Positions 1-34,568 of a stretch of 34,568 nt of DNA are shown in pieces. This DNA comes from Clostridia bacterium (lineage in GTDB: Bacteria > Bacillota > Clostridia > Christensenellales > Borkfalkiaceae), in assembly GCA_017558105.1 (NCBI GenBank), contig JAFYWI010000015.1:1-34568 (forward strand), read 5' to 3'. Numbering within the stretch: the first letter of the stretch is position 1; every line of letters begins with the position of its first letter. The notes below the pieces were generated by a model. The model searched no databases. It had not been told where the DNA came from and saw only the letters and a list, made by a program, of their open reading frames with translations. The position numbers and the translations under genes are program-made.

Positions 1-262
1 ATATTTTATATAATTCTTCTTTTCTATCTGGCGAAACTTCTATTTCTACAAAGCATTTAATAACGTTTTCAAAAACGGAATTATCTATTTCTACGTAATA
101 ACCTTTAATAACGCCGTTTTCTTGTAATGCATCTATTCTGCTTTTTACCGTTGGCGCAGAAATTTCTAATTTACTTGCTATTTCTTTAACGGTAATTTTT
201 GCATCGTCTTGCAAGAACCTTAATATTTTTAAGTCTAAATTATCTACAACTCTATCTTTCAT
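1..262 (-). CDS. Lrp/AsnC-family transcriptional regulator (3' part outside window)
   Basis: The first 87 residues are present; the gene runs off the left edge of the window. It begins MKDRVVDNLDLKILRFLQDD and continues with a winged helix-turn-helix (KITVKEIASKLEISAPTVKS, then RIDALQENGVIKGYYVEID), the standard AsnC-type DNA-binding head. The following FENVIKCFVEIEVSPDRKEE starts the ligand-binding RAM domain. Proteins of this family bind DNA as dimers or octamers and usually sense amino acids; the ligand here cannot be told. The start is supported by an AAAGG-like ribosome site about 9 bases upstream and a TATAAT box at 284-289. It is transcribed away from the structured RNA region at 426-580. 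The family is clear; the specific role is unknown. Confidence 0.88.
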   Translation of the reverse strand, partial: MKDRVVDNLDLKILRFLQDDAKITVKEIASKLEISAPTVKSRIDALQENGVIKGYYVEIDNSVFENVIKCFVEIEVSPDRKEELYKI

Positions 263-390
263 TTTTAATACCTTTTTTTAATCATTATATTAAATAATAT
301 AAAAAAATGCAATTAATTTTTTATTCAAACTTAAAATTTTTATAGTAAATTTTTATAAAATAAAATTTTTATTAAATTTATTTTGTTTAA

Positions 391-419
391 TTTACTTAAT
401 TTTTTTATGGTGTTATAAT
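391..419 (+). promoter_or_regulatory. Sigma-A-type promoter for the 426-580 RNA
   Basis: TTTACT (391-396), 17-base spacer, then TATAAT (414-419) preceded by TG at 411-412, an extended -10. The expected start is the A near 426. No open reading frame of useful length follows, which supports a noncoding transcript. Confidence 0.55.
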
Positions 420-425
420 TTGCTT

Positions 426-580
426 ACTTATTTCGGTAGGTAAATATATGATAACGTTTTATAAATAAAGTAGACTTATTAAGCATTCCAATAAAAGTCT
501 ATTAAGGTGTACAAATTTAAAACGGCTACAATTTAAGTATATTTATTAAGTACCTACCGAGTTGTAGCCGTTTTAGATTA
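426..580 (+). ncRNA. Candidate structured noncoding RNA with pseudoknot-capable pairing
   Basis: Three perfect inverted repeats lie in about 155 bases that hold no gene. Stem 1 pairs TCGGTAGGTA (433-442) with TACCTACCGA (551-560). Stem 2 pairs AAAACGGCTACAA (519-531) with TTGTAGCCGTTTT (562-574) and can extend outward to 514-579. Stem 3 pairs TAGACTT (471-477) with AAGTCTA (495-501). Stems 1 and 2 interleave, because the 3' arm of stem 1 sits in the loop of stem 2 one base before the 3' arm of stem 2. This is a pseudoknot, or two alternative folds. A promoter lies just upstream and the stem 2 hairpin ends in TTTT, so it could also act as a terminator. I do not recognise an RNA family. A six-codon ATG frame at 449-469 is the only reading frame noticed. 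Confidence 0.55.
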
Positions 581-608
581 AAAATTCTATATTCATTATA
601 TAATATAT

Positions 609-645
609 AAAAGAAAAGAGTAACTTAAATAGTTACCCTTTTTTA
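609..645 (-). terminator. Intrinsic terminator after the Cys-rich gene
   Basis: Read on the minus strand, GGGTAACT and AGTTACTC form an 8-bp stem with one G-U pair and a 5-base loop, followed by TTTTCTTTT. It begins directly after the stop codon at 647-649. On the plus strand the wobble becomes an A-C mismatch, so it fits the minus-strand gene better. Confidence 0.65.
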
Positions 646-646
646 T

Positions 647-820
647 TTAGTCTTCTTCCATTTTTATGCCAGTTATTTTAATAATTTTATAGTTTTTGTC
701 TGTTTCTATACATTTACCACAACTATCGCATTTTTTATTAGGGTCTAAATCGCAAAACTCGTCGCATTCCCCACAATCTATACAATCTCTATTATATTTA
801 ACACATTTAATTTTTTCCAT
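647..820 (-). CDS. Small Cys-rich putative metal- or Fe-S-binding protein (57 aa)
   Basis: A 57-residue frame starting MEKIKCVKYNRDCIDCGECD, with eight cysteines at about residues 6, 13, 16, 19, 23, 31, 34 and 37. Residues 13-23 match the ferredoxin spacing CxxCxxCxxxC, and 31-37 form a second CxxCxxC. The two clusters suggest zinc or an iron-sulfur cluster. It is too short for a normal 2[4Fe-4S] ferredoxin and has only a short charged tail. The start is supported by AGGGAAG a few bases upstream, and an intrinsic terminator follows the stop at once, so it looks like a complete single-gene unit. It is divergent from lexA with about 136 bases between. I do not know its function. Confidence 0.75.
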   Translation of the reverse strand: MEKIKCVKYNRDCIDCGECDEFCDLDPNKKCDSCGKCIETDKNYKIIKITGIKMEED

Positions 821-910
821 ACATCTTCCCTAATTTTTGTTGTTTTTATAAATTATAACACATAAAATTAACTCTATCAACAAAATAAACAAAAAAATTA
901 AATTAAAAAA

Positions 911-924
911 TAAACAAATGTTTG
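911..924 (+). promoter_or_regulatory. LexA (SOS) box upstream of lexA
   Basis: TAAACAAATGTTTG agrees at 12 of 14 positions with the Gram-positive SOS box CGAACRNRYGTTYG; both differences are at the left end. It overlaps the -35 box at 922-927, as expected for LexA autorepression. The match was made by eye. Confidence 0.65.
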
Positions 925-950
925 ACTTTTATTTTTTTCTATGTTAATAT
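922..950 (+). promoter_or_regulatory. lexA promoter; -10 box lies 6 bases from the ATG
   Basis: TTGACT (922-927), exactly 17 bases, TAATAT (945-950). Transcription would normally start about 7 bases further on, which is the A of the lexA ATG at 957. There is no Shine-Dalgarno sequence in between, so the mRNA may be leaderless. Confidence 0.7.
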
Positions 951-956
951 AAAAAT

Positions 957-1550
957 ATGAGAAAATTAGATGAAAAATTAAACAAAGTATATGAATTTGT
1001 TGTAGAATTTATAAATTCTAATGGCTTCCCCCCTTCTGTAAGAGATATTTGTGCTTTTTTAGATATAAAATCTACTGCAACTGCCTATTCTTACTTAGAA
1101 AAGTTAAAAGAAAAAGGTCTTTTGCAAAATTCTCCAATGAAAAAACGTTCTTTAACCCTTTCGCACAAATTAAGTAATGGTAAAAACGTTCCACTTTTAG
1201 GTACTGTAAGGGCTGGTATGCCAATTTTCGCTTATGAAGATTTAGAAGGTTATATTCCATTACCAGAAAATTTTTCTTCGTCAAACGACCAATTTGCCCT
1301 TAAAATAAACGGAAATAGTATGATTAAGGCTGGAATTTACGAAAACGATATTATTATTGTAGACAAACAAAATTCTGCTAACGACGGCGATATTGTGGTT
1401 GCCTTAATAGATGACTCTGCTACCGTAAAACGTTTTTATAAAAAATGTAATAAAATAGTATTACACCCTGAAAACGACGATATGGAAGATTTGGTTTACG
1501 ACGACGTTGAAATTATAGGCATAGTAAAAGGTTTATTAAGAAAATTTTAG
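957..1550 (+). CDS. lexA: LexA repressor (SOS response, self-cleaving)
   Basis: 197 residues, normal LexA length. Residues 1-70 are the winged-helix DNA-binding domain (NGFPPSVRDICAFLDIKSTA). Cleavage would fall between A86 and G87 in TVRAGMP. The S24-type peptidase domain follows, with the catalytic serine at about S121 (GNSM) and the lysine at about K158 (ATVKRF). On DNA damage, RecA filaments trigger self-cleavage and release of SOS genes. The promoter carries a LexA-type box over its -35, so it should repress itself. The start sits only 6 bases after the -10 box without a ribosome site, pointing to a leaderless transcript. An intrinsic terminator follows. Close to mutS/mutL, as in many Clostridia, but on the opposite strand. 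Confidence 0.97.
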   Translation: MRKLDEKLNKVYEFVVEFINSNGFPPSVRDICAFLDIKSTATAYSYLEKLKEKGLLQNSPMKKRSLTLSHKLSNGKNVPLLGTVRAGMPIFAYEDLEGYIPLPENFSSSNDQFALKINGNSMIKAGIYENDIIIVDKQNSANDGDIVVALIDDSATVKRFYKKCNKIVLHPENDDMEDLVYDDVEIIGIVKGLLRKF

Positions 1551-1555
1551 TTTAT

Positions 1556-1590
1556 AAAAAAGCACGAAAAAATCGTGCTTTTTATTTTAT
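1556..1590 (+). terminator. Intrinsic terminator after lexA
   Basis: AAAAAGCACGA and TCGTGCTTTTT form an 11-bp perfect stem (1556-1566 with 1573-1583), followed by a T-rich run. Confidence 0.85.
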
Positions 1591-1605
1591 ATATAGTTTA
1601 ATTCT

Positions 1606-1634
1606 TTGACAATAAATTTTAATAGTGCTAGAAT
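1606..1634 (+). promoter_or_regulatory. Strong sigma-A promoter of the AEC transporter
   Basis: TTGACA (1606-1611), 17 bases, TAGAAT (1629-1634) with TG at 1626-1627 (extended -10). It lies directly after the lexA terminator, so the transporter is a separate unit. Confidence 0.75.
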
Positions 1635-1655
1635 TATGAAGAAGGAGAAAAAATC

Positions 1656-2657
1656 ATGTTAGAAATATTTTTAGTTGCGCTTAATCCATTACTAATATTG
1701 TTTTTTTGCTTAAGTATTGGTTTTATACTAAAAAAAGCAAATCTATTGCCAGAAAATGCAAGTAAAGTTATGGCTAAATTAGAATTGTGGGTATTTTGTC
1801 CTGCCCTTTCTTTTTCTACAATGGCCAAAAATTTTAACATTGATTCAATTGGTACTCATTTAACTAACATAATAATATCTTCTATCGCAATTACCATTGC
1901 AATACTTTTAGCCATATTTTTGTCTAAATTCTTTATTAAGGAAGAAGTTTACGAAAAGTACGTTTATCAATATGCATTAGCATTTGGAAACATGGGCTAC
2001 GTTGGAGACCCTATAATATTAGCACTATTCGGATTAGAAGGTTTGGCATATTATAAAATAACTACCTTACCTTTATCTATTATGGTTTATCTTTGGGGAT
2101 TAAATATTTTAACCCCTAAAGCATTAAAAAAGAATAATTTTTTTGGCTCACTAATTAATGCTCCTATTATTGCATTACTTCTTGGTATGATTGTTGGCAT
2201 TACGGGGCTTGGAAATTTGTTATATACTACAGATAACTTTTTTACAGATTTATTAAGTAATTTAGGTGCTTGCATGGGTCCAGTTGCAATGATTTTAGCT
2301 GGTGTTACTATTGGTTCATATAACGTTAAAAAAATGTTAACGAATAAAAAAGCATATTTTGTAACCTTATTAAGACTAATATTTATCCCTACATTTATTA
2401 TTGCTTTAATGTTTGGTTTAAAAGAACTATTAAATTTAATACTCCCTCTTAACATTAACAATAATGTTTTAATATTGTTACTTATAGCATTTGCCGCTCC
2501 TTTAGGTTTAAATACCGTAGTATTTCCTGAAGCTTTTGGTGGAGATACGTCTACAGGGGCATCTATGGCGATGATTTCGCACACTCTTTGTGTTATTACT
2601 TTGCCGATAATGTATGCTCTTGCAACTTTAATGTTCGGTCCTGTTCAAATTTTTTAA
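1656..2657 (+). CDS. AEC-family (auxin efflux carrier-like) membrane transporter
   Basis: 333 residues, hydrophobic throughout, with about ten predicted membrane segments in two groups of five around a central hydrophilic stretch. The first is LNPLLILFFCLSIGFILKKA. Features of the Mem_trans/AEC family include the N-terminal LPENASKVMAKLELWVFCPA, the mid-protein QYALAFGNMGYVGDPIILAL and the C-terminal GLNTVVFPEAFGGDTSTGAS. Bacterial members are inner-membrane permeases for malate, malonate or other small organic anions; the substrate cannot be told. The start is set by a good AAGGAG (1642-1647). It has its own promoter and terminator. It sits between lexA and the end of the mutSL operon, where many Clostridia have lexA directly beside ynbB, so it may be an insertion into that block. 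Confidence 0.9.
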   Translation: MLEIFLVALNPLLILFFCLSIGFILKKANLLPENASKVMAKLELWVFCPALSFSTMAKNFNIDSIGTHLTNIIISSIAITIAILLAIFLSKFFIKEEVYEKYVYQYALAFGNMGYVGDPIILALFGLEGLAYYKITTLPLSIMVYLWGLNILTPKALKKNNFFGSLINAPIIALLLGMIVGITGLGNLLYTTDNFFTDLLSNLGACMGPVAMILAGVTIGSYNVKKMLTNKKAYFVTLLRLIFIPTFIIALMFGLKELLNLILPLNINNNVLILLLIAFAAPLGLNTVVFPEAFGGDTSTGASMAMISHTLCVITLPIMYALATLMFGPVQIF

Positions 2658-2672
2658 CAAACATAATTATAT

Positions 2673-2704
2673 AAAAAAACCCTTGTTTTGCACAAGGGTT
2701 TTTT
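2673..2704. terminator. Bidirectional terminator between AEC transporter and ynbB
   Basis: AAACCCTTG and CAAGGGTTT form the stem, flanked by A6 on one side and T6 on the other, so it works for both converging units. It is 15 bases past the transporter stop and about 15 past the ynbB-like stop. Confidence 0.85.
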
Positions 2705-2718
2705 ATATTTAATAATAT

Positions 2719-3933
2719 TTATAATTCTAAATTTTTTAACGCAATTTTGCAATGTTCGTAAGTTAAGCCACCTTGCAAGTATGCAATATAAGGTGGTTTA
2801 ATTGGCGCATCTGCAGAGAGTTCTATAGAAGAACCTTGAACAAAACAACCTGCTGCCATAATAACTTCATCGTTATAACCAGGCATTGCCCAAGGTAATG
2901 CTAAAACGTGGCTATCTATTGGTGAATTTTTTTGTATACATTGAATAAATTTAATAAGTTTTTCTTTATCTTTAAACATTATAGAAAGTATTATATCGTT
3001 AGGTATTTCTTCGTTAGTTTCTGGCGAAGTTTTATACCCTAATTCCCTTAAAACTTCCCCAAACAATAAAGTTCCTTTAACAGATTGCAATACTGTGTGT
3101 GGGGCTAAAAATAGCCCTTGGTAGAAATATTGGTAGCCACTATAATAAGAACCAACTTCCCCGCTTATAGACGGCGCTGTTAAACGATTTTTAACTAATT
3201 CAACGTATTTTTCATCGCCACAAACGTAACCACCGGTTGGCGCAATGCCACCACCTATATTTTTAATCATAGAACCAGCAAGTAAGTTTACACCCACTTC
3301 GGTTGCTTCGCGCTTGTCCATAAATTCGCCGTAGCAGTTATCTAACATAATACAACCATTAAAGCCTAAATCTTTAACAAATTTAACAATTTCTTCTATT
3401 TTTTCAATAGATAATGCACTTCTCCAAGCGTACCCCCTAGAACGTTGCAAATAAACCATTTTTGGTGAATTATTCAATAAATAATCTTTTATTTTATCTT
3501 TATTAAAATTGCCGTTATTATCTAATTCAATACTATCAAAGGTAACGTTATAATCTTCTAAAGAACCCGTTCCTTTTCCTTTAATTACGTCGTTTAAAGT
3601 ATCATAAGGTGTGCCTGTAATTGAAAGAAATTTATCGTTAGGTCTTAAAACGCCATATAAACATAGTGCTAGTGCGTGTGTTCCAGAAACAATAGTTGGA
3701 GAACAAATTGCACTTTCGCACTTAAAAATATCTGCTATAACTTTATTTAACGTATCTCTGCCCTCATCTCCATAACCATAACCAGTAGTTCCAGAAAAGT
3801 GCCTTAACGCAATTTGGTTTTTCTTAAAAGTGTTTAATACTTTTTCTTGGTTAAAAAGCGCTATATCTTCAAAGTAAGAAAATATTTTATTTAATTTTTT
3901 TTCGCATTTATTTATTAAAGAAACGTCTATCAT
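2719..3933 (-). CDS. ynbB: PLP-dependent methionine gamma-lyase-like protein (YnbB / 'aluminum resistance' family)
   Basis: 404 residues, fold type I PLP enzyme of the methionine gamma-lyase-like family called YnbB in Bacillus and often mislabelled aluminum resistance protein. Visible marks are RHFSGTTGYGYGDEGRDTLN near the N-terminus, SPTIVSGTHALALCLYGVLR, the aspartate region GCIMLDNCYGEF, and SMIKNIGGGIAPTGGYV, whose lysine should bind PLP. The reaction is probably a C-S lyase or related step, but the physiological substrate is not established. It is last in the miaB-mutS-mutL-miaA operon, and its ATG overlaps the miaA stop by 4 bases. In many Firmicutes hfq lies between miaA and this gene; here there is no room for it. 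Confidence 0.9.
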   Translation of the reverse strand: MIDVSLINKCEKKLNKIFSYFEDIALFNQEKVLNTFKKNQIALRHFSGTTGYGYGDEGRDTLNKVIADIFKCESAICSPTIVSGTHALALCLYGVLRPNDKFLSITGTPYDTLNDVIKGKGTGSLEDYNVTFDSIELDNNGNFNKDKIKDYLLNNSPKMVYLQRSRGYAWRSALSIEKIEEIVKFVKDLGFNGCIMLDNCYGEFMDKREATEVGVNLLAGSMIKNIGGGIAPTGGYVCGDEKYVELVKNRLTAPSISGEVGSYYSGYQYFYQGLFLAPHTVLQSVKGTLLFGEVLRELGYKTSPETNEEIPNDIILSIMFKDKEKLIKFIQCIQKNSPIDSHVLALPWAMPGYNDEVIMAAGCFVQGSSIELSADAPIKPPYIAYLQGGLTYEHCKIALKNLEL

Positions 3934-4829
3934 AACTTATTAACAATCCTTTCTGCTAATATTTTTGGGTCTTCTGGCTGTAAATACTGCAAATTAGGCA
4001 ATTTTTTAAAGAAAGTTATTTGCCTTTTTGCATAATGGTGAGTGTTTAATTTAATTTTTTCTATTGCTTCGGTTAAAGAAATTTCATTTTTTAAATAAGA
4101 ATAAATTTCTTTATAGCCAATACCTTGCATACATTGAAAATTAATATCTATACCAGTATCAATTAAGCCGTTAACTTCATTTACAAGCCCAGAATTAACC
4201 ATTATATCTACCCTTTGGTCTATTCTAGAATATAAAATTTCTCTTTCATGGTTAATTGTGTAAGCATCATATTCGTAAATAGGGGTTAAACTATCGTTTT
4301 GTGCAGATTTTTTATAACCACTTTCGTAAATTTCTAACGCTCTTATAACTCTTTTAAGGTCGTTTGGGTGAAGTTTTTCAGCACTTTCCTTATCTACCCT
4401 AAAAAGCTCGTTATAAACGGCAATATTGCCTAATTCTTTAGCCATATTAAAGTATTTTTCGCGAGCATCTAAATTTTTACCTGCATTTCCATAAGATAAA
4501 TCGTATAAAATTGAATTAATATAAAAACCCGTTCCCCCACAAATAACTGGAACTTTATTTTTAGTTAATAAATCATCTATAATAGGCTTTGCAAGTTCTT
4601 TATAATCTCCAACAGAAAAAGTGGTAGTTGGCTCTACAACGTCTATTAAATGATGTTTTATATTATTCATTTCTTCTGTGGTTGGCTTAGCAGTACCTAT
4701 ATTTAAACCTTTATAGATATACATAGAATCGGCAGAAACAACTTCACTATTAAGTAATTTTGCACATTCTATAGCAAGTGCAGTTTTGCCAGAAGCCGTT
4801 GGCCCACAAATAATTAAAATTTTATTCAT
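3930..4829 (-). CDS. miaA: tRNA dimethylallyltransferase
   Basis: 299 residues, usual length. It transfers a dimethylallyl group to N6 of A37 in tRNAs that read UNN codons, giving i6A, which MiaB then methylthiolates; both genes are in this operon. The P-loop GPTASGKT is at residues 9-16, followed by SADSMYIYKGLNIGTAKPT (the family's DSxQxYxx..IGTAKP region), HHLIDVVEPTTTFSVGDY, and VICGGTGFYINSILYD, all typical of MiaA. The C-terminal YAKRQITFFKK is the conserved RQxTWFR-like tRNA-binding stretch with F replacing W. The start ATG shares its A with the mutL stop (TAATG), suggesting translational coupling. Confidence 0.96.
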   Translation of the reverse strand: MNKILIICGPTASGKTALAIECAKLLNSEVVSADSMYIYKGLNIGTAKPTTEEMNNIKHHLIDVVEPTTTFSVGDYKELAKPIIDDLLTKNKVPVICGGTGFYINSILYDLSYGNAGKNLDAREKYFNMAKELGNIAVYNELFRVDKESAEKLHPNDLKRVIRALEIYESGYKKSAQNDSLTPIYEYDAYTINHEREILYSRIDQRVDIMVNSGLVNEVNGLIDTGIDINFQCMQGIGYKEIYSYLKNEISLTEAIEKIKLNTHHYAKRQITFFKKLPNLQYLQPEDPKILAERIVNKL

Positions 4830-6676
4830 TATACTATTCTTTTAAACCATTTATCTATTTCGTTTCGTGTAATTTTTATAACGGCAGGTCTTCCGTGCGG
4901 ACATTTAATAGCAATATTATTTTCAACAGTTTCTACCAAAATTTTAATTTCGCTATCGGTTAGTTTATCGCCCGATTTACAAGCAGATTTACATGCTTTT
5001 TGTGAAATTTTTTCTATTAATAAGTCGTTAATGGTAATTTTTTTAAGAGTTTCTAAGTCGCTTAAAATTTCGTTAAAAAATTTAGAAAGGTCTAACTGAG
5101 TAAATATTACTGGAATTGCACTAATTTTGAAAGAATTTTGCCCAAATTCTGCAATTTCAAGTCCCATAGAGTTAAAACATTGTAGATTATCTTGTAAAAA
5201 ACTACTTTCTAACGCATTAACGTTTAACACGTAAGGCACAAGTAATGGTTGTGTAATTACGTCTGCATTTTTAATAGATTCGTTAAACTTATCGAATAAC
5301 ATTCTTTCGTGAACGGCGTGTTGGTCAACTAAATATAAGTCTTCTCCGTCTTCTAAAATTAAAAAACAATTAAGTGCTTGACCAACGAATTTCAAACTTT
5401 TTTTAACTTCAATTTCGTTTTGTGTAGAATTCAAAATTTGTTGTTTTTTTCTTTCTAATTCTTCTAAATATGCCTTGTTTTCTGCAAAAATATCTACAAC
5501 TTCTTTCTTATTTTCTTCTATTTTTTTAACTACTTTTTCTGTTGCAGACGTTTCTGGTGAAGAAAATTTTAATTCATCAAAATTAAAAGATGATTTTTGT
5601 TGGCTACCTTGTATTTTTGGGGCTGTTATAGGTGTTTTAGCAATAATTTTAGAATTTTCCGTTTCTTTAACTATGTTCATTGCGTCTGCACTGCCATCTA
5701 AAACTTTTGAAATTAAATTATAAATAGTGCCATAAACAATTCTATTATCTACAAACCTAACGTCTATTTTATTTGGGTGAACGTTAACGTCTACGAATTC
5801 GTATGGCATAGAAATATTTAGCACGAAAAAAGGATACTGCCTTTTCATTAAATATGGTGAATATGCGTTAGCTATAGATAATGAAATAGTTTGGTTAACA
5901 ACGTATCTTCCGTTTAAGAAAGCCGATTGATAACTTCTATTAGATTTAGAAAAATATTGTTTACCAATATAGCCGTTTATTTTAATGCCATTTTTTTCGG
6001 TATCTATGTAAAAACAATCATCTAAAGTTTTTGCACCATGAATACAACAAAATGCAGATTCAATTCCATCTCCAAAAGATTGAATAATTAATTTACCATT
6101 TGCTTTATACTTAAAAGCAACGTTTGGGTTGCCTAAAACGAACCTACTAACTATTGCAGTAATTTCGTTTTCCTCAGATTTTTCGCTTTTTAAAAACTTT
6201 GCTCTAGCTGGCGCGTTAAAGAATAAATTATTAACGGAAATTTCCGTACCATCAGTAAAAGAGCAATCTTTAACGCCATCTATTATAACGTTTCCTTCGC
6301 AATTAATTTCTGCACCAAATTGTTGGTCTTTTGGTTTAGATTTTATGGTTATTTTTGAAACGGATGCAATACTTGCAAGCGCTTCCCCCCTAAAACCTAA
6401 AGATAAAATATTATCTAAATCTTTAATACTGCTAATTTTACTTGTTGCGTGTGGCATAAGGGCTTTATTTAGTTGGTCTTTTTCTATACCAGAGCCGTTA
6501 TCTCTAATAATAATTTCCGAAAGCCCACCGTTAACAATTTCAATTTCTATTTGCGTAGCACCTGCATCTAAAGAGTTTTCTACCAACTCTTTAACAACAG
6601 AATAAGGCCTATCTACAACTTCGCCAGCAGCTATTCTATTGTAAATTTTACTTGATAATACGTTAATTTTACTCAT
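4829..6676 (-). CDS. mutL: DNA mismatch repair protein MutL (endonuclease type)
   Basis: 615 residues. The N-terminal GHKL ATPase is complete: IAAGEVVDRPYSVVKELVEN with E30 and N34, DNGSGI at about 59-64, GFRGEALASIASV at about 94-106. A poorly conserved linker (about 340-420) leads to the C-terminal dimerisation and nuclease domain. The metal-binding DQHAVHE begins at about D451, and the final CPHGRP is present, both typical of MutL proteins that nick DNA in organisms lacking MutH. In the motif DQHAxxExxxxE the last position is D rather than E. It follows mutS by 10 bases and overlaps miaA by one base, so all are probably one mRNA. Confidence 0.97.
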   Translation of the reverse strand: MSKINVLSSKIYNRIAAGEVVDRPYSVVKELVENSLDAGATQIEIEIVNGGLSEIIIRDNGSGIEKDQLNKALMPHATSKISSIKDLDNILSLGFRGEALASIASVSKITIKSKPKDQQFGAEINCEGNVIIDGVKDCSFTDGTEISVNNLFFNAPARAKFLKSEKSEENEITAIVSRFVLGNPNVAFKYKANGKLIIQSFGDGIESAFCCIHGAKTLDDCFYIDTEKNGIKINGYIGKQYFSKSNRSYQSAFLNGRYVVNQTISLSIANAYSPYLMKRQYPFFVLNISMPYEFVDVNVHPNKIDVRFVDNRIVYGTIYNLISKVLDGSADAMNIVKETENSKIIAKTPITAPKIQGSQQKSSFNFDELKFSSPETSATEKVVKKIEENKKEVVDIFAENKAYLEELERKKQQILNSTQNEIEVKKSLKFVGQALNCFLILEDGEDLYLVDQHAVHERMLFDKFNESIKNADVITQPLLVPYVLNVNALESSFLQDNLQCFNSMGLEIAEFGQNSFKISAIPVIFTQLDLSKFFNEILSDLETLKKITINDLLIEKISQKACKSACKSGDKLTDSEIKILVETVENNIAIKCPHGRPAVIKITRNEIDKWFKRIV

Positions 6677-6686
6677 AAAAATACCA

Positions 6687-9254
6687 TTAATTTAGTTTTT
6701 CTTTCAAATCTATTAAAATGTTAAAAGCATCCATAGGTGAAAGTTTGTTAATGTCTAAATCTTCAATAATTTTTTCTATTTTAGATTTTTCTTTTTCATT
6801 TTCATTTAAGCTAGAAGTTGTGTTAAAATTAATATCTTTGCTTTCTAATTCTTTTAAAATTACTTTTGCCCTATCGGTTAATTTTTTATCAACACCTGCA
6901 AGTTCTGCAACTTCTATACCAAAACTTCTATTTGCTCCACCACGCATAATTTTACGTAAAAACACAATAGAACCTTGAATTTCTTTAACGGTAACCTTAA
7001 AGTTTTTAACACCTTCTAGTTTACCTTCTAATCCAGTTAATTCGTGATAGTGTGTTGCAAACAAGGTTTTTGCTTTAATATTGTTCGTAATGTGTTCTAC
7101 AACAGACCAAGCAATACTAAGCCCGTCAAAAGTACTCGTTCCCCTACCAATTTCGTCTAAAATAATTAAACTTTTGTTCGTTGCGTTGCGTAGAATTTGC
7201 GCCATTTCGCTCATTTCAACCATAAAAGTACTTTGGTCTAAAATTAAATTATCGCTAGCACCAACTCTTGTAAAAATTTTGTCCGTTATAGGAATTTGTG
7301 CTTTGCTACAAGGAACAAATGAACCTATATGAGCCATTAATGTAATTAATGCAACTTGGCGCATATAAGTACTTTTACCAGCCATATTTGGGCCTGTTAT
7401 AATCATCATTCTATTTGAGTTTTCGTCTAATTCGCAGTCGTTTGGAACAAACTTTTGTTTTGAAGTTGCTTCTACAACTGGGTGACGGCCATCTACAATA
7501 TTAAGTTTATCGTTTTCGGTAATTTCTGGCCTAACGTAATTATTTTCCCTTGCAACGGTTGCAAAAGAAAGTATTGTGTCTAAATTAGCAATAGCATCTG
7601 CAGAAGTTAATAATTTTTCTAAAACAGCGCTTAATTTTTCTTTAATTTCTGTAAAGATTTTAATTTCTAACCTAATAGCAAGTTCTTCGCTACTTAAAAT
7701 TTTGGCTTCTAAATCTTTTAATTCTTCGGTAACAAACCTTTCTGCGTTAGTTAACGTTTGACGGCGTACGTACTCGTATGGAGCAAGGCTTTTAACTGAG
7801 TTAGTTAATTCTATATAATAACCAAAAACTCGGTTGTAGCCTATTTTTAGGGTTTTAATTCCCGTTTTTTCTCTTTCTCTTTCTTCTAATTGAAGAATTA
7901 AATTTTTACCATTTTTTGAAATAGATTTTAATTCATCTAACTCTGCATTATAACCAGAATTTATAAATCCACCTTCTTTAATAGCAACTGGTGCATCTAT
8001 AGAGATTGCGCTTTTAATTTCGTTCGCAAGTTCTGTAAAATCGCCTAAATCGTTAATAATATCTTTAATAAATGCAGAATCTAACCCTAAAAGAGTAAAT
8101 TTAAGTGCAGGAATAATCTCTAAAGATTGCGCTAAAGAAATGCAATCTCTTGGAGATAAATTTCCGTGAGAAATTTTACTAGAAAGTCTTCCAATATCTT
8201 TTACGTTACATAATAATTCGCTAACTTTTTGTCTTAACGGCGTGTTGGCATATAAACTTTCTACTGCTTGTTGCCTATATTCTATATCTTTTTTAGAATT
8301 TAATGGGGTTAAAATCCAACTTTGAAGTTTTCTTGTACCCATGCTAGTTTTAGTTTTATCTAAAAGCCATAATAAAGTGCCAAAACGTTTGCCATCTCTA
8401 AGGGTTTTTACTAATTCTAAATTTCTAATTGCATTAGAATCTAACATCATATATTGGTTGTCGTTTACAATTTTAATAGTGCTAATATTAGAAACTAAAT
8501 GTTTTTGCGTATCTATTAAATAAGAGATTAAAGCGCCGGCAGAAGAAATATTTTCAGAAAGGTTATCGCTTAAAGAAAAACTTTCTAAACTAGCCACCTT
8601 AAATTGTTTAAGTAATGTGTTTTTAGCATTGTTTATAGAAAATTCGCTATCTAAATAATGGTTAAATTTAACTATAATCCCCCTATTTACAAAAGGAGTA
8701 TCGTTAAATATTTCGTAAGCAATTTTATTAGAAATAATTTCAACTGCGTTAATTTTAACTAAATTATCTACGATTTCTGTAATGCAAGATTCTATTGGAA
8801 AACTTTTTACAAAAAATTCACCAGTAGTAATATCTGCCCAAGACATTGATGCAGAAGTTTTGTCCATATAAACAGAACATAAAAAATTGTTGTTTTTTTC
8901 GTCTAAAAGTTCGTTGTTTATAATTGTACCTGCAGTAACTATTCTAATTATATCTCTTTTTACAAGTTCACCTTTTTTTGGTTCGGTTAATTGTTCACAA
9001 ATGGCAACTTTTTCACCAGCAGAAACAAGTTTAGAAATATACATATCTGCAGCGTGAAACGGAACGCCACACATAGGCGCTCTTTCTTCTAAGCCACAAT
9101 CTCTACCCGTTAAGGTTAAACCTAATATTTCAGATGCTTTAACGGCATCTTCAAAAAACATCTCATAAAAATCGCCAAGTCTGTAAAAAATTATACAGTC
9201 TTTATGGTTTTCTTTAAGTTTTATATAATGATCCATCATTGGTGAAAGGCCCAT
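6687..9254 (-). CDS. mutS: DNA mismatch recognition protein MutS
   Basis: 855 residues, normal MutS1 length. The mismatch-reading F-x-E motif is at about F29-Y30-E31 (GDFYEMFFEDA). Connector, lever and clamp regions follow, with VFGYYIELTNSVKSLAPYEY in the clamp. The ABC ATPase has Walker A GPNMAGKST at about 620-628, Walker B LIILDEIGRGTSTFDG, the DQSTFMVEM region and the switch histidine in FATHYHELT. It ends with a short helical tail (EDLDINKLSPMDAFNILIDL), the usual DPxxxTPxxAL-like clamp-binding and dimerisation tail in altered form. The start is preceded by a G-rich site (GTGGGG) at the end of miaB; the gap is 14 bases. Confidence 0.98.
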   Translation of the reverse strand: MGLSPMMDHYIKLKENHKDCIIFYRLGDFYEMFFEDAVKASEILGLTLTGRDCGLEERAPMCGVPFHAADMYISKLVSAGEKVAICEQLTEPKKGELVKRDIIRIVTAGTIINNELLDEKNNNFLCSVYMDKTSASMSWADITTGEFFVKSFPIESCITEIVDNLVKINAVEIISNKIAYEIFNDTPFVNRGIIVKFNHYLDSEFSINNAKNTLLKQFKVASLESFSLSDNLSENISSAGALISYLIDTQKHLVSNISTIKIVNDNQYMMLDSNAIRNLELVKTLRDGKRFGTLLWLLDKTKTSMGTRKLQSWILTPLNSKKDIEYRQQAVESLYANTPLRQKVSELLCNVKDIGRLSSKISHGNLSPRDCISLAQSLEIIPALKFTLLGLDSAFIKDIINDLGDFTELANEIKSAISIDAPVAIKEGGFINSGYNAELDELKSISKNGKNLILQLEEREREKTGIKTLKIGYNRVFGYYIELTNSVKSLAPYEYVRRQTLTNAERFVTEELKDLEAKILSSEELAIRLEIKIFTEIKEKLSAVLEKLLTSADAIANLDTILSFATVARENNYVRPEITENDKLNIVDGRHPVVEATSKQKFVPNDCELDENSNRMMIITGPNMAGKSTYMRQVALITLMAHIGSFVPCSKAQIPITDKIFTRVGASDNLILDQSTFMVEMSEMAQILRNATNKSLIILDEIGRGTSTFDGLSIAWSVVEHITNNIKAKTLFATHYHELTGLEGKLEGVKNFKVTVKEIQGSIVFLRKIMRGGANRSFGIEVAELAGVDKKLTDRAKVILKELESKDINFNTTSSLNENEKEKSKIEKIIEDLDINKLSPMDAFNILIDLKEKLN

Positions 9255-9268
9255 AATTTACCCCACTA

Positions 9269-10591
9269 TTAAACTATTTCGCCGGAAAGAGAAATTCCAC
9301 CCGTTTCCGTAATTAAAACGTTAACAAATTTGCCAATTAAATTTATATTAGAAGAAAAATAAGCCATTCTTCCATAAGTATCTCTGCCAAGGTATTTACC
9401 TTTTTTATCGTCGTAACCTTCGCATAAAATTTCAATAATTTTACCGTTATAACTTAAAGATTGCTCTCTGTTAATAGAGTTTTGTAAATCTATTAATTTC
9501 ATAATTCTCTCTTTGCTTATTTCTTCATCCATTTGCCCTTCCATGGTAGCCGCAGGAGTGCCTTTTCGTTTAGAATAAACAAAGGTAAATGCACCAGAAT
9601 ATTTAACTTCTTTTACAAGATTAAAAGTATCTAAAAAATCTTCATCGGTTTCTTGTGGAAAACCTACCATAATGTCAGTAGTAATAGCAATATCTGGAAT
9701 ATATTTTCTTAAAATTTTAATTTCTTCTAAATAATCTTCCCTTGTATATCTTCTATTCATAAGTTTTAGAATATGATTAGAGCCAGATTGAATTGGTAAA
9801 TGAATTGATTTACAACATTTTTTAGAATTTGCTAATGAAATAATTAAATCTTCTGTTAAATCTTTAGGATGATTTGTCATAAAACGTAAACGAAAATCGC
9901 CATCTAAATTAGAAATTTCCGTTATTAAAGAAGCAAAGTTGGTGTTCCCAAGGTCTTTGCCATAAGAGTTTACGTTTTGACCTAAAAGGGTTATTTCTTT
10001 ATACCCTTCGTTAATTAATGCTTTACACTCATTAATAATATTTTCTGGTTTTCTGCTTCTTTCTCTGCCCCTAACGTAAGGAACTATACAATAAGTACAA
10101 AAATTATTGCAACCATACATAATGTTAACCCAAGCATTAGGAAAACTAGTTCTAAACTTAGGTGTATTTTCTTTAATTTCCGTTTCTTTTTCTAAAATAG
10201 AAATAACTTTCTTTTTGCTTGAAAGTTTTTGTTGTAGTAAAGATTTAAAATCTTCTAAATTATGCGTTCCAAAAATTATATCTATAAAAGGAAATTTTTT
10301 ATGTAATTGTTCTGCATAACCCTTTTGCTGAGTCATGCAACCACAAACAGCAATAATTAAATCTTTTTTTTGTTTTTTAAGTTTTTTAAGAGCCCCTATA
10401 TTACCTTCTGCCCTATCTTCTGCATTTTCTCTTATACAACAAGTATTAAAAACTATAATATCTGCTTGTTTTTCATTTTCGCACGGCAAATAACCTTGCT
10501 CGTTTAAAATTCCAGCAAGTTTTTCACTTTCGTGCACGTTCATTTGGCAACCATAGGTTACAATATAAAAATATTTCGTCAAATTTTCCAT
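9269..10591 (-). CDS. miaB: tRNA-2-methylthio-N6-dimethylallyladenosine synthase
   Basis: 440 residues, a radical-SAM methylthiotransferase. The UPF0004 domain carries cysteines at about C15 (YGCQMNVHESE), C51 (NTCCIRENAE) and C85 (CGCMTQ) for the auxiliary cluster. The radical SAM motif CxxxCxxC is at about C161, C165 and C168 (CNNFCTYCIVPYVRGRE). A TRAM domain closes the protein. It adds methylthio to i6A37, the product of MiaA from the same operon. It is the first gene of the minus-strand operon. Its ATG is 7 bases after a TATTAT box paired with TTGACT at 17 bases, with no Shine-Dalgarno sequence, so the operon mRNA may be leaderless. Confidence 0.97.
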   Translation of the reverse strand: MENLTKYFYIVTYGCQMNVHESEKLAGILNEQGYLPCENEKQADIIVFNTCCIRENAEDRAEGNIGALKKLKKQKKDLIIAVCGCMTQQKGYAEQLHKKFPFIDIIFGTHNLEDFKSLLQQKLSSKKKVISILEKETEIKENTPKFRTSFPNAWVNIMYGCNNFCTYCIVPYVRGRERSRKPENIINECKALINEGYKEITLLGQNVNSYGKDLGNTNFASLITEISNLDGDFRLRFMTNHPKDLTEDLIISLANSKKCCKSIHLPIQSGSNHILKLMNRRYTREDYLEEIKILRKYIPDIAITTDIMVGFPQETDEDFLDTFNLVKEVKYSGAFTFVYSKRKGTPAATMEGQMDEEISKERIMKLIDLQNSINREQSLSYNGKIIEILCEGYDDKKGKYLGRDTYGRMAYFSSNINLIGKFVNVLITETGGISLSGEIV

Positions 10592-10598
10592 ATTATAT

Positions 10599-10627
10599 AT
10601 AATATAATATTTTAATTAATAAGTCAA
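10599..10627 (-). promoter_or_regulatory. Promoter of the miaB-mutS-mutL-miaA-ynbB operon
   Basis: On the minus strand TTGACT (10622-10627), 17 bases, TATTAT (10599-10604). The miaB ATG begins 7 bases further on. The region is very AT-rich, so other -10 registers are possible. Confidence 0.55.
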
Positions 10628-10693
10628 TTATTTTAAAAAATTCTTCAATTCAAAAAAGCATAAAATAGCCACGATTATTTATACTAAAAATGT

Positions 10694-12901
10694 ATGAAAA
10701 AGGGTTTAAGATTTTCTTTATTAATTTTATCATTATTACTAGTTGCAATATTAGGCTTTGTTATTTACTATTTTTCTTTAACGTTTAACGTAAACTTAAA
10801 CAAAAATAAGTTAGTAAACCTAAATTGCACTATAGAATTTTACGACGTAAATAATAAGTTAATTGAAGAAGATTCTAATAATATTAAAGTTTGCGAAATA
10901 TCTAAAATGCCTAAAAATTTAATAAATGCTTTCGTTTCTATTGAAGATAAACGTTTTTTTACGCATAATGGAATAGATTATAGAAGCATTACTAGGGCTA
11001 TGCTTAATAATATAAAACACCTTTCTTTTGTAGAGGGTGCATCTACCATAAGCCAACAACTAATTAAAAACACTCACCTTTCTAACGAAAAAACAATTAA
11101 TAGAAAACTTTTAGAATATAAACTAACAAAACAATTAGAAAATGAATTTTCTAAAGAAGAAATTTTAGAAATGTACTTAAACACAATCTATTTTGGGCAT
11201 AATTGTTTTGGTGTTTCAACGGCATCTAATTATTATTTTAATAAAGAACCAAATGAATTAAACTTACAAGAATGTGCTATTTTAGCAGGTTTAGTAAAAG
11301 CGCCGGCAAAATACTCTCCTATATTAAACTCCGTTAAAAGCAACGAAAGAAAAAACGTTGTATTAAAAGAAATGTTAAAACAAAATTATATTACAGATAC
11401 AGAATACAACCACGCTATAAATAACGTAAATTTAACAAATTATACTAACAAAAAAGTTGTTAGTTATTTAGACGTTGTTAAAAGTAATTTAGATGAAATT
11501 ATTAATAAAAGATATAAAATTAACAATAAATTAAAGGTTTATACTAATTATAACGAAAATATGCAAAATATTTTAGAAGAAACTTTTAAAAATGATAAAG
11601 AAAATTGCGATAAAACTTATATTTTAAGCAATAAAAATAGCAAAATTACTGCTTATTTATCTACTTGTGGAGAAATTAAAAGACAATTAGGTTCAACAAT
11701 TAAACCACTTTTAATTTACGCACCTGCAATAGAAATGGATTATACCTACCCTTGTAATTATATTTTTGATGAAAAAACCACTTTTAACGACTATACGCCT
11801 AGGAATTATAACGAAAATTATTTAGGAAAAATAACCGTTAAAGATGCCATTGCAAAAAGTTCTAACGTATGCGCTGTAAAAACGTTAAATCAAATTGGAA
11901 TAAATAACTGCAAAATATATGCAAATAAATTAAATTTAGAGTTAACTGAAAAAGATAATTCTTTAGTAATTGCCCTAGGTTGTACTGAAAAAGGTGCAAA
12001 ACTTTCAAATTTAGTTAGCGCATATACAACTTTTATGAACGAAGGAATTAATTGCAAACCAACTTTTATTAACAAAATAACCCTAAACAACAACGTAATT
12101 TATAAAAATAACGGAATAAAACACGTTGCTTTTTCACGCGGGACGGTAGACTTAATTAACGATGCTTTAGAATACACAACGTTAAATGGAACTGCAAAAA
12201 AACTAAAAAATGCAAACGTTAAATTATGCGCTAAAACAGGCACGGTTGGTTCAAATGCTGGAAATTTAGATGCTTATTGTATTTCATATAATCAAGAAAA
12301 CTGCCTTGGTGTATGGTATGGTAACGCAAATAATAAACCAATAGAAAATATTACTGGTGGTGGTGTACCTGCAAATAAATCTTTAGAAATTTGGAATAAT
12401 ATTTACAAAGAAAAAAGAGATACATTACCTTATTGTAAAAGCAGTGAAAGTTCTTATTATAACGTAGACAAAAAGAGTTTAGAAGAAGATAATAAACTTA
12501 TTTTTGCAAGTGAATATATGCCAGAAAAATATATAGAAAAGGTTTTATTAAAAAATAAAACTAAAGTTTATGGTAATAGTTATAACAATATTAATAGTTA
12601 TGCAGAAAAACCAAAATATATTGTAAATAACAATGTTTTTAGTATAAAATTATGTCAGACAGAATTTATAAATTACGTTATTTATAAAGAAACAAATGGC
12701 AAAAAGGTTAAAGCTTTCGATACAAATAATAAAAATTATGAATACACCGAATTATTAAACAAACACAATGATTACACGTTTTATTATCTTCCCTATTATA
12801 AAAATAATAATAAAGTAATTTATGGTAAAGAAGAGATTTTGTGCAAAATAAAATCGCCATTGTATTTTAATGGCGATAATTGGTGGGACGATTTAGAATA
12901 A
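10694..12901 (+). CDS. Class A penicillin-binding protein (bifunctional peptidoglycan synthase, PBP1a family)
   Basis: 735 residues. A short basic N-terminus and one membrane anchor (about 6-28) place it outside the membrane. The GT51 glycosyltransferase domain follows, with catalytic E84 in SIEDKRFFTHNGID, then EGASTISQQLIKN and the KxxE...YLNTIYFGH block. The transpeptidase domain has SxxK at S334-K337 (GSTIKP), SxN at S389-N391 and KTGT at 514-517, all intact. The region after about 580 is Asn/Tyr/Lys-rich and of no clear family, possibly a fibronectin-like tail. No Shine-Dalgarno sequence is seen; TATACT at 10680-10685 lies 8 bases before the ATG, with a poor -35. Divergent from miaB, convergent with thiI. 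Confidence 0.95.
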   Translation: MKKGLRFSLLILSLLLVAILGFVIYYFSLTFNVNLNKNKLVNLNCTIEFYDVNNKLIEEDSNNIKVCEISKMPKNLINAFVSIEDKRFFTHNGIDYRSITRAMLNNIKHLSFVEGASTISQQLIKNTHLSNEKTINRKLLEYKLTKQLENEFSKEEILEMYLNTIYFGHNCFGVSTASNYYFNKEPNELNLQECAILAGLVKAPAKYSPILNSVKSNERKNVVLKEMLKQNYITDTEYNHAINNVNLTNYTNKKVVSYLDVVKSNLDEIINKRYKINNKLKVYTNYNENMQNILEETFKNDKENCDKTYILSNKNSKITAYLSTCGEIKRQLGSTIKPLLIYAPAIEMDYTYPCNYIFDEKTTFNDYTPRNYNENYLGKITVKDAIAKSSNVCAVKTLNQIGINNCKIYANKLNLELTEKDNSLVIALGCTEKGAKLSNLVSAYTTFMNEGINCKPTFINKITLNNNVIYKNNGIKHVAFSRGTVDLINDALEYTTLNGTAKKLKNANVKLCAKTGTVGSNAGNLDAYCISYNQENCLGVWYGNANNKPIENITGGGVPANKSLEIWNNIYKEKRDTLPYCKSSESSYYNVDKKSLEEDNKLIFASEYMPEKYIEKVLLKNKTKVYGNSYNNINSYAEKPKYIVNNNVFSIKLCQTEFINYVIYKETNGKKVKAFDTNNKNYEYTELLNKHNDYTFYYLPYYKNNNKVIYGKEEILCKIKSPLYFNGDNWWDDLE
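12840..12877 (-). terminator. Terminator for the thiI operon inside the pbp 3' coding end
   Basis: On the minus strand ATCGCCATT and AATGGCGAT (12869-12877 with 12853-12861) form a perfect 9-bp stem with a 7-base loop, followed by TTTATTTTG. It lies 31 bases past the thiI stop but within the last codons of the convergent PBP gene. Confidence 0.55.
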
Positions 12902-12907
12902 CTTAAA

Positions 12908-14065
12908 TTATAATTGTATTTTTTCTATATTCTTAAATACGTTATCTATAAGTTCTTCTACGTTCAATTTACTTTCTGCATCTATAACCTTTTGTAAGTT
13001 TGGTCTAATTGCAGGAAACTTAGGTAAAAATACCGTGCAACAATCTTCATAAGGCAAAATAGAAGTTTCGTAAGTATCTATTTTTCTTGAAATATCTATA
13101 ATTTCATTTTTATCAAAAGCAATAAGTGGTCTTAAAATTGGCATTTTTACAACAGAATTAGAAGACGTTATACTTTCTATGGTTTGGCTTGCAACTTGCC
13201 CTAAGCTTTCACCCGTAATAATAGTTTGGTCTTTAAGCATTACAGCTAATCTTTCTGCAATTCTCATCATAAATCTGCGCATAATGGTTATCATAAATTC
13301 ATCTGGACAAAATTGATGTATTTTTTGTTGAATTTCTGTAAATGAAACAACGTAAAGTTTAATTCCACCATTATATTCCCCAACTTTTTTAGAAAGTTCA
13401 ATAACTTTTTCTTTCGCGGCTTGGCCGGTATATGGAAAACTATGGAAATGTAGTGCATTTAACTTCATACCACGTTTACACATCATATAACCTGCCACAG
13501 GGCTATCTATACCACCAGAAATTAAAAGTAAACCATTACCAGCAGAACCAACTGGCATACCACTCATACAATGAACAACGTCTGTATAAACAAAGGTTTT
13601 TCCATCCTCTCTAATATCAACGTATAATAAAGTATTAGGATTAGTTACGCTTACTTTAAGATTTTCGCTATATTTTTCTAAAATTTTTCCACCTAAATAC
13701 CTAGAAGTTTCTACTGAATTTGGTGTAAATTTCTTATCTGCCCTATTAGTTTCTACCTTAAAAGTGCCTTTTTTATACTTAAATAATTCTAAAGAAGAAT
13801 TAGTTATTTCTTCTAAATTACTTCCAACAACCCTTGCAATACTATAGGTATGAATTCCCGCAATTTTTTTAAGTTTGCTTTCAATAATTTCTAAGTCGGT
13901 TTCGTTAAAATCTTCTATTAAATATCTGCTGTGCATTACAGAAAAAGTGCATTTAATACCTCTTAAAGATTTTTTAATATTATCTTTAAGTAGTTTTTCA
14001 AAAAAGCCTCTATTTTTACCTTTTAAGTGTATTTCGCAATACCTAATTATAATTGCTTGTTTCAT
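12908..14065 (-). CDS. thiI: tRNA 4-thiouridine synthase ThiI (without rhodanese domain)
   Basis: 385 residues. The order is an N-terminal ferredoxin-like domain, THUMP domain (about 60-165), then the PP-loop pyrophosphatase with SGGIDS at about 183-188 and later QVASQTIESI. It adenylates U8 of tRNA and inserts sulfur to give s4U. It ends without the C-terminal rhodanese domain of the E. coli enzyme, the usual form in Firmicutes, where the adjacent desulfurase delivers sulfur directly. Its start overlaps the desulfurase stop by 4 bases (ATGA), supporting that partnership. A role in thiazole synthesis is not implied, since no thiamine genes are nearby. Confidence 0.95.
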   Translation of the reverse strand: MKQAIIIRYCEIHLKGKNRGFFEKLLKDNIKKSLRGIKCTFSVMHSRYLIEDFNETDLEIIESKLKKIAGIHTYSIARVVGSNLEEITNSSLELFKYKKGTFKVETNRADKKFTPNSVETSRYLGGKILEKYSENLKVSVTNPNTLLYVDIREDGKTFVYTDVVHCMSGMPVGSAGNGLLLISGGIDSPVAGYMMCKRGMKLNALHFHSFPYTGQAAKEKVIELSKKVGEYNGGIKLYVVSFTEIQQKIHQFCPDEFMITIMRRFMMRIAERLAVMLKDQTIITGESLGQVASQTIESITSSNSVVKMPILRPLIAFDKNEIIDISRKIDTYETSILPYEDCCTVFLPKFPAIRPNLQKVIDAESKLNVEELIDNVFKNIEKIQL

Positions 14066-15186
14066 TTATTTAGTATTCCTTTTAAGTTTTCAACCGTTTC
14101 ATTAATAATAGAAACGGAATTTTTTATTTCATCTAAAGTGTTTTCTGCAGAAAAACTAATTCTAATTACGCCGTCTAAAATATTTTCGTTATAACCACAC
14201 GCTTCAATAACCCTACTAAACCTGTTTTTAGAAGAACAAGCAGAGCCATTGCCTACTATAATTCCCTTTTCTTCTAAAGAGTGCATTACAACTTCGCCAC
14301 GCAACCCCTTTGCAGATATTGTTAAAATATAAGGACTTGAGTTTTCGCCTGAAATAATGGCAAAATTAGTTTTATTTAAGCCGTTTATAAACTCGTTTTT
14401 AAGTGAATTAACGTAATTAAAATTTTCTAATAAATTATTGTAATGTTCTGCACTAGCGTACTCGAAAACCTTAATACCAAAAACGTTTTCAGTGCCACTA
14501 CGTAAGCCGTTTTCTTGCCCACCACCTATAATATATGGCGAAAGATGTAAACCCTTTTTCTTAATTAGTGCACCAACACCTTTTAAGCCGTTAATTTTAT
14601 GGGCACTAATTGAATAAAGGTCGATATCGTTAGATATTTTATAAGGAATTTTGCCATAGGCTTGTACGCCGTCGCTATGGAAAATTATTTTACTATTTAT
14701 ACTTTTAATTTGTTTTGCAATAGAATTTATATCGTTAATAGCGCCAGTTTCGTTATTAACGTGCATTATAGAAACAAAATTTACTTCGTTATTAAAACAA
14801 AAGTTTAATAATTTATCTACGTTAACAGAACCATCTTCATTTAGGTCAATAAATTCAATTTTTAAGCCCCTATTTTTAAGTTCTAAAAAACTTTTATGTA
14901 CGGCAGAGTGTTCACCTTTACAAGTAACGAAAACACCCCTTTTAACAACGGAAAATATAGCAGTATTATCGCTTTCAGTTCCACAAGAAGTAAAAATTAC
15001 TTCATTATTAACGCAACCTAAATTTCTTAAAATACTTTCTTTTGCCTTTTTAATTTCGTTTGCACAAAAAAGCCCACCTTGGTATAAACCAGATGGATTA
15101 AAAAATTTTTCTTCATTAAAAACAAGCGCTTTTTCTATTGCTACTTTGCTTGGTTTTGTTGTTGCTGCGTTGTCTAAATAAATCAT
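14062..15186 (-). CDS. Cysteine desulfurase (NifS/IscS type), probable sulfur donor to ThiI
   Basis: 374 residues, class V PLP aminotransferase fold. It begins MIYLDNAATTKPS, the standard desulfurase opening. PLP contacts include HVNNETGAI and HSDGVQAYGK; the Schiff-base lysine is about K197 in SAHKINGLKG. GGGQENGLRSGTEN follows, and the catalytic cysteine is about C317 in GNGSACSSKN. It takes sulfur from L-cysteine as a persulfide. The 4-base overlap with thiI downstream matches the Bacillus NifZ-ThiI pairing, so tRNA thiolation is the likely duty; a share in Fe-S assembly cannot be excluded. Upstream it overlaps the membrane protein gene by 4 bases. Confidence 0.94.
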   Translation of the reverse strand: MIYLDNAATTKPSKVAIEKALVFNEEKFFNPSGLYQGGLFCANEIKKAKESILRNLGCVNNEVIFTSCGTESDNTAIFSVVKRGVFVTCKGEHSAVHKSFLELKNRGLKIEFIDLNEDGSVNVDKLLNFCFNNEVNFVSIMHVNNETGAINDINSIAKQIKSINSKIIFHSDGVQAYGKIPYKISNDIDLYSISAHKINGLKGVGALIKKKGLHLSPYIIGGGQENGLRSGTENVFGIKVFEYASAEHYNNLLENFNYVNSLKNEFINGLNKTNFAIISGENSSPYILTISAKGLRGEVVMHSLEEKGIIVGNGSACSSKNRFSRVIEACGYNENILDGVIRISFSAENTLDEIKNSVSIINETVENLKGILNK

Positions 15187-15785
15187 TTAAAGTCCTTTTC
15201 TAATAATAGATTGCTCGAAGCTAAAGTAATGCTCTTTATAAATGAATAAGTAACATCCAATTTAATAAGAAATTTCTCTTCTGCCTTGTTTACAACTAAA
15301 TAATATAAATTTTTATCATTTGGTTTTTTACCAGTTGCTATAGTATTTAGAATTTTAACTTTTTTAATAGACAAATATGCTTCGTAAGTTTCGCTACGTA
15401 CTTTGCCAATTTTTTCAATTTCAACGTTAGAAAACTTTATAATTTGTTTACGTTTAGAATTATTAGTTATTCTTGAAATAGTAAAAATTTCATTAGATTG
15501 AATATAATCGTATTCACTAAACGCTTTTTTACTTAAATAATTTAAAAACAATCCAAGCAAAATGAATAAAGCAAATGGAATAACAACTACAACAAATATA
15601 ACAATCACACTTACTAAAATATGAACTTCGTAAACAAACTCTATGTCAAAAAATAAACAAACGTAAATCCATACACCAGAAAGTACATAAGATAAATATT
15701 TTAAAACAGTTAAAATTTTATAAATTTTTACTGAAGTTTCTTCATTTACAACCTTAGAAGTTTCTTCTAAATAAATTTCTTTCAT
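15183..15785 (-). CDS. Two-helix membrane protein of unknown function
   Basis: 200 residues, family not recognised. A hydrophilic N-terminus (about 1-22) is followed by two long hydrophobic segments, about 26-48 and 53-88, the second rich in V, I and F (VIVIFVVVVIPFALFILLGL). A mainly charged domain of about 110 residues then has predicted beta character (QIIKFSNVEIEKIGKVRS, YLSIKKVKILNTIATG). With both helices in the membrane, N- and C-termini should lie on the same side, probably the cytoplasm. It has an SD (AAAGGTG) and its own promoter. It is tightly coupled to the desulfurase (ATGA overlap) and thiI, hinting at a shared regulon rather than a proven role. Confidence 0.8.
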   Translation of the reverse strand: MKEIYLEETSKVVNEETSVKIYKILTVLKYLSYVLSGVWIYVCLFFDIEFVYEVHILVSVIVIFVVVVIPFALFILLGLFLNYLSKKAFSEYDYIQSNEIFTISRITNNSKRKQIIKFSNVEIEKIGKVRSETYEAYLSIKKVKILNTIATGKKPNDKNLYYLVVNKAEEKFLIKLDVTYSFIKSITLASSNLLLEKDFK

Positions 15786-15800
15786 AATTCACCTTTTTAA

Positions 15801-15829
15801 ATTATAACACATAAATAAAAATAAAACAA
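15801..15829 (-). promoter_or_regulatory. Promoter of the membrane protein-desulfurase-thiI unit
   Basis: On the minus strand TTGTTT (15824-15829), 17 bases, TATAAT (15801-15806) with TG one base before it. It starts immediately after the mutS2 stop; no terminator hairpin is seen between, so readthrough from mutS2 may add to it. Confidence 0.6.
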
Positions 15830-18211
15830 TTAATTTAATTTTATTATTGTTACGCCATTTTCGCCTTCACCATACTTTCCACGCCTAAATTCTAAAACGT
15901 TTTTGCATTTTGAAAGGTATCCTCTAATACATTTTAATAATGCACCCGTACCAACCCCGTGAATAATTTTAATTTCTTCTAAGTTGTTTAATATTGCCTC
16001 TGAAATAAATTGTTCAATGTCTGAAATTGCTTCTAAAGTTGTTTTACCCAACACGTTAATTTCTGATTTAGGTAAATAGGTTAAGTTAGATTTATATATT
16101 TTTACGTCATTTTCTGTTTTTTTAGGTTGTTTTAACGGCTTATCATCTTCAATAGAAGTAAAAATTTCATTAAATTTAACTAAGAATTTAACGTTTCCAA
16201 TAAATACTTCGGCTTCTTCTTTTTCTTGTTTAATTTTACCTAATACGCCGTAAGAATTAACTTTCTTAACGTAAACCTTATTACCTGTTTTAATGTTTTT
16301 CTTTTCAATAGGTTTTAGTTCTAAAGGTTGGTTTACGTCGTATGCTAGGCTTTTACTATTTCTTAACCTATTTCTTAGTTCACCAGCCTTAAATAATTCT
16401 TTACTTTCTAAACCAACCCTATTAAGAATTGATTTTAGTTCTTCAATAATTTCTTCGGCTTCTTCTAATTTATCTTCAACAATACGTTTAACTTCTTGTT
16501 TAGCATTTTGGTTAATTTTTTCTCTTTCTTTTTCTATTTTTTCGCGTTCTAAAGAAATTTTGTTTAGTTCTTCTTGCTTTTTATTGTTGATTTCCGTTTG
16601 TTTTTTAATTAGTTCTTCATTTTCTCTAATACTAATTTCGGCTTTTTTTATAATATTAACAAACTCTATTTTTTCAGTAGATAAGTAAGATATAGCCTTA
16701 TTAACAATTTCATTGTCAAACCCAAGCGATTTTGCTATTTCAATCGCGTTAGAATTTCCCGGAATACCAACGTTTAATTTATATAACGGCTTAAAAGAAA
16801 CTGGGTCGAATTCCATAGAGCCATTTTCAATTTTATCGTTATTAATAGCAAACTCTTTTAGCCTTGTATAATGTGTTGTAAAAATTCCAAAACAATTTGT
16901 TTTTAAAAATTTTTCAATTGTAGCAAGGGCAATAGAACTTCCTTCATCTGGGTCAGTCCCCGCACCAATTTCGTCAATCAACACTAAAGATTTTTCATCA
17001 ATGCTATCTAAAATACTTTTAATGTTTAATATGTGAGAAGAAAAAGTAGAAAGATTTTGTTCAATGCTTTGTTCATCACCAATGTCGCAGAATACTCCGT
17101 TAAAAACAGAAACAGTGCTATCTTCTTGGGCTGGAATATATAAACCACTCATAGCCATTAAAGAAATTAGCCCAACAAGTTTCATAGTAACCGTTTTACC
17201 ACCGGTATTTGGCCCAGAAAGAAGTAAAATATTAAAATCTTTACCAATACAAACGTCAATAGGAACAACTTTTTCTTTGTTTATAAGTGGGTGTTTACCC
17301 TTTTTAACGTCTATAACGCCGTTATCAACTAAATTTGGTTTAGTATTTTTATTACCAAAAGAATAAAATGCTTTTGCAAAAGAAAGGTCTATTTCACCAA
17401 TAATTTCTGCATTATTTTTAATATCTTCACTAACTAAGGCAACTCTGTTAGATAATTCTGCTAAAATTTTATTAATTTCGTTTGCTTCATCAAGCATTGC
17501 CCTTTTTAGTTCATTATTTAATTCAATAATAACGTCTGGCTCAATAAAAACGGTTGCACCAGATGCAGACTGGTCGTGAATAAAGCCTTTAACTTGGCTT
17601 CTAAACTCGCTTTTAACGGGAATAACGTATCTGTCGTGGCGCATTGTAACAACGCTATCTTGCATATATTTTTCTGGATTGCCACGCATATAAGAATTAA
17701 GTTTTTCTCTTATTTTAGCATTTAGAGAACGAATACTTCTTCTAATTGAATAAAGTTTTGGAGTAGCATGGTCGTTAATTTCATCTTCTGAAATAATAAC
17801 CCTTGCAATTTCTTCTTCTAAATCTGTACAAAGAACTAAATTACTTGCTAATTCGTCTAGAATTTTTATAGATGGTTCACTAACTGCAGAAATTGAATTT
17901 TTTAATAATTTTGCACTTTTTAAGTTAGATAAAACCCTTAAAAATTCTGCGTTTATTAACGTTCCACCCTTATTCACCCTTGTTAGTTCTTCGCTAACGT
18001 CGTCAAAGTAATAAACGCCACCAACGTTAAAAGTAAAAAGTAATTTATACGCTTCTTCCGTCTTTTTAAGCAAAAAGTCTGCATCTAAAAAATTAGATGC
18101 AGGCATCGTATTTAAAATAAGTTGTTTAGTTTTTTCTAAAACAGCATATTTACTTACTTCGGCTAGAATTTTATCGTATTCTAAAATCTTTAACGTTTTT
18201 GGTAAAATCAT
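15830..18211 (-). CDS. mutS2: MutS2 (ABC ATPase with Smr domain)
   Basis: 793 residues. An N-terminal core and clamp (MRHDRYVIPVKSEF, GFIHDQSASGATVFIEP) precede the MutS-type ATPase: Walker A SGPNTGGKT with its G at about 333, Walker B SLVLIDEIGAGTDPDEGSS, switch FTTHYTRLKEF. A long Glu/Lys-rich coiled coil (about 510-600), a KOW-like stretch (KTGNKVYVKK) and a C-terminal Smr domain (IIHGVGTGALLKCIRGYL) follow. It lacks the mismatch-reading domain, so it is not a repair MutS. Work on Bacillus MutS2 links it to rescue of collided ribosomes, and on other homologues to restraining recombination. The usual LDLRG motif at the start of Smr reads INVLG here. It starts 3 bases after pheT. Confidence 0.95.
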   Translation of the reverse strand: MILPKTLKILEYDKILAEVSKYAVLEKTKQLILNTMPASNFLDADFLLKKTEEAYKLLFTFNVGGVYYFDDVSEELTRVNKGGTLINAEFLRVLSNLKSAKLLKNSISAVSEPSIKILDELASNLVLCTDLEEEIARVIISEDEINDHATPKLYSIRRSIRSLNAKIREKLNSYMRGNPEKYMQDSVVTMRHDRYVIPVKSEFRSQVKGFIHDQSASGATVFIEPDVIIELNNELKRAMLDEANEINKILAELSNRVALVSEDIKNNAEIIGEIDLSFAKAFYSFGNKNTKPNLVDNGVIDVKKGKHPLINKEKVVPIDVCIGKDFNILLLSGPNTGGKTVTMKLVGLISLMAMSGLYIPAQEDSTVSVFNGVFCDIGDEQSIEQNLSTFSSHILNIKSILDSIDEKSLVLIDEIGAGTDPDEGSSIALATIEKFLKTNCFGIFTTHYTRLKEFAINNDKIENGSMEFDPVSFKPLYKLNVGIPGNSNAIEIAKSLGFDNEIVNKAISYLSTEKIEFVNIIKKAEISIRENEELIKKQTEINNKKQEELNKISLEREKIEKEREKINQNAKQEVKRIVEDKLEEAEEIIEELKSILNRVGLESKELFKAGELRNRLRNSKSLAYDVNQPLELKPIEKKNIKTGNKVYVKKVNSYGVLGKIKQEKEEAEVFIGNVKFLVKFNEIFTSIEDDKPLKQPKKTENDVKIYKSNLTYLPKSEINVLGKTTLEAISDIEQFISEAILNNLEEIKIIHGVGTGALLKCIRGYLSKCKNVLEFRRGKYGEGENGVTIIKLN

Positions 18212-18214
18212 AAA

Positions 18215-20617
18215 TTATCTTCTTTCCGCGTTAAATTTTTCTAATAAAAGCTTTCTAATTTCTTCCATAACACTATCTACTTCTTCAACAGATAGAGTTC
18301 TTTCTGCATTTACAAACACAAAATTAAACGCCATACTCTTTTTGCCTTCACCAACTTGCGCGCCTTCGTAAATATCAAATAATTTAATACTTTCAAGGTT
18401 AGCAAAGTTTTGTTCTGAAATTGCAGAAATAATATCTCCACATAAAACGTTCTTATCTATTAAAATAGCAAGGTCACGTTCAATTTGTGGGAATTTAGAA
18501 ACGCTTTTAACTAAAATTTTATCGTTAAAATACTTTGTTAGTTCTTCATAGAAAATTTCACCTGCAAAAATTGGTTTATCGGAATTTAATTCATCGCAAA
18601 TAGATGGTAAAATTTGACCAAAATAGCCAACTATTGCCCCGTTTACAATAATATCTGCACATCTTGTTGGGTGCATGCATTTTGTAGTACTTGGCTTATA
18701 TTCTACCTTACAACCATTACAGAAATTATCTAAAATACCTTCTACAACACCTTTTATTGTAAAGAAATTTTCTTCTGCACCAAAGGTTGCAAAAGATAGT
18801 GCTAAACTTTCAGTTGGTAAATCGCTTTCAGATTCTCTTGTATCTTTATAAACCTTTGCAAGTTCAAAAATTCTACCATCGTAGTTTTTTCTGTTAACGT
18901 TAGAACAAGCAATTCTTACAACAGATGGTAAAAGTGTTGTTCTCATAACAGATAAATCTTCGCCAAGAGGGTTAATAATCTTAATAAATTTATGTTCTTT
19001 ACAAGTTTTATCTATCTTAAACATATCGTATTCTTTTTCAGACACGAAAGAATAAGTAATAATTTCGTTAAAACCATAACCAACAAGTAAATTCTTAATG
19101 TTTTCTATTGAATTTTGTTGGTCGTTTCTGCCACCGTTAGTAATAGAACAAGTTTTTAATAAAGAAGATTTAATGTGGTCGTAACCATATTCTCTAATAA
19201 TTTCTTCTGCAATATCTGGGTAGCTTTCAATATCTTCTCTATAAGCAGGAATTTTAATAGAAATATTGTTACCGTCTACGTTTACTTCAAAATTTAATCT
19301 TTCTAAATAGTTAACGATATTTTCAACTGGTACGTCAATTCCTAAAACCCCATTAATCTTATCTATAGTTGTGTTAATATAGTTTTCATTAACCATATAT
19401 TCATATAAATCGTAATTATCGAAAGCAATTTTGCCACAACCTAACGTATAAATTAAGTTTAACGCGCGTTGCATACCAATTTCTGTTGTGTAAGAATCAA
19501 CGCCTTTTTCAAACCTTGAAGAAGAATCGGAACGTTGACCAAGTGCTTTAGAAGTTTTTCTAATGTTATCTCTAACAAATTTTGCAGATTCAAACACAAT
19601 ATCAACAGTATCGTCTTTAATGCCACTATTTAATCCACCCATAATACCTGCTAATGCAATTGGTTTAACAGCATCGCAAATAACAAGGTTTTCTTTATTT
19701 AGTGCAAATTCTTTTTCATCTAAGGTAATAATTTTTTCGTTTTCATATGCACGTCTAATAACAATATTGTTTCTTTCTAAATCTTTTAAGTCAAAAGCGT
19801 GCATTGGTTGCCCAATTTCAAGCAAAACGTAGTTAGTAATATCTACTATGTTATTTATTGAACGAATTCCCATTCTAAACAATCTTCTTTTTAGCCATAA
19901 TGGTGAACTTTCAATTTTAACGTCTTTAACAAGATGAGAAATATATCTTGGGCATAAATCATAAGCTAAATTATTTACGTTTATAGTTGCCGTTGTAGAT
20001 ACATCAAAATCTTTTGCATAAGATAAATCTGGCATTTTTAGTGGTAAATCTAATACTGCGCTAACTTCTCTTGCAATACCTAAAATCGATTGACAATCAG
20101 GGCGATTTGCCGTTACGTTTATGTCAAACATAACGTCTTCTAATTCTAATAACTTTTTAACTTCTTCACCCAATGGTAATTCTTCTTTAAAAATTAAAAT
20201 TCCATTTACTCCAGCGCCTTCATACCAGTCGTCGTTAATGCCTAATTCTTCGCCAGAACAGAACATACCAAAAGATTTAACGCCTCTAATTTCGCCGTTA
20301 GAAATTGTTTCGTTATTAAATAAAGTTGCACCGTCTAACGCAACTGGGACTATTGCACCTTCAAAAATATTTTTTGCATTAGTTATAATTTGAAGTTTAC
20401 CATAACTACCTGCATTAACTTGACAAACAGAAAGTTTATCTGCATTAGGGTGTTTTTCTATTTTTTCTATTTTACAAGTAACGATTTTGTTAATATTACT
20501 TGCAATATAATCCATACCTTCAACTTCAAAACCACAAGAGAATAATTTATCTTTTAATTCTTCTGCCGTGCAGTTTATATCTACGTATTCTTTTAACCAA
20601 GATAGTGGTGCTTTCAT
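18215..20617 (-). CDS. pheT: Phenylalanine-tRNA ligase beta subunit
   Basis: 800 residues, full length. Domains in order: N-terminal MKAPLSWLKEYVDI, EMAP-like tRNA-binding domain (about 40-150, with EKIEKHPNADKLSVCQV), B3/B4 editing domain (NIVDITNYVLLEIGQPMHAF), B5 domain, catalytic-like core, and the C-terminal anticodon-binding FDX-ACB domain (VSKFPQIERDLAILIDKNV). It forms the alpha2-beta2 enzyme with PheS and hydrolyses mischarged Tyr-tRNA(Phe). A near-perfect AGGAGG lies in the end of pheS, two bases separate the genes, and both are under the T-box leader upstream. Confidence 0.98.
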   Translation of the reverse strand: MKAPLSWLKEYVDINCTAEELKDKLFSCGFEVEGMDYIASNINKIVTCKIEKIEKHPNADKLSVCQVNAGSYGKLQIITNAKNIFEGAIVPVALDGATLFNNETISNGEIRGVKSFGMFCSGEELGINDDWYEGAGVNGILIFKEELPLGEEVKKLLELEDVMFDINVTANRPDCQSILGIAREVSAVLDLPLKMPDLSYAKDFDVSTTATINVNNLAYDLCPRYISHLVKDVKIESSPLWLKRRLFRMGIRSINNIVDITNYVLLEIGQPMHAFDLKDLERNNIVIRRAYENEKIITLDEKEFALNKENLVICDAVKPIALAGIMGGLNSGIKDDTVDIVFESAKFVRDNIRKTSKALGQRSDSSSRFEKGVDSYTTEIGMQRALNLIYTLGCGKIAFDNYDLYEYMVNENYINTTIDKINGVLGIDVPVENIVNYLERLNFEVNVDGNNISIKIPAYREDIESYPDIAEEIIREYGYDHIKSSLLKTCSITNGGRNDQQNSIENIKNLLVGYGFNEIITYSFVSEKEYDMFKIDKTCKEHKFIKIINPLGEDLSVMRTTLLPSVVRIACSNVNRKNYDGRIFELAKVYKDTRESESDLPTESLALSFATFGAEENFFTIKGVVEGILDNFCNGCKVEYKPSTTKCMHPTRCADIIVNGAIVGYFGQILPSICDELNSDKPIFAGEIFYEELTKYFNDKILVKSVSKFPQIERDLAILIDKNVLCGDIISAISEQNFANLESIKLFDIYEGAQVGEGKKSMAFNFVFVNAERTLSVEEVDSVMEEIRKLLLEKFNAERR

Positions 20618-20619
20618 AC

Positions 20620-21645
20620 TTATTTCCTCCTGTTGAATTGACTTAAAAACTTAATATTGTTTTCAAATAAAGTTCTAATGTCTGAAATTCCGTATTTAAT
20701 CATAGTAATTCTTTCAATACCCAAGCCAAATGCTAAGCCAGAGTATACTTCACTATCAATACCACTCATTTCTAAAACTTTTTTATTAACTACGCCTGCG
20801 CCTAAAATTTCTATCCAGCCAGTACCTTTACATAAACTACAACCTTTTCCGTGACATTTGCAACAAGTTACGTCTACTTCAACGCTTGGTTCTGTAAATG
20901 GAAAATAAGATGGACGGAACCTTGTTTTAGTTTCGCTATTAAAAATAATTCTAACAAATTCGTCTAAAAGACCTTTAAGGTCGCACAAAGAAACACCTTT
21001 ATCTACAACCAAGCCTTCAATTTGGTGGAACATTGGAGAGTGAGATGCATCGTCATCTGCCCTATAAACTCTACCAGGACTTAAAATTTTAATTGGTGGT
21101 GCCTTTTTTTCCATAGTTCTAACTTGACCTGGAGAAGTGTGTGGACGAAGTAAAACGTTTTCGCTAAAATAAAAAGTATCTTGCATATCTCTTGCAGGAT
21201 GGTCTTTTGGTATATTTAGTGCTTGGAAACAATAGTAATCGCTGTCGATTTCTGGGCCTTCAAAAATTTCAAAGCCCATACCACAGAAAGCTTCTAAAAT
21301 TTGGTTTTTAACTATGTTTAACGGATGTAAACTACCAGATTTTTGTTTAACACCTGGTAAAGTAATATCTACCCTTTCCTTTTCAAATTTTTCAAAAGTT
21401 TCTTTTTCAACTAAAACCTTTTCTTTTTCATCAAAATAAGAAGCAATTTCTTCTTTAAGTTGGTTAACAACCTTACCAAACTCTGCCCTTTGTTCTGCCG
21501 GAATATCTTTCATCCCACGAAGAAGCCCTGTAACAAGCCCGTTTTTACCAACGAAGGTTGTTTTAAGGTCGTATAATTCTTTTGTAGAACTAACTTTTTC
21601 AAGTTCTAACTTTGCTTTTTCCCTTAAATTGTTAATCTCTTGCAT
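20620..21645 (-). CDS. pheS: Phenylalanine-tRNA ligase alpha subunit
   Basis: 341 residues from the chosen ATG. An N-terminal coiled coil (about 1-90) is followed by the class II catalytic core: motif 2 region RPHTSPGQVRTM...PGRVYRAD, FHQIEGLVVD, and the final AFGLGIERITMIKYGI (motif 3). CCKCHGKGCSLCKGTGW is an extra zinc-finger-like loop seen in many Clostridial PheS proteins. An in-frame TTG 12 bases earlier would put the GGAGGG ribosome site inside the gene, so the ATG at 21645, 5 bases after GGAGG, is preferred. Expression is controlled by the T-box leader at 21662-21900. Confidence 0.97.
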   Translation of the reverse strand: MQEINNLREKAKLELEKVSSTKELYDLKTTFVGKNGLVTGLLRGMKDIPAEQRAEFGKVVNQLKEEIASYFDEKEKVLVEKETFEKFEKERVDITLPGVKQKSGSLHPLNIVKNQILEAFCGMGFEIFEGPEIDSDYYCFQALNIPKDHPARDMQDTFYFSENVLLRPHTSPGQVRTMEKKAPPIKILSPGRVYRADDDASHSPMFHQIEGLVVDKGVSLCDLKGLLDEFVRIIFNSETKTRFRPSYFPFTEPSVEVDVTCCKCHGKGCSLCKGTGWIEILGAGVVNKKVLEMSGIDSEVYSGLAFGLGIERITMIKYGISDIRTLFENNIKFLSQFNRRK

Positions 21646-21661
21646 AATGCCCTCCAAAAAA

Positions 21662-21900
21662 ATAAAACGCCCTATAAAAATAGGGCGTTAAAAACGCGGT
21701 ACCACCTAATTTATCTGTTAAAACAGACCTTATTTGTTCTTTAACGGGAACTAACCGTTGCGCATTACTTGGGTTTACCCTTTCCTCGCAAGACTCCAAA
21801 GTGAATAATAATACCATTTAATTAAAAACCTTTCAGCCTATGAGTTTTTATCTCTTTAAAAAACATTGTATTATCTGTCTTTATCAACGCCAATTAAGTT
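21662..21900 (-). promoter_or_regulatory. T-box riboswitch (Phe) controlling pheS-pheT
   Basis: The 13-base T-box core AGGTGGTACCGCG is intact (21695-21707, minus strand), followed at once by a terminator hairpin (AACGCCCTAT pairing with ATAGGGCGTT, 21666-21689) and a T-rich run before the pheS ribosome site. The leader of about 240 bases upstream is the right length for stem I. A TTC triplet followed by A (21803-21805) is a reasonable specifier for phenylalanine, consistent with the gene controlled. Uncharged tRNA(Phe) would stabilise the antiterminator. Specifier placement is by eye and less sure than the T-box core. Confidence 0.93.
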
Positions 21901-21906
21901 AAAAAA

Positions 21907-21935
21907 ATTATAACTTATATATACTTTTTTGTCAA
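21907..21935 (-). promoter_or_regulatory. Consensus sigma-A promoter of the pheST T-box leader
   Basis: On the minus strand TTGACA (21930-21935), 17 bases, TATAAT (21907-21912): a perfect consensus. Transcription should start near 21900. It is placed right behind the yunB stop. Confidence 0.88.
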
Positions 21936-21939
21936 GCAA

Positions 21940-22611
21940 TTAATTGAAAAGATTTCCTTTTAAATAAAACTCTGGCACTTTACCCACCAAAACTACTTCG
22001 CTAACTAAAATGCTATTGTTATATTCTATTTCCTTTCTTTCTAACGGAATTTCCACAACAACAATACATTTTATGTTTATATAAATTGAATGCAAAGTTT
22101 GGTTTATTCCAATTGATTCAAAATTAGAACTAAACGTACACGTTACTGAAGACACGTTTAACGAGTTAAAATTTACTTCTACACCATAACCAGAAAATAT
22201 ATTTAAGCCTAAAAAAGACAAAAGTGGAATAGGAATTCCCTTTCTTAACTTACTTTCTAAAATTTTAGCAGTTTCTTTTTCTACTTTTTTGTTTATAGAG
22301 TTAATTTTAAGTGCATTTGCACTCATTAAAGAAATATCGCCATTATTATTTTTTTCAATAGTAATTAAATCTGCATAATTTAAGTTATTATCTAACGCAA
22401 TTAAAGTTCCTTCGTTTACAGATTGCGTTGCATATGCATAAGAATAATCGTAGCAAATAGTAAAAATCTGTTTAGTTATTACGAATTTATAAAATATAAA
22501 AAAAAGAGAAATACAAGCAACAATTATAATTAAAATTATTACTTTTTTATTTCCCTTTTTACTTTTTTTATTTTTACTTTTCCAAATTTTATGATTATAA
22601 CATTCTATCAT
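21940..22611 (-). CDS. yunB: Sporulation protein YunB
   Basis: 223 residues. A Lys-rich start (KSKNKKSKKGNKK) and one membrane helix (about 24-43) precede a large outside domain. The family's C-terminal half is clear: GIPIPLLSFLG, GVEVNFNSLNVSSVTCTFSS, GINQTLHSIYINIKCIVVVE and a final VVLVGKVPEFYL. In Bacillus YunB is made under sigma-E in the mother cell and is needed for full sporulation; its activity is unknown. Here it follows spoVAE by 19 bases, so spoVA transcripts from the forespore may include it. It also has TATAAT 6 bases before the ATG and no Shine-Dalgarno sequence, so a separate start is possible. No clear sigma-E promoter was found. Confidence 0.88.
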   Translation of the reverse strand: MIECYNHKIWKSKNKKSKKGNKKVIILIIIVACISLFFIFYKFVITKQIFTICYDYSYAYATQSVNEGTLIALDNNLNYADLITIEKNNNGDISLMSANALKINSINKKVEKETAKILESKLRKGIPIPLLSFLGLNIFSGYGVEVNFNSLNVSSVTCTFSSNFESIGINQTLHSIYINIKCIVVVEIPLERKEIEYNNSILVSEVVLVGKVPEFYLKGNLFN

Positions 22612-22630
22612 AAAATTATTATATTTTATA

Positions 22631-23008
22631 CTAATTCTTTTTAGACCTTGACTTAAATATTAAAGCAAAAATATAACCAAATACTATAGCAGATGCAATA
22701 CCCATCCCCGCAGCCGTTATACCGCCCGTTATAGCCTTAAAAAGCCCTTCTTTAGCACCTTCTATAGCGCCTTTAGCAAGAAGATAACCAAACCCAGAAA
22801 TTGGCACGGTTGCCCCAGCGCCAGCGAAATCTACAACGTATTGATATAACCCTACTGCTTGTAATAATACACCTGAAAGTAAAAAGTAAACCAATATTCT
22901 CCCCGCCGTAATTTTTGTGTAATTTATTAATAATTGCGCTAGTGTACAAATTGCTCCACCAACAACAAAAACCTTAAATAACATAAATAAAATTTCTAAA
23001 ACTCCCAT
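22631..23008 (-). CDS. spoVAE: Stage V sporulation protein AE (SpoVAE, short form)
   Basis: 125 residues, nearly all hydrophobic, with four predicted membrane segments. MGVLEILFMLFKVFVVGGAI and the central GATVPISGFGYLLAKGAIEG are typical of SpoVAEb. It belongs to the SpoVA channel complex that moves dipicolinic acid into the forespore and out during germination. Its ATG follows the spoVAD stop directly, with GTGGAG as ribosome site. It shares the VPISGFG motif with SpoVAC, its paralogue two genes upstream. Confidence 0.94.
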   Translation of the reverse strand: MGVLEILFMLFKVFVVGGAICTLAQLLINYTKITAGRILVYFLLSGVLLQAVGLYQYVVDFAGAGATVPISGFGYLLAKGAIEGAKEGLFKAITGGITAAGMGIASAIVFGYIFALIFKSRSKKN

Positions 23009-23995
23009 TTAACACTCCACTTCAACAAGATGCGCTATTCCTGGTATAGTTTCGTTTTGTTGGCTAGAAACTGAAGATAACAACGCCCCAGTAGAAACCA
23101 ATAAAATTCTGTTTAATTTTTTTAACTTTAATTTATTATAAAAATAAGAACAAAACACTAATGAACTACAACCTGCGCCACTTCCACCTTGAAACTCATC
23201 TTCTTTAATATTATAAATAAGCTCACCACAATCGACGTGTTGTTTTTGTATATCAAAACCTTTTTCCCAAAGTAAATCTTTTAATAACCTAGAACCAAAA
23301 GCACCTAAATCACCAGTAATAATAAGGTCGTAATCTTTTGGCGAAGTATTGGTTTCTATAAAATGCGTCTTTATTACGTCCATAGCGCAAGGCGCCATTG
23401 CCGCACACATATTATTCGTATCACTTACACCATAATCTATAATTTTACCAATAGTTGCACCAACAATTTTTGGTCCGTTACCCTTATTAGAAAGTACTAA
23501 AGCGCCAGCGCCAGTAACCGTCCATTGAGATAATGGTGGTCTTGTACAACCCAATTCTAAAGGATATCTATATTGCCTTTCTGCAGAAGAAAAATGGCTA
23601 CTAGTTGCACAAATAACGTTATTAAAATAACCACCATCTAAAAACGTTGCACCTAATATTAAAGATTCTGTAAAACTTGCACATGCATTATAAACACCCA
23701 AAAAACCAATATTAAAATTTCTTGCTGAAAAGGTTGATGCAATTATTTGGTTAAGTAAATCACCAGAAATAATAGCGTTTATATCTTCTTCTTTAATTTT
23801 AGAAAATTCAAGTGCTTGTTTTATAGACGTATATAACATTTTTGTTTCGGCTTTTTCAAACGTTTTTTCGCCAAAAGTATCGTCTTTAGAAACGTAATCT
23901 ATATATTTTCCTACTTCACCTAAACCTTCTTTTGGACCAGACGTTGTACCTGTTGCCACAATAACAGGTTTATTTTTAAAACTAATAGTTCTCAT
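23009..23995 (-). CDS. spoVAD: Stage V sporulation protein AD (SpoVAD)
   Basis: 328 residues with a thiolase-like fold. Visible family marks: KPVIVATGTTSGPKEGLGEV near the start, GFLGVYNACASFTESLILGA, TSSHFSSAERQYRYPLELG, PPLSQWTVTGAGALVLS, and IITGDLGAFGSRLLKDL. In Bacillus SpoVAD binds dipicolinic acid directly and is needed for its uptake. The start ATG shares its A with the spoVAC stop. Length and all main blocks are normal. Confidence 0.97.
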   Translation of the reverse strand: MRTISFKNKPVIVATGTTSGPKEGLGEVGKYIDYVSKDDTFGEKTFEKAETKMLYTSIKQALEFSKIKEEDINAIISGDLLNQIIASTFSARNFNIGFLGVYNACASFTESLILGATFLDGGYFNNVICATSSHFSSAERQYRYPLELGCTRPPLSQWTVTGAGALVLSNKGNGPKIVGATIGKIIDYGVSDTNNMCAAMAPCAMDVIKTHFIETNTSPKDYDLIITGDLGAFGSRLLKDLLWEKGFDIQKQHVDCGELIYNIKEDEFQGGSGAGCSSLVFCSYFYNKLKLKKLNRILLVSTGALLSSVSSQQNETIPGIAHLVEVEC

Positions 23996-24456
23996 TAAAA
24001 AATTAAATACCCCACGAAATAAATTAATCCAACTAAAACACTGCTAGCAACTCCAAAAACAATAATTGGCCCTGCTATAACGAACATTTTTGCCGCTAAA
24101 CCATAAATATAGCCTTCTGTTTTGAACTCCATAGCCGGAGAAACAACAGAATTTGCAAACCCAGTTATAGGAACAATAGAGCCACCACCAGCATATTTAC
24201 CAATTCTATCGTAAACGCCAAGCCCAGTTAATAAAGAGCCTAAAAAAATCATTATCATAGAAACAAAGCCAGAAAGTTCATCCCCTTTTAGCCCTAAACC
24301 AAATTCTAATAAATATCTAAAGCCTTGCCCAATACAACAAATTACTCCACCTACCCAAAAAGCACGCAAAAGTGACCTTTTTTCTTTAGTTTTTGGTGAA
24401 TTATAGTGAACGTAGGTTAAATAGTTTTGGTTAATAAAATTTTGGCTATTTTTCAT
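23995..24456 (-). CDS. spoVAC: Stage V sporulation protein AC (SpoVAC)
   Basis: 153 residues with four or five predicted membrane segments. A soluble N-terminus (about 1-28) leads into RAFWVGGVICCIGQGFRYLL, and GGSIVPITGFANSVVSPAME is the conserved loop of the family. Bacillus SpoVAC acts as a mechanosensitive channel in spore germination. The ribosome site AAAGGA lies about 9 bases before the ATG. It is the first recognised spoVA gene here; spoVAA and spoVAB are missing, as in many Clostridia that keep only C, D and E. Confidence 0.96.
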   Translation of the reverse strand: MKNSQNFINQNYLTYVHYNSPKTKEKRSLLRAFWVGGVICCIGQGFRYLLEFGLGLKGDELSGFVSMIMIFLGSLLTGLGVYDRIGKYAGGGSIVPITGFANSVVSPAMEFKTEGYIYGLAAKMFVIAGPIIVFGVASSVLVGLIYFVGYLIF

Positions 24457-24544
24457 TTCTACTATCCTTTTTATTAAAATCTTTAAATAAAATTTCTTTC
24501 TCGTCTATATTTTTTAATTCTGTATAGGTTTGAATTTTTCTCAT
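24446..24544 (-). CDS. Possible 32-residue leader peptide before spoVAC
   Basis: A short frame beginning MRKIQTYTELKNIDEKEILF, very charged, overlapping the spoVAC start by 11 bases. It has no Shine-Dalgarno sequence. Its ATG lies 5 bases after the -10 box of the sigma-G-type promoter, about where the mRNA would begin, so it could only be translated as a leaderless start. It may be a coupling peptide for spoVAC or simply a chance frame. I lean slightly towards chance. Confidence 0.3.
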   Translation of the reverse strand: MRKIQTYTELKNIDEKEILFKDFNKKDSRNEK

Positions 24545-24549
24545 AAAAT

Positions 24550-24578
24550 TATTATGATTAAAAAATTTTTTTATATAC
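24550..24578 (-). promoter_or_regulatory. Sigma-G-type promoter of the spoVA operon
   Basis: On the minus strand GTATA (24574-24578), 17 bases, CATAATA (24550-24556). This fits the Bacillus sigma-G pattern GNATR-N17/18-CATNNTA. SpoVA is a sigma-G target in Bacillus, and the site lies between the sigF terminator and spoVAC, as expected. Confidence 0.7.
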
Positions 24579-24604
24579 AAAAAAAACGGCTAAAATTTTA
24601 GCCG
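24579..24604 (-). terminator. Terminator of spoIIA operon, overlapping the sigF stop codon
   Basis: CGGCTAAAATTTTAGCCG (24587-24604) is a perfect palindrome followed on the minus strand by eight T. The sigF stop TAG lies inside the stem, so the last four codons of the gene encode part of the terminator. Confidence 0.85.
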
Positions 24605-25303
24605 AATTTTTTCTAACACTTTATTTTCTAATCTAGATACTTGCACTTGCGAAACACCTAATAATTTTGCAGTTTCCATTTGCGTTTTATCTCTAAAAAA
24701 CCTTAATATAATAATTTTTCGTTCTTTTTCAGTTAAATTTTCAATAATTGTAGCAAGTTGAATTTTATTAACTAATTTTTCTTCGCTAAAGTTCGTAGGG
24801 ATTTTTTCAATAAGTTCTTGCCCTTCTTCATCGTCTTCAAATTTATCGTAAATAGAAAGTGGCATTTTTGCACTATCTAATGCCATAACAACTTCTTCAT
24901 AAGAGGAGTTAAATTTATTCGTTAACAACTCTATTTCTGGCGAAGTATTATAAATAGATTGGTAATTTTCAATAAATCTGTTTAGTTTATTGGCTAAAAT
25001 TTTAACGCTTCTAGAAACCTTTATTGATCCATTATCTCTCATATAACGTTTTATTTCACCAATTATCATTGGAACGGAATAAGTAGAAAATTTAACGTTA
25101 TAACTCTCGTTAAAATTGTTAATTGCTTTAACAAAACCTATGCAAGCAATTTGGAACAAATCTTCATATTCTACACCTTTGTTTTTAAATCTTCTAACAA
25201 TACTTTTAATTAAAGCATTATTTTCTTTAAAAATAATTTCTTTAGAAAAATCATCACCATTTTGCGCTCTTCTTATGTAACTTAAAAGTTCATCATGGTT
25301 CAC
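24590..25303 (-). CDS. sigF: RNA polymerase sigma-F factor (forespore)
   Basis: 237 residues, sigma-70 regions 2, 3 and 4 in order: EYEDLFQIACIGFVKAINNF with NVKFSTYSVPMIIGEIKRYM (region 2), NKFNSSYEEVVMALDSAK (region 3), and EKERKIIILRFFRDKTQMET with LLGVSQVQVSRLENKVLEKI (region 4). The first forespore-specific sigma factor, held inactive by SpoIIAB. The start is a GTG, two bases after the spoIIAB stop, with GAGG in the end of spoIIAB as ribosome site. Sigma-G is not in the window; sequence and position after spoIIAB mark this one as sigma-F. Confidence 0.96.
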   Translation of the reverse strand: MNHDELLSYIRRAQNGDDFSKEIIFKENNALIKSIVRRFKNKGVEYEDLFQIACIGFVKAINNFNESYNVKFSTYSVPMIIGEIKRYMRDNGSIKVSRSVKILANKLNRFIENYQSIYNTSPEIELLTNKFNSSYEEVVMALDSAKMPLSIYDKFEDDEEGQELIEKIPTNFSEEKLVNKIQLATIIENLTEKERKIIILRFFRDKTQMETAKLLGVSQVQVSRLENKVLEKIRLKF

Positions 25304-25305
25304 CG

Positions 25306-25740
25306 TTATTCCTCTACACTATTTAATAATTTTTTACACATAAATATGCTAGTACCTTTGTTTAGTGCTGACTCTATTTTTACATCGTCCATAAAACTTT
25401 GCATAATAGTAAAGCCCATACCAGAACGTTCTTCATTAGGTTTGCTTGTGTAAAATGGTTCAATGGCTTTATTGACGTTATCTATACCAACACCAAAATC
25501 ATAAATATTTATATGTAAATAGTTATTATTAACCTCTAATTCCAAAATAATTTTACCTATTTCGTTAGGATATGCGTGCACAATGCAATTCGTAACACCT
25601 TCGCTAACGGCAGTTTTTACGTCGCTTAACCAAGAAACACTTGGGTTAAAAGTAGAAGCAAAAACACTAACAAATCCCCTTGCAATATATTCGTTTTCAG
25701 AATAAGATAAAAATTCTATTTTAATTTTATTATTTTCCAT
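25306..25740 (-). CDS. spoIIAB: Anti-sigma-F factor and protein kinase SpoIIAB
   Basis: 144 residues, GHKL ATP-binding fold. N box AVSEGVTNCIVHAYP, G1 box NIYDFGVGI and G2 box ERSGMGFTIMQSFMD are all present. It binds sigma-F or, with ADP, SpoIIAA, and phosphorylates SpoIIAA on serine. It is preceded by spoIIAA (11-base gap, with a GAGAGGG-like ribosome site) and followed by sigF after 2 bases: the canonical spoIIA order. Confidence 0.97.
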   Translation of the reverse strand: MENNKIKIEFLSYSENEYIARGFVSVFASTFNPSVSWLSDVKTAVSEGVTNCIVHAYPNEIGKIILELEVNNNYLHINIYDFGVGIDNVNKAIEPFYTSKPNEERSGMGFTIMQSFMDDVKIESALNKGTSIFMCKKLLNSVEE

Positions 25741-25751
25741 AAATCCCTCTC

Positions 25752-26060
25752 TTAATATTTTGGCATAATGTTATAAAGCCCACAAAGTTTAATAACCTTT
25801 TCTGTTGCAGGCGTTGCCCCTGCTATGTATGATGGAACGTTATGTTTTATTAATTTTTTATATCTTCCAATTAATAAACCAATTCCAGTACTATCCATAA
25901 ACGAAATTCCCGAAAGATTAAAAATAACTTTTTGGCTATTTAAATTATCATTTATAATTCTATCTAAAATGTTTTTTGCCTGACTTGCAGAACACTCGTC
26001 TAACTCACCATAAACAAATACGGTTAAATTATTGTTTGAAACGGTATATTTAATATCCAT
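25752..26060 (-). CDS. spoIIAA: Anti-anti-sigma factor SpoIIAA
   Basis: 102 residues from the ATG at 26058-26060, STAS domain. The phosphorylated serine is S57 in SFMDSTGIGLLIGRY. Unphosphorylated SpoIIAA takes SpoIIAB away from sigma-F. The frame stays open upstream to 26198, but the extra 46 residues are Phe/Leu/Cys-rich and not conserved in this family, and AAAGGAG sits 5 bases before the chosen ATG. I found no clear sigma-H promoter (AGGA...GAAT) in the roughly 200 bases upstream, which is unexpected for spoIIA. Confidence 0.95.
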   Translation of the reverse strand: MDIKYTVSNNNLTVFVYGELDECSASQAKNILDRIINDNLNSQKVIFNLSGISFMDSTGIGLLIGRYKKLIKHNVPSYIAGATPATEKVIKLCGLYNIMPKY

Positions 26061-26215
26061 AAATGCTCCTTTACAATTAGTAAAAAAATAATAGCACTTT
26101 AACGTTGTATAAAAATGTAGAAGTAGACATAAAAATATAATATTATGTAAAAAACCAAGTAAAAAAAAGCATATAAAAATTTTTAGAAATTTTTTCAAAA
26201 AAGACTAAATTTTTG

Positions 26216-26242
26216 TTGACATTTTGTTGTATTTGTTATAAT
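26216..26242 (+). promoter_or_regulatory. Promoter of the six-tRNA cluster
   Basis: TTGACA (26216-26221) and TATAAT (26237-26242), the latter with TG one base before it (extended -10). The spacer is 15 bases, shorter than usual, which the extended -10 may offset. The first tRNA starts 21 bases later. Confidence 0.7.
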
Positions 26243-26263
26243 ATATTTAAGCATTCAAGGAAT

Positions 26264-26339
26264 CGGGGTGTAGCGCAGTTGGTAGCGCACGTGGTTTGGG
26301 ACCATGGGGTCGGGAGTTCGAGTCTCTTCACCCCGACCA
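26264..26339 (+). tRNA. tRNA-Pro (TGG)
   Basis: Acceptor stem CGGGGTG pairs with CACCCCG; anticodon loop TTTGGGA gives TGG; T-arm contains GTTCGAG. Discriminator A and encoded CCA at 26337-26339. First gene of the cluster. Confidence 0.96.
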
Positions 26340-26367
26340 GAATAAAACGCAAAACAAAATGTTTTAA

Positions 26368-26444
26368 GGGCCTTTAGCTCAGTTGGTTAGAGCGGTCGGC
26401 TCATAACCGATTGGTCCGCGGTTCGAGTCCGTGAAGGCCCACCA
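26368..26444 (+). tRNA. tRNA with CAT anticodon (Ile2 or elongator Met)
   Basis: Acceptor GGGCCTT pairs with AAGGCCC; the anticodon region is GGCTCATAACC; CCA is encoded. It lacks the GGG/CCC anticodon-stem pairs of an initiator. The body (CCTTTAGCTCAGTTGG, GGCTCATAACC) resembles what I remember of the Bacillus Ile2 tRNA, whose C34 becomes lysidine; elongator Met remains possible. Confidence 0.93.
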
Positions 26445-26466
26445 AGTTTCTTAAAACTAAATTTTT

Positions 26467-26543
26467 GGCCCGGTAGTACAGATGGTTAGTACGCCAGCCT
26501 GTCACGCTGGAGGTCGAGGGTTCGAGCCCCTTCCGGGTCGCCA
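26467..26543 (+). tRNA. tRNA-Asp (GTC)
   Basis: Acceptor GGCCCGG pairs with CCGGGTC (one G-U); anticodon stem CAGCC..., loop with GTC; discriminator G as expected for Asp; encoded CCA at 26541-26543. Confidence 0.95.
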
Positions 26544-26546
26544 AAA

Positions 26547-26576
26547 GAAAATGCTTGTAGAAATGCAAGCATTTTC
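26547..26576 (+). other. Hairpin between tRNA-Asp and tRNA-Phe
   Basis: GAAAATGCTTG and CAAGCATTTTC form a perfect 11-bp stem with an 8-base loop. It is followed by A rather than T, so it is a weak terminator at best; it could mark a processing site or partial attenuation within the cluster. Confidence 0.5.
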
Positions 26577-26596
26577 AAAAAAATATACTTAGTAAT

Positions 26597-26672
26597 GCCT
26601 CGGTAGCTCAGTAGGTAGAGCAAGGGACTGAAAATCCCTGTGTCGGTGGTTCGATTCCGCCCCGAGGCACCA
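26597..26672 (+). tRNA. tRNA-Phe (GAA)
   Basis: Acceptor GCCTCGG pairs with CCGAGGC; anticodon loop ACTGAAAAT region gives GAA; encoded CCA at 26670-26672. This is the tRNA class sensed by the pheST T-box in the same window. Confidence 0.96.
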
Positions 26673-26693
26673 AAAGTATTTAAGCGAAATTTC

Positions 26694-26769
26694 GCTGGTG
26701 TAGCTCAACTGGCAGAGCAGCTGATTTGTAATCAGCAGGTTGCGGGTTCGATTCCAGTCACCAGCTCCA
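26694..26769 (+). tRNA. tRNA-Thr (TGT)
   Basis: Acceptor GCTGGTG pairs with CACCAGC; anticodon stem GCTGA/TCAGC encloses TTTGTAA, anticodon TGT; encoded CCA at 26767-26769. Confidence 0.96.
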
Positions 26770-26778
26770 ATAGAATTT

Positions 26779-26863
26779 GGGAAGGTTCCCGAGTGGCCAA
26801 AGGGAACAGACTGTAAATCTGTCGTCAGTGACTTCGGTGGTTCGAATCCACCTCTTCCCACCA
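26779..26863 (+). tRNA. tRNA-Tyr (GTA), class II with long variable arm
   Basis: 85 bases. Acceptor GGGAAGG pairs with TCTTCCC (one G-U); anticodon GTA in ACTGTAAAT; a long variable arm (GTCAGTGAC) as expected for bacterial Tyr; encoded CCA at 26861-26863. Confidence 0.96.
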
Positions 26864-26866
26864 AGA

Positions 26867-26907
26867 TAAACCTAAAACAATTCACTTTGTTTTGGGTTTA
26901 TTTTTTA
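26867..26907 (+). terminator. Terminator of the tRNA cluster
   Basis: TAAACCTAAAACAA (26867-26880) pairs with TTGTTTTGGGTTTA (26887-26900) with one wobble, followed by a T run. Confidence 0.8.
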
Positions 26908-26990
26908 TGTTTGAAATAAGTAGGCGGATTCGATTTAGGAGAAAATTTGTTTGCAAATATATAAAAGTTTTGCAAAAAATTTAAAAACAT

Positions 26991-27027
26991 AAAAAAGGCT
27001 TTACAAATTTTAGTAAAGCCCTTTTTC
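26991..27027. terminator. Bidirectional terminator after the EamA permease gene
   Basis: AAAAAGGCTTTAC and GTAAAGCCCTTTTT form a stem with A/T runs on both sides, 34 bases past the permease stop on the minus strand. The 84 bases between this and the tRNA terminator (26908-26990) hold no gene that I can see. Confidence 0.75.
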
Positions 27028-27060
27028 ATTATTATATATTTTTATCTATTTATTGTTATA

Positions 27061-28005
27061 TTAAAAAATTTTAGAAAGACAGAAAAATGCAAACGCAACA
27101 ACACCTAAAGCAAAACCAATCCATTGCTTAGGTTTCAATTTATCTTTAAAAATTATCACAGAAAAAATAGTAGTTAATAATAACGAAGTTCCACTTGTCA
27201 TAGGAAAAAAGAATGCAGTTGGAAACACACCAGATAAAAACAAGTTAAATTTATTATTTAAGGCATTAGATACCCCACAAACAGCAATTAAAATTATCCA
27301 AAGTAGTGAATTGTATTTTTTAGTTGAAAAAAGTTCTTTACCATTAAATTTTAGGTTATTTTCTATATTTTTAACATTTAGCTTTTTTTCTTTTAGAAGC
27401 GCAACGATAAAAAATGTAAAAGAAAATAGTAAAGATATTATAAAAGAAATAATTAAAAACGCATTTCTCTCTTCACCAAAAGCAGAAGTTTGGTGAACTT
27501 TTTGTAATACGCCTATTAACCCAGTGCAAATAAAACCACCAAGCGTTGCGTAAATAAGCCAAGTTAATGAAAGCTTTTTATTTTCTTTAGAGCTTAAATC
27601 AGTAGAAAACATAAAACACCCTACTAAAAATATAATTCCAAATATTTGAAAAATAGATACTGGTTCGCCCCAAAAAATCCAGCCAGAAGTAGTTGGAATT
27701 AGGGTTGAAAGAGACGATATTATAGTTGTATATGCCCAAGAGCCTAAACTTATAGCTTTAAACGTTAATAAATATTGCATACCCGTTACAACACCAAAAA
27801 CTATAGCTAATAAAATTGTAAAAGTTGAAGCACTACCAAAACCGCCATAGCATAAAAATAAAATAATTGCAAAAAAACAAATTAAAGTGTTACAAAAATT
27901 TAATTCTTTCGCTCCACCAGAAAATGAATTAGCATAAACCTTTTTTATTGTACTTGCGATAAATGCAACCATTATACTAATAGTTAATAAAAGTTCGTTA
28001 GACAT
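27061..28005 (-). CDS. EamA-type (DMT superfamily) permease
   Basis: 314 residues from the ATG at 28003-28005 (MSNELLLTISIMVAFIASTI). About ten membrane segments in two EamA-like halves, with a hydrophilic loop of some 40 residues after the sixth (LKEKKLNVKNIENNLKFNGK). GSWAYTTIISSLSTLIPTTSG and MTSGTSLLLTTIFSVIIFKD are the matching parts of the two halves. The substrate is unknown. AAGGAG lies 4-5 bases before this ATG; the frame stays open to 28137, but that extension would overlap the divergent araC start and adds a non-conserved Ile/Phe-rich stretch. The divergent AraC-type gene is the likely regulator. Confidence 0.88.
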   Translation of the reverse strand: MSNELLLTISIMVAFIASTIKKVYANSFSGGAKELNFCNTLICFFAIILFLCYGGFGSASTFTILLAIVFGVVTGMQYLLTFKAISLGSWAYTTIISSLSTLIPTTSGWIFWGEPVSIFQIFGIIFLVGCFMFSTDLSSKENKKLSLTWLIYATLGGFICTGLIGVLQKVHQTSAFGEERNAFLIISFIISLLFSFTFFIVALLKEKKLNVKNIENNLKFNGKELFSTKKYNSLLWIILIAVCGVSNALNNKFNLFLSGVFPTAFFFPMTSGTSLLLTTIFSVIIFKDKLKPKQWIGFALGVVAFAFFCLSKIF

Positions 28006-28039
28006 ATTTCTCCTTAAATTATTGACTATTTTATTTATA

Positions 28040-28057
28040 TATGTTAACATAATACCA
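28040..28057 (-). promoter_or_regulatory. EamA promoter with 12-base palindrome (possible operator)
   Basis: On the minus strand TGGTATTAT is an extended -10 (28049-28057); the -35 is poor. The palindrome TATGTTAACATA (28040-28051) overlaps the -10 and expected start, a position suited to control by the divergent AraC-type protein, though AraC sites are usually direct repeats. Confidence 0.4.
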
Positions 28058-28116
28058 CATATTTTTATTATTTTATAATATAAATCAGTCACAAAATAGG
28101 AAAATACAATCACATT

Positions 28117-28953
28117 ATGAAAAAACAAATAAATCAAATATTTAATTGTAATTTATTAAACTTAACTAGCACGGATTTTAGCATTATTCACGGGTTAAAC
28201 TACGTTAATAAAGACGACCCTAATATAATGGGCCCTCACGTTCACGATGGTTATGAAATTTTTATAAACGTTTCTGGCGACGTATCATTTTTAATAAAAA
28301 ATAAACTCTACCCCGTAAAAAAGGGGGAACTTGCAGTAAGCCTACCAAACGACGTACACCATTGTGTTTATAATAAAAGTGGAATTTTTGAACATTTTGT
28401 TTTATGGATTAAAGCAGATAATACTTCGCCTTTTTTTAACTTTATAAACAAAGAAAACTTTATTCCCCTTATAGTTTTTGAAGAAAAAGCTAAAGAAAAA
28501 TTAATTGACAAATTTTTTAAATTACATAACTTATGTTTAGATGGCGAAAAAAATAAACTTTATATAACTACTACCCTAATGGAAATTTTAACTATAATAA
28601 ACATGGGCGAAAATTTAATAGAAATTAACGATATAGAAAGCGAAATTCCAAAAAATTTTGAATTTATATTAGAAAAAACAAAAGAAAACCTATCTATAAT
28701 AAATACCGTTAAAGATTTAGCAGAAATATGTTTTATTAGTACTGCAACAATAAATAGATGGTTTAGAAAATACCTGCACCTTTCCCCTAAAGAATATTTA
28801 GAAATTAAAAAATTATCTTTAGCAAAACAATTAATGGCTAACGGCGCAACGGTAACTGAAGCGGCACTTGAAGCAGGCTTTTACGATGCTTCACATTTTA
28901 TATCTGTTTTTAAGAAAAAATTTAAAGAAACTCCAAAAAAACATATGAAATAG
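28117..28953 (+). CDS. AraC-family transcriptional regulator with cupin sensor domain
   Basis: 278 residues. The N-terminal AraC-type cupin has GPHVHDGYEIFINVSGDVSF and KKGELAVSLPNDVHHCVYN, with the histidines typical of sugar-binding sensors. The C-terminal pair of helix-turn-helix units is clear: VKDLAEICFISTATINRWFR and TVTEAALEAGFYDASHFISV, then FKETPKKHMK. Divergent from the EamA permease, so it probably controls that gene, the ligand perhaps being its substrate. TACAAT (28105-28110) lies 6 bases before the ATG, with no good -35 or ribosome site, suggesting an activator-dependent leaderless start. Just past its stop lies the left inverted repeat of the 28964-30294 element. Confidence 0.92.
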   Translation: MKKQINQIFNCNLLNLTSTDFSIIHGLNYVNKDDPNIMGPHVHDGYEIFINVSGDVSFLIKNKLYPVKKGELAVSLPNDVHHCVYNKSGIFEHFVLWIKADNTSPFFNFINKENFIPLIVFEEKAKEKLIDKFFKLHNLCLDGEKNKLYITTTLMEILTIINMGENLIEINDIESEIPKNFEFILEKTKENLSIINTVKDLAEICFISTATINRWFRKYLHLSPKEYLEIKKLSLAKQLMANGATVTEAALEAGFYDASHFISVFKKKFKETPKKHMK

Positions 28954-28963
28954 AATATAATTA

Positions 28964-29002
28964 AAAAAAACCACCAAAAAGACGTTCCCTACAAGGGATT
29001 TT
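28964..29002 (+). repeat. Left inverted repeat
   Basis: Runs from the A7-CCACCA block through TTCCCTACAAGGGATTTT. The inner TCCCT-ACA-AGGGA can form a 5-bp hairpin followed by T6, so it could also weakly terminate araC transcription. Confidence 0.7.
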
Positions 29003-29014
29003 TTAAGAAATTAT

Positions 29015-29045
29015 AAAAGAGTAGCAAAAATTTTGCTACTCTTTT
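29015..29045. terminator. Perfect 31-base palindromic hairpin
   Basis: AAAAGAGTAGCAAAA and TTTTGCTACTCTTTT are exact complements around a single central A. A/T runs on both sides make it a plausible bidirectional terminator for araC. The rest of 29046-29170 shows no gene that I can support. Confidence 0.65.
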
Positions 29046-29173
29046 CCTTTTTGCTTTGCAAAAACACACGGCTTTGCTTGCAAAGTATAGTGTGCTACAC
29101 TTTTGAATTTTTCCACAACAATTAACTACCCTATAAATTGGAATTTGATGATTAAATGAACTCAAAAAAGTAT

Positions 29174-29202
29174 AATGGCAAGGACATAAAAATCCTTGCC
29201 AC
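29174..29202 (-). terminator. Terminator of the tetR gene
   Basis: TGGCAAGGA (29176-29184) pairs with TCCTTGCCA (29193-29201), a 9-bp stem immediately past the tetR stop. A T run appears some 10 bases later on the minus strand, so efficiency is uncertain. Confidence 0.55.
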
Positions 29203-29205
29203 ATT

Positions 29206-29766
29206 TTATTTATTCAATCTATTTATAAAATCGATAAGGATATTTCCAACCTCATCAAGTGAAACAGGAAGGACACCTCGAAAATAATCCGCAATAGTTT
29301 CAGCACAAGCATTAGTCAGAATACGAATTTGTACATATCGTTCAGCCTTGTTTTTTGAAAACGGAAGAGTTGAACTTTCCTCAAACAGTTTTTTAGAAAA
29401 GATTGTTTTTAGCTTTTCAACCACGAACCTTGCATCCGGCGTAGACATTGCATTGCGATATGAAATTTCGTTATCCTTAAAAAAGATTATAATTTTTCTA
29501 ATATAAACTTCATATTCGGTTGCACGATCAACTTCCATTTCGTGAAACACCATTGAAAGGTTCATTATAAGCTCGTTTTCAAATTCTTCTGCGACCTCAT
29601 AAATATCCATATAATGGTTGTAAAACGTGCTTTTTGCGATGTTTGCCCTCTCTACAAGCTCACCAATCGTAATGCTTTCTATGCTTTTCTTTTCTCCAAG
29701 AAGTTCAACAAAAGCTTCTCTAATCATTTTTTTAGTTCTCGCAGTACTGCGATATTCTTTTTTCAT
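29206..29766 (-). CDS. TetR/AcrR-family transcriptional repressor
   Basis: 186 residues. The N-terminal TetR helix-turn-helix is standard: TKKMIREAFVELLGEKK, then ITIGELVERANIAKSTFYNH with YMDIYEVAEEF. The C-terminal domain is all-helical, of the type seen in DhaS-like regulators, with a ligand that cannot be told. Compared with neighbours it uses more ATC, CGA, GCA and GGC-type codons and has few AACG strings, which agrees with foreign origin. It has its own promoter (29797-29825); a GGTGG lies 7 bases before the ATG. The natural target would be its own promoter and the divergent small gene at 29962. Confidence 0.92.
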   Translation of the reverse strand: MKKEYRSTARTKKMIREAFVELLGEKKSIESITIGELVERANIAKSTFYNHYMDIYEVAEEFENELIMNLSMVFHEMEVDRATEYEVYIRKIIIFFKDNEISYRNAMSTPDARFVVEKLKTIFSKKLFEESSTLPFSKNKAERYVQIRILTNACAETIADYFRGVLPVSLDEVGNILIDFINRLNK

Positions 29767-29796
29767 ACCAATACCACCGTAAATTACGTTGTTATA

Positions 29797-29825
29797 ATTA
29801 TATTATGAAATCAAGCACTCGTCAA
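29797..29825 (-). promoter_or_regulatory. tetR promoter
   Basis: On the minus strand TTGACG (29820-29825), 17 bases, TATAAT (29797-29802). The leader is about 24 bases. Confidence 0.75.
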
Positions 29826-29843
29826 CAAAAAGAATGTACTGAA

Positions 29844-29868
29844 TGGACATTTTGCTACCAAGTGTCCA
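29844..29868. promoter_or_regulatory. Inverted repeat TGGACA-N13-TGTCCA (possible operator)
   Basis: TGGACA (29844-29849) and TGTCCA (29863-29868) are exact complements; the similarity extends inward two more bases with one mismatch. It sits between the divergent tetR and small-gene promoters. Spacing is wide for a TetR operator. Confidence 0.4.
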
Positions 29869-29896
29869 AATTTGCTCATTGTTCCATCCTCGGTCG

Positions 29897-29938
29897 TTGT
29901 GATTTCTCAAAAAAAGCAATATAATCTACGAGAAATCA
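29897..29938 (+). promoter_or_regulatory. Promoter of the 53-aa gene, flanked by a 9-base inverted repeat
   Basis: TTGTGA (29897-29902), 17 bases, TATAAT (29920-29925). TGATTTCTC (29900-29908) and GAGAAATCA (29930-29938) form an exact inverted repeat around the -10, a good operator candidate or the base of a hairpin in the 5' leader. Confidence 0.65.
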
Positions 29939-29961
29939 AATGAAACGAAAAGGAGTCTGAA

Positions 29962-30123
29962 ATGAAAGAAGATATGAACAAAAGACAAAATAAAATACAA
30001 AAGCCATTATTTACAGGCGATTATAGGCGTGATTCTGCCATATCAGAAATTGAGAAGGCTGCCGAGGCATCTAACTGGCTATTTAATGCTATCAAACGAA
30101 TACTCAAAAAGAGCAAAAAATAA
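29962..30123 (+). CDS. Small basic protein of unknown function (53 aa)
   Basis: Begins MKEDMNKRQNKIQKPLFTGD and ends with the amphipathic WLFNAIKRILKKSKK. The middle (DSAISEIEKAAEASN) should be helical. The basic amphipathic tail could touch a membrane or nucleic acid. It is strongly supported as a gene: AAGGAG 6 bases before the ATG, a good promoter at 29897-29925, and a terminator at 30214-30241. No transmembrane span and no signal peptide. I do not recognise a family. The divergent TetR-type regulator inside the same repeat-bounded segment is its likely controller, which suggests it is made only under some inducer. Confidence 0.72.
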   Translation: MKEDMNKRQNKIQKPLFTGDYRRDSAISEIEKAAEASNWLFNAIKRILKKSKK

Positions 30124-30213
30124 TTGTGCATTGACATCAAATTCTTATTTATCGGTGAGTTTATTATATCAAAAAAAATAAAATTTATTCAAGTTGTTTT
30201 GTGTGGCGAAAAG

Positions 30214-30241
30214 AAAACTCGACTTTAGCAAGTCGAGTTTT
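30214..30241. terminator. Terminator shared by the 53-aa gene and purL
   Basis: AAAACTCGACTT (30214-30225) pairs with AAGTCGAGTTTT (30230-30241), a perfect 12-bp stem with TAGC loop. On the minus strand it is followed by TTTTCTTTT, so it can end purL transcripts too. Confidence 0.75.
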
Positions 30242-30256
30242 GTGCATTATTTTGTT

Positions 30257-30294
30257 AAAATCCCTTGTAGGGAATCGATAATGGTGGTTTTTTT
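30257..30294 (-). repeat. Right inverted repeat
   Basis: Inverted copy of 28964-29002: on the minus strand A7-CCACCA, 7 bases, TTCCCTACAAGGGATTTT. It ends 6 bases before the purL stop codon. Confidence 0.7.
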
Positions 30295-30300
30295 ATTAAA

Positions 30301-33300
30301 TTACTTAAAATACTTAACGGCACTTTCAAACATCTTAATATCGTAATTACCGTAAACGTTTTTATATAATCCGTTATTATATCTTTCGCTATGTCCCATT
30401 TTACCAAATACTCTACCATCAGGTGAAAGTATACCTTCAATAGCCATATAAGAGTTATTTGGGTTGTATTGAGTTTCTCTTGTTGCGTGCCCCCAATTAT
30501 CTACGTATTGTGTAGCAATTTGCCCGTTTGCTTTTAATTGTTCTAATACTTCTTTAGAAGCAATAAACCTACCTTCGCCGTGAGAAATTGCAACGTTAAT
30601 AATATCGCCTACCTTAACACCTTGTAACCAAGGAGAATTATTAGAAACTATTTTAGTTCTAACTATTTTAGATTGGTGTCTACCAATACTATTAAAGGTT
30701 AAAGTTGGGCAATTTTCATCAGTTTCCATAATTTTACCATAAGGAACAAGCCCTAATTTAATTAATGCTTGGAAGCCGTTACAAATACCACACATTAAAC
30801 CATCGCGCCTTTCTAATAAATTAGTTACTTGTTCTTTTATAGCGCCATTTCTAAAGAAAGCAGTAATAAATTTACCAGAGCCGTCTGGTTCGTCACCACC
30901 AGAGAAACCACCTGGAATAAATATCATTTGAGATTGTTTAATTTTATCTGCAAAAGTATTTACGCTTCTTGCAATACCATCTGCCGTAAGGTTATTTATA
31001 ACGAAAATATCTGCTTCAGCACCTGCCCTTTCCATAGCCTTAGCAGAATCGTATTCGCAGTTAGTACCAGGGAAAACAGGAATTAAAACTTTTGGTTTAG
31101 CAACCTTTATATTTGAAGTAAATACTTTGTTGCTAACAAAATTATAATTTTCAATCGTATTGTTTTCAAATTGTACGTTACAAGGGAAAACACTTTCTAA
31201 TTTATTCTCATAAAGTTTTTCTACTTTATCTAAAGAAACTTTATCGTTTTTATACGTAATAGAAACGTAATTAGAAGTATAACCAAGTAAAGTACCAACG
31301 TTAACGTCTTCGTTTAATTCTAAAATAATTGAGCCGTAGTTATAGCCAAAAATATCTTGTATAGTAATTCTTTCGTTAAAATTAAAACCAAAATTATTAC
31401 CAATACACATTTTTAATATTGCTTCTGCAACACCACCATATGTTGGCGTATAAGCAGAAAGAACTTTCTTTTCTCTCATTAGTTTAGTTACTAATGCAAA
31501 ATTAGAGAGTAAACTTTCTGTTTTTGGTAAGTTATTTTCATCGTATTCAGGCTTAATAATTACAACTTTATTATTTGCACCCTTAAATTCTGGTGAAATA
31601 ATATTATCAACTTTACTCGTTGTAACTGCAAAGGAAACTAATGTTGGTGGAACGTCTAAATTTTCAAAAGAGCCACTCATAGAGTCTTTACCACCAATTG
31701 CCGCTATACCTAAATTTAATTGTGCCTTAAACGCGCCAAGTAATGCAGAAAGTGGTTTACCCCAACGTTTGCTATCTTTATTAGGTCTTTCAAAGAATTC
31801 TTGGAAAGTTAAATAAACGTCTTTAAATTCTGCACCAGTTGCAATAAGTTTGCTAACAGATTCAATTACGGCTAAATATGCACTGTGGTAAGGACTTTTT
31901 TCACTTATATAAGGGTTAAAGCCCCAAGACATTAAAGTACAATCGTTTGTTTCGCCCTTTTCTACTGAAACTTTTTGAACCATTGATTGAATTGGTGTTC
32001 TTTGGCGTTCTCCACCAAAAGGCATAAGCACCGTTCCAGCACCTATAGTAGAGTCGAACCTTTCGCTTAAACCACGTTTAGAACAAACGTTTAAATCGCT
32101 TGCTAATTTCTTATATTCTTCTGCAAAATTATGTGTAACATATTTATTAAAATCTTCACATTTTGCAGTTGAAATATCTATGTGTTTTTCTGCCCCGTTA
32201 GAGTTTAAGAATTCCCTACTAATATCTACTATTTTATTTCCATTCCAAACCATAGTTAGTCTTGGAGATTCTTTAACGGTTGCAACAACTGTTGCTTCTA
32301 AGTTTTCTGCATTAGCAAGTTCAATAAATTTTTCAACATCTTCACTGCTTACAACAACAGCCATTCTTTCTTGCGATTCACTTATTGCAAGTTCTGTTCC
32401 GTTTAAGCCTTCGTATTTCTTTGGAACTGCATTTAAGTCAATTAAAAGACCATCTGCAAGTTCACCAATCGCAACGGAAACACCACCTGCACCAAAGTCG
32501 TTACAACGTTTAATCATTTTGCTTGCAGTTGGGTTTCTAAATAATCTTTGAAGTTTTCTTTCTTCTGGAGCATTACCTTTTTGAACTTCTGCGCCACAAG
32601 TTTCTAATGAGTGAAGATTATGAGATTTAGAAGAACCTGTTGCACCACCGCAACCATCTCTACCCGTTCTACCACCTAATAAAATAATTTTATCGTTAGG
32701 TTGTGGAACTTCACGCCTTACGTTCTTTGCTGGTGCAGCAGCAATAACAGCACCAATTTCCATACGTTTTGCGGCATAACCATCGTGGTATAATTCATCT
32801 ACAATGCCAGTTGCTAAACCAATTTGGTTACCATAAGAAGAATAACCTGCAGCAGCAGTTGTAACTAACTTTCTTTGTGGTAATTTACCCTTTAACGTTT
32901 CATTAACTGGTTTAAGTGGGTCTGCAGCGCCCGTTACACGCATAGCGCCGTAAACGTAAGACCTACCTGAAAGTGGGTCTCTAATAGCGCCACCAATACA
33001 AGTAGCTGCACCACCAAAAGGTTCTATTTCAGTTGGGTGGTTATGCGTTTCGTTCTTAAATAAAATTAACCAAGGCTCTTTTTTGCCGTTTATTTCAATT
33101 TGGGCTTTTACGGTGCAAGCGTTAATTTCTTCAGATTCGTCTAATTTATCTAATTTACCTATCTTTTTAAGATATCTACCTGCTAACGTTGCAACGTCCA
33201 TTAAATTAATAGGTTTAGTTCTATTCAATTCTTTTCTTGTTGCAATATATTCATTATAAGTTTCTTGAATTAATTTATCTTCAAATTCAACCTTATCTAT

Positions 33301-33990
33301 AGTGGTTAAAAAGGTTGTATGACGGCAATGGTCTGACCAATAAGTGTCTATCATACGAATTTCCGTTATAGTTGGATTTCTACCTTCTTTAACAAAATAT
33401 TGTTGGCAGAATTTAATATCGTCTAAGTCCATTGCAAGACCGTAATTTTTAATAAAATCTTTTAAGCCGTCTTCGTTAAGAGTGGTAAATCCTTCTAAAG
33501 TTTCAACGGTTGTAGGAATATCGTATTCTGTTTTTAGCGTTTCTTTTTTATCAAAAGAAGCTTCTCTAGCATCTACAGGGTTAATAACGTATTTTTTAAT
33601 TTGTTCAACTTCTTTTTTAGTTAATTTACCATATAAAACGTAAACTTTTGCAGTATTTACAGTTAATCTTTCTTGTTGAGAAATTATTTGTAAACATTGT
33701 GAACAAGAGTCTGCCCTTTGGTCAAATTGCCCTGGCAAATATTCCATAGCAAAAGCAATGCCACCATTAAAATCTATATTTTCAGTAACAACGTCTACTT
33801 GTGGTTCTGAAAAAACGGTGTTTAGAGCATATTTTAATAAATTTTCATCAATATTTTCAATGTCGTATCTATTAATAACCCTAACGTCTACAAGATTATC
33901 TATGCCTAAAAAAGTTTTAACGTCGTTTTTTAGTGAAGTTGCTTCGTTATCAAATCCTTTTTTCTTTTCAACGAAAATACGCTTAACCAT
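30301..33990 (-). CDS. purL: Phosphoribosylformylglycinamidine synthase, single-chain form
   Basis: 1229 residues, the large PurL carrying all domains in one chain. It converts FGAR, glutamine and ATP to FGAM. An N-terminal PurS-like region is followed by the linker with MIDTYWSDHCRHTTF, the two ATP-binding halves (KNETHNHPTEIEPFGGAATC near 310; GGKDSMSGSF later), and a class I glutaminase domain with PVFPGTNCEYDSAKAMERAG, nucleophile C1070 in GICNGFQ and ISHGEGRF. Bacillus has three separate chains instead; many Clostridia have this form. Its ATG shares its A with the purD stop, and AAGGAG lies within the purD end. It ends 6 bases from the right inverted repeat. Confidence 0.98.
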   Translation of the reverse strand: MVKRIFVEKKKGFDNEATSLKNDVKTFLGIDNLVDVRVINRYDIENIDENLLKYALNTVFSEPQVDVVTENIDFNGGIAFAMEYLPGQFDQRADSCSQCLQIISQQERLTVNTAKVYVLYGKLTKKEVEQIKKYVINPVDAREASFDKKETLKTEYDIPTTVETLEGFTTLNEDGLKDFIKNYGLAMDLDDIKFCQQYFVKEGRNPTITEIRMIDTYWSDHCRHTTFLTTIDKVEFEDKLIQETYNEYIATRKELNRTKPINLMDVATLAGRYLKKIGKLDKLDESEEINACTVKAQIEINGKKEPWLILFKNETHNHPTEIEPFGGAATCIGGAIRDPLSGRSYVYGAMRVTGAADPLKPVNETLKGKLPQRKLVTTAAAGYSSYGNQIGLATGIVDELYHDGYAAKRMEIGAVIAAAPAKNVRREVPQPNDKIILLGGRTGRDGCGGATGSSKSHNLHSLETCGAEVQKGNAPEERKLQRLFRNPTASKMIKRCNDFGAGGVSVAIGELADGLLIDLNAVPKKYEGLNGTELAISESQERMAVVVSSEDVEKFIELANAENLEATVVATVKESPRLTMVWNGNKIVDISREFLNSNGAEKHIDISTAKCEDFNKYVTHNFAEEYKKLASDLNVCSKRGLSERFDSTIGAGTVLMPFGGERQRTPIQSMVQKVSVEKGETNDCTLMSWGFNPYISEKSPYHSAYLAVIESVSKLIATGAEFKDVYLTFQEFFERPNKDSKRWGKPLSALLGAFKAQLNLGIAAIGGKDSMSGSFENLDVPPTLVSFAVTTSKVDNIISPEFKGANNKVVIIKPEYDENNLPKTESLLSNFALVTKLMREKKVLSAYTPTYGGVAEAILKMCIGNNFGFNFNERITIQDIFGYNYGSIILELNEDVNVGTLLGYTSNYVSITYKNDKVSLDKVEKLYENKLESVFPCNVQFENNTIENYNFVSNKVFTSNIKVAKPKVLIPVFPGTNCEYDSAKAMERAGAEADIFVINNLTADGIARSVNTFADKIKQSQMIFIPGGFSGGDEPDGSGKFITAFFRNGAIKEQVTNLLERRDGLMCGICNGFQALIKLGLVPYGKIMETDENCPTLTFNSIGRHQSKIVRTKIVSNNSPWLQGVKVGDIINVAISHGEGRFIASKEVLEQLKANGQIATQYVDNWGHATRETQYNPNNSYMAIEGILSPDGRVFGKMGHSERYNNGLYKNVYGNYDIKMFESAVKYFK

Positions 33991-34568
33991 TATAAAGTCT
34001 CCTTATTTAGTGCTTTCGCTCCAATATCTTTTCTACAATATTTATCTTTAAAATTAATTTTTTCAGTTAGTTCATATGCATTTTTAACTGCATCTTTTAA
34101 CGTGTTAGCCACACAAGTTGCCCCTAAAACTCTGCCACCTGAAGTTTTTAGAACACCTTCTTCAATTTTTGCGCCTGCTATATAAATTTCACCATTATAA
34201 TTGCTTGGCAATGAAATTTCATAGCCTGTTGCGTATTTTTCTGGGTAGCCTTTAGATGCTAAAATAACACAACATGCGCTTTTATTTTCAAATTCAACCT
34301 TTATTTCATTTAACGTGCCGTTTGTAGTTGCCATCATAACGTCTAATAGGTCTGTTTTTAATAAAGGTAAAACTACTTGTGTTTCAGGGTCGCCAAATCT
34401 ACAATTATATTCAATAACCTTTGGTCCGTCTTTCGTTAACATTAAGCCAAAATATAAGCAACCCTTAAACGTTCTGTTTTCTTTATTCATAGCATTAATA
34501 GTTGGTAAAAATATGCTTTCCATACAGATTTTTGCTATTTCTTCTGTATAATAAGGGTTTGGAGCAAT
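33990..34568 (-). CDS. purD: Phosphoribosylamine-glycine ligase (5' part outside window)
   Basis: The last 192 residues are present and the frame is open at the right edge. The window begins inside the family sequence APNPYYTEEIAKICMES. The ATP-grasp core KVIEYNCRFGDPETQVVLPL and the C-terminal domain (VILASKGYPEKYATG, AGAKIEEGVLKTSGGRVLGA) are typical. PurD joins glycine to phosphoribosylamine, two steps before PurL. The internal ATG at 34521-34523 is residue 16 of the visible part, not the gene start. It couples to purL by a TAATG overlap. Confidence 0.96.
   Translation of the reverse strand: MAPNPYYTEEIAKICMESIFLPTINAMNKENRTFKGCLYFGLMLTKDGPKVIEYNCRFGDPETQVVLPLLKTDLLDVMMATTNGTLNEIKVEFENKSACCVILASKGYPEKYATGYEISLPSNYNGEIYIAGAKIEEGVLKTSGGRVLGATCVANTLKDAVKNAYELTEKINFKDKYCRKDIGAKALNKETL

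What the first reader, a model, noticed from the sequence alone, without database searches (positions are those of the whole stretch)
426..580. Unrecognised structured RNA with two interleaved long stems
A promoter with extended -10 leads into about 155 bases without a gene that hold three perfect inverted repeats of 10, 13 and 7 bp. The 24-base tract 551-574 is complementary, in two adjacent blocks, to two separate upstream segments (433-442 and 519-531). This gives either a pseudoknot with stacked helices or a switch between a 5'-3' closing stem and a terminator-like hairpin. The stems are GC-richer than the surrounding sequence. It fits no RNA family I know, and stands alone between an Lrp gene and a Cys-rich gene.
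Basis: partly seen in the sequence, partly recalled or inferred. Interest (0 to 1): 0.8.

Follow-up and report, generated by a model that had tools for sequence, protein, structure and literature searches.

The report
Orphan pseudoknot-capable RNA beside lrp
A short stretch between two genes of an uncultured bacterium can fold into two interlocking stems and is probably a small non-coding RNA, but it was seen in one genome only, so its structure and function remain unproven.

Summary
433-442 pairs with 551-560 (10 bp), 518-531 with 562-575 (14 bp perfect; 18 pairs with one G-U as 514-531/562-579), and 469-477 with 495-503 (9 pairs with G-U). The first two stems interleave. Such a pair arose in 0 of 2000 Markov sequences; fold z = -3.95. 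No Rfam family matches.

It lies divergently from an AsnC/Lrp-type gene. In six of six loci with this Lrp the best promoter-like site is 138-160 bp from the lrp start; 0 of 2000 Markov sets were as tight. Three loci have an aspartase-like gene behind it; the window and two others do not.

A one-sequence covariance model found no convincing homologue (396 order genomes; 39 genus genomes), so covariation could not be tested.

Best reading: an orphan small RNA whose 5' end clamps the long loop of a terminator-like 3' hairpin. Rivals: a replication template-switch scar, a leader that lost its gene, a divergent 6S RNA. No transcript, ligand or target is shown, and knot and simple hairpin are close in estimated energy.

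The parts
391..419 (+). promoter-like site TTTACT-17-TATAAT with extended -10 (TG)
   Evidence: best site in all six lrp loci read starts 138-160 bp from the lrp start, as tight in 0 of 2000 Markov sets
426..582 (+). putative non-coding RNA (start inferred from the -10 box; end inferred from the 3' hairpin)
   Evidence: no Rfam match
433..442 (+). arm A, pairs with 551-560
   Evidence: duplex -15.6 kcal/mol
469..503 (+). local hairpin, 9 pairs (G-U included), 17-nt loop
514..531 (+). arm B, pairs with 562-579 (518-531 perfect)
   Evidence: duplex -22.8 kcal/mol
551..560 (+). arm A', lies in the 30-nt loop of hairpin B/B'
562..579 (+). arm B', 3' side of the terminator-like hairpin
614..642 (-). 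terminator-like hairpin behind the Cys-rich gene (minus strand); on the plus strand the stem has an A-C mismatch but is followed by six T's
   Evidence: sequence
2..262 (-). AsnC/Lrp-type regulator, cut by the contig end
   Evidence: Pfam HTH_AsnC-type
647..820 (-). 57-aa Cys-rich protein, no Pfam family at E up to 0.01

Best explanation
An orphan small non-coding RNA of about 155-215 nt, transcribed divergently from an Lrp-type regulator gene out of a promoter whose counterpart in three relatives serves an aspartase-like gene. While it is being made, the 5' end (433-442) closes on 551-560. When 562-579 emerges it pairs with 514-531, which leaves a 3' hairpin whose 30-nt loop is clamped by the RNA's own 5' end, that is, a pseudoknot. 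The clamp would hide the 5' end and the 3' hairpin would protect the other end. The hairpin loop at 478-494 and the unpaired 504-513 would be the parts free to pair with other RNAs. Shown: the complementarity, its non-randomness, the kept position of the promoter-like site, the lack of a known family and of convincing homologues in the sets searched. Inferred: transcription, co-existence of the stems, control by Lrp, action by base pairing.
For: Interleaved repeats far beyond chance (for real sequence); stable fold; arms richer in G+C than the rest; the one mismatch in the long DNA repeat (517/576) is a G-U pair in RNA; best promoter-like site at 138-160 bp from the lrp start in six of six lrp loci read, as tight in 0 of 2000 Markov sets; no + strand ORF of 20 codons or more; in folds of growing transcripts A/A' closes at 140 nt, before B' is complete.
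Against: No convincing homologue: at E up to 0.1 R1 found only the window in 396 order genomes (own included) under strict filters. In 39 genus genomes (own included) 9 others match at E up to 1; the best, E 7.9e-4 for one genome, aligns two hairpins but with A and A' not kept. So there is no covariation. The sensitivity of a model from one sequence was not measured. Pseudoknot energy is about -27.9 plus -15.6 before an unknown penalty, against -36.1 for the nested fold. The promoter pattern alone is at chance level, and the positional control does not allow for the common descent of the six loci. No transcript data.
Confidence: 0.5

Rival explanations
1. A replication template-switch scar: 551-579 was made in one or two events as reverse-complement copies of 433-442 and 514-531, perhaps when the aspartase-like gene was lost, and has no function.
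For: 551-579 reads as a patchwork of two nearby inverted copies set side by side; the aspartase-like gene of G010/G006 is missing at this place and has only a 25%-identical match elsewhere in the 85%-complete genome; template switching is proposed to create RNA hairpins (PMC8794818, abstract and start of text seen); no convincing homologues.
Against: No microhomology at the borders and one untemplated G between the two copies (read from the printout); the copied pieces are among the G+C-richer parts of an AT-rich spacer (400 of 20000 random placements), which a blind copy does not explain.
Confidence: 0.22
2. A cis-acting leader or attenuator (riboswitch-like, or with the 6-codon frame 448-468 as leader peptide) whose regulated gene has been lost or moved.
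For: The same A-B-A'-B' layout, with A' in the loop of the B/B' hairpin, occurs in the leader of a queT gene in G063 (L064); an AGGT sits 6 nt before ATG 448 and arm A would cover it (sequence).
Against: No + strand gene follows before lexA at 957, and the Cys-rich gene lies antisense between; the aspartase-like genes of G010, G006 and G008 have short leaders without it (sequences); a 6-codon frame is easily chance.
Confidence: 0.13
3. A very divergent 6S RNA.
For: RF00013 is detected (E up to 1e-3) in 1 of 13 same-genus genomes (own included, own negative) but in 7 of 8 genomes of other families of the order, one of these below the cut-off; length and lone position would fit.
Against: No 6S match at E up to 10 in 300-700; interleaved stems and a strong 3' hairpin are not the 6S plan (recalled); no lrp-like or lexA-like frame among those listed around the 6S of G012 (by eye).
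Confidence: 0.04
4. A DNA-level element: the repeats are protein-binding sites.
For: TACCTACCGA occurs twice here in opposite orientation; it occurs 95 times in 44 genus genomes against 20 for the reversed pattern; in G004 (L160) it lies at a promoter.
Against: 30 of the 95 places were read: 28 lie in stop-free spans of 519 bases or more, 2 (L151, L160) do not, and no shared flanks were seen; the motif is not palindromic. The excess over the reversed pattern is unexplained, perhaps codon use.
Confidence: 0.04

Closest known systems
Orphan trans-acting small RNAs of Firmicutes (general kind, from knowledge)
   Same: intergenic, own promoter-like site, no + strand ORF of 20 codons, terminator-like 3' hairpin, seen in one genome only
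   Different: 3' hairpin loop is 30 nt and complementary to the 5' end; U-tract is short
Pseudoknotted riboswitch leaders such as that of queT (preQ1 class recalled; L064 compared here)
   Same: A-B-A'-B' layout with A' in the loop of the B/B' hairpin
   Different: no gene downstream on the same strand, no recognised aptamer, stems longer
6S RNA (RF00013)
   Same: length, lone non-coding stretch
   Different: no covariance-model match at E up to 10; interleaved stems instead of one long bulged helix (6S plan recalled)
Template-switch hairpins (PMC8794818, abstract and start seen)
   Same: reverse-complement copies of nearby sequence
   Different: no microhomology at the borders; copied pieces G+C-enriched

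Membership tests
Any Rfam 15 family | match at the family's gathering score | tested here: not met
   none in 426-582; at E up to 10 the 10 matches in 300-700 are all below their cut-offs
Trans-acting small RNA | no protein-coding frame | tested here: met
   no + strand frame of 20 codons or more in 300-660; shorter frames exist (448-468)
Trans-acting small RNA | own promoter and transcript | tested here: inconclusive
   promoter-like site in a position kept in six lrp loci; no RNA data
Trans-acting small RNA | intrinsic terminator | tested here: inconclusive
   hairpin 514-579 with 30-nt loop and UUUU; not listed by the scan
Trans-acting small RNA | pairs with target RNAs | not tested
   no target prediction was attempted
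Riboswitch or attenuator leader | regulated gene downstream on the same strand | tested here: not met
   next + strand gene is lexA at 957, with an antisense gene between
Riboswitch or attenuator leader | known aptamer | tested here: not met
   note that Rfam also misses the queT leader of L064
Functional RNA structure | covariation of stems in homologues | tested here: inconclusive
   no convincing homologues found
6S RNA | covariance-model match | tested here: not met
   for this stretch; for the genome
tracrRNA | Cas9 in the genome | tested here: not met
   0 HNH_4 (PF13395) matches in the 85%-complete own genome; the same search found it in 3 of 14 control genomes
Repeated mobile element | further copies in the genome | tested here: not met
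   the only other own-genome match to 380-640 is 38 bases at 85% to its 5' end (query 2-40); exact AAAACGGCTACAA only at B and B'

The most novel reading that the evidence does not exclude
A new class of regulatory RNA in which the transcript's own 5' end threads into the loop of its 3' terminator hairpin. The knot would decide termination or stability and be driven by an Lrp-controlled divergent promoter; other members of the genus would carry unrelated-looking RNAs in the same promoter slot (G017, G032).
Probability: 0.1. Interest if true: 0.65.

Novelty: new member of a known kind. Interest (0 to 1): 0.36.

Why it matters
If real, it is a well-defined, cheaply testable example of an RNA that knots its 5' end into its terminator loop, sitting where relatives keep a metabolic gene beside its regulator. 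If it is a template-switch scar instead, it would be a clean bacterial case of such mutations creating RNA-like structures from nothing. Either answer needs only RNA-seq and a few strains of the same species.

Tried and rejected
Homologues by DNA: 261 bases against 61 genomes (own included) gave matches of 24-38 bases besides self. The G004 match to 427-463 (18 identical letters within it) and the R1 match in G023 lie at the start of a ThiF-like gene (named by eye) read on the other strand. TACCTACCGA as an operator: 95 places in 44 genomes, 20 for the reversed pattern; 28 of the 30 places read lie in long open spans, so rejected, though the excess is unexplained.

AAAACGGCTA as a genome-wide terminator stem: 16 one-mismatch places besides B and B'. 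10 of the 16 were read; one, window 24583-24604, is a palindromic hairpin and in the other nine I saw no inverted partner by eye; coding status was not tested. Rejected as a family.

Phage, plasmid and viral collections: 0 records with a place covering 80% of the query and 0 matches to the 19-base core. lexA relatives in GTDB genomes: 33 loci, best full-length 63% identical, plus a 69-residue fragment (75%) at a contig start with no upstream DNA.

The queT leader of L064 was first taken as a preQ1 control. Rfam does not call it, so its class is recalled only. The stretches of G017 and G032 fold with strong hairpins but showed no interleaved pair in the scan and no match to the model at E up to 10. 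Of the 12 non-self R1 places in the genus, the 8 best were read as alignments: hairpins after AT-rich leaders, most of them terminator-like; not taken as homologues. A run over the window and 56 other loci gave, at E up to 10, only weak matches besides those in the element itself, the best E 0.046.

Literature: three listings; one paper opened (PMC8794818, abstract and start of text). No report of this element was seen in those listings.

Full report
What is there. Arm A 433-442 pairs with A' 551-560 (10 bp). Arm B pairs with B' as 518-531/562-575 (14 bp perfect), extending to 514-531/562-579 with one G-U. A local hairpin lies at 469-477/495-503. The order is A, hairpin, B, A', B', with a single base (G561) between A' and B', so 551-579 is complementary to two separate upstream pieces. 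In 2000 Markov sequences modelled on 263-646 this combination never arose. The MFE of 426-580 is -36.1 kcal/mol, z -3.95, 0 of 200 shuffles as good. Paired arms hold 20 of 48 G+C, the rest of 426-582 21 of 109.

Is it a pseudoknot? Nested folding leaves A in a small local hairpin and A' in the loop of B/B'. Holding A and A' single costs 8.2 kcal/mol (-27.9 against -36.1), and the A/A' duplex is worth -15.6. The knot wins only if its penalty is below about 7.4 kcal/mol, so the energies do not decide. In folds of growing transcripts (60, 80, 95, 110, 125, 140 and 157 nt tried), A/A' first closes at 140 nt (-26.2), before B' is complete, and the full-length nested optimum then opens it for B/B'. 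This favours A/A' forming first and B/B' second, with either a knot or a switch as the outcome. It is inference from nested folds, not a simulation of knotting.

Ends. The -10 box at 414-419 with TG before it would start an RNA near 426. The scan finds 10 promoter-like sites in 1-1000 where 9.5 are expected by chance, so the box alone means little. B/B' has four U's after its G+C part and a 30-nt loop, and is not listed as a terminator by a scan that allows loops of 3-8; the only one listed in 1-1000 is on the minus strand at 642-614. The RNA may end at about 580 or run to about 643.

Neighbourhood. The window is a whole contig of G000 (1,073,107 bases, 85% complete), and the element lies 426 bases from its end. 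The gene at 2-262 is AsnC/Lrp-type. The Cys-rich 57-aa gene beside lexA is found at E up to 1e-3 in 25 of the 29 relatives' lexA loci fetched; further upstream most of these have other genes. In G010 and G006 the order is lrp(-), aspartase-like(+), Cys-rich(-), lexA(+). Only the G010 protein was scanned (Lyase_1); G006 and G008 were named by resemblance to it. The window has the element where G010 and G006 have that gene. G000's best match to the G010 protein is 25% identical, so the ortholog is absent from this incomplete assembly.

The promoter slot. Six of 44 genus genomes have a close relative of this Lrp (own included; E 2e-28 or better). The best promoter-like site within 260 bp of the lrp start begins at 152 bp in the window and at 160, 156, 148, 147 and 138 bp in G010, G006, G032, G017 and G008. 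In 2000 sets of Markov sequences of the six regions, none had its six best sites within such a range and none reached the summed score; singly, G006's score is ordinary (1556 of 2000 as good) and the window's is not (46 of 2000). The control ignores the common descent of the loci. Three of the six have the aspartase-like gene behind the site (G010, G006, G008). G000 has the element. G017 and G032 have stretches without an aspartase-like frame that fold into hairpins; in G032 short open frames overlap the stretch, and in G017 a small frame with its own promoter-like site follows. Control by Lrp is plausible, not shown.

Relatives of the element. Rfam: nothing at gathering score, and nothing near a cut-off at E up to 10. 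DNA search of 61 genomes: 24-38-base matches besides self. A covariance model from the one sequence (R1) found only the window at E up to 0.1 in 396 order genomes under strict filters. In 39 genus genomes at E up to 1 it matched in 9 besides the own one, the best at E 7.9e-4 for one genome. The eight best of these 12 places were read and show hairpins after AT-rich leaders without the A/A' pair. Matches in G004 and G023 share the 5' piece, but it is the start region of a ThiF-like gene (by eye) on the opposite strand. Phages, plasmids and viral contigs gave nothing that covers it. The power of a one-sequence model to find a diverged homologue was not measured. Without homologues, covariation cannot be judged.

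A comparison case. A scan for interleaved repeats with adjacent 3' arms over 121 sequences returned, besides the window, 11 loci with weaker pairs. One is the leader of a queT gene in G063 (Pfam QueT E 1.5e-27), where A' lies in the loop of a hairpin followed by T's just before the start codon. It resembles a preQ1-I leader by recall, though Rfam does not call it. It shows that this layout occurs in a leader with a gene behind it; the window's element has none.

Rivals. A template-switch scar would explain the side-by-side inverted copies and the lack of relatives, and such events are proposed to create RNA hairpins (PMC8794818, abstract and start seen). Against it, the borders show no microhomology, the base between the copies is untemplated, and the copied pieces are G+C-rich (400 of 20000 random placements). 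A leader that lost its gene is possible; a 6-codon frame with an AGGT before it lies at 448-468, but this is easily chance. RF00013 (6S) is not detected in this genome, but the stretch gives no 6S match at E up to 10. No HNH_4 domain was found in the genome, so tracrRNA is unlikely. A DNA-binding motif is not favoured: TACCTACCGA is commoner than its reversed control (95 against 20), but 28 of 30 places read are in long open spans.

Verdict. Observation confirmed; interpretation partly supported. Most likely an orphan small RNA with a 5' end that can clamp its 3' hairpin, at about 0.5; interest moderate because nothing yet shows expression, structure or function.

Noticed in passing
window 647-820 and lexA 957-1550: A 57-aa Cys-rich protein without Pfam family is encoded divergently from lexA; a relative lies beside lexA in 25 of 29 relatives' lexA loci fetched. 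A kept neighbour of lexA of unknown role.
   Followed up: partly
L064, about 2967-3080 (-): Leader of a queT gene in G063 with a preQ1-I-like sequence (class recalled) and an interleaved A-B-A'-B' layout that Rfam does not call even at E up to 10.
   Followed up: partly
L048 and L049, divergent from lrp: Two other genus genomes (G032, G017) have a promoter-like site and strong hairpins but no aspartase-like gene in the same lrp-divergent slot.
   Followed up: partly
G000-G012 and G037-G044: 6S RNA (RF00013, E up to 1e-3) is detected in 1 of 13 same-genus genomes (own included) but in 7 of 8 genomes of other families of the order, one of them below the cut-off.
   Followed up: no
44 genus genomes: TACCTACCGA occurs 95 times against 20 for the same letters reversed; reason unknown.
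   Followed up: partly
window 21678-21896 (-) and 26264-26863 (+): A T-box leader and a run of six tRNA genes.
   Followed up: no
window 24583-24604: A palindromic, two-way terminator-like hairpin CGGCTAAAATTTTAGCCG whose stem shares CGGCTA with arm B.
   Followed up: partly
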